Source of the DNA: Nitratiruptor sp. YY09-18
Lineage (GTDB): Bacteria > Campylobacterota > Campylobacteria > Campylobacterales > Nitratiruptoraceae
Reading direction: 5' to 3'
DNA length: 64,000 nt
NCBI RefSeq assembly: GCF_016593235.1
Contig: NZ_AP023065.1
Span: 434,001 to 498,000 of the forward strand
Positions 1 through 64,000 of the stretch are shown here, piece by piece. The notes beneath the pieces were generated by a model, which was given only the letters and a program-made list of their open reading frames with translations, did no database searches and was not told the DNA's origin. The position numbers and the translations under genes were made by a program. How positions within the stretch are numbered: the first letter of the stretch is position 1; each line of letters opens with the position of its first letter.

Positions 1-538
1 TTTTTAATTTCTCATAATTGCAACTTTTACCAATCTTTTTAAATTCATCATAAATAACTTTTAAATCTAAACTATCTAAACTGTACTCTAAATTCTCCTC
101 TTCATCAAAACTTCTGTTTTGTCGCTGACGTGTAAGCTCTGCTATAATATTTTCATCAGCCAATCTATTAGTCGATCCAACTCTAACAAAAGTGCCTTTT
201 AGTTTTCCTCTATTTTTTAGATAGTATGGCAGCATTGAGCCACGAAAAACCTCTATAACTAAAACAACTTTTCCATTGATATTTTGGGTATAAATTTCTG
301 GTAAAATAAGTGGATAGCATAAATCGCTAATGATTGAAGCTATTTTTTCTTCATACTCAAATACTTTATCTTCATCAATTCCTACTATCTTTTTATCATC
401 ACTAACACCAATTATTAGCTTCCCACCGGCAGTATTGCTAAAAGCTACTACGGTTTTTGCTATTGCTTCATTTGAAGGCAGTTTCTCTTTAAACTCAAGA
501 CGTTTATTTTCGCCTTTTAATATTTCTTCGATTAACAT
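1..538 (-). CDS. AlbA_2 (Schlafen-type) domain protein, 3' end cut by window edge
   Basis: An open frame on the minus strand begins with ATG at 538 and runs off the left edge after 179 codons. The RBS AAAGG lies just upstream. The first ~120 residues look like an AlbA_2/Schlafen putative nucleic-acid-binding domain: a start like LEFKEKLPSNEAIAKTVVAF, then FSNTAGGKLIIGVSDD and, further on, GTFVRVGSTNRLA. This domain is often joined to a C-terminal winged-helix or ATPase-like region, which would lie outside the window. Such genes are common in defence islands as regulators or helicase-like proteins. Here it sits next to a CBASS operon on the same strand but is separated from it by about 225 bases. 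The function is not known. Confidence 0.8.
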   Translation of the reverse strand, partial: MLIEEILKGENKRLEFKEKLPSNEAIAKTVVAFSNTAGGKLIIGVSDDKKIVGIDEDKVFEYEEKIASIISDLCYPLILPEIYTQNINGKVVLVIEVFRGSMLPYYLKNRGKLKGTFVRVGSTNRLADENIIAELTRQRQNRSFDEEENLEYSLDSLDLKVIYDEFKKIGKSCNYEKLK

Positions 539-763
539 TGATTGCCTTTAAATAATGGTTTCTAGCTTAAAATAATTTATCAACATTATACATCTATAGA
601 AACTGGCATGTATTCTTAATGTTATTATTAAGAATATAAATAGATACTTTAATGGTATAATTTTTACTAATTTTAATTTTATTATATTTTCAATTTATTG
701 GAAAATTTTTATTGTTTTTTTGAATGGTATTTTAATTATTATTTGCCTTTTTAGTAATTTGTT

Positions 764-1213
764 TTATTTTTTAATAAACTTAACTTCTAGCCACATACTT
801 TTTGTTAAATCTTTTCCATTGCCTACTATTAAAAAAACAACAAAATTAGTTTGTATTATTATATTTTGTAAAGTTTTTTTATATGATATTTTATCTATCC
901 ATGAAGGTTTTGGATATTTTTCTGGATGTGTATGCCAATCTCCTATATAATAATATCTATAATTAGTTTTTTCCCTGATTTTTTCTAATTCTTCTTGCAT
1001 TTCTTTTTTGTCAATATTAATTCCTCTAAAACTTCTCTTGGCCTTTTTAGAGACAACAATATCCTTTATAATAACTTTGTTTTGTTTAGGATAGATTTCT
1101 CCTACAAGGATACCACCTGATTCAGGTTCTCCATTTTTTTGTTGATATTTTTTTAGTTTTTTTATACAATAATTATCAAATTCTACTTTTAAATTTTTGC
1201 TCATTTTGATCAT
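764..1213 (-). CDS. cap3: CBASS JAB/JAMM-family deconjugating peptidase Cap3
   Basis: A 149-residue single-domain JAB/MPN+ metallopeptidase. The JAMM zinc motif is visible: Glu31 in ESGG, His94-x-His96-Pro in GDWHTHP, then Ser104 and Asp107. In type II CBASS, Cap3 cleaves the bond made by Cap2 between the CD-NTase C-terminus and a target, so it antagonises priming of the synthase. The ATG at 1213 overlaps the cap2 stop (ATGA), which indicates translational coupling and makes this the last gene of the CBASS operon. A second ATG three codons later is also possible. The family call is firm from motif plus context; the role is from family knowledge. Confidence 0.93.
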   Translation of the reverse strand: MIKMSKNLKVEFDNYCIKKLKKYQQKNGEPESGGILVGEIYPKQNKVIIKDIVVSKKAKRSFRGINIDKKEMQEELEKIREKTNYRYYYIGDWHTHPEKYPKPSWIDKISYKKTLQNIIIQTNFVVFLIVGNGKDLTKSMWLEVKFIKK

Positions 1214-2820
1214 AATATTTCTTTTAATTTGTATTTTTGTATTGTGTAGGGTGAAATATTTTTATACTCAGTTTTTAAATAATCATTATATAAATTTGTA
1301 TTATTAAAAATTGTAATTACTGTTTCTTCTATTTCTCCAAGAGATTTTATATAATCAGTAATTAATAATGATGTATGTAATACTACATTTTCTGCATCTA
1401 TAAAAGCATAAGGAGAATATAAACTATTACATCCTATATCTAATAAAGTTAATAATTTTTTTTTAGAATTTTCAATAACAGAAATTTTTTTAAAAAAAAT
1501 AGATAATTCATTAATATCTGTTTCCTTAATTAATACTGCATGACCAGCTACAGGACCTTCAAACCATGTTAAAACAACTGGGGGAATATAAATTTTTGAA
1601 TTTTTACTATGTTTTAATTGAAAAAGTAATTGTTCAAAAATTTCTCCTTCACTTCCTACTGCTGAAACTATTAAATTCGTTTGAGTTAATCTATCTAAAC
1701 ATTCTATAGCATTACTCGGAAATATTTCTATTTCCATATCTGGAAATTGTTCTAATAAAAAATCTTTTAATGCTTTTACTTTTGGCTCATTAATATATCT
1801 CATACCACAAATATGTCGTGCTATATTTGATTCTGTTAAAATGTCATAATCAATTAACAATAATTTTTTTACACCACTTTTTGCTAATTTAAATGCCAAA
1901 GATCCTCCAAGAGAACCACATCCAATAATTGCAACTTCTATTGAAGTTTCAGCAATTTTTTGAGTTATAAAATTTCCACCACGTGAAAATATTCTATTTC
2001 TATCTATTCTTCGAATTCCTATTGGGATTATTTCGGGATCAATCAAATATTGTTTATACGGTTTTTGAAATTGGAATGCTCCATAGTGTAAATGGTCGTC
2101 TATTTTAAATGAAAAGATTACTTTTAATTCTGAGTGTTCAATATATTTTTCTAAAAAATATTTATATCCTAAGGTATTTATAATATCTAGAATTGCACTC
2201 TTAGTTTTAGGAAAAGGATAAGTAAACTTATCAAAAAAAGGAAGAAAAATAATTTTCTTTTGGTTTAATATTTTTAGTTTCATGTTTTTTAAAGCTTTTT
2301 TTGTTTTTTCTATGTCAGTTGTCGCAATTTCTTTTAATTTTTGAACTTCTAATAAATTAATTATTTTTGGTTCATTTAAAATTCTTTGTGCATCTAAATA
2401 AATAAACTTTTCACCCCAATAAGAATCAAACTCATTTAAAAAATCTTTTTTGTCAAAGGTATTATTTTCATAATTTTGAATTATTTTATAAATTTTTTCT
2501 AAAGCTATTTTAATAAGTAGCATGCCATCAAATAATGCTGTTTTTTCATTATTTTCTATATAGCATATATTTAATCCAAATTTTTTATTTTTCTCAATAT
2601 GGGGATATTTTAAATACCACTCTTCTTGGTCAATATAAAATTTGGGATACTCTAAAGGGAATTTTTCAGGTAAAATAATCCGTAAAAAAATTGTTTTATA
2701 TTTAAACTTAAGCTTTTTCCAAAAAAAATTTTTTATTTTATTAAATTTAAAATTGTTTTTTTGTAAAAACTCTTTAGCTTTTTCTTTTTCTTGCAATAAC
2801 CAATTTTCTATATATTGCAT
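1210..2820 (-). CDS. cap2: CBASS E2-E1 fusion conjugation enzyme Cap2
   Basis: A 536-residue protein with an N-terminal E2-like domain (about 1-150; candidate catalytic Cys86 in GLNIC) and a C-terminal ThiF/E1 adenylation domain starting near residue 294. The nucleotide-binding loop IIGCGSLGGSLA (298-309), LLIDYD and a candidate E1 catalytic Cys464 in DIGCNS are visible. In type II CBASS, Cap2 adenylates and conjugates the C-terminus of the CD-NTase to a target, which raises second-messenger synthesis. The ATG overlaps the CD-NTase stop by one base (TAATG), and its own stop overlaps cap3. Base composition is extremely AT-rich, unlike the core genes to the right. Confidence 0.94.
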   Translation of the reverse strand: MQYIENWLLQEKEKAKEFLQKNNFKFNKIKNFFWKKLKFKYKTIFLRIILPEKFPLEYPKFYIDQEEWYLKYPHIEKNKKFGLNICYIENNEKTALFDGMLLIKIALEKIYKIIQNYENNTFDKKDFLNEFDSYWGEKFIYLDAQRILNEPKIINLLEVQKLKEIATTDIEKTKKALKNMKLKILNQKKIIFLPFFDKFTYPFPKTKSAILDIINTLGYKYFLEKYIEHSELKVIFSFKIDDHLHYGAFQFQKPYKQYLIDPEIIPIGIRRIDRNRIFSRGGNFITQKIAETSIEVAIIGCGSLGGSLAFKLAKSGVKKLLLIDYDILTESNIARHICGMRYINEPKVKALKDFLLEQFPDMEIEIFPSNAIECLDRLTQTNLIVSAVGSEGEIFEQLLFQLKHSKNSKIYIPPVVLTWFEGPVAGHAVLIKETDINELSIFFKKISVIENSKKKLLTLLDIGCNSLYSPYAFIDAENVVLHTSLLITDYIKSLGEIEETVITIFNNTNLYNDYLKTEYKNISPYTIQKYKLKEIL

Positions 2821-3824
2821 TAAGCTTGTCTTTCTGATGTGTATGTAATATCAGTTGTGCCTGTGATTCTTGCTGCTTCCTCTTCTTTATTGTTTTCTTC
2901 ACATTCTTCCTTTTTCAATATGGGAAATCTATCTCCAAATATTTTTTGCCATTTTTTAGATTTTTCTACACAATCTATCTCTTCATAAGCGTTTTTAGCA
3001 TTTTCAAACATTTTTTCAAATTCTTCTGCAAATTTTTTTCTTCTTGTTTCACTATAATGTTCAATAATATTTTTGTTATCATTTATGGGATGAGGTATTT
3101 TATGTTCATATCTCCATAAATTTGATTTTATACCTTTAATAGTATTATAAAAAGATTCTTCATCACTATCAGATGAAACATAATTGTAAGAAGTCATTAC
3201 AGTTAATTGAAAACCTCCATAAAGTTTTATTTGATTATTTTCATCTTCTCTAAAATCTTTCCATCCTTTCATATACCTTACTATTCTTCTAAATTGTTCC
3301 CCTTTTTTACTAACTTCTTTTAAAAACCAATCCTTAATCTCTTTAGGATCACTTTCAATCCAACCTTTACCTTTCACAGCTAAATAATAAATATTTTCTT
3401 TTTGTGTATATATTGGTAAATCAATATGTTTTTTCTCATCTGCATAATGAACTCTTACGCATAAATTTTTATCAGTAGGTTTTTTGCTTGTATGCCCGTC
3501 TACCGCCTCAACTATCCATTTATGAACTGTTTCAGGTGTTTCCCACTCTTCAATTGATTTTGATGTGTCAATATTTTGTAAATAAACTCCATCATCTAAA
3601 TCGTATTCTGCACTCAAAGGATTAATAGTTGTATTCATGGAAAATGAACCTTGCATAAAAAATTTTGGTTGTCTTCGTCCTTTCTCTTCGAAATCTTTTT
3701 TTATCCTATCTCTTAATGCATCTCTACTACCTTTTTCTCTACTATCTCCAATTAATTCTTTCTTTTTTGCTGATGATAATTTTATTTTGTTATGATATTC
3801 TTTAAATTGTTTATCAAAATCCAT
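2820..3824 (-). CDS. CBASS CD-NTase (cGAS/DncV-like nucleotidyltransferase)
   Basis: A 334-residue nucleotidyltransferase of the cGAS/DncV-like fold. Visible signatures are Gly59-Ser60 in FMQGSFSM, the metal-binding pair Asp75-x-Asp77 in EYDLDDG, and a third acidic residue Asp135 in KHIDLPIY. These enzymes make cyclic di- or trinucleotides after phage infection. Pairing with CapV suggests a DncV-like enzyme making 3',3'-cGAMP, but the product cannot be read from sequence alone. The C-terminal tail (about 310-334) is charged, low in structure, and ends in Ala, as expected for a Cap2 substrate. Its RBS (AGGAGG) lies inside the last codons of capV. Confidence 0.93.
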   Translation of the reverse strand: MDFDKQFKEYHNKIKLSSAKKKELIGDSREKGSRDALRDRIKKDFEEKGRRQPKFFMQGSFSMNTTINPLSAEYDLDDGVYLQNIDTSKSIEEWETPETVHKWIVEAVDGHTSKKPTDKNLCVRVHYADEKKHIDLPIYTQKENIYYLAVKGKGWIESDPKEIKDWFLKEVSKKGEQFRRIVRYMKGWKDFREDENNQIKLYGGFQLTVMTSYNYVSSDSDEESFYNTIKGIKSNLWRYEHKIPHPINDNKNIIEHYSETRRKKFAEEFEKMFENAKNAYEEIDCVEKSKKWQKIFGDRFPILKKEECEENNKEEEAARITGTTDITYTSERQA

Positions 3825-3826
3825 CT

Positions 3827-4768
3827 TTAACCTCCTAATAATGTTTTTATTTTTTCTAATTGCTGTTTATTTATATCTGCAATATTTTTCAAACTTTTCA
3901 ATTTTGATACATCATCTAATTCAATTGATAATTTCATTAAAGGATTAATTCTTATATAATTATCTCCCAATAAAAATTGGATTTGAAAATGTGCTAACTT
4001 TGACTGAGTTTCCATTAACAATTCAATTAATGGAGAACTATGAGGAACAATAATATTTTTTCTTTCTAACATCCAATCAAGTTTTCCAGCATTTTTTAAT
4101 TTTTCTATATCATAAGGCATACAAGGCTGTTCTCCAGTACCAATTGAAATTAAAACAACATTTTCTAAATTTTTACTATTAATTATTTGCATAGCATCCA
4201 CTAATCCAACTAAAGATGGATTATTTGCAACTATTCCTCCATCAGTCAAATTCGTTGAATGCTTAGTATTAACTAGAGGAAAATATGTTGGTGCTGCAGA
4301 AGTTGCTAAAGCAATATCAACTAACTTATCATCAAGCCTTGGATTATTTCTATCAAAATATCCACTTTTATGAAATCGTGGTGAAGCATTTTCAATATCT
4401 ACACTAGTTATACACAAATCAGTTATTACATCCCTTAAGGTTTTATCTTCTAATACTTTTTCCAATTCTTTTTTTAAAATATCACTAGAATATTTTGGAG
4501 ACAAAATACCTTTACTTACAGGTTTAAATACTTTAGGAATTAAATTTTCATACAAATTTACAACATATTCCGCAGACTTACCTATTGCCAAAGCACAAGC
4601 AATAATACCTCCAGTAGATGTTCCTACAATCAAATCAAATCTTTGTCCTATATTTATATTTTCATTATTTATCTCATTTAATAGTTTTTCTATATTTGCT
4701 AAAATTTTTGCACTTAAATAACCTCTTATTCCACCACCATCTAAACTTAAAATTCTAAATTTTTCCAT
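3827..4768 (-). CDS. capV: CBASS effector, patatin-like phospholipase CapV
   Basis: A 313-residue patatin-fold lipid hydrolase. It shows the oxyanion loop DGGGIRG (10-16), the nucleophile elbow GTSTGG with Ser51, and the catalytic Asp176 in the DGG motif followed by IVANNPS. CapV-type effectors are switched on by the cyclic nucleotide and degrade inner-membrane phospholipids, which stops phage growth by killing or arresting the cell. The ATG is separated from the mod stop codon by a single base, with only a weak RBS, so translation probably depends on ribosomes finishing the upstream methyltransferase frame. Gene order effector, CD-NTase, cap2, cap3 is canonical type II CBASS. Confidence 0.93.
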   Translation of the reverse strand: MEKFRILSLDGGGIRGYLSAKILANIEKLLNEINNENINIGQRFDLIVGTSTGGIIACALAIGKSAEYVVNLYENLIPKVFKPVSKGILSPKYSSDILKKELEKVLEDKTLRDVITDLCITSVDIENASPRFHKSGYFDRNNPRLDDKLVDIALATSAAPTYFPLVNTKHSTNLTDGGIVANNPSLVGLVDAMQIINSKNLENVVLISIGTGEQPCMPYDIEKLKNAGKLDWMLERKNIIVPHSSPLIELLMETQSKLAHFQIQFLLGDNYIRINPLMKLSIELDDVSKLKSLKNIADINKQQLEKIKTLLGG

Positions 4769-4769
4769 C

Positions 4770-5672
4770 TCACACTACCCAAATATCAGTTTCTGGGCTT
4801 TGTTCTTTGAAAATTTGCTCAAAGTTGATTTTATCGCTGTCGCTTTTGAAACTGCTGTCTTTTAGTACTACTTTTAGTGGCTGATAACTTACCAACTCTT
4901 TTGCTAAGTTTTCATCAATATTTTCATCAAAGCAGGCAATGAGGGAGTTGGATTCTATAAAATAAACTTTTTTGCCTAAAATCTCTTTTTGCTCAATCTC
5001 TAAAGTAAGTTCAAGTCTAAGATTTAAAATAACTTCAAAAAGTAGATCAAGCTCAGTTCTATCTAGTTTAATATTCTCAATATCTTCAAAAATATTTTCT
5101 TGAGAAATTTCGCTTATATCTTTGTTTTCCTTGAAGTTTGAAGTATCTACTTTGAAGTAGCGAAAGCCAAAATCTGGTATATTAGTGTATTGGTTATTGG
5201 TATATTGGTTTTTTATTTTGTTGGTTGCTCTTATTATTCTTTCTCTTCCAATTTCAGCAATAGTTCTGAAACCAGCTTTATAAGCTTCGCTTTTTTCATC
5301 GATAAGTTCAGGGATTTGTATCATAATAAATTGTCTATTTCCGCCATCTTCTGCATTTAGTTCCATCACCGCGTGGGCTGTTGTAGCTGAGCCACTAAAG
5401 AAGTCGAGGACAATGTCGTTTTGAGAAGCTGATAATTCGAGAATTTTTTTTATAAAGTACAATGATTTAGGATGATCCATTACACTTTTTTCAAATAATT
5501 CTCGAATTAATCGTGTTCCTTCTTCTGTTCTTATTTCTGTATTATCCCAAATCGATTTAACTTTTGAGGTAGTTTTCCTGTATTTTTCATAAATATTCCA
5601 TCCTCCATCTTTTTTTTGTTTAGCAACAATTTCACTTGAAAAAGGATTATTATGATTTATATTTTTTTCCAC
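4770..5672 (-). CDS. mod: Type III-like DNA methyltransferase Mod, C-terminal part (split by frameshift)
   Basis: A 300-codon frame carrying the C-terminal half of a beta-class N6-adenine/N4-cytosine methyltransferase. The SAM-binding motif appears as DFFSGSATTAHAV near residue 90, followed by a helical tail typical of type III Mod. The nominal start is a GTG at 5672, but the protein-like frame continues upstream to about 5696 (VWRWGKEK), showing that it is the continuation of the frame that starts at 6687. The two frames overlap by 23 bases. No Res helicase/nuclease gene is present next to it. It ends one base before capV. It is either inactive or an off state of a reversible switch. Confidence 0.85.
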   Translation of the reverse strand: MEKNINHNNPFSSEIVAKQKKDGGWNIYEKYRKTTSKVKSIWDNTEIRTEEGTRLIRELFEKSVMDHPKSLYFIKKILELSASQNDIVLDFFSGSATTAHAVMELNAEDGGNRQFIMIQIPELIDEKSEAYKAGFRTIAEIGRERIIRATNKIKNQYTNNQYTNIPDFGFRYFKVDTSNFKENKDISEISQENIFEDIENIKLDRTELDLLFEVILNLRLELTLEIEQKEILGKKVYFIESNSLIACFDENIDENLAKELVSYQPLKVVLKDSSFKSDSDKINFEQIFKEQSPETDIWVV

Positions 5673-6687
5673 TTTTTCTTTTCCCCATCTCCATACACTT
5701 ACTTGATTCTTTTTTAGAATTTAAAGGATAAATTTCTATATAATAATCATCAGATTTATTAAGTGATATTGGACTACATCCATAATTGTCTATTATATTT
5801 GGATTGATATAAATAGGATAAAATAAATTAGGACGATTTAATTTAGTAAATTTAGGATTCCTATTTCTTAATTCTCTTAAATTATATTTTCCTTTCAAAT
5901 CTTCATATTTAAAATCAATATTTTTCGAGATTTCATTTAAAGAGGCTTTTTCACTTTTTCTATAAACTAAAACATATTCATGCATAATGGCAATTTGTTT
6001 ATAATCTCTACCTCCAGGATTAACAATAGGAATAATTTCTCCTATAAAATTCCCCTCCCCAAACACCTCATCACACAAGTGCCTAAGATTATGTACCTCA
6101 TTATCATCTATTGAGATAAAAATAACTCCATCCTCTCTTAATAGATCTCTTGCTATAAGTAATCTTTCATACATCATACTCAGCCAATCGCTATGAAATC
6201 GTCCATTGCTGTCTGTATTTTTAAAAAGTTTTATTCCTTCTTCATCTACCGCTTCTATTTCTTCTTCATATTCATCTTTGCTTTGTTTAAAATTATCTTT
6301 GTAGATAAAATCTTTTCCGGTGTTATAGGGAGGATCGATATAGATCATTTTGATTTTATTTAAATAGCTTTCTTGTATAATTTTTAATGCTTCAAAATTA
6401 TCCCCTTCAATATAAATATTTTTTGTTTTCTCAAAATCAACCGATTTTTCTATAACTGGGCGCAAAGTTTTATTTATAGACGTGTTGGCTTTTACAATCG
6501 ATTCTTTTTTACCAACCCAGTTGAGCCCATATCGCTCTTTGCATCCATCAATGAGATAATCACTTATCTCCTGATTTAATAGCTCAAAATTTACTTTGCC
6601 TTCTTTAATAACATTTGGAAAAATCTGCGCTAATTTTTGTATATTTTCCTGTACTAAATCTTTCGTAGATAGATGGAGTTTTTGCAT
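5650..6687 (-). CDS. mod: Type III-like DNA methyltransferase Mod, N-terminal part (split by frameshift)
   Basis: A 345-codon frame from ATG 6687, with RBS AGAGGA upstream. It carries the Mod N-terminal region and the catalytic motif DPPYNTGKDF near residue 118, then HSDWLSMMYERLLIA and GVIFISIDDNE, all characteristic of type III Mod proteins. The frame breaks after about residue 332: homologous sequence resumes in the next frame as VWRWGKEK. Removing one copy of a duplicated AAGT (5697-5704) rejoins both parts into one frame of 637 residues, the usual Mod length. Type III Mod modifies one strand of an asymmetric site. The site of this enzyme cannot be predicted. Confidence 0.88.
   Translation of the reverse strand: MQKLHLSTKDLVQENIQKLAQIFPNVIKEGKVNFELLNQEISDYLIDGCKERYGLNWVGKKESIVKANTSINKTLRPVIEKSVDFEKTKNIYIEGDNFEALKIIQESYLNKIKMIYIDPPYNTGKDFIYKDNFKQSKDEYEEEIEAVDEEGIKLFKNTDSNGRFHSDWLSMMYERLLIARDLLREDGVIFISIDDNEVHNLRHLCDEVFGEGNFIGEIIPIVNPGGRDYKQIAIMHEYVLVYRKSEKASLNEISKNIDFKYEDLKGKYNLRELRNRNPKFTKLNRPNLFYPIYINPNIIDNYGCSPISLNKSDDYYIEIYPLNSKKESSKCMEMGKRKSGKKYKS
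5697..5704 (-). repeat. Tandem AAGT duplication that breaks mod
   Basis: The minus strand reads TCAAGTAAGTGTATGG here. With one AAGT copy the frame reads E-S-S-V-W-R-W-G-K, matching the conserved WxWG region of Mod proteins. With two copies it shifts by +4 (equivalent to +1) and stops at 5650. It is seen directly in the sequence; that the single-copy form is ancestral is inference. Confidence 0.8.
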
Positions 6688-7150
6688 TGTAAATCCTCTT
6701 TATATGAATATCACCTCTATTTTTTCCAAAACGATTGTCGAATGTTTATGGGTATTGTTTAGCTTTTGAATATTTTTTAACATAATAAAACAATATTAGC
6801 CTTTTTTTCTTGATTTTGTAATTAATATTATGACCTTAATTTTGTTATTTTTCTAGTCAATACTTTTGAAAAACCGAAGATTTTTTAGAATTTTTGGAAT
6901 TTCTTGTTATTACATTTTATAAAATCGAACAGATTTATAAAATTATTTAATATTATAATATATAAATTACCGATTTTTTTAAAATTTCTTGTTATTACAT
7001 CTCTGACAAACTATTTTACACGGTGAACATTGAACTACTGCAACTTCCTAAATAGCAATCTATTATAAATCAATAATTTTGGACGAAAAATCACAAATAT
7101 TTTTTCTTTCCTTTTAGGAACCCTTCTTTTTAAAAAAATTAGGAGGAAAT
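6688..7150. other. Divergent intergenic region between mod and rep; candidate replication/control region
   Basis: No credible gene is seen in these 463 bases. The stretch separates mod (minus) from rep (plus), so it must hold promoters for both. Its middle part (about 6871-7000) has two copies of an 18-bp direct repeat, an inverted pair AAAATCG/CGATTTT (6921-6927 and 6971-6977) and an almost purely A+T stretch between them. Such a layout just upstream of a replication initiator gene suggests an origin with an unwinding element. The rep RBS AGGAGG is at 7141-7146. Confidence 0.45.
6898..7000 (+). repeat. Pair of 18-bp direct repeats upstream of rep
   Basis: AATTTCTTGTTATTACAT occurs at 6898-6915 and again at 6983-7000, 85 bp apart. 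Each copy is preceded by a related ACCGA...TTTTTT segment (from 6873 and from 6969). They could be initiator (iteron-like) or regulator binding sites. The repeat is seen directly; the function is inferred from its position. Confidence 0.7.
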
Positions 7151-8209
7151 ATGGGGTTCCTGGATTTTGATTTGGTACCTATGACAAAGAAATTTGCGAA
7201 AACGCAATCAGCAAAGGAGATATTAAAAATGTATGAAGAGTGTTATGACGAGAGCTATGAAAAAGAAGATAATCAGCACAAATTTCGTAAGGGAAAAAGT
7301 ATTCAGAATATGGATACAGGAGAAGTCTTTGATTTTATATATGATTTTGAAAAAGAACAAAAAAAGTATTATCAAAGCATACAGCAAAAAATATTTGCAT
7401 TGGAACAATTAGCACAAGATTATGGACTTGTGCCAATTTTTATAACATTTACTCTGCCATCTCGTTTTCATCCAGTTATAAGTAGAAAGTATAAAGGTAT
7501 ACGAAAATTAGCAAAACCGAATGAGAACTTTGCATTTCAATCTATTGAGGATGCAATAAGAGAGGGGTATGCCTTTTTGCAAAAAGAAATATTTAGAAAT
7601 TTTTATAAAAGAATTAAAAATTATGATAGCAATATACTGTATATAAAAGCTATTGAACCACATAAAACATTGATTCCTCATATGCATTTACTTCTTTTTG
7701 TCACACCTATAAATATAGAAAATATTGAAAAAGTATTTAGAAAAATAATTCAAGAATTTAATTTACATCAGACTAAACTTGATTCTCATGAATTTGTGAA
7801 GGATATAAAGAAAGCCACAAAATATATTATGAAATATTTGCAAAAAAATCAACAAGGAAATATTAGTTATGAAAATAATCTTTTTTTTCGGGTACTTGAT
7901 GGCTGGGAAAGAAAATTTAGGATACGTTTAATAACATCAACTAATTTACCACTTAGTATCGGTGCATATAGAAGGATTTACCAATTTTTAGATGAGGAAG
8001 TGATTGAGACTATCCGAAAAATTTGCATTGATAGAAACATAAGTATTTTTTATGAGTTTTATACGAATTTATATATAAGAAAAGTAGTAAAGGTAAGAGA
8101 TTCTCCTCCTAAAATAAGAGAATATTTTGCAAAAGATGCAAAATATCGGCTGTACATTGAACAAATAAAGTTAAAAGATGAAGAGAGAAAAAAACGAGAT
8201 ACAGATTAA
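7151..8209 (+). CDS. HUH-endonuclease replication initiator (phage GPA / plasmid Rep-like)
   Basis: A 352-residue protein with all three rolling-circle initiator motifs: motif I FITFTLPSRFHP (97-108), motif II with the HUH pair in PHMHLLLF (His177, His179) and motif III KYIMKYLQK with Tyr225 and Tyr229 four residues apart. Two tyrosines in YxxxY and the EPH...PHMH context resemble phage replication protein A (GPA family) and related plasmid Reps. It would nick one strand at an origin and stay attached through tyrosine. A strong RBS (AGGAGG) precedes the ATG. It starts a three-gene operon with the small protein and the FtsK-like ATPase, each with its own strong RBS. Confidence 0.82.
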   Translation: MGFLDFDLVPMTKKFAKTQSAKEILKMYEECYDESYEKEDNQHKFRKGKSIQNMDTGEVFDFIYDFEKEQKKYYQSIQQKIFALEQLAQDYGLVPIFITFTLPSRFHPVISRKYKGIRKLAKPNENFAFQSIEDAIREGYAFLQKEIFRNFYKRIKNYDSNILYIKAIEPHKTLIPHMHLLLFVTPINIENIEKVFRKIIQEFNLHQTKLDSHEFVKDIKKATKYIMKYLQKNQQGNISYENNLFFRVLDGWERKFRIRLITSTNLPLSIGAYRRIYQFLDEEVIETIRKICIDRNISIFYEFYTNLYIRKVVKVRDSPPKIREYFAKDAKYRLYIEQIKLKDEERKKRDTD

Positions 8210-8233
8210 TTGATTTTCGTTTTTTTATTGGTG

Positions 8234-8249
8234 GGGACCTTGTGGTCTC
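8234..8249 (+). other. Hairpin between rep and the small downstream gene
   Basis: GGGACC-TTGT-GGTCTC forms a 6-bp stem (one G-U pair) with a 4-base loop in otherwise AT-rich DNA 25 bases after the rep stop. It lacks a long T-run right after the stem, so it is a weak terminator at best. It could be an mRNA processing site or, speculatively, a nicking hairpin for the upstream HUH protein. Confidence 0.4.
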
Positions 8250-8289
8250 TTTGAAAAAATACAAATTAATATACTAAAGGAGGAACAAG

Positions 8290-8535
8290 ATGAAATTTTA
8301 TGTGCAAGGAAAAATCTTTTCTGTGAGAAAAAGAGTGAGTGATGAAAAAGAGGTGGTATATGCGCAGTTTCTTCAAAAAAATGAAAATGGTGCAAGTATT
8401 ACGGATGTAAAAATTGTTGAAGATCCACAAGGTTTGATAAAAGAGGAACAGAGCGTACGTATACCCATAAAGATTAGTACATACAACAATAAGGTTTTTT
8501 ACACCCAAAATGGTCAGATAGAGGCAGTTAAATAA
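8290..8535 (+). CDS. Small protein of the mobile element, possible OB-fold ssDNA-binding protein
   Basis: An 81-residue protein with no family I can name. It alternates short hydrophobic strands (FYVQGKIFSVRKR, VVYAQFL, VRIPIKISTY, KVFYTQNGQIE) with charged turns, which looks all-beta and OB-like. Its place directly after a rolling-circle Rep is where single-stranded phages and plasmids often carry an ssDNA-binding protein, so that role is a reasonable guess. The start is well supported by the RBS AAAGGAGG. It is followed 12 bases later by the FtsK-like gene. The functional call is inference only. Confidence 0.55.
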   Translation: MKFYVQGKIFSVRKRVSDEKEVVYAQFLQKNENGASITDVKIVEDPQGLIKEEQSVRIPIKISTYNNKVFYTQNGQIEAVK

Positions 8536-8547
8536 AAGGAGGAAATC

Positions 8548-9864
8548 ATGTTTTATACACTTAAACAACTTTTTTGGAGCTTGCTTTTAGCAAGCTCCAT
8601 TGTTATAGGAATTTTCGTTTTTATAGATGGAAGCGAATTTTACAAAAATGTAAATATGTATATGATGATATTCTTGTTAGATATAGCAATTTTTATAAGA
8701 TTTGTGCGAAACTGGAAGTATATATCAATGCCATATGCTCAAAATTTATATGGAAGATTTTTGCATAATACATTTTTAGGATTGAGAGATAGAAGAACTG
8801 TTTTTTTGGATCTTTTTCTATTTAAAAAAAGCGTGAAAACTAGTTCAAATTTACTAGAGGTAGTCTATAAAAAAATAGGTATGCAAAGATTTGCTCTCTA
8901 CTACTACAATTTTATAGCTATTAATAAAGAGCAATATGAGAAAAATGCTGAAAAAATAATTCATTATCTTGGTTATCATCAATTTACTATTAGTGTAGAG
9001 CCAATATTTAGAAAAATGGTAAGATTGGTTTTTTATAGGCTTCCTCACTTCTATAGATATTTTGATGTAATAAATTTTATACAAAATCCATATGGAATTT
9101 TTTTAGGTCTAGGAAAAGATGGTTTAATATACCGAGATTTTGCTAAATTGGATCACCATTTAATAGTTGGGGAAACCGGAGCAGGGAAGAGTAATTTTAT
9201 GCATGTATTGCTATTTTCTATCTTAAACAGAAAATGCTTTAAAAGTGTTGACAGGATCTATCTTATCGACTTAAAAGGGGGAATAGAATTAAAACGTTAC
9301 GAAAATATTAATAAAATGAAATTTGTTTACGATATAAAAAAATTAGATGAACTCTTAAATGATATTGTAGATCAGATGAATATAATATTAAAAAGTTTAA
9401 GAGAAAAAAACATACGTAAGGCTCAAAAATATACATTTATCTTTTTTGACGAGATTGGAGCTATAAGCTCTTATCCAGATAAAAAGTTACGTGAATCAAT
9501 ATTTCGCAAACTGGCATTAATTGCCATGCAGGGACGGGCTGCCGGGATTTTAATCTTTGCATTTGCACAAAAAATTGATAATACTATTTTACCTTCTATC
9601 ATAGTAAACAATTTACAATCTCGAGTTCTCTTTAAAACATCAAGTGATCATAATATCAATCTTATAGATTTAAAAGAGAATCTTAGAGAGAAATTTACAA
9701 TGGAAATACAAGATTTTCAAAAGGGGCGATGTATTTATAAAGATGGAGATACATCAGAAAAAATAATGGTTCAAACACCATATATTGATGATGTAACTTT
9801 AAATACTTTAATAAATTTATACGAAAAAAATTATCCAAAGTTGTGCGCGCTAGAATCTACGTAG
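8548..9864 (+). CDS. Membrane-anchored FtsK/HerA-type DNA translocase of the mobile element
   Basis: A 438-residue protein with two N-terminal membrane segments (about 8-28 and 36-54), a linker, and a P-loop ATPase core: Walker A GETGAGKS (208-215), DLKGGIEL (241-248) as in FtsK/SpoIIIE, and Walker B FIFFDE (297-302). No FtsK gamma domain is visible at the C-terminus. This organisation resembles single-protein dsDNA transfer ATPases (TraB/Tra of actinobacterial elements) and also coupling proteins. In this operon it most likely moves element DNA through the membrane. Phage Zot-like morphogenesis is a less likely alternative because the motifs are FtsK-like. The RBS AAAGGAGG is strong. Confidence 0.78.
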   Translation: MFYTLKQLFWSLLLASSIVIGIFVFIDGSEFYKNVNMYMMIFLLDIAIFIRFVRNWKYISMPYAQNLYGRFLHNTFLGLRDRRTVFLDLFLFKKSVKTSSNLLEVVYKKIGMQRFALYYYNFIAINKEQYEKNAEKIIHYLGYHQFTISVEPIFRKMVRLVFYRLPHFYRYFDVINFIQNPYGIFLGLGKDGLIYRDFAKLDHHLIVGETGAGKSNFMHVLLFSILNRKCFKSVDRIYLIDLKGGIELKRYENINKMKFVYDIKKLDELLNDIVDQMNIILKSLREKNIRKAQKYTFIFFDEIGAISSYPDKKLRESIFRKLALIAMQGRAAGILIFAFAQKIDNTILPSIIVNNLQSRVLFKTSSDHNINLIDLKENLREKFTMEIQDFQKGRCIYKDGDTSEKIMVQTPYIDDVTLNTLINLYEKNYPKLCALEST

Positions 9865-9882
9865 CAGATGATGGGCGCGCAC
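9843..9882. repeat. GC-only inverted repeat between convergent genes
   Basis: GTGCGCGC (9843-9850) and its exact complement GCGCGCAC (9875-9882) flank a 24-base spacer that contains the palindrome CTACGTAG (9857-9864), which includes the stop codon of the FtsK-like gene. Such a GC block is striking in this AT-rich island. It lies between the convergent translocase and integrase genes. It could end transcription or be a protein-binding site such as a transfer origin; no T-run follows. Confidence 0.6.
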
Positions 9883-9906
9883 CCTTGACATATTTTATAT
9901 AAAGTG

Positions 9907-10839
9907 TCAGAAATAATCTATACTGTCTATAATTTCTTTTTTAGTATCAAGTCCATAACCCTTAGCATAAATATCTATAGTTACATGTTCGTTATGATTT
10001 TTTGCATGACCAAGGATTTCTTGAATTATGTGTAATTTATCGGGGTGTAATGATGTAGCTTTTTGTGCGAATGTACCTCGTATCGTATGCACATTTTTAG
10101 ATTCTGCTATTGCTTGAGGTATTGCTTTATATAGTCTATTTATTATTCTTTTTTTAAATGCATTTTCAGATATATTGAATTTTGGATAGGATCTATGAAT
10201 ATTTAATTCTAAAAGTTTTTTATGAAGAGGTATTTTACGCATTCCTGAAAGTGTTTTTGAGTTTTTAATATGAAAATAGTAGATATTTTTTTCCTTATCA
10301 TATTCAATATCTTTTTGTGTCAAGTTATAAACTTCCGAAATACGCATTCCAGTATAGGCTAAAATATAAAATATTTTTTGATATTCAGTTTTATCAAATT
10401 TATATGTAAGTAAAGCTTGAATTTCTTTGTCACTATAATTTTGTATTAATTCTTTTCTTTTCTTTTTTTGTTCACTTTCATCAAGCATTTCTAAATTTTT
10501 TGCTCGATTTTCACTTATGAACCTTCTTGATTTTGCAAAATCAAGAAAGTTTTTCAAATAAGCAATATGTTTATTTATTGTTCTATTGCTTAATTTTTTT
10601 TCAATAAGAAAATTTTGAAAAGCTTCAAAATTTTCTAAATCTAAATTTTCAATATCCGTATCTTTGAAAAATTCTATTAAATATTTGAATGTTGTTATAT
10701 ATGCCTCAATACTTTTTTCACTCACTTTTTTAAATCTCTTTTTATGTTTAATAAAATCAATTTCCAATTTTTGGAAATTTAATATTGATACCTGGTTCAT
10801 AGCTTTTATTGTTTGTTTTGCTCTTTGATATTTGGTCAA
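9907..10839 (-). CDS. int: Tyrosine recombinase/integrase, catalytic part
   Basis: A 310-codon frame (TTG at 10839, but open upstream to 10905) with a SAM-like core-binding domain (about 35-105) and a complete catalytic domain: Arg166 in TGMRISEV, Lys195, His251-x-x-Arg254 in HTIRG, His278 in LGHAK and the nucleophile Tyr291. It should therefore be able to cut and join DNA. It faces away from the tRNA-Asn 3' end, as expected for an element integrated there. The missing arm-binding domain is found in the overlapping upstream frame (10866-11171), suggesting either a recent one-base deletion or a -1 frameshift product of about 421 residues. Confidence 0.9.
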   Translation of the reverse strand: MTKYQRAKQTIKAMNQVSILNFQKLEIDFIKHKKRFKKVSEKSIEAYITTFKYLIEFFKDTDIENLDLENFEAFQNFLIEKKLSNRTINKHIAYLKNFLDFAKSRRFISENRAKNLEMLDESEQKKKRKELIQNYSDKEIQALLTYKFDKTEYQKIFYILAYTGMRISEVYNLTQKDIEYDKEKNIYYFHIKNSKTLSGMRKIPLHKKLLELNIHRSYPKFNISENAFKKRIINRLYKAIPQAIAESKNVHTIRGTFAQKATSLHPDKLHIIQEILGHAKNHNEHVTIDIYAKGYGLDTKKEIIDSIDYF

Positions 10840-10865
10840 ATGCTGTTTGATTTTTCGTAGTTTTT

Positions 10866-11171
10866 CTATTTCGTAAAATTTTCTAATGCAATTCTCAGTT
10901 CTTCTTCAGTTTCGTACTCGAAATATAATTTTATATCGTCATACTCAAGCTTAAACATTTCTTCCTCGTTTAAAAGGTCTAAAATTTTTTTTCTTGCTAA
11001 AGCAATCCTAAATTCTTTTGTTCTTAATGATATTCGAAACAGTTTATATTTTATCCTTCTTCTATAATAATAAATTTTACCGACTTTGTATAGTCTTTTG
11101 GTAGATTTTTGAAAAAATGTATCATAGTTTTGTGATTTTGTATCATAGTTCTGCAGAAGATTGTATTGCAT
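10866..11171 (-). CDS. Integrase N-terminal arm-binding region in a separate frame
   Basis: About 101 codons from the first ATG outside the tRNA (the longer open frame to 11273 only translates tRNA-Asn and is not credible). Residues like VGKIYYYRRRI, ISLRTKEFRIALARKKI match the N-terminal region seen in many phage-type integrases. It ends with EELRIALENFTK and a TAG at 10866-10868. At 10881-10875 the sequence A AAT TTT is a perfect X-XXY-YYZ slippery heptamer, and slipping back by one base there continues straight into the integrase frame. No clear RBS was found, so the start is uncertain; transcription may come from the tRNA promoter. Confidence 0.65.
   Translation of the reverse strand: MQYNLLQNYDTKSQNYDTFFQKSTKRLYKVGKIYYYRRRIKYKLFRISLRTKEFRIALARKKILDLLNEEEMFKLEYDDIKLYFEYETEEELRIALENFTK
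11118..11150. repeat. Two 12-bp direct repeats near the integrase end of the element
   Basis: TGTATCATAGTT occurs at 11118-11129 and 11139-11150, a 21-bp period (two helical turns), 63 bases from the tRNA 3' end. The position and phasing fit arm-type integrase sites next to an attachment site, but the repeat is also inside the coding frame (NYDT...NYDT), so it may only reflect protein sequence. Confidence 0.5.
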
Positions 11172-11212
11172 TGAAGTAAGAGTACCGTTAGGAGTGTTAT
11201 TATCTAAAATTG

Positions 11213-11287
11213 TGGCTCCGGATGCAGGATTCGAACCTGCGACCAACCGGTTAACAGCCGGTTGCTCTACCACTGAGCTAATCCGGA
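11213..11287 (-). tRNA. tRNA-Asn (anticodon GTT), CCA encoded
   Basis: Read on the minus strand, a full cloverleaf is visible: acceptor stem TCCGGAT/ATCCGGA, D-arm with AGCTCAGTGGTAGAGC, anticodon loop CTGTTAA (GTT, Asn) closed by an ACCGG/CCGGT stem, T-arm GCAGGTTCGAATCCTGC, discriminator G and an encoded CCA at 11213-11215. Its 3' end borders the integrase side of the accessory island, so it is the likely integration target. No second copy of its 3' end was seen to the left in this window. Confidence 0.97.
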
Positions 11288-11328
11288 ATATCGAAGTTTA
11301 GAAGCTTCGCGTTTGATTTGTGAGTAGA

Positions 11329-11357
11329 ATTATAAGCAAAAAATTTTGAGATGTCAA
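11329..11357 (-). promoter_or_regulatory. Consensus sigma-70 promoter of tRNA-Asn
   Basis: On the minus strand TTGACA (11357-11352) is followed after exactly 17 bases by TATAAT (11334-11329). Transcription would start about 35 bases before the tRNA. This is the best match to a housekeeping promoter in the window. It may also feed the integrase frames downstream of the tRNA. Confidence 0.85.
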
Positions 11358-11402
11358 GAGTTTTGCGTGTGTGCAAAAAAGATTTTTACAAAGCAGATTT
11401 TC

Positions 11403-11798
11403 TCAACCATTTTGCATAAATGATAAAAAGAGCAGCATTGGATAAATGATGACATTGAGATAGCTCATCCATGTCTCAATCTTTATATCAAGAGGCATCG
11501 GGAGAACCTCTTGCAAGCGATTTTCTTGCAGTTTTTGCACAATGATGAGTTTGAATGAGATATCTATAAATTTAAAAAAGAGAATAGTTAAAAACCAGAA
11601 GTTGTGAAGGCCATATTTCATGCCAAGATAGAGGGTGTAGATGAAACTTGGATGAGAAAAAAAGAAATAAAATATGCCTTGTTTGTATTTAGCATAGATG
11701 TTTTGGATCACACCCCCAAGAGTTGAAGACTTTTGCCATGAAGATTCATAGATTTCAAACAATGCTAATACAAAAACATATATAATAATCTCTTGCAT
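11403..11798 (-). CDS. Hypothetical membrane protein (about 4 transmembrane helices)
   Basis: A 131-residue hydrophobic protein that I cannot assign to a family. It begins with a membrane stretch (MQEIIIYVFVLALFEIY) and has further hydrophobic segments around 50-62, 70-90 and 110-128. The ATG at 11798 is chosen over an upstream start at 11834 because AGGA lies at the right distance before it, and because the longer form would overlap the divergent asparaginase gene. It is the first core gene to the right of the tRNA, transcribed toward it. Confidence 0.7.
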   Translation of the reverse strand: MQEIIIYVFVLALFEIYESSWQKSSTLGGVIQNIYAKYKQGIFYFFFSHPSFIYTLYLGMKYGLHNFWFLTILFFKFIDISFKLIIVQKLQENRLQEVLPMPLDIKIETWMSYLNVIIYPMLLFLSFMQNG

Positions 11799-11820
11799 AT
11801 TTATCCTTGAGAGGTTTGGC

Positions 11821-12303
11821 GTGATTATACTCAATACTGGTGGAACATTTAATAAAATTTATGACAAAATCAAAGGTGAGCTTATAGTTCCTCCATCAAA
11901 CCAAGCAATTGAAGAGATTCTCCAAAAGTGTGCTCTCAAGATCCCTATCAAAGGTCTTATTTACAAAGATAGTTTAGAATTTACCCAAAATGATAGAGAA
12001 GAATTGGCACAGACTGTTAAAGAGCTTCCTCAAAAAAGCGTAATAGTTGTGCATGGGACTGATACAATGGATAAAAGCGCTGCATTTATAGCTAAACAAG
12101 ACATTGATAAATGCATTGTTTTAACAGGTGCAATGGTGCCTTATGCAATTGATCAGAGTGAAGCGAGTGCAAATTTGATGCTAGCAATTGCAAAAGCAAA
12201 ATTAGCTTGGGAGAGTGGAGTATTTATAGCGATGCATGGGAATGTGGCAGAGTTTGATACGATATATAAAGACCGACAAAGGGGAGTCTTTTGTCTAAAG
12301 TAA
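11821..12303 (+). CDS. Single-domain asparaginase (N-terminal domain only)
   Basis: A 160-residue protein matching only the N-terminal catalytic domain of L-asparaginase (about half the usual ~330 residues). The threonine nucleophile motif NTGGTF is at the start, HGTDTMD supplies the second Thr-Asp pair, and LTGAMVP corresponds to the TGAM(R)P motif, with Val in place of the usual Arg. The C-terminal domain is absent, not frameshifted: the frame stops inside the ccoI start region (13-base overlap). Whether it hydrolyses asparagine is unknown. It starts with GTG after GAGAGG and is coupled to ccoI. Confidence 0.85.
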   Translation: MIILNTGGTFNKIYDKIKGELIVPPSNQAIEEILQKCALKIPIKGLIYKDSLEFTQNDREELAQTVKELPQKSVIVVHGTDTMDKSAAFIAKQDIDKCIVLTGAMVPYAIDQSEASANLMLAIAKAKLAWESGVFIAMHGNVAEFDTIYKDRQRGVFCLK

Positions 12304-14687
12304 GATGTGATCATTGCCATTTGGAGTTTGATGAAGATGTAATGATCAAAGATGGTGATAAATATTTTTGCTGCAAAGGGTGCCAAGGGGTCTATCATCT
12401 CTTGCGCTCTGAAGGGCTTGAAAGCTTCTACGATAAACTTGGTGATACAAAACTCCAGCCTGCACAGCAGCCAAAAGAGGATCTTGAAAAATTTGATCTT
12501 GAAGGGTTTGTCAATCGCTATGTCAAAAAGCGCGATGATGGTCTTTATGAAATCAATTTAATCATAGAGGGGATCCACTGTGCCGCATGTGTCTGGCTCA
12601 ATGAGAAGGTGCTCCATAAGCTTCCAGGTATTATAGAAGCGAGTATCAACTATACAAACAATAAAGCCAAAATCATCTGGGATCCTGAAGTCATTAAACT
12701 TTCTAAAATCATAGAGACTATTCGTTCTATCGGCTACAACGCCTATCCATACGATCCATCTTTGCAAGAAGAACGGGCTCTTAAGCAGCGTAGGGACTAC
12801 TATGCAAGGATATTGCTCGCAGTCTTTGCTACCATGAATATTATGTGGATTGCAATTGCGCAGTATGTGGGGTTTTTTACCGGTATGCGCAGTGATATCA
12901 AAAACATTCTCAATATAGCAGAATTTGCACTAGCAACTCCTACACTTTTTTATAGTGGATGGGTTTTTTTCAAAGGGGCGTATTACGGTATAAAAAATCG
13001 TTTCATCAATATGGATTTCCTCGTTGCTACTGGTGCGTTGCTTACTTACCTCTATTCAATTTATGCCATGGTAACCCATACGGGTGAGGTCTATTTTGAT
13101 TCGGTGACGATGATTATCACTTTTGTACTTGTAGGTAAATATCTTGAAGTTTTGAGTAAGAAGCAGGCTGTCGATACTGTTGATGCACTTCTTGGATCTT
13201 TGCCTACTGAAGTGACTGTCATCAAAGATGGCTCCAAAGCATTGGTAAGCGTAGAGAATGTGATTGTCGGAGATATCATCGAGCTCAAACCTGGTGAGAA
13301 AGTGGTCATCGATGGTGTGATTGTGAATGGGGAAGCAAGCTTTGATGAGAGTAGTTTAACTGGAGAGAGTGTGCCTGTTTTCAAAAAGGAGGGGGATGAG
13401 GTATTAAGTGGCTCTATCTGTCTTGATGGTGTTGTGCGCTATGAAGCAACGAAGGAGTTTAGTACTTCACTCATATCAAATATTGCTACACTTTTAGAAG
13501 ATGCGGTGACGAAAAAGCCACGCGTCGAGCAGCTTGCCAATCAGATAAGCGGCTACTTTAGCCTCACTATCCTCTCTATTGCCATGTTTACATTTTTTGG
13601 CTGGTATTTTCATACAGGATTTGAGCATGCTCTTATTGTGGCAGTGAGTGTCATCGTTATAGCGTGTCCTTGTGCCCTTGGACTAGCAACTCCTATGGCA
13701 ACACTAGTAGGGCTTGGAGAGGCTTTGAAAAGAGGCATTTTGTTTAAAGAGGCAAGATTTTTAGAAACTATTGCCAAAAGCGATACAGTTGTGCTAGATA
13801 AGACAGGAACTATCACAAAAGGAAAGCCTGAGGTAGTAGCAGAGGAGAAGTTTAAAGAGTTTGATGAAAATATCGTCTACACTCTTTGCGAACACTCCAA
13901 CCATCCTATTAGCCGAGGAGTATTAGAATATCTCGCTAAAAAGAGCAAACACAAAATCTTGCAATCACAGAAGATAGAGGAGATTAAAGCACGAGGTATC
14001 AAAGCTATCATTGATGGAAAAGAGGTGCTAGGGGGCAACGCACAATTTTTGCACGAAAATGGTATAACTATGAGTTATGAGGGAGAAAACTCTCTCTTTG
14101 CAGTTGCGATTGACAAGGAGCTTGTAGTGCTCTATGAATTAGCCGATGAGCTAAGAGAAAATGCAGCATATGCTATCGGCAAGATAAAAGAGCTGGGATT
14201 AGAAGTATGGATGCTTACAGGCGACAATGAAAGAAGTGCAGCAAAAGTGGCAAAGATGGCAGGGATAGATAAATATCGTGCCAAACTCTTGCCACAAGAA
14301 AAAAGTGCTTTTATCGATAAGCTCCACCATGCAGGTAAAGTTGTTATAATGGCAGGAGATGGTATCAATGATGCGATTGCTCTAGCTTGTAGTGATATCG
14401 CCATCGCTATGGGAAGTGGTGCTGATATTGCTCTGAGTGTGAGCGATGTGGTGCTCCTTGATGAAAAACCTATGAAGATTTACGAAGCGATCGTGATAGG
14501 ACGCAGAGTGTTCCGTGCAGTCAAAGAGAATCTTGCTCTCTCACTTCTTTATAATGTCATAGCAGTACCGTTAGCGGTAATGGGATATGTCAATCCACTC
14601 TTTGCAGCTCTTGCTATGTCACTCAGCTCATTAACGGTTGTTGGAAACAGTTTTAGAATAAAGGGGATCCGATGGACGCGTGGGTAA
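12291..14687 (+). CDS. ccoI: Copper P1B-type ATPase CcoI (cbb3 oxidase maturation)
   Basis: A 798-residue P1B ATPase. The N-terminus has a Cys-rich metal-binding region (CDHC, FCCKGC), then an HMA domain with GIHCAAC (Cys97, Cys100), eight membrane helices, the transport motif CPCALG (Cys459-Pro-Cys461), phosphorylation motif DKTGT (Asp503), HP motif in SNHPIS, TGDN and GDGIND. The double N-terminal Cys region and the neighbour ccoS mark it as FixI/CcoI, which exports copper for assembly of the CuB centre of cbb3 cytochrome oxidase, rather than a copper-resistance CopA. The start is TTG at 12291 behind GGGGAG. Confidence 0.93.
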   Translation: MSKVRCDHCHLEFDEDVMIKDGDKYFCCKGCQGVYHLLRSEGLESFYDKLGDTKLQPAQQPKEDLEKFDLEGFVNRYVKKRDDGLYEINLIIEGIHCAACVWLNEKVLHKLPGIIEASINYTNNKAKIIWDPEVIKLSKIIETIRSIGYNAYPYDPSLQEERALKQRRDYYARILLAVFATMNIMWIAIAQYVGFFTGMRSDIKNILNIAEFALATPTLFYSGWVFFKGAYYGIKNRFINMDFLVATGALLTYLYSIYAMVTHTGEVYFDSVTMIITFVLVGKYLEVLSKKQAVDTVDALLGSLPTEVTVIKDGSKALVSVENVIVGDIIELKPGEKVVIDGVIVNGEASFDESSLTGESVPVFKKEGDEVLSGSICLDGVVRYEATKEFSTSLISNIATLLEDAVTKKPRVEQLANQISGYFSLTILSIAMFTFFGWYFHTGFEHALIVAVSVIVIACPCALGLATPMATLVGLGEALKRGILFKEARFLETIAKSDTVVLDKTGTITKGKPEVVAEEKFKEFDENIVYTLCEHSNHPISRGVLEYLAKKSKHKILQSQKIEEIKARGIKAIIDGKEVLGGNAQFLHENGITMSYEGENSLFAVAIDKELVVLYELADELRENAAYAIGKIKELGLEVWMLTGDNERSAAKVAKMAGIDKYRAKLLPQEKSAFIDKLHHAGKVVIMAGDGINDAIALACSDIAIAMGSGADIALSVSDVVLLDEKPMKIYEAIVIGRRVFRAVKENLALSLLYNVIAVPLAVMGYVNPLFAALAMSLSSLTVVGNSFRIKGIRWTRG

Positions 14688-14902
14688 TAGCGATGATGAT
14701 TTTTATTTCTACCTTGCTTGGGGCTTTTGGGCTCTTTGCTCTTATATGGGGTCTAAAAACCGGTCAGTTTGATGATACGACCAAATTTTTGGATGGTGCT
14801 CGCTTTGATGGTGAAGAGGAGCTCAAAGATGCTGTCATGATGGAAGAGAAGAAAAAAGAGTTAGAAAGACGCAGAAAAGATAGACGAATAATGCCTCATT
14901 AG
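14672..14902 (+). CDS. ccoS: cbb3-type cytochrome oxidase assembly protein CcoS
   Basis: A 76-residue protein with a single N-terminal membrane helix (about 5-27), then the conserved CcoS stretch around LKTGQFDD, an acidic segment and a basic tail (ERRRKDRR). CcoS is needed for insertion of cofactors into cbb3 oxidase. It overlaps the end of ccoI by 16 bases, the usual arrangement. Its stop codon overlaps the end of a small convergent frame. Confidence 0.9.
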   Translation: MDAWVIAMMIFISTLLGAFGLFALIWGLKTGQFDDTTKFLDGARFDGEEELKDAVMMEEKKKELERRRKDRRIMPH

Positions 14903-15015
14903 AGGTCTTTTTTGTTCTGTTTATCGAGAAGATACCAAAGTACTCCTATAAGGATCGGAAGAGCTACCCATACCGCTACTTGAGGTAAAATTGGGTTTTT
15001 AAGAAGTTCGCTCAT
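14899..15015 (-). CDS. Possible 38-residue single-pass membrane protein
   Basis: A short frame beginning MSELLKNPILPQVAVWVALP and ending with a charged tail (LDKQNKKDL). One helix of about 18 residues (VAVWVALPILIGVLWYLL) spans the membrane. It lies downstream of the cytochrome c553 gene on the same strand, after a strong hairpin, and overlaps the ccoS stop by 4 bases. The RBS is poor. Small single-helix subunits are common in c-type cytochrome and oxidase systems, so it may be real; this is not proven. Confidence 0.45.
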   Translation of the reverse strand: MSELLKNPILPQVAVWVALPILIGVLWYLLDKQNKKDL

Positions 15016-15020
15016 TGTTG

Positions 15021-15040
15021 TTTCGGGCCAAAGCCCGAAA
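15021..15040 (-). terminator. Perfect 8-bp hairpin after the cytochrome c553 gene
   Basis: TTTCGGGC-CAAA-GCCCGAAA is an exact inverted repeat starting 3 bases after the cytochrome stop (minus strand). No T-run follows in the direction of cytochrome transcription, so it may act as a partial terminator or an mRNA 3' stabiliser that lets some transcription reach the small downstream frame. Confidence 0.6.
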
Positions 15041-15042
15041 TA

Positions 15043-15345
15043 TTACTTGAGTTTAGCAATATAATCAGCCAAAGCTTCGATGTCAGCATCGCTAAGATTT
15101 GCCACTTGACCTTTCATCAAAGCACCCATACCGTGTACGTTTCTCGTACCAGCTTTGTAGCCTTTGAGAGCTTCAACAGTCTTTTCTTTTGGCCAGCCTT
15201 TGATAACTTCAGATTTGCCAAGAGCTTTTTTCTCACCATTTGCACCATGACATCCAGCACATTTTTTATAAAGGGCTGCACCGTCAGCCGCCATAAGAGT
15301 AGTTGCAACTGCTGCTGCAAGAGTAAGTACTGCCAATTTTTTCAT
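15043..15345 (-). CDS. Periplasmic cytochrome c553-like class I c-type cytochrome
   Basis: A 100-residue protein with a signal peptide (about 1-19, ending LMA-AD), one haem site CAGCH near residue 29-33, and a candidate axial Met in HGMGALMKGQ. It should carry electrons between the bc1 complex and cbb3 oxidase or reductases in the periplasm. The ATG at 15345 is chosen over 15372 because a good RBS (AAAAGGAG) lies just before it and the signal peptide starts there. The nearby ccoI-ccoS genes fit a respiratory role. Confidence 0.93.
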   Translation of the reverse strand: MKKLAVLTLAAAVATTLMAADGAALYKKCAGCHGANGEKKALGKSEVIKGWPKEKTVEALKGYKAGTRNVHGMGALMKGQVANLSDADIEALADYIAKLK

Positions 15346-15375
15346 TATTGACTCCTTTTTGATAAAATTCACAAA

Positions 15376-15381
15376 ATTATA
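15376..15381 (-). promoter_or_regulatory. Putative -10 element for cytochrome c553
   Basis: The minus strand reads TATAAT 31 bases before the cytochrome start codon, in an A/T-rich upstream context. No good -35 box is seen, as is usual for Campylobacterota housekeeping promoters. Confidence 0.45.
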
Positions 15382-15411
15382 AGTTAATTTTTCTTTATTA
15401 AAAATAAAAGG

Positions 15412-15894
15412 ATGCTATTGCATAAAGCAGTTTTTCTCGATCGAGACGGTGTCATCAATGTAGATAAGGGTTATGTAGGTAATATTGAAAATTTTGAGTT
15501 TATCGATGGAGTTTTGGAGAGTTTGCGAAGACTCCAGCAAAGAGGTTTCAAGCTCATCATCATAACAAACCAATCAGGAATTGGAAGAGGCTATTATACG
15601 CTCAAAGATTTTCAAAAACTTACAAAATTTATGCTTCAAAATTTACGCGATGAAGGGATTACAATAGATGGAGTCTATTTTTGCCCCCACCATCCAGATG
15701 AGAAATGTAGCTGTCGCAAACCAGCTCCAGGTATGATAATGCAAGCAGCCAAAGAGCATGAGATCGATTTATCTTCTTCTTGGCTCATTGGTGATAAAAT
15801 GAGTGATATAGAAGCAGCAAAAAATGCTGGTATACCAAATACGATATTATTGCAAAATAAAAGACTTATAGATGTAGTGCAGGAGATCGTGTGA
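15412..15894 (+). CDS. gmhB: D-glycero-D-manno-heptose-1,7-bisphosphate 7-phosphatase GmhB
   Basis: A 160-residue HAD phosphatase. Motif I is FLDRDGVIN (nucleophile Asp plus acid Asp), motif II the Thr/Ser in IITNQSG, and IGDKMSDIEAA near residue 125 gives the last acidic motif. The zinc-binding loop CPHHPDEKCSCRKP is present. It removes the C7 phosphate in ADP-heptose synthesis. ATG at 15412 touches the RBS AAAGG, so the TTG two codons later (15418) is probably the true start. It heads the eight-gene LPS operon. Confidence 0.93.
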   Translation: MLLHKAVFLDRDGVINVDKGYVGNIENFEFIDGVLESLRRLQQRGFKLIIITNQSGIGRGYYTLKDFQKLTKFMLQNLRDEGITIDGVYFCPHHPDEKCSCRKPAPGMIMQAAKEHEIDLSSSWLIGDKMSDIEAAKNAGIPNTILLQNKRLIDVVQEIV

Positions 15895-16886
15895 TAGATT
15901 TTAATAATAAGACAATTCTCATAACAGGTGGTGCAGGGTTTATTGGAAGTAATCTGGCTTTCTATTTTCAAGAGCATTTTCCTAAAGCCAAAGTAGTTGT
16001 ATTTGATAAATTTAGGGATGAGAGTCGTTTTAGTAATGGGAATCTTACTAGTTTTGGACACTTTAAGAATCTTGTGGGATTTCGTGGTGAGATCATTAGC
16101 GGCGATATTACAAATCCACAAGATTTACAAAGACTGAGAGATTTTAAATTTGATTATATTTTCCATGAAGCAGCTATCAGTGATACTACGGTACAAAATC
16201 AAAAGCTCATGCTTCAAACAAATCTCAATGCTTTCAAGGATCTTCTCGATCTTGCCCTCGCCCACAAGGCAGCAATGATCTATGCAAGTAGTGGTGCAGT
16301 CTATGGAAAACTTCCAGCCCCCCACCGTGTAGGTACAGAGGCTCCAGCAAATATCTATGGATTTAGCAAATTAGCGATGGATCATTTGGCATATGATTAT
16401 ATGAAGAGAGTAGATATTCCCATAGTTGGTCTTCGTTACTTCAATGTTTATGGCCCAAGAGAGTATTACAAGGAAAAGACTGCATCGATGGTGTTGCAGT
16501 TTGGTTTGCAGCTTCTCAGCGGACAAAAGCCGCGACTTTTTGAAGGGAGTGATAAGATCAAACGCGATTTTATCTACATAGATGATGTAATCCAAGCGAA
16601 TATAAAAGCTTGCAATCCAAAAAGAAGCGGTGTATACAATGTAGGCACAGGAATTGCTCGCAGTTTCAAAGATATTGTCGATATTTTGAGTCAAGAGCTA
16701 GAAATAGATGCAGAGTATGAATATATCCCAAATCCATTTAAAAAACAGTATCAGTTCTTTACACTTGCAGATATTGAACCCACAAGGGAGTATCTAGGCT
16801 ATGAACCACAATTTAGCCTCGAAAAAGGCATAGAAGCAGATATTCCTTATATCAAGAAGATCTTTGAAGAGGAGATCGCTTGCTAA
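15891..16886 (+). CDS. hldD: ADP-L-glycero-D-manno-heptose 6-epimerase HldD
   Basis: A 331-residue extended short-chain dehydrogenase with the NAD(P) loop TGGAGFIGSN near the start, the active-site Tyr-x3-Lys in YGFSKLAMD, and GLRYFNVYGPREYYK typical of HldD/RfaD. It inverts C6 of ADP-heptose, the last step before transfer to the LPS core. GTG at 15891 overlaps the gmhB stop and is preceded by AGGAG at the right distance. Confidence 0.94.
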   Translation: MIDFNNKTILITGGAGFIGSNLAFYFQEHFPKAKVVVFDKFRDESRFSNGNLTSFGHFKNLVGFRGEIISGDITNPQDLQRLRDFKFDYIFHEAAISDTTVQNQKLMLQTNLNAFKDLLDLALAHKAAMIYASSGAVYGKLPAPHRVGTEAPANIYGFSKLAMDHLAYDYMKRVDIPIVGLRYFNVYGPREYYKEKTASMVLQFGLQLLSGQKPRLFEGSDKIKRDFIYIDDVIQANIKACNPKRSGVYNVGTGIARSFKDIVDILSQELEIDAEYEYIPNPFKKQYQFFTLADIEPTREYLGYEPQFSLEKGIEADIPYIKKIFEEEIAC

Positions 16887-18292
16887 AAAGACTCCGCCAA
16901 GCAAATCCCAAAATTTTAGTCATTGGCGATCTCATGGTTGATCACTACCTCTTTGGAAGGTGTGAAAGAATCAGTCCAGAAGCTCCTGTGCAGGTAGTTG
17001 ATGTGAAGGAGGAGAAGGATCTTTTAGGCGGTGCTGGAAATGTGGTCAACAACCTCTTGGCTCTTGGAGCAGAAGTGAGTGTAGCAGGGGTAGTAGGTGA
17101 TGATGAAGCGGGAGAGTGGATAGCTAAGAGATTACAGAGCAAGGGAGTAGAGCATCTTTTACTACAAGAGGAGCGCCCAACTACCAAAAAGAGTAGAGTC
17201 TTAGCCGGTAACCAGCAGATACTGCGCATAGACCAAGAAGAGACAAAGCCAATTTCAAAGGATGCTCAGGAGAAAATTGTAGAGTTTGTAAAAGCTAGCA
17301 ATGCAGACATAATTTTGCTCAGTGACTATGGCAAGGGAGTTTTGACCCCTTGGCTTATAGGTGAGCTTGTAAAGATAGGAAAGCCACTCTTTGCTGATCC
17401 AAAAGGAAAAGACTACTCCAAATACAAAGGTGTCACACTCCTCACTCCTAACAAAAAAGAGGCATCACTTGCTAGTGGTATCGACATTGAAGATGAAAAA
17501 ACTCTCATGGAAGCTGGCAAGCGTATCAAAGAGATGGCTAATCTTCAAAGTCTCATCATCACTCTTTCTGAAGAGGGTATGGCAATTTTTGATAGAGGAT
17601 TTAAAAAGATCCCAACATATGCCAAAGAGGTTTATGATGTGACGGGGGCTGGTGATACGGTGCTTGCGACTTTAGGCTATGGTGTGGCTGCTGGACTTGG
17701 TCTAGAAGAGGCAGCACATTTTGCCAATTTGGCAGCTGGAGTAGTTGTGGGCAAAGTGGGAGCCGCAACTGCTACACTTGAAGAGATTGAACGGTATGAG
17801 AAGAGTCTTAGAAGTGCAGACAGCGAAGAGTTTATTAAAAGCTTCGATGAGATTGCTTCGATCGCCAAAAGAGCAAAAGAGCAGGGCAAAAGAATAGTCT
17901 TTACAAATGGGTGCTTCGATATTCTCCATATAGGACATGTGAAATATTTGCAAAGAGCCAAAGAGCTCGGGGATATACTCATTGTAGGAGTTAATGCAGA
18001 TGAGAGTGTTAAAAGACTTAAAGGTGCTGATAGACCTATCAATCCAGAGTTTGATCGTGCTTATATTCTTGCTACTTTGCAACCTGTCGATTATGTTGTG
18101 ATCTTTCATGAAGATACACCCTACAATCTTATCAAGCTCATTGAGCCAGATATTTTAGTCAAAGGTGGTGACTATCACGGTAAAGAGGTAGTGGGGAGTG
18201 ATATTGCCAAAGAGACTGTATTGATGGAGTTTGTAGATGGCAAGAGTACCACAAAAATCATAGAGAGGATCAAAGATGCTGCAAAAAATTGA
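16880..18292 (+). CDS. hldE: Bifunctional heptose-7-phosphate kinase / heptose-1-phosphate adenylyltransferase HldE
   Basis: A 470-residue fusion. The N-terminal part (about 1-315) is a PfkB/ribokinase-type kinase with [10 protein letters not shown] and the catalytic [11 protein letters not shown]. The C-terminal part (about 335-470) is a cytidylyltransferase-fold domain with [16 protein letters not shown]. It catalyses both the C1 phosphorylation and the ADP transfer in ADP-heptose synthesis. The TTG start overlaps hldD by 7 bases and has GAGGAG upstream. Confidence 0.95.
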
Positions 18293-18839
18293 AAAAGAGC
18301 TTCTTGAACACCAAAAGGCATTTGAGAGAGTATGGGAGGAGTTGCGATTTCATATATATACTGCAAGTGTGATCTGCATTGAAGCACTTAAAAACCAAAA
18401 AAAGATCATGCTTTGTGGCAATGGCGGGAGTGCAGCTGATGCACAGCACATTGCAGCCGAGCTTGTAGGAAGATTTAAAAATGAGCGAAGAGCATTGCCT
18501 GCAATTGCCCTCACTACCGATACTTCAGCGCTTACTGCCATTGCAAACGATTACGATTTTAGTGAAGTATTTAGCCGTCAAGTTGAAGCTTTGGCATATG
18601 CTGGTGATGTGCTTATAGCAATTTCAACTAGTGGCGAGAGCGAAAATGTGATCAAAGCAGTAGAAGCTGCGAAAATAAAGGGGTGTAAAATTATAGGACT
18701 CTTGGGCAAAGATGGAGGCATGCTCAAGGATATGTGTGATGCAGTGATGGTAGTACCAGTGTATGATACGGCTAGAATTCAGGAGATGCATATTCTCATA
18801 GGACATATTCTGTGTAGTTTGATTGATGAAAGTTTTTGA
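18276..18839 (+). CDS. gmhA: Sedoheptulose-7-phosphate isomerase GmhA
   Basis: A 187-residue SIS-domain protein with [17 protein letters not shown] and [10 protein letters not shown], diagnostic for GmhA. It makes D-glycero-D-manno-heptose 7-phosphate, the first step of the pathway, so all four ADP-heptose activities are encoded in a row here (gmhB, hldD, hldE, gmhA). It overlaps hldE by 17 bases. Confidence 0.95.
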
Positions 18840-19645
18840 TGCGAGAGAAGTTTGAGTATTGGCTAGCAAAATCGTTAATAGGCCTATCAAAAGTTCTGCC
18901 CAAAAAAGCGCTCTATGCTCTTTTCATTGGGCTTGCTGATATTCTCTATCTTGTCGACAAAAATCGCAGACAACTCACACAAGATAATCTCTTAAAAGCT
19001 GGGTATTCTAAAAATCTTGCACGCAAAAGTTATCATGAGATTGCAAAAACGCTGGCGGAAATTTTGCTCCTCTACACTGGCAGATTTGATTTTTCAACTA
19101 TTGAAGGAGAGTTTACTCCAAAAATTGACAAACCAAAGATATTCATCACTGCGCACTTTGGGAATTGGGAGGCTTTGGCACACTATCTTGCACGCAATGG
19201 CTATCCGATGGTAGTAGTGGGCAGAGAAGGGAACAACAAACTTATAGAAAAAAACATCACCACCCATTTTCGCACAAAATATGGCAACAGACTTGTCTAC
19301 AAAATTGGAGCTATGCGTAAACTCATCGTAGCTTTGAAAAACAGAGAAAATATTGGCCTCTTGATCGACCAAAAGGCTGGTAGAGATGGGATAGAGACAA
19401 CATTTTTCAATCGAGTTTGTAAAACTGTGCCAACAGTTGCAATGCTAGCAAAAAAGTTCGATGTAGAGATAGTGCCGATATTTTTAGTGCGCACTTCCAA
19501 AGGATTTAAAATTATCCAAAAAGATTTTGCATGTAAAGAGTGTGATACGAAAGAGTTTACCCAAAAGCTTAATGATATTTTTGAAGAAGTAGTACGTATG
19601 TACCCAGAACAGTGGTTTTGGATGCACAATAGGTGGAGAGTGTGA
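18839..19645 (+). CDS. Lipid A biosynthesis acyltransferase (LpxL/HtrB family)
   Basis: A 268-residue membrane-associated acyltransferase. The catalytic H-x4-E appears as HFGNWE (His106, Glu111), followed by GLLIDQKAG and the C-terminal PEQWFWMHNRW typical of the family. It adds a secondary acyl chain to lipid A. The true start is the ATG at 18839 that overlaps the gmhA stop (TGATG); an in-frame TTG directly before it is less likely. Confidence 0.9.
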   Translation: MREKFEYWLAKSLIGLSKVLPKKALYALFIGLADILYLVDKNRRQLTQDNLLKAGYSKNLARKSYHEIAKTLAEILLLYTGRFDFSTIEGEFTPKIDKPKIFITAHFGNWEALAHYLARNGYPMVVVGREGNNKLIEKNITTHFRTKYGNRLVYKIGAMRKLIVALKNRENIGLLIDQKAGRDGIETTFFNRVCKTVPTVAMLAKKFDVEIVPIFLVRTSKGFKIIQKDFACKECDTKEFTQKLNDIFEEVVRMYPEQWFWMHNRWRV

Positions 19646-20496
19646 AAATTCTCATTCTCAGTGATGGTAAAAAAGGACATGAAAACCAAGCAATTGCCTA
19701 TGCAAAGCTCAAAAATGCTACTTATGTAATTAAGCAGATACGATTCAAAAGTAGATTTGCTAAAGCACTCTCATATCTGTTGGATTGGTTAAGAATCTAT
19801 ACTGATAAGCTTTTTGATGGTTTTGCGATAGAGTGTGATTTTGATGAGGTGGTAGGGGCCGGAAGCGGGGTATATTATGCTTTGAAAGTGGCAGCAAAAA
19901 AGTGTAAAAAAGATGCAATAGCACTCATGCAGCCAAAAGGATATCGAAAAAACTTTACCAAAATCTACGCTCCTTGGCACGATGGAGGAGATGTTCCTAT
20001 AAACTTTTCTTTTAGTCAGTCTCAGGAGGTTTTTGCATGTAAAAAACCATGTGTAGCTTTGGTGGTAGGTGGACCAAATAGAATATTTTCGATGGATACC
20101 GATACAATCAAAAATATTGTCAACTTTATACAAAAGAGATTCCCGCATCATACAAAGGCATTGACCACATCGCCACGAACACCGCAAGAGATTGAAGAGT
20201 ATCTGTCGCAAATTGATTTTGATTATAAGCTTATCTATTCGCAAAATCTGCTCAATCCTATAGGTGATTTTCTGGCTTGTTGTGAATATGTTTTTATCAC
20301 AATCGATTCTACTTCTATGATTAGTGAAGCGGTGAGCAGTGGAAAAGCTTGTATAGAGGTGGTGCCATTGCCAGCTAAAAAAGCAAATAAATATGCGAAA
20401 ATGGTAAAAATACTAGCACTAGAGGGATATGTACACATCTTTGATGGAAAGTTGGGAAAAGCTTGTAAAAAGATTGATCTGAGGAAATATCTATGA
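19642..20496 (+). CDS. ELM1-like (GtrOC1-type) family protein, putative nucleoside-sugar/LPS enzyme
   Basis: A 284-residue protein resembling the ELM1/mitochondrial-fission family found in many proteobacteria: ILSDGKKGHENQA at the start, VALVVGGPNRIF in the middle and FITIDSTSMISEAVSSGKAC followed by KKANKYAKM. The fold is glycosyltransferase-B-like and the gene is usually within LPS clusters, but its reaction is not established. GTG at 19642 overlaps the acyltransferase stop (GTGA), with GGAG upstream; a GTG three codons earlier is the alternative. Confidence 0.8.
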   Translation: MKILILSDGKKGHENQAIAYAKLKNATYVIKQIRFKSRFAKALSYLLDWLRIYTDKLFDGFAIECDFDEVVGAGSGVYYALKVAAKKCKKDAIALMQPKGYRKNFTKIYAPWHDGGDVPINFSFSQSQEVFACKKPCVALVVGGPNRIFSMDTDTIKNIVNFIQKRFPHHTKALTTSPRTPQEIEEYLSQIDFDYKLIYSQNLLNPIGDFLACCEYVFITIDSTSMISEAVSSGKACIEVVPLPAKKANKYAKMVKILALEGYVHIFDGKLGKACKKIDLRKYL

Positions 20497-21563
20497 GGAT
20501 TGTGCAGCTTCTACCAGAGCTCAATCAAGGTGGAGTTGAAAGAGGTGTGGTTGAATTGAGTCGTGAGCTTGTCAGGCGAGGGCACGAAAGTATTGTGATA
20601 AGCGCAGGTGGAAAACTGGTCAAACAGATTGAGGCTGATGGAGGAAGACATATACAGTTTGATGTAGCTAGCAAAAATATCTTCACCGTACCTTCTCGCA
20701 TTGCAAAACTAAGAAAGATTTTTGCAAAAATCCAGCCAGATATCATTCATGTACGAAGTCGTGTTCCAGCATGGCTTAGTTTTTTTGCCAAAAATGCTCC
20801 ATTTGTCACTACTGTGCATGGATTTAATAGCATCAATTTCTATAGCAAAATCATGACAAGAGGTGACCGCGTCATTTGCGTTAGCAATCCAGTCAAAGAG
20901 TATGTTGTAGAGCACTACAAAGTAGATGAGCAAAAGATTCGAGTCATTCATAGGGGTATCGATCTGGAACTTTTTAATCCTGCAAGTCTTGATAGAGAAT
21001 TCATGGAAAAATTTAGCGCTAAATTTGATCTCGCTGGAAAATTTGTCATAACAACTGTTGGACGTATTACACAACTTAAAGATTATGAGACATTCATCGA
21101 AGCAGTAACAATTTTGCGTAAAAAAAGAAAAGATTTAAAAGCTCTCATTGTAGGAGGCGTGCATAAAGATAAGCAAGACTACTTTGCTTCTTTGCAGCAG
21201 TTGGTTGCACAAAAGGGCTTGGAAAAAATGATAGAGTTTTGCGGGTCGCAGAGTAAAATAGCAGAAATTTATGCGCTCAGTGATGTAGTAGTGAGTAGTT
21301 CCAAAAAACCTGAGAGTTTTGGTAGAAGCATTGCTGAAGCGATGGCTATGAATACTCCTGTGGTAGCACCTGCACATGGAGGTGCACTCGATATTTGCAA
21401 AGATGGCTATGGTGCGCTTTTTCTTCCAAGTGATGCACAAGACTTGGCACAAAAAATTGAGCAGGTAGAGCCAAAAGAGGGTATGCGCGACTATATCGCT
21501 CGCAATTTTTCTCTGCATCAGATGGTAGAGAAGACATTGGAAGTCTATAAGGAGCTTTGTTGA
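20493..21563 (+). CDS. Glycosyltransferase family 4 (LPS core type)
   Basis: A 356-residue GT-B retaining glycosyltransferase. The acceptor-side loop NQGGVERGV, the central ITTVGRITQLKDY, and the donor-binding PESFGRSIAEAMAMNTPVVAP (EX7E-like motif) are all visible. It probably adds a sugar to the LPS core or outer chain; donor and acceptor cannot be read. The ATG overlaps the previous stop (ATGA) with RBS GAGGAAA. Confidence 0.9.
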   Translation: MRIVQLLPELNQGGVERGVVELSRELVRRGHESIVISAGGKLVKQIEADGGRHIQFDVASKNIFTVPSRIAKLRKIFAKIQPDIIHVRSRVPAWLSFFAKNAPFVTTVHGFNSINFYSKIMTRGDRVICVSNPVKEYVVEHYKVDEQKIRVIHRGIDLELFNPASLDREFMEKFSAKFDLAGKFVITTVGRITQLKDYETFIEAVTILRKKRKDLKALIVGGVHKDKQDYFASLQQLVAQKGLEKMIEFCGSQSKIAEIYALSDVVVSSSKKPESFGRSIAEAMAMNTPVVAPAHGGALDICKDGYGALFLPSDAQDLAQKIEQVEPKEGMRDYIARNFSLHQMVEKTLEVYKELC

Positions 21564-22549
21564 AGATTTTGCAGTTTATTGCAAGTTCTAAGTATGTAGG
21601 GGCTGAGAGGAGTTTTGTGGAGCTATGTAATGAGCTTGCAAAGCAAGAAGAGATAGTAGCTTTAGTGGTGAGAGGGTGCGAGTACAAAGAGAGGTTTTTT
21701 CCAAAAGTCGAAGTAATTGAACTGCATTCCAATCCCTCCAGATACAATCCATTTCTCTATCTAGAGATTGCAAAAATTATCAAAAAATTGCAGCCAGATA
21801 TTGTCCATGCTCATTCTGCAAAAGCAACGCAGATTCTCTATCGATTGTGGAGATTTATGAAGTTTGCATTTGTAGCGACAAAAAGGAATACGAGAAAAGA
21901 TAAGATCTTTCATAAAGTTCCATATCCTGTGACTGTCTCTAAGCAGGCCGCAAAGATTGTAGATAATCCCAATACTACAGTTATTTATGATGGCATAATA
22001 CCTCATGAAGTTGCATGCAACAAAGAAGATATTTTTACTATACTCGCTATTGGAGCACTGCGACCAGTAAAGTGCTTTGACGATCTTATTGAGAGTGTAA
22101 GAGATCTTGATTTTCCATTCAAGCTTTGGATTGTTGGAGAGGGAGAAGAGAGAGAAAAATTAGAAAATCTCATCCAAAAATATGATCTTCAAGGAAAAGT
22201 AGAGCTTTTGGGATATAGAGAAGATACACCATGTTTGCAAAAACGTGCACATCTGCAAATCATTAACTCTGAGCGAGAGGGATTTGCAAGAGTATTGAAA
22301 GAGGGGCTATTTTATAGTGATGTAGTTATATCAACACCAGTGAGTGGATCGGTGGAGATATTGAGCAAAAAACTACTCTTTGCACATGGAGAAGCTGCTC
22401 AAAAGATTCAAGATATATATAACAATTATGAAGAGTATAAAAAAGAGTTTGCAAAAATTAAAGAGATGTATGCAAAAGATTTTTTGCTGCAAAAGAGTGC
22501 ACAAAAATATCTCAATCTCTATAAGAGAGTACTGAGCAAGAAAGGCTAG
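21557..22549 (+). CDS. Glycosyltransferase family 4 (LPS core type)
   Basis: A 330-residue second GT-B enzyme. It shows YVGAERSFVELCNEL at the N-terminus, LAIGALRPVKCFDDLIES and SEREGFARVLKEGLFY as the donor-side motif. It ends the heptose/LPS operon. Start is one of two adjacent TTG codons (21557 or 21560) behind GGAG. Its last bases overlap the convergent membrane-protein gene by 4 bases. Confidence 0.88.
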   Translation: MLKILQFIASSKYVGAERSFVELCNELAKQEEIVALVVRGCEYKERFFPKVEVIELHSNPSRYNPFLYLEIAKIIKKLQPDIVHAHSAKATQILYRLWRFMKFAFVATKRNTRKDKIFHKVPYPVTVSKQAAKIVDNPNTTVIYDGIIPHEVACNKEDIFTILAIGALRPVKCFDDLIESVRDLDFPFKLWIVGEGEEREKLENLIQKYDLQGKVELLGYREDTPCLQKRAHLQIINSEREGFARVLKEGLFYSDVVISTPVSGSVEILSKKLLFAHGEAAQKIQDIYNNYEEYKKEFAKIKEMYAKDFLLQKSAQKYLNLYKRVLSKKG

Positions 22550-23739
22550 TGCACATTTGCAAAAGGTGAAGGTTTAGAGCGGTATGAGAAGTAGATTTTT
22601 ATAGATTTATAGAGATTAAAACTCATAATGAGAAGTTGCGTTGCAAAAAGTATAGCTGCACCATGCAGATCAATAAAGAGAAAGAGTAAAAAGTTTATAT
22701 GCAAAAAGAGCTGCACAAATGCAGCTCTTTCATCTACCATCTCCTTCATTGTTGGCATATCAAAAAAACCGCGGCTACTGATATGAAACCAGCTCAGAAA
22801 CGGAATAATTTTATAAAGCATGGCAAAGATTATTGAGCTAGCAAATCCAAAAAGATAGAATATTACCCCTTTTTCACTATCAAAAAGAGTGATCAATGGC
22901 AAAAGGAGAAGTGATACAAACCCGATATACCAATACGCGATACTTGGCTCTTGGATAGCGCGTTTGCGGTTTTTGATATTTTTGATCATCAGAAGTGCAT
23001 AGAAAGCATAAGGAAGAGTAGTAATGAAAAGCATAGGTATGAAGAGTTTTGGTAAAAAGAGTACTACGATAGTAGTTAACAGTAATAAAAAAGCAGTTGC
23101 ATAAACCAAAAAATAGCGTATTTTTTCATTGAGTTCATCTGTAACATAAAACATTGGTATGACCTGAAAACTCACTCCAATAATCAAAAGACCGATCCAT
23201 CCAAACAGAGCAAAGAGAGCATGTATTTGTGGCAAAACTGCATCAAATCCATTATTGCTAGTAAGCTTTGCAAGCATTGTGATACCAAAGACAATCACTA
23301 TGATAAAACTCAGAAGACTTAGTTGCATTGCTCTAACTGTTGGAGTAATGCGAGGTGATTGAAGGAGTTTCAAAAGTGTTGTACTACTAAAAAGACCGAG
23401 TGAAAAAGCTAGCGCTACAAGAGCGAATAAAAAAAGATTATATCCGTTGAATGAGAGAGAAAAAAACAGTACTCCCATCATAAAAGGAAGAAGAGTAATG
23501 AGTGCAAACTGTAGAGGTTTTTTAAAATAGACCCCAACTACGACAGGAAGCATCTGTTGCAACGCACCCATCATGATACTTGCAAAAAATCCAAGAGTAA
23601 AAAGATGGAGTGTTGCGATCGGGGAGGTATGAAAAAAGAGTGAAACCACTGCGATAAACCCGAACAAAACTCCTACTGTAAAAAACGCCAAAGGTCCCTC
23701 AAAGGGAGGAGCCTGATCAAGAGAGAGTCCTTTAAACAC
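22546..23739 (-). CDS. Polytopic membrane protein, haem-copper/NnrS-like
   Basis: A 397-residue protein with about 12 membrane helices. Conserved-looking histidines sit in helices, for example ATLHLFTLGFFASIMMGALQQ and PQIHALFALFGW, the pattern of haem-binding helices in NnrS and CcoN/NorB-like proteins. I cannot decide which of these it is. It lies in an operon with a DUF2249 protein and a hemerythrin, a combination that in other bacteria goes with nitric oxide or denitrification. Its start overlaps the DUF2249 gene by 8 bases. Confidence 0.7.
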   Translation of the reverse strand: MFKGLSLDQAPPFEGPLAFFTVGVLFGFIAVVSLFFHTSPIATLHLFTLGFFASIMMGALQQMLPVVVGVYFKKPLQFALITLLPFMMGVLFFSLSFNGYNLFLFALVALAFSLGLFSSTTLLKLLQSPRITPTVRAMQLSLLSFIIVIVFGITMLAKLTSNNGFDAVLPQIHALFALFGWIGLLIIGVSFQVIPMFYVTDELNEKIRYFLVYATAFLLLLTTIVVLFLPKLFIPMLFITTLPYAFYALLMIKNIKNRKRAIQEPSIAYWYIGFVSLLLLPLITLFDSEKGVIFYLFGFASSIIFAMLYKIIPFLSWFHISSRGFFDMPTMKEMVDERAAFVQLFLHINFLLFLFIDLHGAAILFATQLLIMSFNLYKSIKIYFSYRSKPSPFANVH

Positions 23740-23986
23740 CTACTATCTCCATAACCCTCTTTTCATCTTGTGGATAGAAGTAGTAGATGTGATAGATATC
23801 ACCCTCTTTTTTTACATGATAGGCTATGCCCATCGGTTTGAGACGATTAAAAAGATTGATCGGTTCTATGCGATGGATTTGATGGATAAAACTCTCTCCC
23901 TCAAGCATACTTTGTAGTTCACTCAAAACCATCTGCATAGGGGCAGGTGGTTCGAAATCGCGTGTATCTACGACGATCTCTCTCAT
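23732..23986 (-). CDS. DUF2249 protein
   Basis: An 84-residue protein with the DUF2249 pattern: VVDTRDFEPPAPMQMVL at the N-terminus, then IHRIEPINLFNRLKPMG and a C-terminal beta strand pair. The fold is TusA-like. The biochemical role is not known, but the domain is often next to or fused with hemerythrin domains in denitrifiers, as here. Overlaps of 4 and 8 bases with its neighbours indicate one operon. Confidence 0.85.
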   Translation of the reverse strand: MREIVVDTRDFEPPAPMQMVLSELQSMLEGESFIHQIHRIEPINLFNRLKPMGIAYHVKKEGDIYHIYYFYPQDEKRVMEIVGV

Positions 23987-24414
23987 CCTTGCACCTTTTG
24001 CATCTCCTCTAAAGTCTTCTCTTTATCAATTGGTAGCTGTTCAGCCATATTGTAAAGGATCTGCTCCTCTTTCATATTGTGCTGCTGTGTCATTATCATG
24101 AATGTCTCGCCAAATCCAAGTGCTTTATCACGATTCTTTGCCTCAATCGCTTCTCCAAGTTGATCTATGATGGAGCGAATTTGTGCATGCTCCATCTTCA
24201 TGACATGAATAGGTCCTTCACCTCCGCCCATAAACTCTTCCATTTTTGGGAAAAGCACTTTCTCTTCCATTGCAAAATGTTTGAGCATCGCTTTTTTGAA
24301 AGGGACAAAGAGCTCGAGAGCTTTTTCAAAATCACCTTTGCTCAAGGCCTCTTCAAGAGGAGCATAAAGCGTATCGCAATCTCTATGGTCTTGTGTCATG
24401 AAATCTTTTATCAT
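23983..24414 (-). CDS. Hemerythrin (HHE) domain protein
   Basis: A 143-residue four-helix hemerythrin-like protein. Candidate di-iron ligands are His10, His46 with Glu50 (KHFAMEEKVLF), His79 (MEHAQI) and His near 113 with Glu 117 (QQHNMKEEQIL). Such proteins bind O2 or NO at a di-iron site and work in NO/O2 sensing or iron-centre repair. It is the upstream member of the trio with DUF2249 and the NnrS-like protein, and its start overlaps the ArnT-like gene stop. Confidence 0.9.
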   Translation of the reverse strand: MIKDFMTQDHRDCDTLYAPLEEALSKGDFEKALELFVPFKKAMLKHFAMEEKVLFPKMEEFMGGGEGPIHVMKMEHAQIRSIIDQLGEAIEAKNRDKALGFGETFMIMTQQHNMKEEQILYNMAEQLPIDKEKTLEEMQKVQG

Positions 24415-25928
24415 TTTTTATCCTTTAGTTGTATGAGTGCTACTCCATTTTTTTGAAAAAGTATAGCAAAATTGTCTAAATTTTTGAGTTGACTGCGTTT
24501 TGTAAAGACTATATCGCCAGGTTGCGGTTTTGTTTTTGGTGTGATTTGATGAAGATAGAAGCTAAAAGATGGAGTATTGATGCCATACATTTTGATAATT
24601 TTAAGTTTGTGTTTTTTGGCATAGAGTGCAGCCTCTTTGATTGGTGCTTCTGCTGCATCTGCATAGACTTTTGCGATAAATAGATTAAGAGAAATGAGTG
24701 TAATTATGCTAGCGATTATGATACCTTTTTCTTTTGTCATTTTAATAAGCCAAAAAAACAGAAGAAGAGCTAGTGCAAAGTAGACTTTATATATCCAGCC
24801 AAAATGGAGTCCTTGGACTATGAAGTATTCATAGCTTTGCGGCTTTATTGAGGCTAGTATCATGCCTTGGAAAAAAGGGAGTATAAAAAAGAGAAGATGA
24901 AAAAGAAAATATGGCAGATGGAGTAAAATTTTTGAGCGAATCGTGTGAAAATAGAGAGCCATGAGAATAAAGAGCGGAGTATAACCATAGACTACATAGT
25001 GTGGCAGTTTTGTGTGAGAGAATGAAAAAAATATAAATACAAAACAAAACCACAAGGCTAGATAGCGCTTGAGAGGTGTATCAAACCATTCTTTGATAAA
25101 AGTGAGGGTTTTGAGAAAGATTGATGTAAATGGAATGAGTCCAATGAGCAAAACAATTATGTAATAGTAGATAGGACCAGAGTGCCCCTCCATTCCTTTG
25201 CTTGCGAAGCGGCTGATGTTGTGCTTGAGCAAAAAGCCTTGGATAAACTTCTCTCCCTGATCAATGTACTCAACTACATACCAAGGCATTGCAATAAGTA
25301 AAAAAATAGCAATGCCTACCGGATTAAAAACTGATATGAACCAAAAACGCAAATTTTTGATGAGGAAGAGAAAAGTTACGACTAATGGTATGAGAATAGC
25401 TACCGGACCTTTTGTGAGCGTCCCTAGTCCAATAGCTGCGAAGGTAATATAGAGATATTTTTTCTTTTTCCTTTGGTAGTAGGTGTAAAAACTGAGCATC
25501 GAAAGGGCTATAAACATATTTAACAACGCATCTGCTATTGCAGCTTTTGCTATGATTGATATTTGTAATGATCCAGCCATAAAGAGTGTTGCTAAAAAAG
25601 CTATTTTTTCATCAAAATTTTTCTTGGTAAAGATATACATAAGCCATGCCCAAAGAGTCGCTGCTACAGCACTTGGTAGGCGCATAGCAAATTCATTGAG
25701 ACCAAAAAGAGAAGCGCTCATGGCTTGGAGCCAGTAGATGAGGATCGGTTTATCAAAGCGAAGTTCACCGTTGAGATATGTGGTGATGAAATTATGAGAA
25801 CTTAGCATCTCGCGCGTTGCTTCACTAAAAGCTCCCTCATCGAGATTGAAGAGTGGATAATAGCCAAGTGTTGCATAAAAACTCAAAAAGATAATAGCTA
25901 TTAAAATAGCTCTATGCTGCTGTGCCAT
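24411..25928 (-). CDS. ArnT/PMT-like glycosyltransferase (GT39/83 family)
   Basis: A 505-residue membrane protein with about 11 helices and the periplasmic catalytic loop motif NLDEGAFSEATREML, followed by the RFDKPILIYWLQA segment, both typical of ArnT-type enzymes that move a sugar from a polyprenyl phosphate to lipid A or another acceptor in the periplasm. The ATG at 25928 follows AGGAGA and is preferred to the upstream start at 25949. Neighbouring PAP2 and epimerase genes fit lipid A or lipid-carrier sugar modification; the sugar is unknown. Confidence 0.87.
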   Translation of the reverse strand: MAQQHRAILIAIIFLSFYATLGYYPLFNLDEGAFSEATREMLSSHNFITTYLNGELRFDKPILIYWLQAMSASLFGLNEFAMRLPSAVAATLWAWLMYIFTKKNFDEKIAFLATLFMAGSLQISIIAKAAIADALLNMFIALSMLSFYTYYQRKKKKYLYITFAAIGLGTLTKGPVAILIPLVVTFLFLIKNLRFWFISVFNPVGIAIFLLIAMPWYVVEYIDQGEKFIQGFLLKHNISRFASKGMEGHSGPIYYYIIVLLIGLIPFTSIFLKTLTFIKEWFDTPLKRYLALWFCFVFIFFSFSHTKLPHYVVYGYTPLFILMALYFHTIRSKILLHLPYFLFHLLFFILPFFQGMILASIKPQSYEYFIVQGLHFGWIYKVYFALALLLFFWLIKMTKEKGIIIASIITLISLNLFIAKVYADAAEAPIKEAALYAKKHKLKIIKMYGINTPSFSFYLHQITPKTKPQPGDIVFTKRSQLKNLDNFAILFQKNGVALIQLKDKK

Positions 25929-26484
25929 AGAGTCTCCTATACAGAACAATCGTGCTTAATACTCCAATAATAGCTCCAACAATAACATCACTAAGATAAT
26001 GTTTGTCCAAAGCAATACGACTAAGACCTACCAAAAATGCCATAAAGAAAAAAAAGTAGCGATACTTTGGAAAGAGTAGTGCAAATGCAGTTGCGACTGC
26101 AAAGGCTGTTGTGGTATGTCCAGAAGGCATAGACCAAAAAGAGGCTTTGAATTTGAAAAACTCTGGTGTAGTAAGATTATGAGCAAGATAGAGTTTGGGA
26201 CGAGGACGTCCTATAATTATCTTTATAATATCCGTGATTATCCCAGAGATTGCAACGCTTAAAAATATAAATAATGCTCCTTTTGCCAAGAGAGGTTTGC
26301 TTTTTTTATAAAGAATAAAGAGCAAAAGTGAGATGATGAGGTAGGGGGCAGAGTCGCCAAAGGCGGTAATAGCTTTGAAAATTTTGTGGTGATATGTATG
26401 AAAAAAGTCTGCTATCGTATAGTCAAAAAAGAATATACTCAGTATCGCAACAACAAGAGCAATAAGAGAGAGTCTATACTCCAT
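25912..26484 (-). CDS. PAP2-family membrane phosphatase
   Basis: A 190-residue protein with about five membrane helices and the three PAP2 motifs: KIIIGRPRP, PSGHTT and SRIALDKHYLSD. It removes phosphate from a lipid, for example undecaprenyl diphosphate, phosphatidylglycerophosphate or lipid A phosphate. The genes around it suggest lipid A dephosphorylation (LpxE/LpxF-like) or carrier recycling. It overlaps the ArnT-like gene by 17 bases and the epimerase by 11. Confidence 0.9.
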   Translation of the reverse strand: MEYRLSLIALVVAILSIFFFDYTIADFFHTYHHKIFKAITAFGDSAPYLIISLLLFILYKKSKPLLAKGALFIFLSVAISGIITDIIKIIIGRPRPKLYLAHNLTTPEFFKFKASFWSMPSGHTTTAFAVATAFALLFPKYRYFFFFMAFLVGLSRIALDKHYLSDVIVGAIIGVLSTIVLYRRLYGTAA

Positions 26485-27529
26485 AAAACTCTCTATACCA
26501 TTTGATAAATTGTTCTATGCCATACTCTATGGGAGTAGATGGTTTGTAGCCAATATCTCGCTCAAGAGCTGTAGTATCTGCCCATGTAGCCGGTACGTCT
26601 CCTGGTTGGAGTGGAAGCATATTTTTCTTTGCCTCTTTTCCAAGTGTTTTTTCGATTGCTTTGATAAAATCCATGAGTTCAACCGGTGAGCCATTGCCAA
26701 TATTGTAGACACGATAGGGAGCTTTTGAGCTTGCAGGATTTGGTCTGCGACCACTCCAGCAGTGATCTGCAGCAGGCGGAGTATCAATAACTCTTACTAC
26801 TCCTTCTACAATATCATTTACATATGTAAAGTCTCTCTTCATCTTGCCATAGTTAAATACATCGATAGGCCTATCTTCTATAATCGCTTTGGTAAAGAGA
26901 AAGAGTGCCATATCGGGCCTTCCCCACGGTCCATAGACTGTAAAGAAGCGCAGGCCTGTGGTAGGGATATTGTAGAGGTGGCTATAGGTATGTGCCATGA
27001 GTTCATTGCTCTTTTTACTTGCAGCATAGAGACTGATAGGATGATCGACATTGTCTTCAACACTAAACGGCATGCGTTCATTAAGACCATAGACGCTTGA
27101 GCTTGAAGCATAGGCGAGATGTTCTACATCATTGTGGCGACAAGCTTCAAGAATATTGAGAAAACCGACGATATTGCTCTGTATATAGGCATCAGGATTG
27201 GTAAGAGAGTAGCGTACACCGGCTTGTGCAGCAAGGTTGCAGACATGTGAAGGTTTGTGCTCTTTGAATATTGCTTCTATGGCAGATTTGTCTTCCAAAT
27301 CGACTCGATAAAAGATATGATTGGGATATTTTTTGCTTGTATAGCGCTTGGTAAAAGCAAAATCCTCTTCCTCAAAGCCAAGCTCTTTGAGACGTCCATA
27401 TTTAATACGGGTGTCATAATAGTCATTGATATTGTCTATACCAATAACCTCATCACCGCGCTCTAAAAGCCTTTTTGCTAAGTGAAATCCGATAAATCCT
27501 GCAGTCCCTGTTACTAATACTTTTTTCAT
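26474..27529 (-). CDS. NAD-dependent nucleotide-sugar epimerase (UDP-glucuronate 4-epimerase-like)
   Basis: A 351-residue extended SDR protein. It has the loop TGTAGFIGFH, the active Tyr-x3-Lys in YAASKKSNE, and GLRFFTVYGPWGRPDMALF, a stretch typical of UDP-glucuronate 4-epimerases and close relatives. It would convert UDP-GlcA to UDP-GalA. With the ArnT-like transferase and PAP2 protein downstream, it could supply uronic acid for envelope modification. The start overlaps the stop of the sulfatase-family gene. Confidence 0.87.
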   Translation of the reverse strand: MKKVLVTGTAGFIGFHLAKRLLERGDEVIGIDNINDYYDTRIKYGRLKELGFEEEDFAFTKRYTSKKYPNHIFYRVDLEDKSAIEAIFKEHKPSHVCNLAAQAGVRYSLTNPDAYIQSNIVGFLNILEACRHNDVEHLAYASSSSVYGLNERMPFSVEDNVDHPISLYAASKKSNELMAHTYSHLYNIPTTGLRFFTVYGPWGRPDMALFLFTKAIIEDRPIDVFNYGKMKRDFTYVNDIVEGVVRVIDTPPAADHCWSGRRPNPASSKAPYRVYNIGNGSPVELMDFIKAIEKTLGKEAKKNMLPLQPGDVPATWADTTALERDIGYKPSTPIEYGIEQFIKWYREFYGV

Positions 27530-29085
27530 TTATTACCTTTCCATGCCTCATATTTACTTTTGTAGCGCAAAAATCCTTTATTTCCTGCAATATCTACACC
27601 GTTGACATAATACTCGCCGTTTTCGTTGGGGTTGATTATCTTGTATCCCATAACTTTTGCTACCATTTTACCAAATGTGTAGTGATTGATGATGTGAGAG
27701 AGATTGAGCTCTTTTGTCACTGAGACTGGGCAGGCTTTATTGTAATAGACAAGAAGAGGAACGATTGTATCTTCAAAACCCAGATATACGTGCCCATATT
27801 TTCCTCCTTCATCCTTCTCTCCCGTCATCTCTCCATGATCAGATGTGGCAAAAACCACTGTGCACTCTTTGAGGTTATCAGCTTTTTTGAAAATCTCATT
27901 ATAAATATAGTCTGTATAGAGAATAGAGTCGAGATAAGAGTTGAGGATATATTCATGATACGGTTTTCCTCTGAAAGAATATTTATAAAATTGGGGCGGC
28001 GTATATTTCTCATAGGGACTATGGGAGTTTCTTTGGTGGAGCACTATAAAGTTGCTCTTATTAAAATCTACTTGATCAAGATACTCTACTAAAAGTTGAT
28101 CATAACCTTTGTATACTTTTTTGTGATCAGTAAAATCGCCTAAAAGTCCTCCAATGATAAAGAGAGTTTGTGTAGTAATGTAATGTGTAATATACCCTTT
28201 TTGATGTGCAAGACGAATAAGGTTTGTGCTGTTGGTTATAAGAGGATCTGTATTTTGTGGCTCACGTTTGAGCGTGAAAAAAGTTGGGACAGATACATCT
28301 GTAGTCACCCCTGCACTTACTCCCCATGTATAGAGGAGCCTTCCACTTTTTGCCCACTCTTCTAAGTGGGGTGTGGTCTCTTTGGGATAGCCAAAAAGGC
28401 TCATCTTCTTTGCAGTTAGACTCTCGCCCATTATGAATATGATGTTTTTTGGAATGGTGACATTGTGTTCGACAATCTTATAAGGTTTGAAGTGGTGTTT
28501 CTTGTGATGGGCAAAAAGCTCTTTGCCAAGATACCACGAAAGAGCTACATAGGTGTTTTTGAATGAGAAGGATGTGGATTTTGGTAAGTAGACGTATGCT
28601 CGGGTTCTTTTATGTGCAGATATTGGTCCCATGAGTAGCAAAAGAGATAAAATGGCCCAACCATATGGAATACGCACAGTTTGAGTCTTTTTAAGGAAAA
28701 AGTAGAGGATAACTAGCTGTACTATAAAAACTATTAAAGGAATATAAGTATAACCTATAACATCACTGAGAGTATCAAGAATCTCTGCAACTTGGTCTAT
28801 AAGTCCAACTTCATAAGGCATAATGTATGAGTGAAAGTAACTAAAATGAAAGAGTTGGGCAAAACTAAGAGTTGTTATAAAAATAGCAAAAGCGTAGCGG
28901 AGCCAAAATTTTTCTATGCCAAGAATCAAGAAAGAGATGAGAAGTAAAGCTGCAAGCTCTTTTATTACAGAGAGATGCCAATAAAAGTAGTTGTGATTGA
29001 TAACCATAAAAATAAAATCTGGAAGCAAAAAAATAAAACTCAGTAGCATAGAGTTGAAGAGATGGAAGCCGAGTTTTTTTAACAT
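27526..29085 (-). CDS. EptA-like phosphoethanolamine transferase / sulfatase-family membrane protein
   Basis: A 519-residue protein with about five N-terminal membrane helices (to about residue 165) and a periplasmic alkaline-phosphatase-superfamily domain. Metal and nucleophile motifs are FIMGESLTAKKMSLFGY, where a Thr is the likely nucleophile, and FATSDHGEM near residue 415. Family members transfer phosphoethanolamine to lipid A, core sugars or proteins. It is first in the minus-strand envelope operon. Confidence 0.88.
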   Translation of the reverse strand: MLKKLGFHLFNSMLLSFIFLLPDFIFMVINHNYFYWHLSVIKELAALLLISFLILGIEKFWLRYAFAIFITTLSFAQLFHFSYFHSYIMPYEVGLIDQVAEILDTLSDVIGYTYIPLIVFIVQLVILYFFLKKTQTVRIPYGWAILSLLLLMGPISAHKRTRAYVYLPKSTSFSFKNTYVALSWYLGKELFAHHKKHHFKPYKIVEHNVTIPKNIIFIMGESLTAKKMSLFGYPKETTPHLEEWAKSGRLLYTWGVSAGVTTDVSVPTFFTLKREPQNTDPLITNSTNLIRLAHQKGYITHYITTQTLFIIGGLLGDFTDHKKVYKGYDQLLVEYLDQVDFNKSNFIVLHQRNSHSPYEKYTPPQFYKYSFRGKPYHEYILNSYLDSILYTDYIYNEIFKKADNLKECTVVFATSDHGEMTGEKDEGGKYGHVYLGFEDTIVPLLVYYNKACPVSVTKELNLSHIINHYTFGKMVAKVMGYKIINPNENGEYYVNGVDIAGNKGFLRYKSKYEAWKGNK

Positions 29086-29105
29086 TGAACTAATCCTTGA
29101 TAGAG

Positions 29106-29111
29106 TATAAT
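29106..29111 (+). promoter_or_regulatory. Putative -10 element (TATAAT) of the exonuclease-his operon
   Basis: TATAAT lies 19 bases before the exonuclease ATG, in the 45-base gap between two divergent genes. An imperfect TTGAAC 15 bases upstream could be a -35 box. RBS AAAGGAG follows. Confidence 0.4.
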
Positions 29112-29130
29112 CTTTCTTAAAAGGAGATGT

Positions 29131-29922
29131 ATGATCTGTATTTTTGATTGTGAAACTATACCAGATGTTACTTTAATACGCAAAACCTTCGATATGGAAG
29201 GTGATGACCTGCAGATTAGTCAGCAAGCTCTAGAGAAACATAATGCTCTTCATGGCACCTCTTTTCTACCCCATCCCTATCATCAAGTAGTAGCAATTAG
29301 TGCAGTTTTCGCAGACGATTATGGCAAATTTATAAAAGTTGGCACATTTCCAGGTGGGAGTGAAAAGGAGATTATTGAAGGATTTCTTGCCTACCTTGAC
29401 AGCAAAAATCCCAAACTTGTCTCTTTTAACGGACGCAATTTCGATATACCTATGCTTTTGCTACGAGCTATGAAGTATAATCTTTCCTGTCCAGCATATT
29501 TCGAGCAAGATAATCAAATGCTTAATAAAACAAAATGGGAAAACTATCGCTCGCGCTATTCTGAGCAGTTTCATCTCGATCTTTTAGATGTTTTGAGTAA
29601 CTATGGAGCTGCAAGAGGTCTCAAGCTCGATACACTCTGTCAAATGATGGGAATACCTGGCAAATTTGATGTAAGTGGTGATCAAGTAATGTCTTTATAC
29701 CATGCGGGAGAAATTGAAAAGATCAATGAGTATTGCGAAAGCGATGTGCTCAATACCTATCTGCTCTATCTTAAATATGAGCTTCTCAAAGGTAATTTGA
29801 CTCTCGATGACTACTACAATATATTATTGCATATATTACAAAATCTTCCGCAAGAGCGCGGTTACTATGAGACATTTAAACAATTTCTTGTAAAGGAAAC
29901 AGATGGTCGTAACAGAGATTGA
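29131..29922 (+). CDS. Predicted 3'-5' exonuclease (DnaQ/PolB-exo2-like)
   Basis: A 263-residue DEDD-superfamily nuclease: Exo I IFDCETIPD (Asp and Glu), Exo II VSFNGRNFDIPML (Asp), and Exo III YCESDVLNTYLLYL with the last Asp. The layout fits the family of stand-alone PolB-type exonuclease domains (DNA_pol_B_exo2), common in Campylobacterota and other proteobacteria. Its substrate is not known. It overlaps the next gene by 20 bases. Confidence 0.85.
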   Translation: MICIFDCETIPDVTLIRKTFDMEGDDLQISQQALEKHNALHGTSFLPHPYHQVVAISAVFADDYGKFIKVGTFPGGSEKEIIEGFLAYLDSKNPKLVSFNGRNFDIPMLLLRAMKYNLSCPAYFEQDNQMLNKTKWENYRSRYSEQFHLDLLDVLSNYGAARGLKLDTLCQMMGIPGKFDVSGDQVMSLYHAGEIEKINEYCESDVLNTYLLYLKYELLKGNLTLDDYYNILLHILQNLPQERGYYETFKQFLVKETDGRNRD

Positions 29923-30811
29923 ACAGTTTGCCGAGATACGGACGCGTGCGAGAGCATATCTGTGTTTTTTGCTCCAGCGTTATATTCCCAACTATGTACC
30001 AGATCCGAATTTGGACAATATTGTCAATGCTTTGAAGATCTTAAAAAAAGAGCTTCCTCAAGCAGAAGCATTTTATGTATTGGACAAGACCGGTACCCAG
30101 ATTATCGATGCAATTTCTAATAATCCAGAATATAGAAAAGGTAAGGGTATCAATCGTAGTATGCGTGCTTACTATTACCGTGCTGTAAGGGAGAAACGTT
30201 GTGTGTTAACTGATCCTTATCCATCACTTCTTTCGCATGAGCTCACTGTAACAGCTTCTTATCCTGTTTATAATGAAAAGAAACAACTCGTTTTTATAAT
30301 TTGTGTAGATGTTTCTCTTCGATCAATTCTGAAAATGTTTCACCCAAGCTCCATAGATTCAATATTTGGTCATTTTACAAAATACACCTATGCGCTTTTT
30401 ACTTTTGCTTTACTCTTAGTAGCTATTTTACTTTTTGTCAAAGGGCTCATGAGTGTGATGGTTAAAGGATTTGAACTTTACAATTTAGATATAAAAGAGA
30501 TCTTTGAGTCAACAATTTTGATTACTCTTTCACTTGCGATTTTTGATCTTGTAAAGACACTTTTTGAAGAGGAAGTATTAGGCTATCATAAAAAAAGAGA
30601 GGCTCATGATATTCATAAAACGATGATTAGATTTTTGGGTTCAATCGTTATAGCACTCTCAATTGAAGCATTGATGCTCGTTTTCAAGTTTGCTATAATC
30701 GGTCCCGAAAAAATTGTATATGCAGTCTATTTGGTTGGAGCTGTAACGCTACTGCTTTTTGGACTCTCATTCTATCTCAAGTCGATAGGGCAAAGAGAAG
30801 AGGAAGAATGA
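29903..30811 (+). CDS. PDC/Cache sensor-domain membrane protein without output domain
   Basis: A 302-residue protein. Residues about 40-150 look like a PDC/Cache domain (EAFYVLDKTGTQI, MRAYYYRAVREKRCVLTDPY, LTVTASYPVYNEKKQLVFII). It is followed by about four membrane helices (about 163-184, 208-225, 243-262, 268-288). No helix precedes the Cache domain and no kinase, GGDEF or chemoreceptor part follows, so neither its sidedness nor its output is obvious. It is co-transcribed with hisH (ATGA overlap). Confidence 0.75.
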   Translation: MVVTEIEQFAEIRTRARAYLCFLLQRYIPNYVPDPNLDNIVNALKILKKELPQAEAFYVLDKTGTQIIDAISNNPEYRKGKGINRSMRAYYYRAVREKRCVLTDPYPSLLSHELTVTASYPVYNEKKQLVFIICVDVSLRSILKMFHPSSIDSIFGHFTKYTYALFTFALLLVAILLFVKGLMSVMVKGFELYNLDIKEIFESTILITLSLAIFDLVKTLFEEEVLGYHKKREAHDIHKTMIRFLGSIVIALSIEALMLVFKFAIIGPEKIVYAVYLVGAVTLLLFGLSFYLKSIGQREEEE

Positions 30812-31422
30812 AAATAGCTATAATTGATTATAATATGGGGAATCTACGCAGTGTGCGCAATGCTTGTGAAAAGATCGGCGCAGATGCCACAATAGAGCGT
30901 GATGCTGCAAAAATCAAACAGTATGACAAGCTCATACTTCCAGGTGTTGGAGCATTTGGTGATGCGATGGAGCACTTGCGAAGCAGTGGATTATTGGAGG
31001 CAATCAAAGAGTTTGCCAACAGTGGTAAGCCGGTGCTTGGAATATGCCTCGGGATGCAGCTTCTTTTTCAAAAGAGCTACGAGTTTGGTGAGCATGAGGG
31101 GATAGGGCTTATTGAAGGAGAGGTAGTACCATTTGATACGTCACGTTTCCCGTACAGACTCAAAGTCCCTCATATGGGATGGAATGAGCTTTTTGTCCAA
31201 AAAGAGACGCCTCTTTTTCAGAGTCTCCCAAAAGCCTTCTATCTCTATTTTGTCCATAGCTATCATGTAGTATGCAATGATGAGTATGCCATAGGAAAGA
31301 CGCTTTATGGATATGAGTTTGTGAGTGCTGTGCAAAAAGAGAACATCTTTGGTCTTCAACCACATCCAGAGAAGAGTCACAATAGTGGCCTAAAAATTTT
31401 ACAAAATTTCATGGAGTTGTAG
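30808..31422 (+). CDS. hisH: Imidazole glycerol phosphate synthase glutaminase subunit HisH
   Basis: A 204-residue class I glutamine amidotransferase: nucleophile Cys80 in LGICLGMQ, and the His-x-Glu pair in GLQPHPEKS near residue 188. It supplies ammonia to HisF in histidine synthesis. hisF is not in this window. The ATG overlaps the stop of the Cache protein and is followed directly by hisA. Confidence 0.95.
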   Translation: MKIAIIDYNMGNLRSVRNACEKIGADATIERDAAKIKQYDKLILPGVGAFGDAMEHLRSSGLLEAIKEFANSGKPVLGICLGMQLLFQKSYEFGEHEGIGLIEGEVVPFDTSRFPYRLKVPHMGWNELFVQKETPLFQSLPKAFYLYFVHSYHVVCNDEYAIGKTLYGYEFVSAVQKENIFGLQPHPEKSHNSGLKILQNFMEL

Positions 31423-32139
31423 ATGGATATTATTCCAGCGATTGATCTTAAAGATGGCAAAGCTGTAAGACTTACAAAAGGACTCATGGAGAGCGCGAAG
31501 ATCTACAGTGATGAGCCATGGCAATTAGCGAAGCGTTTTGAAGAGCTTGGTGCCAAATGGCTCCATGTGGTAGATCTCAATGGCGCTTTTGCAGGTGAGC
31601 CGAAAAATCTCGAGCAGATTGAAAAGATTCGCAAAAACACAAATCTCTTCATTGAACTTGGAGGAGGGATCAGAGATGAAGAGACAATAAAGCGCTATAT
31701 GGATCTTGGTATAAATAGACTTATTTTGGGATCTATTGCAGTCAAAGATCCAGACTTTGTCAAGGAGATGGCTGCAAAATATCCCATTGCTGTCGGGATC
31801 GATGCAATTGATGGATATGTTGCGGTAGAGGGGTGGGCACAGACAAGCAGTATGAAAGCGACAGACTTGGCAAAAGAGTTTGCAAAAAGTGGCGTAGAGG
31901 CAATCATATGCACTGATGTTGGCAAAGATGGGACTTTGAGTGGTGTGAATGTGAACTTTACCCTCTCAATTGCAAAAGCGAGCGGAGTACCTACAATAGC
32001 AAGTGGAGGGCTCAAAGATATAGAAGATATCAAAGCTCTCCTTAAAGCCAAGCATATAGCTGGAGTCATTGTGGGCAAAGCCTTCTATGAGGGTACGCTT
32101 GGTCTGTCAGAGGCTTTTGAAATAGCAAGGATGCTTTGA
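31423..32139 (+). CDS. hisA: ProFAR isomerase HisA
   Basis: A 238-residue (beta-alpha)8 barrel with [17 protein letters not shown] at the start (Asp8 acid/base), [13 protein letters not shown] and [11 protein letters not shown] with the second catalytic Asp. It isomerises ProFAR in histidine synthesis. The ATG directly follows the hisH stop with no gap. Confidence 0.95.
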
Positions 32140-32978
32140 TGCAAGAGTTCTACTACGAAGTGCACATAACTCCATCGAGCCACAAAGAGGAGATAGAGAG
32201 CTTTTTGATGGATTATTTCTATAACGGTATCGAGGAGCAAGGTGATACGCTCATTTTGCGCAGCGAAGAGCCTCTTGATAGTGTTATAGCAAAATTGCAA
32301 GAGTATGTCGATGCATTACAAGAGATATTTGATGAAAAAATCGATGTAAAAATTGAGCAAGAGAGAAAGCGTAATGAAGATTGGATCGAAAAGTACAAAC
32401 GATCGATTTTGCCTGTAGAAGTAGAGGATTTTTATATCTATCCTAGTTGGTTTGAAGCCAAAGAGGGAAAAATCAATATCCAAATAGACCCGGCTCTCGC
32501 ATTTGGAAGCGGGCATCATGAGACTACCAGGGGATGCCTCAAAGCGATCAAAAAATATTGCAAACCCGGCATGGAAGTTTTAGATGTTGGAACAGGTAGT
32601 GGGATTTTGGCAATTGCAGCTAACAAATTAGGAGCAACTGTAGAGATATGTGATACAGATGAACTAGCTATTGCAGAGGCACGCAAAAACTTTTCCTTAA
32701 ATAAAGCTAAATTCCAAGATGCATGGGTTGGGTCAGCCTCTTTGGCTCAAAAAAAGTATGATATAGTAATAGCCAACATTGTAGCTGATGTTTTGCGCTT
32801 TATTGCAAATGATCTTAAAAATACTTGTAAAGAGGGAGGAGTTTTTATACTCTCTGGAATTATTAACAAATTTCGCTACGATGTCATACGCAGATTCAAT
32901 CTCCCAATTATTGAAGAGATAGCAGATGGAGATTGGATAACATTAATTTTAGAAAATAGGGGAGAGAATGGCAGATAA
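32139..32978 (+). CDS. prmA: Ribosomal protein L11 methyltransferase PrmA
   Basis: A 279-residue SAM-dependent methyltransferase. The N-terminal substrate domain (about 1-100) is followed by [12 protein letters not shown] and the SAM loop [14 protein letters not shown], then [11 protein letters not shown] matching the NPPY-like motif. It trimethylates ribosomal protein L11. The ATG at 32139 overlaps the hisA stop (TGATG); the preceding in-frame TTG is less likely. Confidence 0.93.
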
Positions 32979-34959
32979 GAATAAAAAGCCTCAAAACGAT
33001 AACTTTTTCAATCGCAACCCACTTTTGACATTTGCGATTTTTTCAGTTGTTTTGATTTTGCTTTTTAAAACATTGCTAGAGCCTGCAAACAATATGGGGC
33101 AAGGGGCAAAACAGCATATGCTTGGTGCTCCTATTCAAAAGACAAAAGAGGTGAGTTATAGTGAACTCAAAAAGCTTATTGAACAAGGTAAAGTCAAGTA
33201 TGTTGCAATTGGACAAAAGGTTATCAAAGCAATAGCTAATGAGGGTGGTTACAAAGTTATCTACTTTGCCAATCGCGTACCTGGAGACAATACACTCATC
33301 CCGCTTTTGGAAAAATATCATGTAGATTACGGTGGTTTCCATGAAAACACTTGGCTCAGTGAGATGCTTTTTGGTTGGATCATCCCTATTCTCATATTTT
33401 TTGCGATCTGGATGTTTTTGGCAAGTCGTATGCAAAAGAGCATGGGTAGTGGCATTCTTGGCATGGGGAGTGCCAAAAAACTCATCAACTCTGAGCGTCC
33501 AAAGGTAAAATTTAGCGATGTGGCAGGTGTGGAAGAGGCAAAAGAGGAAGTTAAAGAGATCGTAGACTTTCTCAAACATCCACAGCGCTATATTCGCTTG
33601 GGAGCTAAAATTCCAAAGGGTGTGCTCCTTGTAGGGCCTCCAGGAACAGGGAAGACACTTTTGGCAAAAGCTGTTGCAGGTGAAGCGGATGTACCATTTT
33701 TCGCGGTGAGTGGAAGTAGTTTCATCGAGATGTTTGTGGGTGTGGGCGCTGCACGTGTGCGCGATCTTTTTGAACAAGCAAAAAAAGAGGCTCCAAGTAT
33801 TATCTTTATCGATGAGATCGATGCAATCGGAAAGAGTCGTGCTGCAAGTGGTCCAATCGGTGGCAATGATGAACGAGAGCAGACCCTCAATCAGCTTCTA
33901 GCAGAGATGGATGGATTTGATAGTTCTGAATCTCCTGTCATAGTACTTGCTGCAACCAACCGTCCGGAGGTTTTAGACCCAGCACTCTTGCGACCAGGAC
34001 GATTTGATAGAACTGTTGTTGTGGATAAACCAGATTTTGAAGGTCGTCTTGCAATTCTCAAAGTCCATGTGAAGCATATCAAACTAGCACCAAATGTAGA
34101 CCTACGTGAAATTGCAAAACTTACCGCTGGACTTGCTGGTGCAGATTTAGCAAATATTGTCAACGAAGCAGCACTTTTGGCTGGACGTAAGAATAAAGAG
34201 CAGGTAGAACAAGAGGATCTTCTCGAAGCAGTAGAGAGAGCAATTGCAGGACTAGAGAAGAAGAGTCGCCGCATCAGTCCAGAAGAGAAAAGAATAGTAG
34301 CATACCATGAAAGTGGGCACGCTCTCATAGCTGAGACCACTCCGGGAGCGAAAAAAGTAACGAAGGTCTCCATTATTCCTCGTGGACTTGCGGCTCTTGG
34401 TTATACACTTAATGCTCCAGAAGAGAATAAGTATCTTATGAAAAAGAGTGAGCTTGTGGCTGAGATAGATACACTCTTGGGAGGCCGTGCAGCTGAAGAG
34501 GTATTTATCGGTGAGATTACCACTGGTGCAGCAAATGACCTCGAGCGCGCTACTGATATCGTCAAAGCGATGATTAGTATGTATGGAATGAGTGATGTAG
34601 CAGGTCTCATGGTATTGGAGAAGCAAAGGAATGTCTTTCTTGGCGGAGGCATGCAGCCAGTGAAAGAGTATAGTGAGAAACTTGCTGAAGAGATCGATGA
34701 GTTTATCAAAAAGTTTTTAGAGAGTCGCTACGAAATTGTCAAAAATCGCCTCAAAGAGTATGCTCCTGCAATTGAGCAGATGGTAAAGGTCCTCTTTGAA
34801 AAAGAGGTAATTGAGGGTAAAGAGGTAAGAGAAATTATCAAAAAGTTTGAAGAAGAAACAGGCAAAAAATCGCTTCTTGTCGAAGAAAATGGCGATGATA
34901 TTCATAAAGCTATGGAAGAGGCAAAGAAGAAGAGTGAAGAGGAAGAAAAAGGGGAGTAG
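32968..34959 (+). CDS. ftsH: ATP-dependent zinc metalloprotease FtsH
   Basis: A 663-residue protein with two N-terminal helices (about 17-34 and 132-152) around a periplasmic domain, an AAA+ domain with Walker A GPPGTGKT (about 219-226), Walker B IIFIDEID, the arginine fingers in RPGRFDR, and the zinc motif HESGH (447-451). It is the essential membrane-protein quality-control protease. The tail (about 630-663) is rich in Glu and Lys. It overlaps prmA by 11 bases. Confidence 0.96.
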
Positions 34960-35705
34960 TGGAGAAGCCATCTTTTGATATTCGCTATGTTTTTCCAAAC
35001 TTTTTTACTGCTTTGAGTGCCTTTCTTGGCGTAATAAGTATTATCGCTTCAATCAAAGGCGAATTTGAAAAGGCAGCATGGCTCATCTTCATCTCTCTTA
35101 TCCTTGATGGACTTGATGGAAGGGTTGCACGACTTACAAATGCTACGAGTAAGTTTGGTGTAGAGTTTGACTCACTCGCTGATATCGTAGCGTTTGGTGT
35201 GGCTCCTGCGATTTTGCTCTACCAAACTATAGGTCACAATTATGGAAAATTTGGCTCTATTGTTGCAGCACTCTTTGTAGTTTTTGGAGCTATTCGTTTA
35301 GCGCGCTTCAATGTAATGGCTCCATCGAGTGAGCCTAGCATATTTGTGGGAATCCCTATTCCGACTGCAGCGGTTTTTGTCTCAAGCTGGATACTTCTTT
35401 ATGATAAATATCAGTTGCGTGGATATGGTATGTTGATTTTGCTTGCTAGTCTAACTGTTGCATTTTTGATGGTAAGCAATATCCGCTACCCAAGTTTTAA
35501 AAAAATAGATATTAAAAGACATCAAGTATTCAAAATTCTCATTCTCATGGTAGCGATCGTTGCGATACTCTATCTCTTTCCTATCGAATCTCTTACGCTT
35601 CTTATTACACTCTATATCCTCTCAGGCATTGTACGTGCTCTATACTATATTTACAAATTTCGCTATAATAGAGGAAAAAAATTATCCAAGGAAAATAATG
35701 AGTGA
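34959..35705 (+). CDS. pssA: CDP-diacylglycerol-serine O-phosphatidyltransferase PssA
   Basis: A 248-residue membrane protein with about seven helices and the CDP-alcohol phosphatidyltransferase signature DGLDGRVAR followed by GVEFDSLAD (both Asp pairs present). It makes phosphatidylserine, precursor of phosphatidylethanolamine. The start is GTG at 34959, sharing one base with the ftsH stop codon. Confidence 0.93.
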   Translation: MEKPSFDIRYVFPNFFTALSAFLGVISIIASIKGEFEKAAWLIFISLILDGLDGRVARLTNATSKFGVEFDSLADIVAFGVAPAILLYQTIGHNYGKFGSIVAALFVVFGAIRLARFNVMAPSSEPSIFVGIPIPTAAVFVSSWILLYDKYQLRGYGMLILLASLTVAFLMVSNIRYPSFKKIDIKRHQVFKILILMVAIVAILYLFPIESLTLLITLYILSGIVRALYYIYKFRYNRGKKLSKENNE

Positions 35706-35772
35706 AATTGGAGTAATGAAAGCGATCAAATATCTTCCAAAAATCGAGATAAAAAACCTCCTCCTGCACTAA
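35698..35772 (+). CDS. Possible 24-residue peptide with three Leu codons before leuA
   Basis: A short frame starting MSEIGVMK and ending NLLLH, with RBS AAGGA at good spacing and an overlap with the pssA stop. Its Leu-Leu-Leu run just before the stop is like leucine leader peptides, and leuA follows. However the best leuA promoter (35773-35802) lies after it, and no terminator/antiterminator pair is seen. It may be chance. Confidence 0.3.
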   Translation: MSEIGVMKAIKYLPKIEIKNLLLH

Positions 35773-35802
35773 TTGCAAACTCTTCCAAAAACTCGTTACA
35801 AT
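35773..35802 (+). promoter_or_regulatory. Putative sigma-70 promoter of leuA
   Basis: TTGCAA (35773-35778) and TACAAT (35797-35802) are 18 bases apart and 22 bases before the leuA ATG, in the only gap of this operon region. The RBS AAAGGA follows. Confidence 0.6.
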
Positions 35803-35824
35803 TTCACAAACTAAAGGATAGAAG

Positions 35825-37369
35825 ATGGCAGATATTGTAAAGATATTTGATACAACTTTGCGTGATGGCGAGCAAAGTCCTGGTGCTTCGATGAATACAG
35901 AAGAAAAAATACAGATAGCAAAACAGCTTGAAAAGCTTGGTGTCGATATCATAGAAGCTGGTTTTGCAGCGGCAAGTCCAGGAGACTTCGAAGCGATTAG
36001 AAAGATTAGTGAAGCGGTACAAAAGAGCACTATCTGCTCACTTGCACGAGCTCTTGAAAAAGATATCAAGGCAGCAGGTGAAGCGGTTGCTCCTGCACAG
36101 CATAAACGTATCCATACATTCATAGCTACAAGTCCTATTCATATGAAGTATAAGCTCCGCATGGAACCAAATGAAGTATTAAAAAGAGCCGTTGCAGCGG
36201 TAGAGTATGCGAGAACATTTGTAGATGATGTAGAGTTTAGTTGTGAGGATGCAGGGCGCAGTGAGATGAGCTTTTTGAAAGAGATTATTGATGCAGTCAT
36301 AAAAGCTGGAGCTAAAACTATCAATATTCCAGATACTGTAGGATATCGCTTTCCTCATGAGATGGGTGAGATGATCAAAGAGCTCAAAGAGTTTATAGGT
36401 GAGAGAGCAGTAATATCAGTCCACTGCCACAATGATCTTGGCCTTGCTGTTGCAAATTCACTCTATAGTGTACTCAATGGTGCTAGACAAGTAGAGTGTA
36501 CTATCAATGGTCTTGGTGAGCGAGCAGGAAATGCAGCATTGGAAGAGATCGTGATGGCAATCAAGGTGCGCAAAGATATCTTTGGCGATATCGATACGAA
36601 TATCAATACCAAAGAGATCTATCCTACAAGTCGTCTTGTAGCGGCAATTACAGGGATTGAACCACAGCCAAACAAAGCGATCGTTGGTAAAAATGCTTTT
36701 GCACATGAGAGCGGTATCCACCAAGATGGAGTACTCAAGCATCAAGAGACTTATGAGATTATGAGAGCTGAGGATATAGGTCTTGATCGCAATGCTATTG
36801 TGCTTGGCAAACACTCAGGCCGCCACGCTTTTAAAAAGCGCATTCAAGAGCTTGGATTTACCTTGAGTGAAGAGGAGATCAATAAAGCTTTTGAGCGCTT
36901 CAAGGTGCTTGCAGATAAGAAGAAAGAGATTACAGATGATGATATTCGCGTGCTTATTACCAATGAGATAGCAAGCGCTCCTGAGGTCTATAAACTTAAG
37001 AAACTACAAATTAATGACTGTAGCGAGGGTGTACCAAGTGCGGCAGTGACGATCGAGCATGAAGGCAAAGAGATTACCGATGCTGGTATTGGCGATGGGA
37101 CAATCGATGCAATCTTTAAGACAATCGATCGCATCAGTGGCTTCAAAGGTACACTCAATGATTATCAAGTAACTGCAGTAAGCAAAGGCAAAGATGCTCT
37201 TGCCAAAGTTGTGGTTAAAGTGGTCTTTGAGGAGAATAAACCTGCAGTGATTGGACATGGTTTGAGTATCGATACGATGATAGCAAGCGCAAAAGCCTAT
37301 GTGAGTGCACTCAATAGTTATCTCTCGATGAGAGAGTTTTTGCATGATAAAAGAGGGGAGGAGATCTAA
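35825..37369 (+). CDS. leuA: 2-isopropylmalate synthase LeuA
   Basis: A 514-residue protein with the DRE-TIM metallolyase signature [17 protein letters not shown], metal-binding [22 protein letters not shown], and a C-terminal regulatory domain (about 390-514) for leucine feedback. It condenses acetyl-CoA with 2-oxoisovalerate in leucine synthesis. Length and motifs fit standard bacterial LeuA. Confidence 0.95.
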
Positions 37370-38292
37370 TCTTCCTCTCTTTGGCTAATAATCCAGTGGA
37401 AATAGAGATCCATTATAAAAAATGGTGTGAAAATACTGATAATTGGTATGAAATTAAGAAGGGCGGCTACAAGGGAGGCTGAGATGAAGTATATTTTGTG
37501 CTCTTTGAGTCTATGGAAATCTTCTTTGCTACAAAGCATAGAGCATACACCTACAAAGGCTGATTCTTTATAGAGCCATGCCCACAAAAACCATACGGCC
37601 AAAAAGTTTGCAATCGGAATGAAGAGAACAGGTAAAATAAGGAATGAAGCGACAAAAAACCACAAAACTCCCTGGTAGAGCTTGCTATATGTAAAAACTG
37701 CTGAAATGTGAGAAGAGCGTTTTAGTTCCATATCCCCTAAATGTTTCTCCATTAATGCCTTAATGAAAGGCTCTCTGAAAGTAAAAATAACTAAATATTC
37801 ACTAATCAAAAAAAGATTGTAAAAGATATAAAAAGCCAAAAGCCATGCAATACCTTTTGCCACAGTATCAAAAGGCAAAAGTGTTAAGAGGTGTGCTATC
37901 TCTTTGCTCAACCACGGCCAGTTATAGAGGATAACTCCTGACCAAAAGATTGAGAGTATAAAAATAATAAAAAAGTTTATAGCCTCAAAACTGCTCTCCT
38001 TTTTGCCTCCCAGTAAAAATCCGCTAAAGAGTCCTACAAAAAGTGCATAGCTAATGAGTACTGCACTAAACCATATAAAAAATGAGATAATAAAAGCTCC
38101 ATTTGCTCTCACAATAGAAAAGGGTATCCAGCTAATTATCCAGCTAGTGAACTCTACCATAGGTTCCCATAGTAGATAGCCTATACCGAGCCAGATGAGA
38201 AAGAGGGGGACTCCAGTGAGAAGTGCAAGTTTGATGATGTCGAGACTGAGCATGTCTCGGACAGATTTTATGATGAATTTATTAATATGCAA
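37366..38292 (-). CDS. EI24/CysZ-like membrane protein
   Basis: A 308-residue protein with about six membrane helices. The pattern matches the EI24 (CysZ-like) family: long hydrophobic pairs separated by a loop with [18 protein letters not shown], then a helix pair and [18 protein letters not shown] near the end. CysZ imports sulfate, but many family members have no known function. The TTG at 38292 is chosen because AGGAG lies six bases upstream. It follows serS on the same strand. Confidence 0.75.
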
Positions 38293-38301
38293 GGCAGACT
38301 C

Positions 38302-39546
38302 CTATAAGTAAGATTCTAGAGCTTTTGGTATTTCTATATTTCCATCTTTTGTCTGGTAGTTTTCCATAATCGCAATAAGTGTGCGACCAACTGCGAGGCC
38401 TGAGCCATTGAGGGTATGAACAAGCTGATTTTTTTTACCATCTTTATAGCGAATTTTTGCACGTCTGGCTTGAAAATCGCGTGTGTTGGAGATGGAGCTT
38501 ATCTCTCTATATTTGCCTTGCCCTGGAAGCCATACTTCAAGGTCAATAGTTTTTGCCGCACTAAATCCAAGATCTCCCGTACAAAGCATCACATGGCGAT
38601 GGGGTAGACCAAGTTTTGTGAGCAGCTCACTGGCACACGCTACCATCTCTTCAAGCATTGCATCGCTTTGATCTGGCCTCGTGATTGCTACAAGTTCTAC
38701 TTTGTCAAACTGATGCTGGCGTATCATACCTCGTACATCACGTCCACCACTTCCTGCTTCTTTACGAAAGCATGGTGTATAGGCAGTGAGTTTGATAGGC
38801 TTGGAGAGATCTTTTATAATTTCATCACGATAAAGATTTGTCAGTGGTACTTCAGCAGTAGGAATCATATAGAGATCTTCATCGCATATCTTAAAGAGAT
38901 CATCTTCAAATTTTGGCAACTGCCCAGTTCCTAGGAGTGTAGCACTATTTGCCATAAACGGCACACACACCTCTTCAAAACCATAGCTTGCATTGTGATC
39001 AAGCATGAAATTAATAAGAGCTCTCTCGAGTTTTGCAGCTTCATTTTTAAGAACACTGAAGCGGCTTTTAGCGAGTTTAACACCTCTTTCAAAATCGATC
39101 CACCCGAGCTTTTCTCCAAGTTCCCAGTGTTCTTTTGGTTCAAAATCAAACTCTTTTGGTTCTAAAACTGTTTTAATAACAACATTATCATCTTCACTCT
39201 CACCAACTGGTACATCAGGGTCTGGAGGATTGGGAATTTGTAAAGCTAGGTTTGCGAGTTTTTCATCGATTTGGCGGACTATATCTTGCAGTGCAGCTAT
39301 TTTTGCTTTATTCTCTTCTAGTTCACTTTTGAGCTCATTAATATCTTTGCCTTCTCTTTTATACTCTCCAAAAAGTTTTGAGAGGCTATTTTGTTTGGCT
39401 TGGAGATCTTCGAGGGAGCGTTTATGTTTTTTATACTCTTCAAAAAGGATGCGCAGCTCCTCTAAAATCTTCTCATCCACTCCCTTGGTCTGGAGTCTCT
39501 TTGTTATTACATCAAAATTTTTTTCCAGTGCACGTAGATCTATCAA
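38302..39546 (-). CDS. serS: Seryl-tRNA synthetase
   Basis: A 414-residue class II synthetase. The N-terminal coiled-coil tRNA-binding arm spans about 25-105. Motif 2 is in [21 protein letters not shown] and motif 3 in [20 protein letters not shown]. It charges tRNA-Ser. It lies nine bases before the EI24-like gene. Confidence 0.96.
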
Positions 39547-39576
39547 AAGTGCCTCCGTTTTTTCTTGATTATATTC

Positions 39577-40212
39577 TTATTTTGATAAAAATGCCTTGAA
39601 AATACGTAGATGCAGTGGATGGTAAGGAAGATACTCTGGATGCCACTGCAGTCCTAAAATGAGGCGATGAGTATGTTCGATTCCTTGGATTATGCTATTT
39701 TTGTCATATGCATTGATACGCAGCTCCTTACCAAGATCTTTGATAGCTTGATGGTGTAGGGCGTTTGCTTTGATATAGTGTGTTTGCAAAATTGTATGGA
39801 GTAGAGTATGGGGCTTTATTGTAATTGGATTGACAAGGAATGGCGAGTTGGGATGAGACTCTATGAAGTCGTGAATATGAGGATAGAGTGTACCACCAAA
39901 GTAGATATTGATCATTTGCATACCACGGCATATACCTAAAACTGGCATATTTTTTGCTATTGCGGTATCAAGGAGCGAGAGTTCAAGTTCATCGCGCCCT
40001 TTATTGCACTGTTCATCTTTTGCTCCATAACTGCTTGGGCAGATATCTTCTCCACCTGCAAGCAAAAGAGCATCGAAATGGCTAGGAGGGGATTTTTTCT
40101 CATGAACAAAGAGCGGTTTTGCTCCAAGCAAGCGTAAAATTGAGCCGATAAAAAACCATGATATACGATTTTTGCCAGCTGAACCAGTAACTACAACTCT
40201 TCTTTGAGCCAT
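39577..40212 (-). CDS. Class I glutamine amidotransferase-like gamma-glutamyl hydrolase (peptidase C26)
   Basis: A 211-residue PuuD-like hydrolase. It has LLAGGEDICPSSY, the nucleophile Cys95 in LGICRGMQM, HHQAIKDLG and the His-x-Glu in GLQWHPEYL near residue 190. Such enzymes cut gamma-glutamyl amide bonds, for example in gamma-glutamyl-GABA. Its start overlaps the end of an amidoligase gene by 22 bases, so the pair probably makes and breaks the same kind of bond or acts on one product. Confidence 0.88.
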   Translation of the reverse strand: MAQRRVVVTGSAGKNRISWFFIGSILRLLGAKPLFVHEKKSPPSHFDALLLAGGEDICPSSYGAKDEQCNKGRDELELSLLDTAIAKNMPVLGICRGMQMINIYFGGTLYPHIHDFIESHPNSPFLVNPITIKPHTLLHTILQTHYIKANALHHQAIKDLGKELRINAYDKNSIIQGIEHTHRLILGLQWHPEYLPYHPLHLRIFKAFLSK

Positions 40213-41150
40213 TGTTCAACCCGCTCTATCCACAGCTCTTTTATAAACCAAAATGGTGTCTCTTGAAAATCGAAATACTCTTGTACAAGATCGTGAAGCT
40301 TCTCTTTGTTGGTTGCCACTTTTTCAACCATTGTCCAGTGGTTAAACTCAAAAGCTATATTCCAATTATCCTCATCGATACGTGAATTTGGCAATCTATA
40401 GTGGAAGGCTGGGCGAGGAGAGAGCTTTTGGGGAGGGAGATGCTTTTGCAAACTTTGATCGATAAAGAGTAGTAGCGGTAAAAGATCAAGAGCGCGATTG
40501 CGCGTAGGATTGTAGAAGATATAGTCGTGTGCAAACTCTTCAAAATTAGCGTATTGAGTTTTGAGAAGATGCTCAATGTATTCCTTGCTAAACGGTTCAA
40601 TAAACCATGTGAACTTGCGAGTAAGATCAACTTTGATATGATCGATGATATAGTCTTGCAAGAGTACAAAAGCGCGCAATATGTCTGCTATTTCGCTATA
40701 TTCAAAGCTATATGTTTCGATGTTTATATGCATTCCAAAGGCATAGAGTATCGAAGCACTAGTGCCAAGAGCTCCAGCGTTCTTGAGTCCTAGGCGAAAA
40801 TTTTCGATCTCTTGGAGGTGTGTAAAAGGGATCGGGGGAGTTACTATCTCATAGGGAACTACGAGTTCAGAAAGCGAGTAGACAAGATCTTTGAAAATCT
40901 CTTGGTCTTTGAAAATATACTCTTTTGCATCTCTTCGCAAATAGACTGAGTCTAGATAGATGCTAAATTTTCCATATTTTGTATTTTCTACTACAGTCTC
41001 GTACTCATCTATCTCTTTGGCATCACCGCCAAAGTGCTGCACAACGATCGAGGCAGCTTGCAGAGGTCGCAAGCCTGTATATTCTATTTCAAAGCCGGCC
41101 TTGCGAATTTTGCCTTCAGCGTTGTGAAGCTTTGGCGAGAGTTCAAACAT
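40191..41150 (-). CDS. Amidoligase-family ATP-dependent ligase
   Basis: A 319-residue protein matching the amidoligase (Amidoligase_2) branch of the glutamine synthetase/COOH-NH2 ligase fold: AGFEIEYTG (19-23 core, metal-binding Glu pair), VPYEIVTPPI, GMHINIETYS with the conserved His, and a late R-x-P/N region (RLPNSRIDEDNWN). Family members are predicted to form amide or peptide bonds between a carboxylate and an amine, with unknown substrates. The neighbouring C26 hydrolase is a known genomic partner of such ligases. Confidence 0.82.
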   Translation of the reverse strand: MFELSPKLHNAEGKIRKAGFEIEYTGLRPLQAASIVVQHFGGDAKEIDEYETVVENTKYGKFSIYLDSVYLRRDAKEYIFKDQEIFKDLVYSLSELVVPYEIVTPPIPFTHLQEIENFRLGLKNAGALGTSASILYAFGMHINIETYSFEYSEIADILRAFVLLQDYIIDHIKVDLTRKFTWFIEPFSKEYIEHLLKTQYANFEEFAHDYIFYNPTRNRALDLLPLLLFIDQSLQKHLPPQKLSPRPAFHYRLPNSRIDEDNWNIAFEFNHWTMVEKVATNKEKLHDLVQEYFDFQETPFWFIKELWIERVEQWLKEEL

Positions 41151-41383
41151 TACGCCTCTTTTGGACAGCTCATCTCTACCGCTATACGAATAATGCTATC
41201 ATCCTCTTCATACGCGTAAAAGCGGTGCTTTTTGCACCAAGTAGCGTTTGCATGGTTTGCAAGACGTAGTGCAGCAATTTCAGCTTCCTCTTTTGTAGCG
41301 TACTCTTTATCAAGCCACTCAGGATGGAGTTTGCTATCTTTTTTTGCACATCCGCACAGTTTGTCCATCTCTATTTTATACAT
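41150..41383 (-). CDS. Hypothetical small protein
   Basis: A 77-residue soluble protein I cannot assign. It has a Cys pair near the start (LCGCAKKD), a helical middle (ATKEEAEIAALRLANHANATWC) and ends with EMSCPKEA. It is tightly packed between crcB (1-base overlap) and the amidoligase gene (1-base overlap), so it is likely co-translated with them. Confidence 0.7.
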   Translation of the reverse strand: MYKIEMDKLCGCAKKDSKLHPEWLDKEYATKEEAEIAALRLANHANATWCKKHRFYAYEEDDSIIRIAVEMSCPKEA

Positions 41384-41769
41384 CAGACACCTCCATACAA
41401 TTTTTTGAATAGCATTATAGCTATAAATGTTGAAGAGATTGTGAGTATCACATTCAAGGCGATATTTAAAAAAGCCTTTAAGTAAAGCCCTTGCTCAATA
41501 AGCAGATAACTCTCTAAACTAAAAGTGCTAAATGTTGTCAAAGCCCCTAAAAACCCAGTAATGAGCATTGCTTTTGCCAATGGGTGGATGCTCTGCTCAA
41601 AATATACATAGAGCAGTCCTATCAAAAAACTTCCCAAAACATTGACCGTAAGCGTGCCAACAGGAAAGAAGAGGCCACTCAGTTTTTGTACAAAGGATGC
41701 AATTAAAAAACGACTAATAGCCCCAAAAAATCCCCCCACTCCAATTACTATGAGAAGTTGCAGATTCAT
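41383..41769 (-). CDS. crcB: Fluoride exporter CrcB/Fluc
   Basis: A 128-residue protein with four helices and the Fluc motifs: GGFFGAISRFL near the start, GTLTVNVLGSFLIG and TGFLGALTTFSTFSLE. These form dual-topology fluoride channels. It overlaps the DUF190 gene upstream by 4 bases, a frequent pairing. No fluoride riboswitch was recognised upstream. Confidence 0.94.
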   Translation of the reverse strand: MNLQLLIVIGVGGFFGAISRFLIASFVQKLSGLFFPVGTLTVNVLGSFLIGLLYVYFEQSIHPLAKAMLITGFLGALTTFSTFSLESYLLIEQGLYLKAFLNIALNVILTISSTFIAIMLFKKLYGGV

Positions 41770-42113
41770 TGGCCAAATCCTGGATGCTTGTATAGCAGTA
41801 CTTCAATATCTTCAAGTGTTACAAGAGCCTCACTGAGCATCGGGTCAATTTGGTTGAGAAATCCTCTGATTTTCGCCTCTTGATCTATAATTTCGATAAT
41901 GAGTGGAAGTTTTTGGCTCAGACTCCAGACACTAAAAGTATGCAGTTCGCTATGAGCGCCCATACCAGCAACAGCTTTGTAGACAGTCCCACCAGCAAGT
42001 CCATACTCTTTGGCAGCCTTTAAGATCTCTTGCCACAGCGCTTTACCATCATAGCGATCATCATTATCTATATAGATTTTGAGTTTTTTGCGACTTCCTA
42101 GATAGCGTTTCAT
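41766..42113 (-). CDS. DUF190 protein
   Basis: A 115-residue alpha/beta protein of the DUF190 family (GALWQEILKAAKEYGLAGGTV-like core; HTFSVWSLSQKLPLIIEIID). DUF190 proteins often lie next to crcB. The ATG at 42113, with AAGGA upstream, is favoured over 42128 and gives a 4-base ATGA overlap with the trpS stop. The role is unknown. Confidence 0.85.
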   Translation of the reverse strand: MKRYLGSRKKLKIYIDNDDRYDGKALWQEILKAAKEYGLAGGTVYKAVAGMGAHSELHTFSVWSLSQKLPLIIEIIDQEAKIRGFLNQIDPMLSEALVTLEDIEVLLYKHPGFGQ

Positions 42114-43102
42114 GTGTGATCCTTGCATTGGAGTTCAAAGATGGCCTTGTTGACTCTCTCCATTTTTTTGCCGGCTATCTCTTTGGCTTTTTCTTCGCCT
42201 TTTTGCAAAATAATAGCAATGTCTTCATCACTCACACTTTGGCGTCTTTCGCGCATAGGCTCAAGTACCTTTTCTATCGATGCAGCACACCACTTTTTGC
42301 ACTCCACGCATCCAATAGCTGCGCTGCGGCATCCCTCTTCGACCTTTTTGATTATCTCTTCATCACTGAAAGCTTTATGATAATCATAGATAAGACACAC
42401 TTCTGGATTGCCAGGATCAGAGCGTTTGACGCGCTGTGGATCAGTTTTGGCAGTGCGGATCTTTTGCCACACCTCCTCAGATGTATCGCTTAAGTAGATC
42501 GCATTGTTGTAGCTCTTGCTCATTTTACGTCCATCAAGACCTAAAAGCCTTGGCACTGGGCTAAGCAGCTCTTTTGGCTCAGTGAAGACTTCGCATAAGA
42601 AGAGATGGTGGAAGCGGCGTACAATCTCTCTGGCAATTTCAAGGTGCGGTCTTTGATCTTCACCGATTGGTACGGCCTCGGCATCATAGAGGATAATATC
42701 AGCGGTTTGCAAAACCGGATAGGTCAAAAAACCTGCTGTATGGATATCTTTATTTTTGATCTGCGCTAACTGATCTTTGTAGGTTGGATTGCGCTCAAGC
42801 CATCCAAGGGGTGTGATCATATTTAAAAGCACATAGAGCTCTGCGTGTTCTTTGATAGCACTTTGGATAAAGAGAGTAGCCTTTGTTGGGTCGATTCCGG
42901 CAGCTATCCAGTCTCTCACAAGCTCGATACTAAGATGTTTGAGATTGAGTTTGTCTTCGTAGCTTGTGGAGAGTGCATGCCAGTCTGCAACAAAGAAGAA
43001 GCACTCATGCTCATTTTGCAGTTTTACCCAATTTTGTAAAACACCCAAGTAGTGACCTAGATGCAGTTTTCCCGTTGGCCGCATTCCGCTTACGATTCGC
43101 AA
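42110..43102 (-). CDS. trpS: Tryptophanyl-tRNA synthetase
   Basis: A 330-residue class I synthetase: HIGH-type motif HLGH at 14-17 in GMRPTGKLHLGHYLG and KMSKS in GRKMSKSYNN near residue 190. The open frame extends to 43195, but the TTG at 43102 has AAAGGAG at proper spacing, gives the usual N-terminus and avoids overlap with der, so it is chosen. It charges tRNA-Trp. Confidence 0.93.
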   Translation of the reverse strand: MRIVSGMRPTGKLHLGHYLGVLQNWVKLQNEHECFFFVADWHALSTSYEDKLNLKHLSIELVRDWIAAGIDPTKATLFIQSAIKEHAELYVLLNMITPLGWLERNPTYKDQLAQIKNKDIHTAGFLTYPVLQTADIILYDAEAVPIGEDQRPHLEIAREIVRRFHHLFLCEVFTEPKELLSPVPRLLGLDGRKMSKSYNNAIYLSDTSEEVWQKIRTAKTDPQRVKRSDPGNPEVCLIYDYHKAFSDEEIIKKVEEGCRSAAIGCVECKKWCAASIEKVLEPMRERRQSVSDEDIAIILQKGEEKAKEIAGKKMERVNKAIFELQCKDHT

Positions 43103-43112
43103 AATTTCTCCT

Positions 43113-44507
43113 TTAGTAACTTTCTTCTTGGATATCCTCTTCCCTCTCGCCTCGTTTGCGTGGAGAGAGGATGATGGGTGTACCTTCAAGATCAAAATTT
43201 TCTCGCAAAGTATTGGCCAAATAGCGCTTATAACTAAAGTGTAGACCCTCTGGCCTATTCATAATAAGCGCAATTTTTGGAGGCTTCGTATCATACTGCG
43301 TTGCATATAAAATTTTGACAGGTTTTCCTTTGTATGAAGGGATCTGATGGCGAATTTGTGCCTCTTTGATGACTTTGTTGAGTTGTGCGGTAGGGATCCA
43401 AGTAGTGTAGTTTTTGTATACTTTGATGATAAGATCATAGAGCTTATCGACCCGTTTTCTTGTCTTTGCACTCAAAGTAATAATTGGTGCATAGCTTAAA
43501 AACTTGAAGCGATCTCTTACCTCTTTGACAGCCTCTTTATAATCTTTATTGGCTATATCCCATTTATTCAAAACTATGATGCAAGCAAGTTTATACTTAT
43601 CAATATACCCAGCGATTCTCTCATCCTGTTCTGTGATACCTTCGCTCGCATCAAGTACAAGAAGCGCCACATCCGCACGCTCTAGCATCTTTTGTGTACG
43701 ATTGAGCGCATATTTTTCGATTCCTACAATTTTACTGCGGCGTCTAATTCCTGCAGTATCGATGAAGGTGATGACTTTGCCATCATAGAGGGTGCTCTCA
43801 TCAACTGTATCGATGGTAGTTCCTGCCACATCACTCACAATTGAGCGCTCCTCTTTGAGCAGGGCATTGAGCAGTGAACTTTTGCCAACATTGACGCGTC
43901 CAAGTATTGCTACGCGTATTTCGTTATCTTCCTCTTCTTGTGGTTTCTTCTCCCCCTCATTGATAGCAAGCAACTCATCAAAATCCGGCTCTTCATCAAT
44001 TTCTAGAGCTATTTTTTCATCTTTTGGAAGTCTCTTTTCTATCCAACTCAGCAAAGCTCTTGTTTTGCGGTTGTGGCTTACGGAGATGGGGAAAATCTCT
44101 TGGGTACCAAACTCATAGAAGTTCCAAGCATTCTCCTCCTCCTTGTCATTATCTATTTTATTGACAACAAGGGTGATATCTTTGCCAAGTTTTTGCAAAG
44201 AGCGAAAGATCTTTTTATCCTCTTCATCGGGAAGTTTCTTTCCATCTACCATATAGAGGATAATATCTGCATCCTTTGCAGCCTCGAGGCTTTTGTTTTT
44301 GACCTGCTCAAAGAGCTCATCTCTATCCTCTAATCCTCCGGTATCAATGAGCTCTGCCTCTTTCTCGCCAATTTGGACGATACGCCTTTTTATATCACGA
44401 GTAGTGCCTGCTTGTTCACTGACAATTGCATCTCTTTGCTTGAGCAGGCGATTAAACAGTGAACTTTTTCCAACGTTTGGTTTTCCAATTATTGCTATTT
44501 TTTTCAT
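43113..44507 (-). CDS. der: GTPase Der (EngA)
   Basis: A 464-residue protein with two tandem GTPase domains. The first P-loop is GKPNVGKSS (about 7-15), and the second is GRVNVGKSS near residue 203, each followed by DTGG or DTAG and NKxD motifs. A C-terminal KH-like domain follows. It is needed for 50S ribosome assembly. The start overlaps the mscS-family stop by 4 bases. Confidence 0.95.
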   Translation of the reverse strand: MKKIAIIGKPNVGKSSLFNRLLKQRDAIVSEQAGTTRDIKRRIVQIGEKEAELIDTGGLEDRDELFEQVKNKSLEAAKDADIILYMVDGKKLPDEEDKKIFRSLQKLGKDITLVVNKIDNDKEEENAWNFYEFGTQEIFPISVSHNRKTRALLSWIEKRLPKDEKIALEIDEEPDFDELLAINEGEKKPQEEEDNEIRVAILGRVNVGKSSLLNALLKEERSIVSDVAGTTIDTVDESTLYDGKVITFIDTAGIRRRSKIVGIEKYALNRTQKMLERADVALLVLDASEGITEQDERIAGYIDKYKLACIIVLNKWDIANKDYKEAVKEVRDRFKFLSYAPIITLSAKTRKRVDKLYDLIIKVYKNYTTWIPTAQLNKVIKEAQIRHQIPSYKGKPVKILYATQYDTKPPKIALIMNRPEGLHFSYKRYLANTLRENFDLEGTPIILSPRKRGEREEDIQEESY

Positions 44508-46438
44508 TTTTCGGCTATTTTCTCTATATAGATTGATTCACTTGGAAATGCAAAATCTGAACCGTTGCGATGGACAATTTCGATGATTTTGAGATTGACA
44601 TCTTCACGAATTTCAAGATATTTTGCCCACTCGGCGGTATTTGTAAAGCAGTAGATAAAAATACTTAAACTACTATCTTCAAACTCATCAAAATTGACCA
44701 GCAGTGTTGCCTTTTTGGCTATTCCAGGATGGGATTGTAGCATATTTCTCATCTCTGTGAGAATATTTTGCATCTGCTCTTGCGTCGTACCATAGATGAG
44801 GCCTATGCGCATCTTGATACGGCGAACATTGCGACGAGAGAAGTTTTCGATAGGGTTGTTTGCAATTATCTGGTTTGGAACTGTCACAAGAGACTTTTCA
44901 AAGGTGCGCACCTTTGTGGTGCGTAGGCCAATCTCTTCTACAGTTCCCTCTACATCGCCCACTTTTATCCAGTCATCAAGTTTGAGTGCACGATCGGCTA
45001 AGATACTGAGTCCTCCAAAGAGGTTTGCTGCAGTATCTTTGGCTGCAAGAGCAAATGCCAAACCACCAAGTCCTAGTGAAGCGACGAATGCACTCACATT
45101 GATATCCCACTCTTGCAAGATTGACACAAGACCTATAGCAAAGATGAAGATTTTGAGAGTTTTAATAAAAAATGAGCCAATTTCACGGTAAAGTTCACGT
45201 CCAAACTTTTTCGCAAAATTGTAAATTGTCTCATCTAAAATATTGACTGCATTGTAAAAAAGCCAGAAGATATCAAAAATTACGAGACTTTTGAGAATTT
45301 TGTCAAAGATATCGTTATGGATTCCTGCTATGAGGAGTGCAAAATAGAGACCAAGTATAATAAACGAAAATTTCAAAGGTCCTTCAAGAATATCTACCAA
45401 GCGATCATCAAAATTTGATTTGGTCATCTGTGTGAATTTACGGAGAGAATGGACAATAAAAAAGGCAAAAATACGCCGAAAAACCAAAAAGATAAGAAAA
45501 ATCCCCAAAGCTTCGGCAAATTTATAAAGAGGAATTCCAATGACGCTGTTGTTGTTTAAAAATGCAATGAGTGCATTTTTGGTTTCGATAAGTTTAGCCT
45601 GCCAGTTGCCAATTTTTTTGTTGATCGCGTAGTAGAGTGTTGCCTCATATGCTTTGGCGAGATTTTGTCTAAATTTATGCAAAAACTCTACAATATCTTT
45701 GGCTTTATTAATGCTTTCTTGCGATCTTTTTTGGAGTGCAGCAAAAAAATCGTAGAGCTTGATAGATAAAATTTTATCAACATATCTCTCGGCTCTATTT
45801 TGGTAGTAAGCAATAGATTTCTCGATTTGTCTTATTTTGCTCTCTTGCCCCAAAATGACATAGCGCTCCTTTTCTATCTGGAGTTTTTTGATCTTGCGCT
45901 CTACATTTTGCAGCTGTGAGAGGGTTTTGCTTATAGATTCAGCGGATTTAGTAAACGAGATTTTGTTAAGCTTTATCAAAAGAGTATCAAGCCATTTGGT
46001 ATAGTTTTTTTGAATCTGCTCTACAAACTTTTGATCAAACTCCTTCAAGCGATAGTAAAAAGCGTATTCAAGCGTTGCAGTGATACTATCTTCATCTTGA
46101 TTCTCTTGAATGTCACTGAGTTGCTCGTTGAGATCTTCTATCTCTTGCTGCTTTTCATAACTTTGTGCCAGGAAGTTGTTGATTTTTTTAAAGGTCTGTA
46201 TCAAATCTTGCGCATTTTTTATCTGCAATTCATCATTGGTGATAGTTGGAGGCTGCTGTTTTGCAATAGAGACAATTTTTTGGATAAGTGATTTTTGCAA
46301 AGAGTAGTTGGGGGATGAACTATTGAGTTCATTTGCGAAATTTTGTAAAAGGGTAAGGTTGCTCTCTTTAACAAGAGTCATGTTAATATCAGCTAAAAGC
46401 ATAGAGGTAAGAAGGAGAAAAAGAGCAAAGATTTGCAT
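44504..46438 (-). CDS. MscS-family mechanosensitive channel with long N-terminal region
   Basis: A 644-residue protein. A signal peptide (about 1-17, ending LADI) precedes a long helical/coiled-coil periplasmic region (about 40-270), then about four to five helices and a C-terminal MscS core with LGGLAFALAAKDTAANLFGG, LKLDDWIKVGDVEGTVEEIG and VPNQIIANNPIENFSRR. It is larger than classic MscS (~286) and resembles MscK/YbdG-like forms in domain layout. It should release solutes on osmotic downshock. Confidence 0.88.
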   Translation of the reverse strand: MQIFALFLLLTSMLLADINMTLVKESNLTLLQNFANELNSSSPNYSLQKSLIQKIVSIAKQQPPTITNDELQIKNAQDLIQTFKKINNFLAQSYEKQQEIEDLNEQLSDIQENQDEDSITATLEYAFYYRLKEFDQKFVEQIQKNYTKWLDTLLIKLNKISFTKSAESISKTLSQLQNVERKIKKLQIEKERYVILGQESKIRQIEKSIAYYQNRAERYVDKILSIKLYDFFAALQKRSQESINKAKDIVEFLHKFRQNLAKAYEATLYYAINKKIGNWQAKLIETKNALIAFLNNNSVIGIPLYKFAEALGIFLIFLVFRRIFAFFIVHSLRKFTQMTKSNFDDRLVDILEGPLKFSFIILGLYFALLIAGIHNDIFDKILKSLVIFDIFWLFYNAVNILDETIYNFAKKFGRELYREIGSFFIKTLKIFIFAIGLVSILQEWDINVSAFVASLGLGGLAFALAAKDTAANLFGGLSILADRALKLDDWIKVGDVEGTVEEIGLRTTKVRTFEKSLVTVPNQIIANNPIENFSRRNVRRIKMRIGLIYGTTQEQMQNILTEMRNMLQSHPGIAKKATLLVNFDEFEDSSLSIFIYCFTNTAEWAKYLEIREDVNLKIIEIVHRNGSDFAFPSESIYIEKIAEK

Positions 46439-46487
46439 TTATGGCCTTTAGCTATTTTTGCTACAATTTTATCAAAAAAGAGAAAGA

Positions 46488-47222
46488 ATGTTACGAACTA
46501 TTTTTATATTATCACTTTTTATCGGATTTACATTTGCCCAGACCATTAAAGCCAAATATGCTGTTACTTTTGGGCTTTTTGGCAAAGTAGCTACTGCTGA
46601 TGCGCTGTTAGTCAAAAAAGATGGAAACTACTCTATTATTATTGATGTGCAGTCTCACGGCCTAGCCAAAATGCTTAGCCACAACAGACGAGAGCACTAT
46701 GAGAGCAGAGGGCAGATAAAAAATGGCCTCTTTGTGCCCCATGAGTTTGTAAAAGTAAAGCAAACGACCAAACGAAGAGATGAGAAACGCTACATTTTTG
46801 ACCATATGCACAAAAATATCATGGCAATTGAAGATAAAAATAAGTATGGACACTTTCATTCACACACAAAGCATCTACTCAATTACTATGCAAAAGATGA
46901 TCTTTTGACTCTCTATTTTAATCTCAAAAAATACCTCAAGCCAAATAGATACCGCTATAAATTCTATGCAGTCGGTGGAAATGAAAAGAATGGTGAGGTT
47001 GACATAGAAGTTTTGAAAAATCCGGGACGTATTAAAAAGATTCTCAAGGTTGATGGCCTCTATCTTCGTGTCCTTCTAAACCAGAAAATCTTTGCAAGTA
47101 AAAAAGGTGAGCTCTATGTGGTAGAAGGAGAAGATGGTATTGCTACAAAGGGGCTTTTGAAAGATGTAATAATGTTTGGAGATATCATTGGTTCACTCGT
47201 TAGCAAATCGATTGAGCCTTGA
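46488..47222 (+). CDS. DUF3108 secreted protein
   Basis: A 244-residue protein with an N-terminal signal peptide (MLRTIFILSLFIGFTFA) and a beta-rich body matching the DUF3108 family (YAVTFGLFGKVATADALL, then YRYKFYAVGGNEKNGEVDIEV). Its role is unknown; family members occur in the periplasm or outer envelope. The ATG at 46488 is preferred to 46458 because of GAGAAAG upstream and the signal peptide start. Confidence 0.8.
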   Translation: MLRTIFILSLFIGFTFAQTIKAKYAVTFGLFGKVATADALLVKKDGNYSIIIDVQSHGLAKMLSHNRREHYESRGQIKNGLFVPHEFVKVKQTTKRRDEKRYIFDHMHKNIMAIEDKNKYGHFHSHTKHLLNYYAKDDLLTLYFNLKKYLKPNRYRYKFYAVGGNEKNGEVDIEVLKNPGRIKKILKVDGLYLRVLLNQKIFASKKGELYVVEGEDGIATKGLLKDVIMFGDIIGSLVSKSIEP

Positions 47223-48087
47223 TAAGGGTGTAGCCTATATGCTTCTCGCATCCTTGCTTTTTGCGGGGATGGGAGTCTTTGCAAAGCTTTTGAGTGCCTC
47301 TATGCCAAGCTTGGAGGTTGTTTTTTTTCGCAATATTTTTGGGGTCTTTTTGGTTGGAGCTTCATTGCTGCACAAACCTTTACAAGGTGATGGAGGTAAG
47401 CCGCTTCTGCTCTTTTTTCGAGGGTTTGTAGGATTTTTGGCTCTTTTGATGTTTTTCTATGATATAGCACATATTCCTCTAGGCGAAGCGATGACATACT
47501 CCAAAACTTCACCTATCTGGACAGCTATTTTTGCAGCGGTTTTTTTGCACGAGGTTTTGAGTAAGAGGCAGTGGTCAGCTATCATTTTGGGCTTTATAGG
47601 AATTGTTTTGATAACTGATCCCTTTGGGACTCCTTTTGATAAATATGATATTTTGGGAATTTTGAGCGGTATGGGAGCAGCTTTAGCATATACGAGTGTG
47701 CGTGAACTCAAGCGCTACTACGATACGCGTGCAATTGTACTTTCATTCATGGGTGTAGGGACTTTAGGCCCCCTTCTTTTGATGCTTTTAGCTCCTTATG
47801 TGAAAATTGAAGAGCTTGATTTTATGTTTGCCAAATTTGTAATGCCTCATGGCTTTATGTGGGCACAAATCGTTGCTATGGGACTCTTAGCAACATTAGC
47901 ACAGATTTATATGACCAAAGCCTATGGCGTGACAAAAGCTGGCATTGTAGGGGCAGTAAGTTATAGCAATATTGCCTTTTCCTTACTCTTTGGACTTCTC
48001 TTTTTAGGTGATCCTTTTCCAGATATCATCAAATTTTTGGGTATAATCTTGATAGTTATTAGCGGAATAATGGTTGCAAAAAGGTAA
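47212..48087 (+). CDS. DMT-superfamily (EamA) transporter
   Basis: About 291 residues with ten membrane helices in two EamA repeats, including ASLLFAGMGVFAKLL, MTYSKTSPIWTAIFAAVFLHE in the first repeat and AQIYMTKAYGVTKAGIVGAVSYSN in the second. It exports or imports a small metabolite that cannot be predicted. The start is uncertain: TTG at 47212 overlaps the previous stop, while TTG at 47176 or ATG at 47238 are alternatives; none has a clear RBS. Confidence 0.85.
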   Translation: MSLDKGVAYMLLASLLFAGMGVFAKLLSASMPSLEVVFFRNIFGVFLVGASLLHKPLQGDGGKPLLLFFRGFVGFLALLMFFYDIAHIPLGEAMTYSKTSPIWTAIFAAVFLHEVLSKRQWSAIILGFIGIVLITDPFGTPFDKYDILGILSGMGAALAYTSVRELKRYYDTRAIVLSFMGVGTLGPLLLMLLAPYVKIEELDFMFAKFVMPHGFMWAQIVAMGLLATLAQIYMTKAYGVTKAGIVGAVSYSNIAFSLLFGLLFLGDPFPDIIKFLGIILIVISGIMVAKR

Positions 48088-48090
48088 AAG

Positions 48091-48900
48091 ATGCAGATGA
48101 TTTTAATAGCAGGACCGTGTGTCATCGAGAGTCAAGAGCAGTTGGAGATAATCGCAACTGATCTAATAAAATATCACAAATCGCCCCAAATTGATTTCTA
48201 TTTTAAAGCAAGTTTTGACAAGGCAAATAGAACTAGCCTCGAGAGTTATAGAGGACCAGGCCTACAAGAGGGTCTGCAAATGCTAGCAAAAATCAAAGAG
48301 GATTTTGGGTATAAAATTTTGACTGATGTGCATGAGAGCTATCAGGTGCCTGCAGTGGCAGAAGTAGCTGATGTGATTCAAATCCCTGCATTTTTATGCC
48401 GCCAGACCGATCTATTGGTCGCTGCAGCCAAGACAGAGAGAATTGTTAATATCAAAAAGGGCCAATTTATGGCTCCAGCAGATATGCGTTACAGTGTGCT
48501 CAAAGTCCTCAAAACCAGAGGATATGTGGATGTGGATTATACTACTAGTAAAGAGGCTGGTGTTTGGCTCACTGAGCGTGGCACAACTTTTGGTTACAAC
48601 AATTTAGTAGTTGATATGCGTAGCCTTGTGATCATGCGAGAGTTTGCTCCGGTAATCTTCGATGCAACACATGCTGTGCAGATGCCAGGAGGTGCAGGAG
48701 GCAAGAGTAGTGGCAACAAAGAGTTTGTCGCTCCACTTGCGCGTGCGGCTGCAGCTGTTGGAGTGGATGGGTTTTTCTTTGAGACTCACTATGATCCAAC
48801 ATGTGCTCTCAGTGATGGTCCAAATATGGTAACGCCGCAGGAGTTGGAAGAGATTGTGGATGATATTTTTAAAATTCGAGATGTATTACAAGGAGAGTAG
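48091..48900 (+). CDS. kdsA: 2-dehydro-3-deoxyphosphooctonate aldolase (KDO-8-P synthase)
   Basis: A 269-residue TIM-barrel synthase: [11 protein letters not shown] at the start, [29 protein letters not shown] and [12 protein letters not shown]. It condenses phosphoenolpyruvate with arabinose 5-phosphate to make KDO-8-P for LPS. It is the first of a run kdsA-ribH-nusB packed without gaps. Confidence 0.96.
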
Positions 48901-49365
48901 ATGAATATTATTGAGGGAAAGCTAAGACTTGATGGAAGCGAGAAGGTAGCAATAATTGCAAGCAGATTCAATCACATAATTACCGATCGTTTGGTAGAGG
49001 GTGCAAAAGATGCCTTTTTACGTCATGGAGGAAAAGAGGAGAATCTCGACCTCATTCTCGTCCCTGGTGCTTTTGAGCTCCCTTTTGCTCTTGATAAGGT
49101 ATTGGCTGCAGGTGATTATGCGGGTGTTTGCTGTCTTGGTGCTATTATTCGCGGCTCAACTCCCCATTTTGACTATGTGGCGGCTGAAGCTACAAAAGGT
49201 ATAGCAAACACAACACTCAAATACCAAAAACCGGTAACTTTTGGGGTGCTTACAACTGATACTATCGAGCAAGCGATTGAGAGAGCAGGCAGCAAAGCTG
49301 GTAATAAAGGCTTTGAATCGATGACAGGTCTTATAGAGCTTATTGATCTCTACAAAGGTCTTTGA
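48901..49365 (+). CDS. ribH: 6,7-dimethyl-8-ribityllumazine synthase
   Basis: A 154-residue protein with typical RibH motifs: [44 protein letters not shown] (catalytic His) and [17 protein letters not shown]. It makes the riboflavin precursor. The ATG follows the kdsA stop directly. Confidence 0.96.
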
Positions 49366-49784
49366 TGGCTACAAGACACCAGGCACGTGAAGCGGTCATA
49401 GGGCTTTTGTATGCATATGATCTAGGCAATCCAGAGATCAAGAATTTTGCCGAAGATATTTTAGAAGAAAAAAAGATTCGCAATAAGCAGCGAGAGTTTG
49501 CCCTTTCGCTCTTTAAAGGCACAGTGGAAAATCTTGAAAAAATTGATGAGATGATCAAAAAGCACCTAGAGTCTTGGGATTTAGATCGCCTCGGTCACAT
49601 CGAAAAAGCGATATTACGACTAGGTGTGTATGAGCTGCTTTTCAGTGATCTTGATAGTGCGATAGTGATTAATGAAGCAGTGGAGTTAGCCAAAAAACTT
49701 GGCACAGAGCAGAGTCCAAAATTTATCAATGGGGTTTTGGATGCAATAGCCAAAGAGGTTAAAAATGGAAGCGCAAAAACTTGA
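49365..49784 (+). CDS. nusB: Transcription antitermination factor NusB
   Basis: A 139-residue helical protein with TRHQAREAVIGLLYAYD at the start and SAIVINEAVELAKKLG, FINGVLDAIAKE at the end, standard for NusB. ribH-nusB adjacency is widespread. The ATG at 49365 overlaps the ribH stop (TGATG). Confidence 0.94.
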   Translation: MATRHQAREAVIGLLYAYDLGNPEIKNFAEDILEEKKIRNKQREFALSLFKGTVENLEKIDEMIKKHLESWDLDRLGHIEKAILRLGVYELLFSDLDSAIVINEAVELAKKLGTEQSPKFINGVLDAIAKEVKNGSAKT

Positions 49785-50307
49785 ACACTATAGTTATCGA
49801 GACTATAAAGAGATAGAAAAAAATACAAAAGAGCGAGTAGAGCTTATTTTTGGTCGCATCTATATGATGGCAGGAGCCAGCGCAAAGCATCAAGATGTTG
49901 TTTTGAATATCGCTATAACTTTGCGCAGTGAAAGCAAATGTAAACCGCGCGTTGCTCCTTATGACTTGAAACTTGTATGCAATTTTGATCCAAATATCGA
50001 GCCCATTAATATTGTGCAACCCGATGTGATGCTCTTTTGTGATGAGAATGAGCTTCCATGTGCAATTTTTGAAGTATTGAGTCCTTCAACGGCATCAAAG
50101 GATAAGACTGATAAATTGGCCTTGTATGAGTGTGCAGGTATAAAAGAGTATTTCATCGTTGAGCCTGAATATAAGATAGTTGAAAGATTTGTGTTAGAAG
50201 ATAAGAAATACCGTTTTTCAGGAAACTTTACGCAAAATATGAAAATGCCAATAGATTGTATAGGCAAAGAGGTAGAAGTCAATGCTTTTTTTGAAGGAGT
50301 TGAATGA
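49765..50307 (+). CDS. Uma2-family (DUF820) putative PD-(D/E)XK nuclease
   Basis: A 180-residue protein of the Uma2 family. The restriction-endonuclease-like core shows VELIFGRIYMMAGAS, VQPDVMLFC (metal-binding Asp) and AIFEVLSPSTASKD (Glu-x-hydrophobic and a late Lys). The family is abundant in cyanobacteria and scattered elsewhere; its function is unknown. It overlaps nusB by 20 bases and mqnC by 4, so it rides inside a housekeeping operon. Confidence 0.87.
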   Translation: MEAQKLEHYSYRDYKEIEKNTKERVELIFGRIYMMAGASAKHQDVVLNIAITLRSESKCKPRVAPYDLKLVCNFDPNIEPINIVQPDVMLFCDENELPCAIFEVLSPSTASKDKTDKLALYECAGIKEYFIVEPEYKIVERFVLEDKKYRFSGNFTQNMKMPIDCIGKEVEVNAFFEGVE

Positions 50308-51350
50308 GGCTAGGTAAAAAAGATGCTTTGGATCTCATCCGCAATGCCAGCTTGCAAGAGCTAGGAGAGATGGCGCTTGCAAAAAAACGCGAGCTCCATC
50401 CAGACAAAATCACAACATTTATCGTCGATCGCAATATCAACTACACAAATATTTGCTGGGTAGATTGTGACTTTTGTGCTTTCTATCGCAAACCAAAAGA
50501 TGATGATGCATATATCTTAAGCTACGAAGAGATCGATCAAAAGATAGAGGAACTTTTGGCAATTGGTGGTACGCAGATACTCTTCCAAGGTGGCGTGCAT
50601 CCAAAGCTCAAAATCGATTACTACGAAGACCTAGTAGAGCATATCCACAAAAAATATCCCGAGATTACTATCCATGGATTTAGTGCTGTAGAGATTAGCT
50701 ACATCGCCAAAGTGAGTCGTCTAAGCTACAAAGAGGTGTTGGAGCGCCTCAAAGCCAAGGGGCTCAGCTCTATTCCTGGAGCTGGTGCTGAGATTCTTAG
50801 CGATAGAGTGCGTGATATTATCAGTCCCAAGAAGCTTAGCTCTCAAGAGTGGCTCGATATCCACAGAGCCGCCCATGAAGTGGGGATGAAAACAACTGCA
50901 ACGATGATGTATGGAACAGTAGAGACTGACGAAGAGATAGTAGATCACTGGGAGAAGATTCGCTCCTTACAAGATGAGACAGGCGGATTTCGAGCATTTA
51001 TTATGTGGAGTTTTCAGCCATACAATACAGCATTGCAAAAGAAAGGGATCGTCACGCACAAAACAAGCTCCAATCGCTACCTGCGCCTCTTAGCTGTTAG
51101 TAGGCTCTTTTTGGATAACTTTAAAAATATCCAGAGCTCTTGGGTGACGCAAGGAAGCTATATAGGACAACTTGCATTACTCTATGGAGCAAATGATTTG
51201 GGCTCAACTATGATGGAAGAGAATGTAGTCAAAGCTGCTGGAGCGCAAAATAGGATGAACCAAGAGGAGATGGTCCGTCTTATCAAAGATGTGGGAGAGA
51301 TCCCAGCTAAGCGCAACACTGCATATGAGATATTGGAGATCTATTCATGA
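50304..51350 (+). CDS. mqnC: Cyclic dehypoxanthinyl futalosine synthase MqnC (radical SAM)
   Basis: A 348-residue radical SAM enzyme. The cluster-binding cysteines are in NYTNICWVDCDFCAFYR (Cx3-Cx2-C pattern), with LFQGGVHPKLKIDYYEDL and IPGAGAEILSDRVR as family features. MqnC closes the ring of dehypoxanthine futalosine in the futalosine route to menaquinone, the route used by Campylobacterota. The ATG overlaps the Uma2 stop. Confidence 0.93.
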   Translation: MRLGKKDALDLIRNASLQELGEMALAKKRELHPDKITTFIVDRNINYTNICWVDCDFCAFYRKPKDDDAYILSYEEIDQKIEELLAIGGTQILFQGGVHPKLKIDYYEDLVEHIHKKYPEITIHGFSAVEISYIAKVSRLSYKEVLERLKAKGLSSIPGAGAEILSDRVRDIISPKKLSSQEWLDIHRAAHEVGMKTTATMMYGTVETDEEIVDHWEKIRSLQDETGGFRAFIMWSFQPYNTALQKKGIVTHKTSSNRYLRLLAVSRLFLDNFKNIQSSWVTQGSYIGQLALLYGANDLGSTMMEENVVKAAGAQNRMNQEEMVRLIKDVGEIPAKRNTAYEILEIYS

Positions 51351-52633
51351 GAGCACTGCTCATTTGCATTATATTTTTACAAGGGGTATTGATGAGTGCG
51401 GTTTTGAAGCACGTAGAAGTTAATGGAGTAGAGATTCCAGTCATTTATGAACAAGATGATGCACTTCCAATAGTTGCTATGCAAATAGTTTTTCAAAAGA
51501 GCGGAAGCATCGAAGATGGCAAATTGCCAGGGCTAGCTAAGATGAGTGCAAAGATGCTCATGCAAGGCACGAAGAAACTAGGTAATGTGGGCTTTGCAAA
51601 TGCACTTGAGCAAAGAGCTATTCGCTACAGTGCTCACGTGGGGACTGAGACTATGGTGATGGAGCTTAGTGCTTTGCAAGAGGAGTTTGGCACAGGTGTA
51701 GATCTTGTGCGTGATCTCTTCCTTGATCCCAATCTCACACCATCTGCGCTTGATCAGGTCAAAACCACGACTTTGGGATATCTCTCTCGCAAGCACAACG
51801 ACTATGACTACATTGCAAGTGTGAATCTCAAAAAGATCCTCTTTGCCGATACGCCTTTGCAAAATCCAAGTGATGGGACCCCTGAATCTATTCAAAAGAT
51901 CTCGCTTGATGATATCAAAGCATATTTTACCAAGCATCTTGTCTTAAAGCGTGCGATTATCGTCATTGGTGGTAAAGTTGATTGGGAGACAGCAAAAGAC
52001 TATATCGAGAAAGTTCTCTCACCTTTGAAAAAAGGAGAGCTGGAACCACTTCCATACTACAACGCAAGTGATAAGCAAAAAGAACTTATAACACACGAAA
52101 AAGAGACAAAACAGGCATATATCTACTTTGGGTCACCATACTATGAGAAGCTCGATAGTCCAGATCTCTACATCTCGCGTGTAGCTATGTTTATATTGGG
52201 AACTGGTGGGTTTGGCAGCCGCTTGATGGAAGAGATCCGTGTGAAGAGAGGTCTAGCCTACTCGGCCTATTCTCTTGGGAGAATCAATAAGAGCCATAGT
52301 TATTTTACAGGGTATTTGCAGACAAAGATTGAGTCACAAGAGGAGGCCAAAAAGCTTGTCAAAGAAGTGATAGCTGAGTATGTCAAAAATGGTGCTACGA
52401 AAAAAGAGCTAGAGAGTGCGAAGAAGTTTATCCTCGGAAGTGAACCGCTGCGCAATGAGACATTGCCGCAAAGACTCTCACGAGCTTTCAATGAATTCTA
52501 TGCAGGCAAACCTCTTGGCTCATCAAAAGAAGATCTCAAAAAAATCGAATCTCTCACACTTGATCAACTCAACAACTACATCAAAAAACATCCTGAAATT
52601 ACAAAACTAAGCTTCTCTATCGTTACACAATGA
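51347..52633 (+). CDS. M16-family peptidase homologue lacking the zinc motif
   Basis: A 428-residue protein with a signal peptide-like start (LLICIIFLQGVLMSA), then the M16 fold. In the place of the HxxEH zinc motif the sequence reads GLAKMSAKML, so catalytic His and Glu are missing. The C-terminal half keeps the conserved RGLAYSAYS segment (R/Y pair). In heterodimeric M16B enzymes one subunit has the zinc site and the other the R/Y pair, so this is likely the non-catalytic partner. Overlaps mqnC and recG by 4 bases each. Confidence 0.85.
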   Translation: MRALLICIIFLQGVLMSAVLKHVEVNGVEIPVIYEQDDALPIVAMQIVFQKSGSIEDGKLPGLAKMSAKMLMQGTKKLGNVGFANALEQRAIRYSAHVGTETMVMELSALQEEFGTGVDLVRDLFLDPNLTPSALDQVKTTTLGYLSRKHNDYDYIASVNLKKILFADTPLQNPSDGTPESIQKISLDDIKAYFTKHLVLKRAIIVIGGKVDWETAKDYIEKVLSPLKKGELEPLPYYNASDKQKELITHEKETKQAYIYFGSPYYEKLDSPDLYISRVAMFILGTGGFGSRLMEEIRVKRGLAYSAYSLGRINKSHSYFTGYLQTKIESQEEAKKLVKEVIAEYVKNGATKKELESAKKFILGSEPLRNETLPQRLSRAFNEFYAGKPLGSSKEDLKKIESLTLDQLNNYIKKHPEITKLSFSIVTQ

Positions 52634-54414
52634 ACGAAAAACTCTTTCGAGTGGGAATACGATCTCCCCTCGATCTTGCATTGCTTGCTCCACACAAATA
52701 CTACGATTTTCGCATCAAAAGATCAATCGAGCCGCAAATGGTACTGGATGTCCAGATCAAAGAGATTCAAACTCTTGCAAAGCTGCAAAAGCGTATAGCA
52801 TATGCTCACAATATCGGACGCGAAGTGGAGCTACTCTTTTTCCATACGAAAAAATTTCATGAGTACGCTTTTGGAGTTGGGGAGCGTCTTTTTATCTATG
52901 GCAAACTGCAGTTTCAGTATGGAAAGATCCAGATCGTACAACCGCAAAAAGTCGCAAACTACAAAATAGACCAAATCTTTCCCTCATATAAAATCCCGAT
53001 TCGTGGAGATATCTTTGCAAGCCTCAAAAAGGAGTATCTCACAGCCAAAGCTCTTGCCCATGAGGGATTGCCACAAGATATAGTGGAGAGTTTGCTTAAA
53101 ATCCACTATCCAGATGAGGAGTTTTACAAAGAGTATCAAAAAGAGGGAGGGATCTTTGGAAGATATTTTGAAGCTTTGAAATTTGCTGAAGCCTATCGCT
53201 ATATACGAGCTTTGCGTCACAAGCGTATAAATAGGCCTGCACAGTGTGTGATCGATGCAAAGTATCAAGATTTTGTCGCTTCACTCCCTTTTACTCTCAC
53301 AAATGATCAGCAAAAGGTTATCGATGAAATTCGCAGAGATTTAGGTAAAGATGTGGCAGCAAGGAGAGTTGTAGTAGGTGATGTTGGCAGTGGCAAATCT
53401 GTTGTCATGTTTGCTACTGCATATATGGCAAAGCGCTCTATCCTCATGGCACCTACAAGTGTCCTAGCACGTCAGCTCTATGAAGAAGCCAAAAGACTCA
53501 TGCCAAAAAATTTCAAGATAGCTTTGGTGAGTGCGCAAGAGAATGTAGAAAATCTAGAAGAGTATGATTTCATTATTGGTACACACGCGCTGCTCTATCG
53601 CAAATTGCCAAAAGTTTGTGTGGTGATGGTAGATGAGCAGCATAGATTTGGAACCAACCAGCGTCAAAAGCTCAAAAAGCTTGTAGAAAGTGGCGATCAA
53701 AGCCCTCACTATTTTCAGTTTAGTGCTACACCAATTCCGCGCACACAGGCTATGATGGAGAGTGCGCTTGTGGATTATAGCTTCATTCAAGAGGTACCAT
53801 TCAAAAAAGATATTACTACTAAGGTTGTAGGCAAAGAGGATTTTCGCTTGCTTCTAGCTCATATCAAAAGGGAAATCTCCCAAGACCATCAAGTCCTTAT
53901 CGTCTATCCATTAGTTGAAGAGAGTGCAACCTATGGGTATAAATCACTTGAAGAGGCCAAGAATTTTTGGATGCGATATTTTGATGGAGTCTATGTGACA
54001 CATGGTAAGGACAAAGCAAAAGAGGAGGCATTGGCTGCGTTTGCGAAAAATGGTAATATCTTGCTTGCAACAACTGTCATAGAAGTGGGCATAAGTTTGC
54101 CAAAACTCTCAACTATTGTGATAGTAGGAGCCGAAAATCTCGGCCTTGCTACACTCCACCAGCTACGAGGAAGAGTCTCACGCACAGGGCTCAAAGGCTA
54201 CTGCTTTTTATATACAAACAACAAAGAAAATGAGAGGCTCCAAAAATTTAGCAAAATTACAAGTGGTTTTGCAATAGCAGAGCTCGATTTAGCATTTCGC
54301 AAAAGTGGCGATATTGTCAGTGGCAAAGAGCAGAGTGGCAAAACTTTTAAGTATCTGAGTTTAGCTGAAGATAAAAAGATCATTGAGAGGGTCAAAGCCC
54401 TCCTTGATCAATAA
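52630..54414 (+). CDS. recG: ATP-dependent DNA helicase RecG
   Basis: A 594-residue superfamily 2 helicase: Walker A VVGDVGSGKSVVM near residue 255, Walker B DEQHRFG, motif III FSATPIPRT, and motif VI LRGRVSRTGLKGYCFL. The N-terminal wedge domain is shorter than in E. coli RecG (693), as in other Campylobacterota. It remodels stalled forks and Holliday junctions. It converges on hpf with a 7-base overlap. Confidence 0.93.
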   Translation: MNEKLFRVGIRSPLDLALLAPHKYYDFRIKRSIEPQMVLDVQIKEIQTLAKLQKRIAYAHNIGREVELLFFHTKKFHEYAFGVGERLFIYGKLQFQYGKIQIVQPQKVANYKIDQIFPSYKIPIRGDIFASLKKEYLTAKALAHEGLPQDIVESLLKIHYPDEEFYKEYQKEGGIFGRYFEALKFAEAYRYIRALRHKRINRPAQCVIDAKYQDFVASLPFTLTNDQQKVIDEIRRDLGKDVAARRVVVGDVGSGKSVVMFATAYMAKRSILMAPTSVLARQLYEEAKRLMPKNFKIALVSAQENVENLEEYDFIIGTHALLYRKLPKVCVVMVDEQHRFGTNQRQKLKKLVESGDQSPHYFQFSATPIPRTQAMMESALVDYSFIQEVPFKKDITTKVVGKEDFRLLLAHIKREISQDHQVLIVYPLVEESATYGYKSLEEAKNFWMRYFDGVYVTHGKDKAKEEALAAFAKNGNILLATTVIEVGISLPKLSTIVIVGAENLGLATLHQLRGRVSRTGLKGYCFLYTNNKENERLQKFSKITSGFAIAELDLAFRKSGDIVSGKEQSGKTFKYLSLAEDKKIIERVKALLDQ

Positions 54415-54950
54415 AGGCCAAATTTTCCATCTGTTCTTTTGTAAAGAACACGTGTTTTGCCGCTTTTATCTTCAAAAACGATGAAGTATTTATTGGAGTT
54501 TTTGAGGATTTCTACCGCCTCTTCTACGCTAATAGGTTTATCTACATCAAAAGGAGTAGGTACCACTTCTTCAGAGTAATTAAGAGCCTCTTGGATCTCC
54601 TCTTCAAGCAAAGGTGCTGCCATGATCTCTTCAAGAGAAATATTTTTATGATTTTTTATCTTGTCAGCGTAGCGGCGAAGGACTTTTTTGGCGCGTGCAA
54701 GAGCAAGATCGATCGCAGCATAGACATCTTTATCTTTTTGCGTTATGACAACATTACCTTTTTTGGCTACATGGATATCAAATTCAAAAGTAAAGCCTTT
54801 TTTGCCATTACGCTCATCTGCTGAAACTGTTGCGTTGATACCAGTGATATCAAGGCCTAGTTTCATAAGAGAATGCGCTGCATCTTGAATATACTCTTTG
54901 ATCGGTTCAGTAAGATCAAAATTCTTGCCATAAATATGCAAGTAATCCAT
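54408..54950 (-). CDS. hpf: Ribosome hibernation promoting factor (long HPF)
   Basis: A 180-residue long-form HPF: an N-terminal S30AE/YfiA domain (about 1-100, LHIYGKNFDLTEPIKEYI, VYAAIDLALARAKKVLRRY) and a C-terminal dimerisation domain (about 125-180, VEEAVEILKNSNKYFIVFEDK). It pairs ribosomes into inactive 100S particles. The ATG at 54950 fits RBS AAAGG better than the ATG at 54956. Confidence 0.93.
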   Translation of the reverse strand: MDYLHIYGKNFDLTEPIKEYIQDAAHSLMKLGLDITGINATVSADERNGKKGFTFEFDIHVAKKGNVVITQKDKDVYAAIDLALARAKKVLRRYADKIKNHKNISLEEIMAAPLLEEEIQEALNYSEEVVPTPFDVDKPISVEEAVEILKNSNKYFIVFEDKSGKTRVLYKRTDGKFGLY

Positions 54951-54999
54951 GGTCATCCTTTATATAGTTTTTTGTAATTGTAGCAAGAGTTGGCTTAAA

Positions 55000-55428
55000 C
55001 TAGAGTTTTTGGATGGTGCGACGAAAATAGGAGATGGGTGTAGAGTCTTGGATGATATTTGGTTTGAGAGAGACGCGGGTATCAATGATTGCTGTGCCGT
55101 TGCTCTCATTTGTTACTATGTTGTTGGCAAAAATATTGCAGTTCGCTGGTAATCCATTACCGATATAATAGATTGTTATATTGATATCATATGTGTTTTG
55201 GAAGCTGATATTGATATTGTTCAGGCAACTTGTAGCAAAGTTATGGCCTTGAGCTGCAAGGATGGCATACTCTGTAGCACTTTTGGCTAAAGCCTCTTCT
55301 TGCTCTATGAAATAGGTATCAGTTGTGTTTTTTGTTGCAGATGTCAAAGAGCTTATTGTCAAAGCTAAAATAACACCTACCAACATTATAAAAATAATTG
55401 CAGTTAGCATTGATATAGCTCTTCTCAA
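55000..55428 (-). CDS. Prepilin-like protein (minor pilin)
   Basis: A 142-residue protein with a short basic start (LRRA) and a hydrophobic helix AISMLTAIIFIMLVGVILAL, like a type IV pilin/pseudopilin helix but without the usual Phe-Thr-Leu-Ile-Glu cleavage context. The remaining domain has two D/E-X-N-X-S/T sequons (DINIT, ESNGT). The TTG at 55428 overlaps the upstream stop and is favoured over 55449. It is last in a four-gene operon. Confidence 0.75.
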   Translation of the reverse strand: MRRAISMLTAIIFIMLVGVILALTISSLTSATKNTTDTYFIEQEEALAKSATEYAILAAQGHNFATSCLNNINISFQNTYDINITIYYIGNGLPANCNIFANNIVTNESNGTAIIDTRVSLKPNIIQDSTPISYFRRTIQKL

Positions 55429-56306
55429 AATACCACCTTCTTTCCGCATATTTCAGCTGAAAAACTATCTGATATCTTCTTTTTGGTACATAGTTGCAGT
55501 TCTATTGATTTGTCGACTTTTCTAAAGCGAAAACTAGAGATATGAGGAACAAGTAATGCATGATCACCATTGAGATAGTTTTCACCCTTCCATGGACGGT
55601 AGTTGTAGTAAAGAGTCAAGTTGTAATCATTGCTGCTATTTTGCACAGGAACTAACGCGTATGCGCTATAGGCAAGATAGTAGTGCTCTGCTATTGTCTT
55701 GGCATTTGTATTTTCAAACTGTAACGTAGTGTTGTTTAATCTATGCACTGGATGAACTGCTGGATATGGAGAAGTATAAAAGGCTGATATAGGATCATCA
55801 ATGTAGACCCCCTTGAAAATTACAGCCGCTCCATTATTGCTATTATCAATATTGACGGGACGATTACCAGAAAATGCAAGTATGATATTTTTGGCAAAGT
55901 CGAGTCTGCTACCTGGTGTGACAAGTTTACTCTTATCACTTGCTTGGATGTCGCAAAAGCCGCTATATCCTGGAATAGAGTATCCCCCAGCGACATCACC
56001 GCGCAAAGCTTCGTGTGCATATCCAATCCATTCCAAAACGTCATAATTTGGAGGAAGAGTTTCTAGTGTTATAGTATTTGATGGGTTTGAAGATTGTCTA
56101 GCTATTGCAGAGTCTAAGACGCGGTAGCTTAATCTTCTTGCAATTTGTTCAAGCGCTAATTGGATCCTTTGTGATGTGTCTTTTGCAGCATCAGAAATTA
56201 TCTTGTTTTCATAAACCTTTACTAGGATATCTGATCCAATAAGTGCTAATATGCCCATAACGACTATGACAAAAACTAGCTCAATTAATGTAAAAGCTCT
56301 TCTCAT
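55425..56306 (-). CDS. Prepilin with N-terminal methylation motif (GspJ/PilW-like)
   Basis: A 293-residue protein with a textbook type IV prepilin start: MRRA followed by FTLIELVFVIVVMGILALIG (cleavage before Phe5, Glu at +5). The large C-terminal domain is beta-rich with one DYNLT sequon. Size suggests a minor pilin of the PilW/GspJ type rather than the major pilin. It is coupled by 4-base overlaps on both sides. Confidence 0.88.
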   Translation of the reverse strand: MRRAFTLIELVFVIVVMGILALIGSDILVKVYENKIISDAAKDTSQRIQLALEQIARRLSYRVLDSAIARQSSNPSNTITLETLPPNYDVLEWIGYAHEALRGDVAGGYSIPGYSGFCDIQASDKSKLVTPGSRLDFAKNIILAFSGNRPVNIDNSNNGAAVIFKGVYIDDPISAFYTSPYPAVHPVHRLNNTTLQFENTNAKTIAEHYYLAYSAYALVPVQNSSNDYNLTLYYNYRPWKGENYLNGDHALLVPHISSFRFRKVDKSIELQLCTKKKISDSFSAEICGKKVVF

Positions 56307-56965
56307 CTCACATCTCTAGTTAAAATTTTGGGATAGCCAATATTGCATGTAAATGCTCTCATTGCCAAAAACTGCTTATTGTTGGCATCTGTGGTATTAA
56401 GATCGATCATTTTGATATTTGTAGATGCAGTAGTGGGAGTTGGATTGATAGATATTGTCAAAGATGTGCCACTATAGCTTGCAGTATCACTTACATAGTA
56501 GATTTTTTGAAAGATTTTCATATCGATTTTATAGCCACTACTGCTTTTAGAAAATGAATCTATGTTGCCATTAAAATCATCTATATCATCTTTTTTGGCC
56601 TCACCACTCTCAAGCCCCATTGTATTTGAAGCATATGTAGTATTGGGGAAAAATATTCGCCTATCTGTTACATTAAAATTACCTTTGCGCACAACTGCTC
56701 CGGGATTCATTCGATTTAGTTCACTATCACCATTAGTTACATCGAGAATATGTGGGATATCATCTGATGATTTGAGTGAATTATCATCCCATTGATACGT
56801 CTCAATTGTTCCTAATGTACGATAGGATTGGAATATTCCTTCGCTTTTTAGAATCTCTTGCAGATTTGATGAAGTCTGCTCCATAATTCCTGGAATTGCA
56901 AGCATAACGATACTTATGATAACTATCGCAAAAATAAGCTCTATCATCCCAAAAGCGTTTCTCAC
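56303..56965 (-). CDS. Prepilin-like minor pilin
   Basis: A 220-residue protein starting MRNAFGMIELIFAIVIISIV, which keeps the prepilin pattern with cleavage expected after Ala4 and Glu at +5. The C-terminal domain is not recognised; it includes one DLNTT sequon. The ATG overlaps the stop of the 1261-residue gene (ATGA). Confidence 0.85.
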   Translation of the reverse strand: MRNAFGMIELIFAIVIISIVMLAIPGIMEQTSSNLQEILKSEGIFQSYRTLGTIETYQWDDNSLKSSDDIPHILDVTNGDSELNRMNPGAVVRKGNFNVTDRRIFFPNTTYASNTMGLESGEAKKDDIDDFNGNIDSFSKSSSGYKIDMKIFQKIYYVSDTASYSGTSLTISINPTPTTASTNIKMIDLNTTDANNKQFLAMRAFTCNIGYPKILTRDVR

Positions 56966-59900
56966 CAGTTAATCCTATAGCGGTTAATTTTACTCTGATT
57001 GCTTTCATTTCCTTGGATGATGGCTTTTCCAGTCCCTTTCCAGTTACCTGGATTGATAAATTTGAAATGTAGTGGCACTGTTGCAGCATTTGGATCATAT
57101 TTGTTATAGACTAGCCAAGAGCTGACATTGACATCAGTTGTTACTATAAATGGAAAGCTTGCTCTATAATAGCGAGCTTGGAGTGTATGGCTTCCGTTAT
57201 TAAGACTATTATTGATAATAGCAATATTTCCTACTCTGCTATGAAAGATGTCTCCACCCTTATATTTCATTTTTTGAATTGTACCTAGATTTTGATTAGT
57301 ATGGAGATTGTTGATGATCCAATTAGGATCTTGTGGATCTTGTGACATGCCTGCAAAGAGTGGGAAATTTGCTGCTAAGGATGTACCAGTTGCTGTTGCT
57401 TGCAAAGGATTGTATATCTCATAATATGTAGTGATATTACCATCATTTCCTTGGATGATATTTTCTTCTATATCTCCCGTGCGAAGGCGAGCATATACAA
57501 AGGTGACATTCTTATCATTAACTCTATTGAAATCAAATCCATGAACAACTGTAGTATTCTCTTCAGTAGAGATATTAAAATCGTTTTTCGCTACTACAAA
57601 AGGAATATCTGCAATGTTGACTTTTCTTTTAATATTAAATTGCAAAGGAATTGTTGCTACACTTCCGGTAGTGAAATTGGATTCATTGATATCTATTATG
57701 ATATTTGGACTTTGCAAGACTCCAGTTGAAGTACCGCGTATAGTATAGTAATTTTGGTCTTCAAAAAACTGTATCCTATTTGAAAGGTTAGACCATCCAA
57801 GATTTTTATTGTTGTTGAGCGTTATGGTTGTGTTAATATCTTTTGCATAGCAAGATTTTACGTAGTTTTGTGCTGGTGTATTATCATCTAAAAGTGCTGT
57901 AATAGATATATTCATAGTAGCATGCATTCTAGGATCATCAGAGAGATATGTAAATTTGTCATTTGTATCTGCATTTTTCACTGTGATCGTATGAGAATAC
58001 TCTTTTGGATGAAATTCCAATGTTTTTGATGCATGAGCCATACATCCTATGCGACCAAGGCTATCTGGAGTATTTGTCCAACTGTATGGGATACAGTCAT
58101 AGACTATATTTCCACTATGATCACGCTTCGCTTGATCGACTCGCGTCCAGTCATTGTCTGTGATATTGAGTTCAATTTTACCTACATCATTAAAAGTATA
58201 GTTATTATCTATCGCTATAGAACCACTAAAAACAACAGGAGATACCTGCAAATTATCAGTTTTTTTGGTTGCTGGATTTGTACAGCCTGGTCGATCAAGG
58301 AGAGTAGAGGTGATATTTGTATCGCTATTGGATGCAGTAAAAGTCGTGTTATAGTCAGCAATAAGATTATCATGGATATCTGAGGCGTTGATATCGAGAC
58401 GATAACTTCTTTTTCCAATCAAGAGGCTCTCATTAACGTCAAGTGTATAAGTCGCAGGACGAATAGCAAAGCTATCGATTGAACACGAATATATTACTTT
58501 ATCAGAAGGAGCATTTGCCACAAGGCATTCGATACAACCATATCCGTTATTGGAATTTGTATTAGCACTACATGGATTACCAGCAGCATTGCTAAAACAT
58601 ATATCGATGCTTTGTCCAAAAATTTTTCTCAATTTTCCTTCTGGATCGTCAGCTATACATTGTGGTATACCTTTAAGGGTATTGCTCATTGCATCTGGAT
58701 TATTACAATGTACACTCGCATCTGCCATAAGATCGACCCAGTGGAAAAATCTAGCACGAAATCGCGCACTGCGAATAGCTTTTGAAGCGTTAATATCTAA
58801 GCTCTGCTGTTTATGGTTGTTAAAATCTACTATGTAATGTGGTTTTTTTAGGATATTAACATAAGGATGCGTACGGCAGCTGTTTCCTATACCAGCATTG
58901 ACTGCATCAAGAATAGCTACCTTTTGTGAATTTTTAAGCTGAACATATTGTGATGTATTATTGAGAGCATTTTGGAGTGATAGGGCTTTAATTGAAAAAG
59001 CTCTATTTGGGATTTGGGTGTAGAGTGCATTTTGCGAGCTATTGGCATCAAAAATGATACTATTTGCATTGAAGTTTTTATTAGCAAACGTTATTGTATC
59101 GGTATCTGGATTGTAAGCAATGATAGTGTTGTTAAACTCTCTACATTTTGGCAATATGGTATCTATAGTAAAGTTTTCGCCTGCAATTTCAAACCTATAT
59201 TTAGTATTGTATAGCATGCTAATCTCTGCATTTTTTAGCACCGTAAATTTGTAATCTATTTCTGCTTGATGATTTGGGTTGATTGTGTAAGGTTCAAAAA
59301 TTGGTGGTTCACCCTCACCAAGCGGTCCAATAGTTAAATTTGATTCTACAATCGTATTATTCTCTTCTCGAGCATCAAAGATAACAGACACACCATTGTG
59401 AGAACTATTATCATCGATATGTACTATTTGATTAAAATCTACATCTTTTACACTAGTAGAGTTTGGAATATATTCAGTGAGATTAACATCAAAAATTTTT
59501 ATGATTCTTACAGATTGTGCATCGTGATTATCATCATTGCGAAGAGTGATCTTTGATGTGATAGGGTCACCTACCCTCACAATTGAGGATTCGTTAATCT
59601 CTTCATTGTTTTTGTCATAGAAAGTTTCAAGAAAACAGATTTTTGGTATATACATTTGCACGGAAAATGCTACCATACTTGGAAAGTATGCATCAGCGTT
59701 TGTTCCTAATGTTATAGTAGATTCATGTTCATTCACTCCAATAACTCGTGGATGTGATGTGTTATTATCTTTTCCAACTTCAATCGAGTGTATATCTATA
59801 CCATTATTATTATTGAGTCTAGGATAGCGGTCTATACTCTCACTTATAGAAGAGTTGAAAAAGTTGTCTTCTTCATTAAGGTGATTCCCATTAGATGTTT

Positions 59901-60747
59901 GTTCGAAAAGCTCTTGATTATTGAGCTTGAAGTAGTCACCCGTTAGTCCCTTGTCACCCTCACCAGCAAAAACAAAGAGATTTGCATTGATAGGTTCATA
60001 TTCTGGTGTATAAAAGCCTGATACATTAATGGTGACTGTGTTCCAATTATAGACACGAGTATAGCCACGATATACTGAGAGGTTTTTCAATGTTTCTGAA
60101 TCATCTTTGTAAATGACGACAATTGTCCAAGCGCCGTAGTTACCAAGTCCATCGTAAAAATCATATGTTCTACCCTCTCTACATGGTATATTACCAACTA
60201 TGTAGTTACCTGTTCCACCATTTTTAATAATATCTGTTATGTCTGTAAAAGCTGCATAAGTGTAACCAATGCGAGTACCATACCAATTCCACCAATCTAA
60301 ATAATTTACATAGTTTGCGTAGATTGTATGTTCTATTCCATTGGGATCTCGCAAAATGATAGGCTGGGATAATTCATTAACAAAACTTTGTTCTGGATAG
60401 CCTCTACCATAATTATGCATATATCCTTGCCAATAGATGGCAGCCCATAATATCTGAGCGTTATTTGAAAGACGTAAAGTTGCTTGTGATGAATTAAAAG
60501 TATTCGAGTCATTGTCTATATCTATATAAGACATATACATTTCGGCATTTGTTCGTCTTCCGCTTGTGTCTACACACTGATTACGACGATTTTTTGTACA
60601 AAGGACAGTATTACCAAAAATTTTTATATTACCTTTGACGAGTTTTGTTTCATCAGGATTTATTTTTTCAAAATCATGAATATTATGTTCAAAAGTGATA
60701 GCAAAACTTATAGATAATATTGTCAAAAATAAAAAAACTATCCTCAC
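56962..60747 (-). CDS. Large secreted surface protein (MshQ/DUF11-like), rich in N-glycosylation sequons
   Basis: A 1261-residue protein with a signal peptide (1-16, ending SFA). The first ~370 residues resemble surface domains of DUF3344/DUF11 type (ILWAAIYWQGYM, YGAWTIVVIYKD); residues about 380-520 look like a DUF11-type beta domain. The part around 795-860 (FAIRPATYTLDV, ASDIHDNLIADYNTTFTA) resembles MshQ/DUF6701 proteins linked to pili. It is very rich in Asn and has about 24 D/E-X-N-X-S/T sequons. No membrane anchor or sorting signal is seen at the C-terminus. It is followed by three prepilin genes and preceded by proC, all with 4-base overlaps. Likely a pilus-associated adhesin; this role is inferred. 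Confidence 0.8.
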   Translation of the reverse strand: MRIVFLFLTILSISFAITFEHNIHDFEKINPDETKLVKGNIKIFGNTVLCTKNRRNQCVDTSGRRTNAEMYMSYIDIDNDSNTFNSSQATLRLSNNAQILWAAIYWQGYMHNYGRGYPEQSFVNELSQPIILRDPNGIEHTIYANYVNYLDWWNWYGTRIGYTYAAFTDITDIIKNGGTGNYIVGNIPCREGRTYDFYDGLGNYGAWTIVVIYKDDSETLKNLSVYRGYTRVYNWNTVTINVSGFYTPEYEPINANLFVFAGEGDKGLTGDYFKLNNQELFEQTSNGNHLNEEDNFFNSSISESIDRYPRLNNNNGIDIHSIEVGKDNNTSHPRVIGVNEHESTITLGTNADAYFPSMVAFSVQMYIPKICFLETFYDKNNEEINESSIVRVGDPITSKITLRNDDNHDAQSVRIIKIFDVNLTEYIPNSTSVKDVDFNQIVHIDDNSSHNGVSVIFDAREENNTIVESNLTIGPLGEGEPPIFEPYTINPNHQAEIDYKFTVLKNAEISMLYNTKYRFEIAGENFTIDTILPKCREFNNTIIAYNPDTDTITFANKNFNANSIIFDANSSQNALYTQIPNRAFSIKALSLQNALNNTSQYVQLKNSQKVAILDAVNAGIGNSCRTHPYVNILKKPHYIVDFNNHKQQSLDINASKAIRSARFRARFFHWVDLMADASVHCNNPDAMSNTLKGIPQCIADDPEGKLRKIFGQSIDICFSNAAGNPCSANTNSNNGYGCIECLVANAPSDKVIYSCSIDSFAIRPATYTLDVNESLLIGKRSYRLDINASDIHDNLIADYNTTFTASNSDTNITSTLLDRPGCTNPATKKTDNLQVSPVVFSGSIAIDNNYTFNDVGKIELNITDNDWTRVDQAKRDHSGNIVYDCIPYSWTNTPDSLGRIGCMAHASKTLEFHPKEYSHTITVKNADTNDKFTYLSDDPRMHATMNISITALLDDNTPAQNYVKSCYAKDINTTITLNNNKNLGWSNLSNRIQFFEDQNYYTIRGTSTGVLQSPNIIIDINESNFTTGSVATIPLQFNIKRKVNIADIPFVVAKNDFNISTEENTTVVHGFDFNRVNDKNVTFVYARLRTGDIEENIIQGNDGNITTYYEIYNPLQATATGTSLAANFPLFAGMSQDPQDPNWIINNLHTNQNLGTIQKMKYKGGDIFHSRVGNIAIINNSLNNGSHTLQARYYRASFPFIVTTDVNVSSWLVYNKYDPNAATVPLHFKFINPGNWKGTGKAIIQGNESNQSKINRYRINW

Positions 60748-61484
60748 TTCTTCGTCCTTTCATATGCTTTCATTACCGCTTCCATAAAAGTATTTCTTGC
60801 TCCATTTTCTTCAAGGGCTTTGATACCGGCAGCTGTAGTGCCTGCTGGACTCATGACTCTATCTTTGATAATGGCAGGATGCTCATCTGTAAGATGCGAA
60901 AAGCTAAAAAAGAGCCCTTTGACAAACTCTTGTGCAATATCTCTCTTCATCCCTGCAGCTACTGCTCCATCAGTCATAGCTTCAGCCACAAGAGCTAAAA
61001 ATGCTGGTCCACTTCCGGCAACTGCTGTGGCGATATCGAGATCCTTTTCGCTCTCTACCCAGATGACTCTTCCTATCGCTTGTAAAAGGTTTACAGCTTC
61101 CTCTTTCATAGCTATATCACCTGTAACTGCAGTGGTAGAAGCACCTTTGAATGCAGCGATATTTGGCATAGCTCTTATGTAGTGCTCTGCATTGATAGTA
61201 TGGAGTTTCTCTATCGATACTCCAGCCAAGATAGAGATGAGTAGCTCTGCCTGCCCCTTTAAACATTTGCTCACTTCATCTAGTGCATGGGGCTTTATGG
61301 CCAAAATCACTCTTTTATTTTCTATATCGAACCCATCAATATGAGCAGTTTTGACTGGATAGAGATAGCGTATCTCTTCAAGTTTTTTCTCATCTCTTCC
61401 AACAACTTCTATCTTTATATCTTTCTCAATGAGTCTTGTGATAATTGCTTTTGCCATCTCTCCATATCCTATTATCGTCACCAT
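60744..61484 (-). CDS. proC: Pyrroline-5-carboxylate reductase
   Basis: A 246-residue protein with the NAD(P) loop IIGYGEMAKAI, the substrate-binding VAGSGPAFLALVAEAMTDGAV and PAGTTAAGIKALEENG. It makes the last step of proline synthesis. Its stop overlaps the start of the large surface-protein gene, so the pilus operon may depend on the proC promoter. Confidence 0.94.
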   Translation of the reverse strand: MVTIIGYGEMAKAIITRLIEKDIKIEVVGRDEKKLEEIRYLYPVKTAHIDGFDIENKRVILAIKPHALDEVSKCLKGQAELLISILAGVSIEKLHTINAEHYIRAMPNIAAFKGASTTAVTGDIAMKEEAVNLLQAIGRVIWVESEKDLDIATAVAGSGPAFLALVAEAMTDGAVAAGMKRDIAQEFVKGLFFSFSHLTDEHPAIIKDRVMSPAGTTAAGIKALEENGARNTFMEAVMKAYERTKK

Positions 61485-61539
61485 TGTAACCCTTTTTAGT
61501 TCATTTTACATATTGTAACAAAGGGGTTGTAAAATTTGC

Positions 61540-61545
61540 TATAAT
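61540..61545 (+). promoter_or_regulatory. Extended -10 promoter of bamD-lon
   Basis: TTTGCTATAAT gives a TGN-extended -10 box about 28 bases before the bamD ATG in the gap between divergent proC and bamD. No clear -35 box is seen, in line with other Campylobacterota promoters. Confidence 0.55.
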
Positions 61546-61572
61546 TGTCCCAAATTTGCATAAAGAGAGAAG

Positions 61573-62208
61573 ATGAGAAAGATTTTGGCATTTTTGGTAG
61601 CAGCACTAATTTTTGTAGGGTGTTCTAATAAGAGTGCTCCAGAATATAACAAGAGCGATATCTACTGGTATCAAAAGATGATCTATTATGTCAGCAATGA
61701 AAATCTTGACAAAGCAGATGAGTATTTTACATCTTTGCAAAGCGAACACTTTGCCTCACCACTGCTCAAAGAGGCTACGCTTATCATGGCACAAGCCCAT
61801 ATGGACAATGAAGAGTATCTCATGGCAAAATACTATCTCGATCTTTTTATCAAGCGCTATGCAGATGAGCAAGATATCGAATTCGCAAAATATCTCAAGA
61901 TCAAAGCCTCATTTTTGGGGTTTAAGAGTATCAACCGTGACCAAAAACTGCTCCAAGATACTATAAAAGAGTCACGAGAATTTAAGCAGACATATCCAAA
62001 TAGTGAATTTGTACCTCTTGTAGATACAATTTTGACAAAGCTTTATTTGGCACAATATGTGCTTTATGAAAATATTGCCGATCTTTACGAAAAGAGAGGC
62101 AAAATCAAAGCTGCCAAAATCTATCGCAGTAAGATCAAAAACTTTTGGATGAAAAAAGATGAAATTTATGTACCAAAAAACTGGTACGACTATTTGATAA
62201 ATTGGTAG
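61573..62208 (+). CDS. bamD: Outer membrane assembly lipoprotein BamD
   Basis: A 211-residue lipoprotein: signal peptide with lipobox FVGC (Cys17) and a TPR-like helical body (KADEYFTSLQSEHFASPLLKEA, YLMAKYYLDLFIKRYADEQD). It is part of the BAM complex that folds outer-membrane proteins. It precedes lon by nine bases, as in other Campylobacterota. Confidence 0.9.
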   Translation: MRKILAFLVAALIFVGCSNKSAPEYNKSDIYWYQKMIYYVSNENLDKADEYFTSLQSEHFASPLLKEATLIMAQAHMDNEEYLMAKYYLDLFIKRYADEQDIEFAKYLKIKASFLGFKSINRDQKLLQDTIKESREFKQTYPNSEFVPLVDTILTKLYLAQYVLYENIADLYEKRGKIKAAKIYRSKIKNFWMKKDEIYVPKNWYDYLINW

Positions 62209-62217
62209 GGGGAGTCT

Positions 62218-64000
62218 ATGCAACTAAGTGATTACAGTTCGTTTCCAACAACGCTTCCAATAATTGTCGAAGATGATATGTTTTTGTATCCATTTATGAT
62301 CTCTCCTATATTTATAAGTGATGAAGCAAATATAGCAGCCGCCCAAAAGGCTCTACAAGATAACAGTTTGATACTTGTTACCCCTAGCAAAGAGGGACAT
62401 GAGGGAGAGAGGAGCTTCGATGCTATCTATCCTGCAGGAGTTATTGGCTCAATTATGAGAAAAGTTAATCTCCCTGATGGGAGAGTCAAACTCCTCTTCC
62501 AGGGACTCGCACGTGGCAAAATAATCGAAAAGGTATCTACTGCACCTCTCATGGCTGTAGTGGATGTGATAGAGTCAAAACCGTACAATGAGATTAAAGT
62601 TTCGGCTCTTTTAGGAGTGCTTCGTGAAAAGATCAGACAACTTGCAAGTGTCAATAGCTCCTTCCCGCAAGATCTCGTGCGTACTATTGAGGAGAATCAT
62701 GAGCCAAACCGCATAGCTGATCTAGTCAGTTCAGTCCTCAAACTCAAAAAAGAGCGTGCTTTTGAGATGTTTATTGAAGAGGATGTTGAAAAGCGTTTGA
62801 TGCTCCTCATCGATGCTATTACTGAAGAGATCGAGCAGAGCAAACTCCAGCATGAGATTAAGAGCAAAGTGAGCAATAAGCTTGAGCAGGCCAACCGTGA
62901 GTACTTCCTCAAAGAGCAGCTCAAGCAGATCCAAAAAGAGCTAGGAGTCGATACCCAAAAAGAGGAAGAGGTCGAAGAGTATCGCAAAAAACTTGAAAAG
63001 ATCAAACCATATCTTACTGAGGAGGCGTATAAAGAGATCAAGAAGCAGATAGATCGCTATGCGCGTATGCATCCAGACAGCGCTGAAGCGGTGGTGATCC
63101 AGACCTATCTTGACTGGGTTTTGGAGATTCCATTTGGGAAATACTCCAAAAAGAAGCTCGATATTGAAGATGTTAAAAATGAACTCGATAAAGATCACTA
63201 TGGACTAGAAAAGCCAAAAGAGCGAATTGTTGAATATTTTGCAGTCAAGGAGCTTATGGAGCTCCGTGGCATCAAAAAAGAGAAGGGGAGTGGGGCGATT
63301 CTTTGCTTTGCAGGACCTCCGGGTATTGGTAAGACCTCTTTGGCAAACTCTATTGCAAAAGCACTCAAGCGGCCGCTTGTACGTATAGCTTTGGGTGGTT
63401 TAGAGGATGTGAATGAGTTGCGTGGACACAGGAGAACCTACATCGGTGCTATGCCAGGACGTATCGTCCAAGGACTCATCGATGCCAAAGAGATGGATCC
63501 CGTGATGGTACTTGATGAGATAGACAAAGTAGGGCGCAATATGCGCGGTGATCCAACTTCAGCTCTCCTTGAGATCTTGGATCCAGAGCAAAATACCCAT
63601 TTTCGCGACTACTATCTCAACTTCAGCATAGATCTTAGTAATGTGATATTTATCGCAACTGCTAACGATATAGGCTATATCCCAGCACCACTGCGCGATA
63701 GGATGGAGTTTATATTCCTCAGCTCCTATACTCCAAACGAAAAACTTGAGATTGCAAAGCGCTATCTTATTCCACAAGAGCTCAAAAAACATGGGCTCAA
63801 AAAGAGTGAGCTTACTATCAGTAAGAGTGCTCTTGAAGCAATTATAGAAAAATATACCCGTGAGGCTGGTGTGAGAAATCTTCGCCGCCGTATAGCAGAC
63901 ATTGTACGCAAGGCAGCTAAAGAGATCCTTGAAAATCCTGAAATTAAAAAGGTCTCAGTCACTCTCAAAAACCTTGATAAGTACCTAGAAAAGCCAGTCT
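62218..64000 (+). CDS. lon: ATP-dependent protease Lon, 3' part beyond window
   Basis: An open frame of 594 codons from ATG 62218 (RBS GGGGGAG) running off the right edge. The N-terminal LON domain (about 1-200), the coiled-coil region (about 205-300) and the AAA+ domain with Walker A GPPGIGKTS (near 364), Walker B VMVLDEIDKVG and the sensor-2 helix GVRNLRRRIADI are present. The Ser-Lys protease domain lies outside the window. Degrades damaged and regulatory proteins. Confidence 0.95.
   Translation, partial: MQLSDYSSFPTTLPIIVEDDMFLYPFMISPIFISDEANIAAAQKALQDNSLILVTPSKEGHEGERSFDAIYPAGVIGSIMRKVNLPDGRVKLLFQGLARGKIIEKVSTAPLMAVVDVIESKPYNEIKVSALLGVLREKIRQLASVNSSFPQDLVRTIEENHEPNRIADLVSSVLKLKKERAFEMFIEEDVEKRLMLLIDAITEEIEQSKLQHEIKSKVSNKLEQANREYFLKEQLKQIQKELGVDTQKEEEVEEYRKKLEKIKPYLTEEAYKEIKKQIDRYARMHPDSAEAVVIQTYLDWVLEIPFGKYSKKKLDIEDVKNELDKDHYGLEKPKERIVEYFAVKELMELRGIKKEKGSGAILCFAGPPGIGKTSLANSIAKALKRPLVRIALGGLEDVNELRGHRRTYIGAMPGRIVQGLIDAKEMDPVMVLDEIDKVGRNMRGDPTSALLEILDPEQNTHFRDYYLNFSIDLSNVIFIATANDIGYIPAPLRDRMEFIFLSSYTPNEKLEIAKRYLIPQELKKHGLKKSELTISKSALEAIIEKYTREAGVRNLRRRIADIVRKAAKEILENPEIKKVSVTLKNLDKYLEKPV

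Follow-up and report, generated by a model that had tools for sequence, protein, structure and literature searches.

Sequon excess in a secreted protein

The locus raises the question of why one secreted protein of Nitratiruptor, a deep-sea-vent relative of Campylobacter, should be so rich in acceptor sites of the type used by the oligosaccharyltransferase PglB. The protein (here called Q) is encoded on the minus strand of the window (i.e., the whole 64,000-nucleotide stretch analyzed; Table 1) by an ORF with a GTG start codon, whose ends agree with those of the first-pass annotation. That annotation had counted about 24 extended sequons (D/E-X-N-X-S/T, where X is not P) and expected two or three from composition. 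The count is exactly 24, against 2.26 by whole-protein shuffling (observed/expected [O/E] ratio, 10.7 with composition accounted for), and none of 5,000 shuffles reached it. Local shuffles within windows of 10 to 100 aa gave means of 2.3 to 2.8 sequons, and dipeptide-preserving shuffles gave a mean of 2.3 and a maximum of 10. The control D/E-X-N-X-A/V, proposed with the original count, is at background (1 versus 1.65 expected), K/R-X-N-X-S/T occurs once (1.8 expected), and the reversed sequon is absent (2.3 expected). Residues 1 to 326 have no sequon; all lie within residues 327 to 1252. We also considered and rejected a calcium-binding-loop origin of the DxNxS pattern, since D-x-D-x-S/T and D-x-N-x-D/N both occur at background.

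The prediction that Q is secreted agrees with its Sec-type signal peptide (MRIVFLFLTILSISFA), a periplasmic export feature that we read by eye from the translation. The genome also carries the enzyme that the glycosylation proposal presupposed, in the form of two STT3/PglB genes with the WWDYG motif. PglB1 aligns over its full length with Campylobacter lari PglB and has an Arg equivalent to R331. The PglB of Nitratiruptor tergarcus is among the identified oligosaccharyltransferases (OSTs; PMC6025236). A WWDYG pattern match in another genome (G235), a candidate truncated PglB, was rejected because its frame is ExbB/TolQ-like as judged by eye.

Table 1. Features of Q, its neighbors, and its paralogue
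Feature	Position	Strand	Basis
Q, MshQ-like pilus-associated protein, 1,261 aa, 24 PglB sequons	56962..60747	minus	ORF and translation; sequon statistics; C-terminal DUF6701 link
Sec-type signal peptide, residues 1-16	60700..60747	minus	MRIVFLFLTILSISFA followed by ITFEH
Predicted N-terminal beta-rich head, residues 17-320, sequon-free; few sequons in homologues	59788..60699	minus	AlphaFold2 model; regional sequon density
Stalk, residues 327-1252, all 24 sequons; predicted chain of Ig-like beta domains	56992..59769	minus	Sequon positions; AlphaFold2 models
DUF11-type repeat-like stretch, residues 388-434, subthreshold	59446..59586	minus	NCBIfam TIGR01451, E 0.028; relatives match DUF11
DUF6701/MshQ-related region, about residues 572-1220	57088..59034	minus	hhalign to MSHA-locus paralogue; PF20419 in close homologues
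C-terminal tail, residues 1236-1261	56965..57042	minus	Most conserved sequon (N1250) and invariant last Trp
Minor pilin, MshD-like position (D)	56303..56965	minus	N_methyl, subthreshold, E 4e-4; synteny; overlaps Q stop codon
Minor pilin, MshO-like position (O)	55425..56306	minus	N_methyl above cutoff; synteny
Small pilin-like/PilX-like protein, MshP-like position (P)	55000..55449	minus	Synteny; no family above cutoff
proC, upstream neighbor, 4-nt overlap with Q	60744..61484	minus	PF14748
Ribosome hibernation promoting factor gene, conserved downstream neighbor	54408..54956	minus	PF02482/PF16321; synteny
Paralogue of Q, 1,588 aa, 26 sequons	L107:9537-14303		Separate MSHA-type pilus operon, same genome

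Sequons in the rest of the genome and in homologues

The excess is not restricted to a single protein, as had first been supposed. Among 834 ORFs in sampled stretches covering 49% of the genome, two proteins (i.e., Q and the paralogue in the MSHA-type operon) have more than four sequons, and the next-ranking protein has 4. In the same sample, exported proteins are enriched in sequons and cytoplasmic ones are not; the O/E ratio of exported proteins other than Q is 2.7, or about 2.0 when the paralogue is set aside.

The first-pass annotation suggested a comparison of homologues, and dozens of them, spread over the Campylobacterales, show the same excess of the exact PglB sequon. Pooled over 51 homologues, the D/E and S/T pair around Asn is enriched 8.25-fold and is the sole enriched one of 49 class combinations at positions -2 and +2 (next highest, 1.27-fold). 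The signal disappears when Asn is replaced (0.5- to 1.2-fold), falls to 1.8-fold or less when D/E or S/T is moved by one position, and is abolished by Pro at X (0.6- and 1.2-fold). D is preferred to E (3.0 versus a background of 1.95) and T to S (1.37 versus 1.01); the known preferences of the Campylobacter jejuni enzyme CjPglB run likewise. Within the family, sequons are gained and lost as whole units: where Asn is retained between homologues, D/E is retained in 80% and S/T in 78% of cases, compared with 26% and 30% where Asn is lost. By region, the O/E ratio of the homologues is about 2 in the head and 4 to 16 in the stalk. An alignment-based homologue scan made from 6 rows found only 4 loci.

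Homologues occur in 243 of 397 Campylobacterales genomes (229 of the 293 with pglB and 14 of the 104 without it), a strong association that is inflated by relatedness among the genomes. Counts are low in some pglB-positive genomes (3 in G383 and 4 in G396). The drop in sequons in genomes without detectable pglB (11 genomes, 13 homologue regions) was not significant (median O/E, 7.1 versus 9.3; p = 0.16). The genomes that have homologues and lack a detectable pglB are mostly fragmented metagenome-assembled genomes, and a recent loss of pglB is possible in them.

Relationship to MshQ and predicted architecture

The C-terminal half of Q is placed by sequence with DUF6701, which is the region conserved in MshQ; the link runs through relatives and profile comparison, Q's own score being below the cutoff (no PF20419 match at E ≤ 1). 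The region aligns with the DUF6701-bearing MSHA-locus paralogue (hhalign Prob 100, E 2e-46), and PF20419 matches the homologues in G009 (6.6e-9), G007 (1.1e-6), G010 (1.5e-5), and G036 (2.7e-23) and none of the control genomes. No gammaproteobacterial MshQ was found in the plasmids searched for an outgroup. The paralogue carries an N-terminal LamG/lectin-type domain (Pfam); no Pfam match to such a domain was found in Q, and we therefore file Q as MshQ-like rather than as MshQ. We treat the LamG/lectin domain as a common, not a defining, feature of MshQ. In Vibrio cholerae, MshQ is a putative MSHA adhesin (PMC7096442).

AlphaFold2 models of Q consist of beta-sandwich domains predicted with confidence (mean pLDDT, 86, for each half) and contain no disordered Ser/Thr-rich repeat region, so that the mucin-like build first proposed would apply to Q by analogy only. 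Foldseek searches with the models returned generic Ig-like adhesin, pilin, integrin, and complement folds at low TM-scores, which indicate the fold class only, and a PDB sequence search found no relatives. About 11 of the 24 sequon Asn residues are predicted to lie in strands or helix and not in loops; occupancy of every site would therefore not be required.

The proposed link to a pilus is borne out by the MshD/O/P-type minor-pilin genes that adjoin Q (55000 to 56965), the D pilin being 29% identical to that of the MSHA locus. Pilin-like genes lie 3' of the Q homologue in at least 43 of 58 loci, mostly in the D-O-P order, while one family of homologues (f16) has tandem copies and no detectable pilin neighbors. 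No secretin or ATPase gene of the MSHA machinery was found at the Q locus. An MSHA operon elsewhere in the genome encodes an MshL-like secretin (TIGR02519, just below the cutoff) and an MshEN ATPase (MshEN and T2SSE profiles above the cutoff), with the paralogue of Q inside it. We found no hyper-N-glycosylated pilus protein of this group in the literature searched.

Proposed role and alternatives

Since an approximately 10-fold excess of sites on the stalk coincides with pilus-gene neighbors and recurs in relatives, Q is probably a Campylobacterales MshQ-type adhesin of an MSHA-type pilus, with a stalk N-glycosylated by PglB in the periplasm and a bare head. Sec would export Q to the periplasm, where many stalk sequons would be glycosylated, probably by PglB1, in which the Arg that recognizes the acidic residue at -2 is retained. 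Q would then join a complex of the minor pilins from the adjoining genes (D-O-P), and a pilus built by the MSHA machinery encoded elsewhere would carry it out, presumably at the tip. The N-terminal head would remain available for binding to a surface or partner, and the glycan sheath may lend the Ig-like stalk stiffness, solubility, and shielding from proteases and heat.

The most serious competitor, to which we give perhaps a quarter of the weight, is that the main use of the glycans is in folding, in export quality, or in withstanding heat and proteases rather than in adhesion geometry, and that Q might initiate pilus assembly instead of adhering. Loss of mshQ in V. cholerae leaves less surface MSHA and pili that still retract (PMC7096442), MshQ is listed among the MSHA components of unknown function (PMC9815625), and the invariant C-terminal Trp points to a contact with the pilin complex that has been conserved; by itself, however, this account leaves the spared head and crowded stalk unexplained. 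It is rather unlikely that Q is a hyper-N-glycosylated secreted or surface-anchored fiber or matrix protein, with the adjoining pilins forming a secretion pseudopilus. The missing secretin and ATPase genes, the head without the paralogue's LamG/lectin domains, and the pilin-free f16 tandems would fit it, but start-to-stop gene overlap and a shared order with three minor pilins hold in most homologue loci, the paralogue sits within an MSHA operon, and type II secretion normally needs its own pseudopilins with a GspG-type major pilin, none of which was recognized at the Q locus.

Two further accounts concern the sequons themselves. A structural or historical origin (e.g., a beta-turn preference), with the sites un- or mostly unglycosylated, would agree with the many sequon Asn residues at strand ends and with homologues of pglB-negative genomes that are not clearly poorer in sequons. 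A turn preference, however, would not set Asn and Ser/Thr two residues apart, fix D/E exactly at -2, exclude Pro at both X positions, and leave neighboring variants at background; the coupled retention of sequon residues and the family's association with pglB, albeit inflated by relatedness, also speak against it, and we consider it improbable. Least probable of all is the ordinary case, in which every exported protein is sequon-rich and Q is merely long and rich in Asn: other exported proteins are indeed enriched, but the ratio for Q already accounts for composition, the ranking in the sampled 49% of the genome contradicts it, and the head of Q itself is not enriched.

Implications and comparison with known systems

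It has long been unclear what keeps general N-glycosylation in bacteria, since the known substrates of PglB mostly have one or a few sites and modest effects. Dozens of sequons kept by selection as indivisible, stalk-only units would give the PglB pathway a concrete role. A wider claim, on which we are evenly divided, is that pilus adhesins with a dense N-glycan stalk sheath and a bare head are widespread in the Campylobacterales, that in free-living species they are the main substrates maintaining the pathway, and that they form an N-linked counterpart of mucin and serine-rich-repeat stalks. The family may also give MshQ an architecture and supply natural multisite acceptors for bacterial glycoengineering.

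Nitratiruptor shares with the PglB systems of Campylobacter and Helicobacter the extended sequon, the periplasmic route, and an OST that has WWDYG and the equivalent of R331; whereas the known substrates there have few sites, Q and its paralogue have 24 to 26 in one protein, confined to one region. Helicobacter pullorum, like Nitratiruptor, has two PglBs (PMC6025236). V. cholerae MshQ (PF20419) resembles Q in being large, multidomain, and secreted, with MshD/O/P-like minor pilins and, by profile and relatives, a DUF6701-type C terminus. Unlike MshQ, Q has no LamG/lectin domain in its head, its gene comes first in order at a locus apart from the MSHA machinery, and most homologues carry about 10 to 37 stalk sequons, as counted in Campylobacterales proteins alone. 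Bacterial DUF11/Ig-like surface fibers share the subthreshold DUF11 repeat and Ig-like folds but not the DUF6701-type C terminus or the pilin neighbors. In streptococcal serine-rich-repeat adhesins and in mucins, a glycan-dense stalk lifts a bare binding head. By analogy, Q may work like them, although it is unrelated in sequence, its predicted glycans are N- rather than O-linked, and its stalk appears to consist of folded Ig-like domains.

Sequon enrichment in the focal protein and its homologues

The start codon of the focal ORF lies within a four-base overlap with the end of proC, and the encoded N-terminus is a clear signal peptide, in agreement with the secretion claimed in the first-pass annotation. 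That annotation had also counted about 24 extended sequons (i.e., D/E-X-N-X-S/T, where X is not Pro) against two or three predicted by composition; the protein carries exactly 24, all in residues 327 to 1252, versus 2.26 expected from shuffling. None of the shuffle designs approached this count (maximum, 11, in local shuffles), and neither the D/E-X-N-X-A/V control (1 versus 1.65 expected) nor the reversed motif (0 versus 2.3) was enriched. The sequon enrichment is real and far above chance. The second-richest protein in the window (644 aa; N-terminal signal-like segment) has 4 sequons versus 0.5 expected.

A profile built from 23 homologues matched 243 of the 397 Campylobacterales genomes searched. 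The suggested comparison with homologues bore out the enrichment: across 54 regions from pglB-positive genomes, the summed observed/expected ratio (O/E) was 8.7 for the sequon and 0.74 for D/E-X-N-X-A/V/G and the reversed motif. Among 49 combinations of residue classes at -2 and +2 around Asn (51 homologues), only D/E with S/T was enriched (8.25; next, 1.27); non-Asn center residues gave 0.5 to 1.2 and one-step offsets at most 1.8, while Pro at -1 or +1 gave 0.6 and 1.2. D was preferred over E, and T over S. Where a pair of homologues shared the Asn, its D/E and S/T flanks were kept in 80% and 78% of cases, versus 26% and 30% where the Asn was lost; this coupling was much weaker for incomplete motifs. 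Sequon positions turn over in part, counts remain high, and conservation peaks at N1250, close to the C-terminus (21 of 23). Judged from these alignments, specificity, coupled retention, and site turnover are together a signature of selection for predicted PglB glycosylation sites. Three members (L139 in G383, L150 in G396, and L133 in G246) have only 3 or 4 sequons; two of these genomes carry pglB. They are candidate cases of sequon loss or of an altered sequon preference.

Coordinates of the features (window positions unless a locus or contig is named)
Feature	Position	Strand	Remarks
Focal ORF	56962-60747	minus	GTG start, signal peptide, 1261 residues
C-terminal tail with near-invariant Trp	56965-57042		
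Ribosome hibernation factor gene (hpf)	54408-54956		
Second-richest protein in window	44504-46438		
Second hyper-sequon protein	L107:9537-14303 (G000:C1:about 1494537-1499303)		26 sequons, 1588 aa; LamG_3, H_lectin, DUF6701 C-terminus
Two STT3/PglB genes	C1:586046 and C1:851065		both with WWDYG
The same two PglB paralogues	L080:6046-8166 and L084:10954-13092		

PglB enzymes

The proposed search of the genome for pglB returned two STT3/PglB genes. PglB1 aligned end to end with Campylobacter lari PglB (393 bits) and retains the Arg equivalent to R331 ("ihRisgs"). PglB2 has Tyr at this position, so the sequon that it recognizes may differ and be -2 independent. R331 has been discussed previously (PMC4894442), and Nitratiruptor tergarcus PglB is among the identified deep-sea-vent oligosaccharyltransferases (PMC6025236).

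pglB (PF02516) was undetected in 14 of the 243 family-bearing genomes. Their sequon O/E showed no clear drop (median, 7.1 versus 9.3 in pglB-positive genomes; P = 0.16), and the most complete of them gave mixed counts (G246, 3; G060, 10; G235, 28). Two further searches of these genomes did not find the enzyme, recovering a C-terminal fragment in G084 only. Missing contigs or recent loss possibly explain these cases. The association between pglB and the family has an odds ratio of 23, inflated by shared ancestry.

Pilus context and architecture

In a census of 834 crude ORFs (858 kb; 49% of the genome), O/E was 0.85 for cytoplasmic proteins and 2.7 for exported proteins other than the focal one; only the focal protein and the L107 protein exceeded four sequons. 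The latter heads an operon whose other genes encode an MshL-like secretin, an MshEN ATPase, pilin-like proteins, and, in the MshM place, an AAA protein, i.e., an MSHA-type pilus locus. The C-terminal half of the focal protein aligned with it (hhalign; 493 columns, Prob 100, E = 2e-46), and homologues matched PF20419 directly. Three pilin-like genes downstream of the focal gene follow the D-O-P order of the MSHA operon (29% identity between the two D proteins); pilin-like genes likewise follow the homologue at 43 or more of 58 loci, mostly as D-O-P with stop/start overlap and often with hpf next. On the basis of the C-terminal alignment, PF20419, and these neighbors, we class the focal protein as MshQ-like and place its gene in a satellite minor-pilin cassette, which would need MSHA machinery encoded elsewhere in the genome. 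The hpf gene directly downstream of Q-D-O-P is conserved across families. In family f16 (L042, L135, and L146), homologues occur in tandem, pilin neighbors were not detected, and long copies have 11 to 29 sequons.

AlphaFold2 models of both halves were beta-rich, multidomain, and confident (mean pLDDT, 86); Foldseek matched Ig-like adhesin and pilin domains, which indicates fold class only. Across homologues, O/E was about 2 in the head (residues 1 to 320) versus 4 to 16 in the stalk. The last residue is Trp in 49 of 51 homologue regions, after a tail that is often basic and often carries a conserved sequon. Modeled in isolation, the tail had low confidence, consistent with folding onto a partner; the tail and its Trp may serve as a signal for docking to the minor-pilin complex.

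Comparison with known systems

The family is best read, from its sequences, as putative N-glycan-sheathed pilus adhesins of the MshQ type. Loss of MshQ, a putative MSHA adhesin of Vibrio cholerae, reduces surface pili (PMC7096442), and MshQ has been counted among MSHA components of unknown function (PMC9815625). The first reading knew of no hyper-glycosylated pilus-linked protein in this group, and our literature search likewise found no such combination; proteins and enzymes of these kinds are already known, and it is their combination that appears to be undescribed in the searchable literature.
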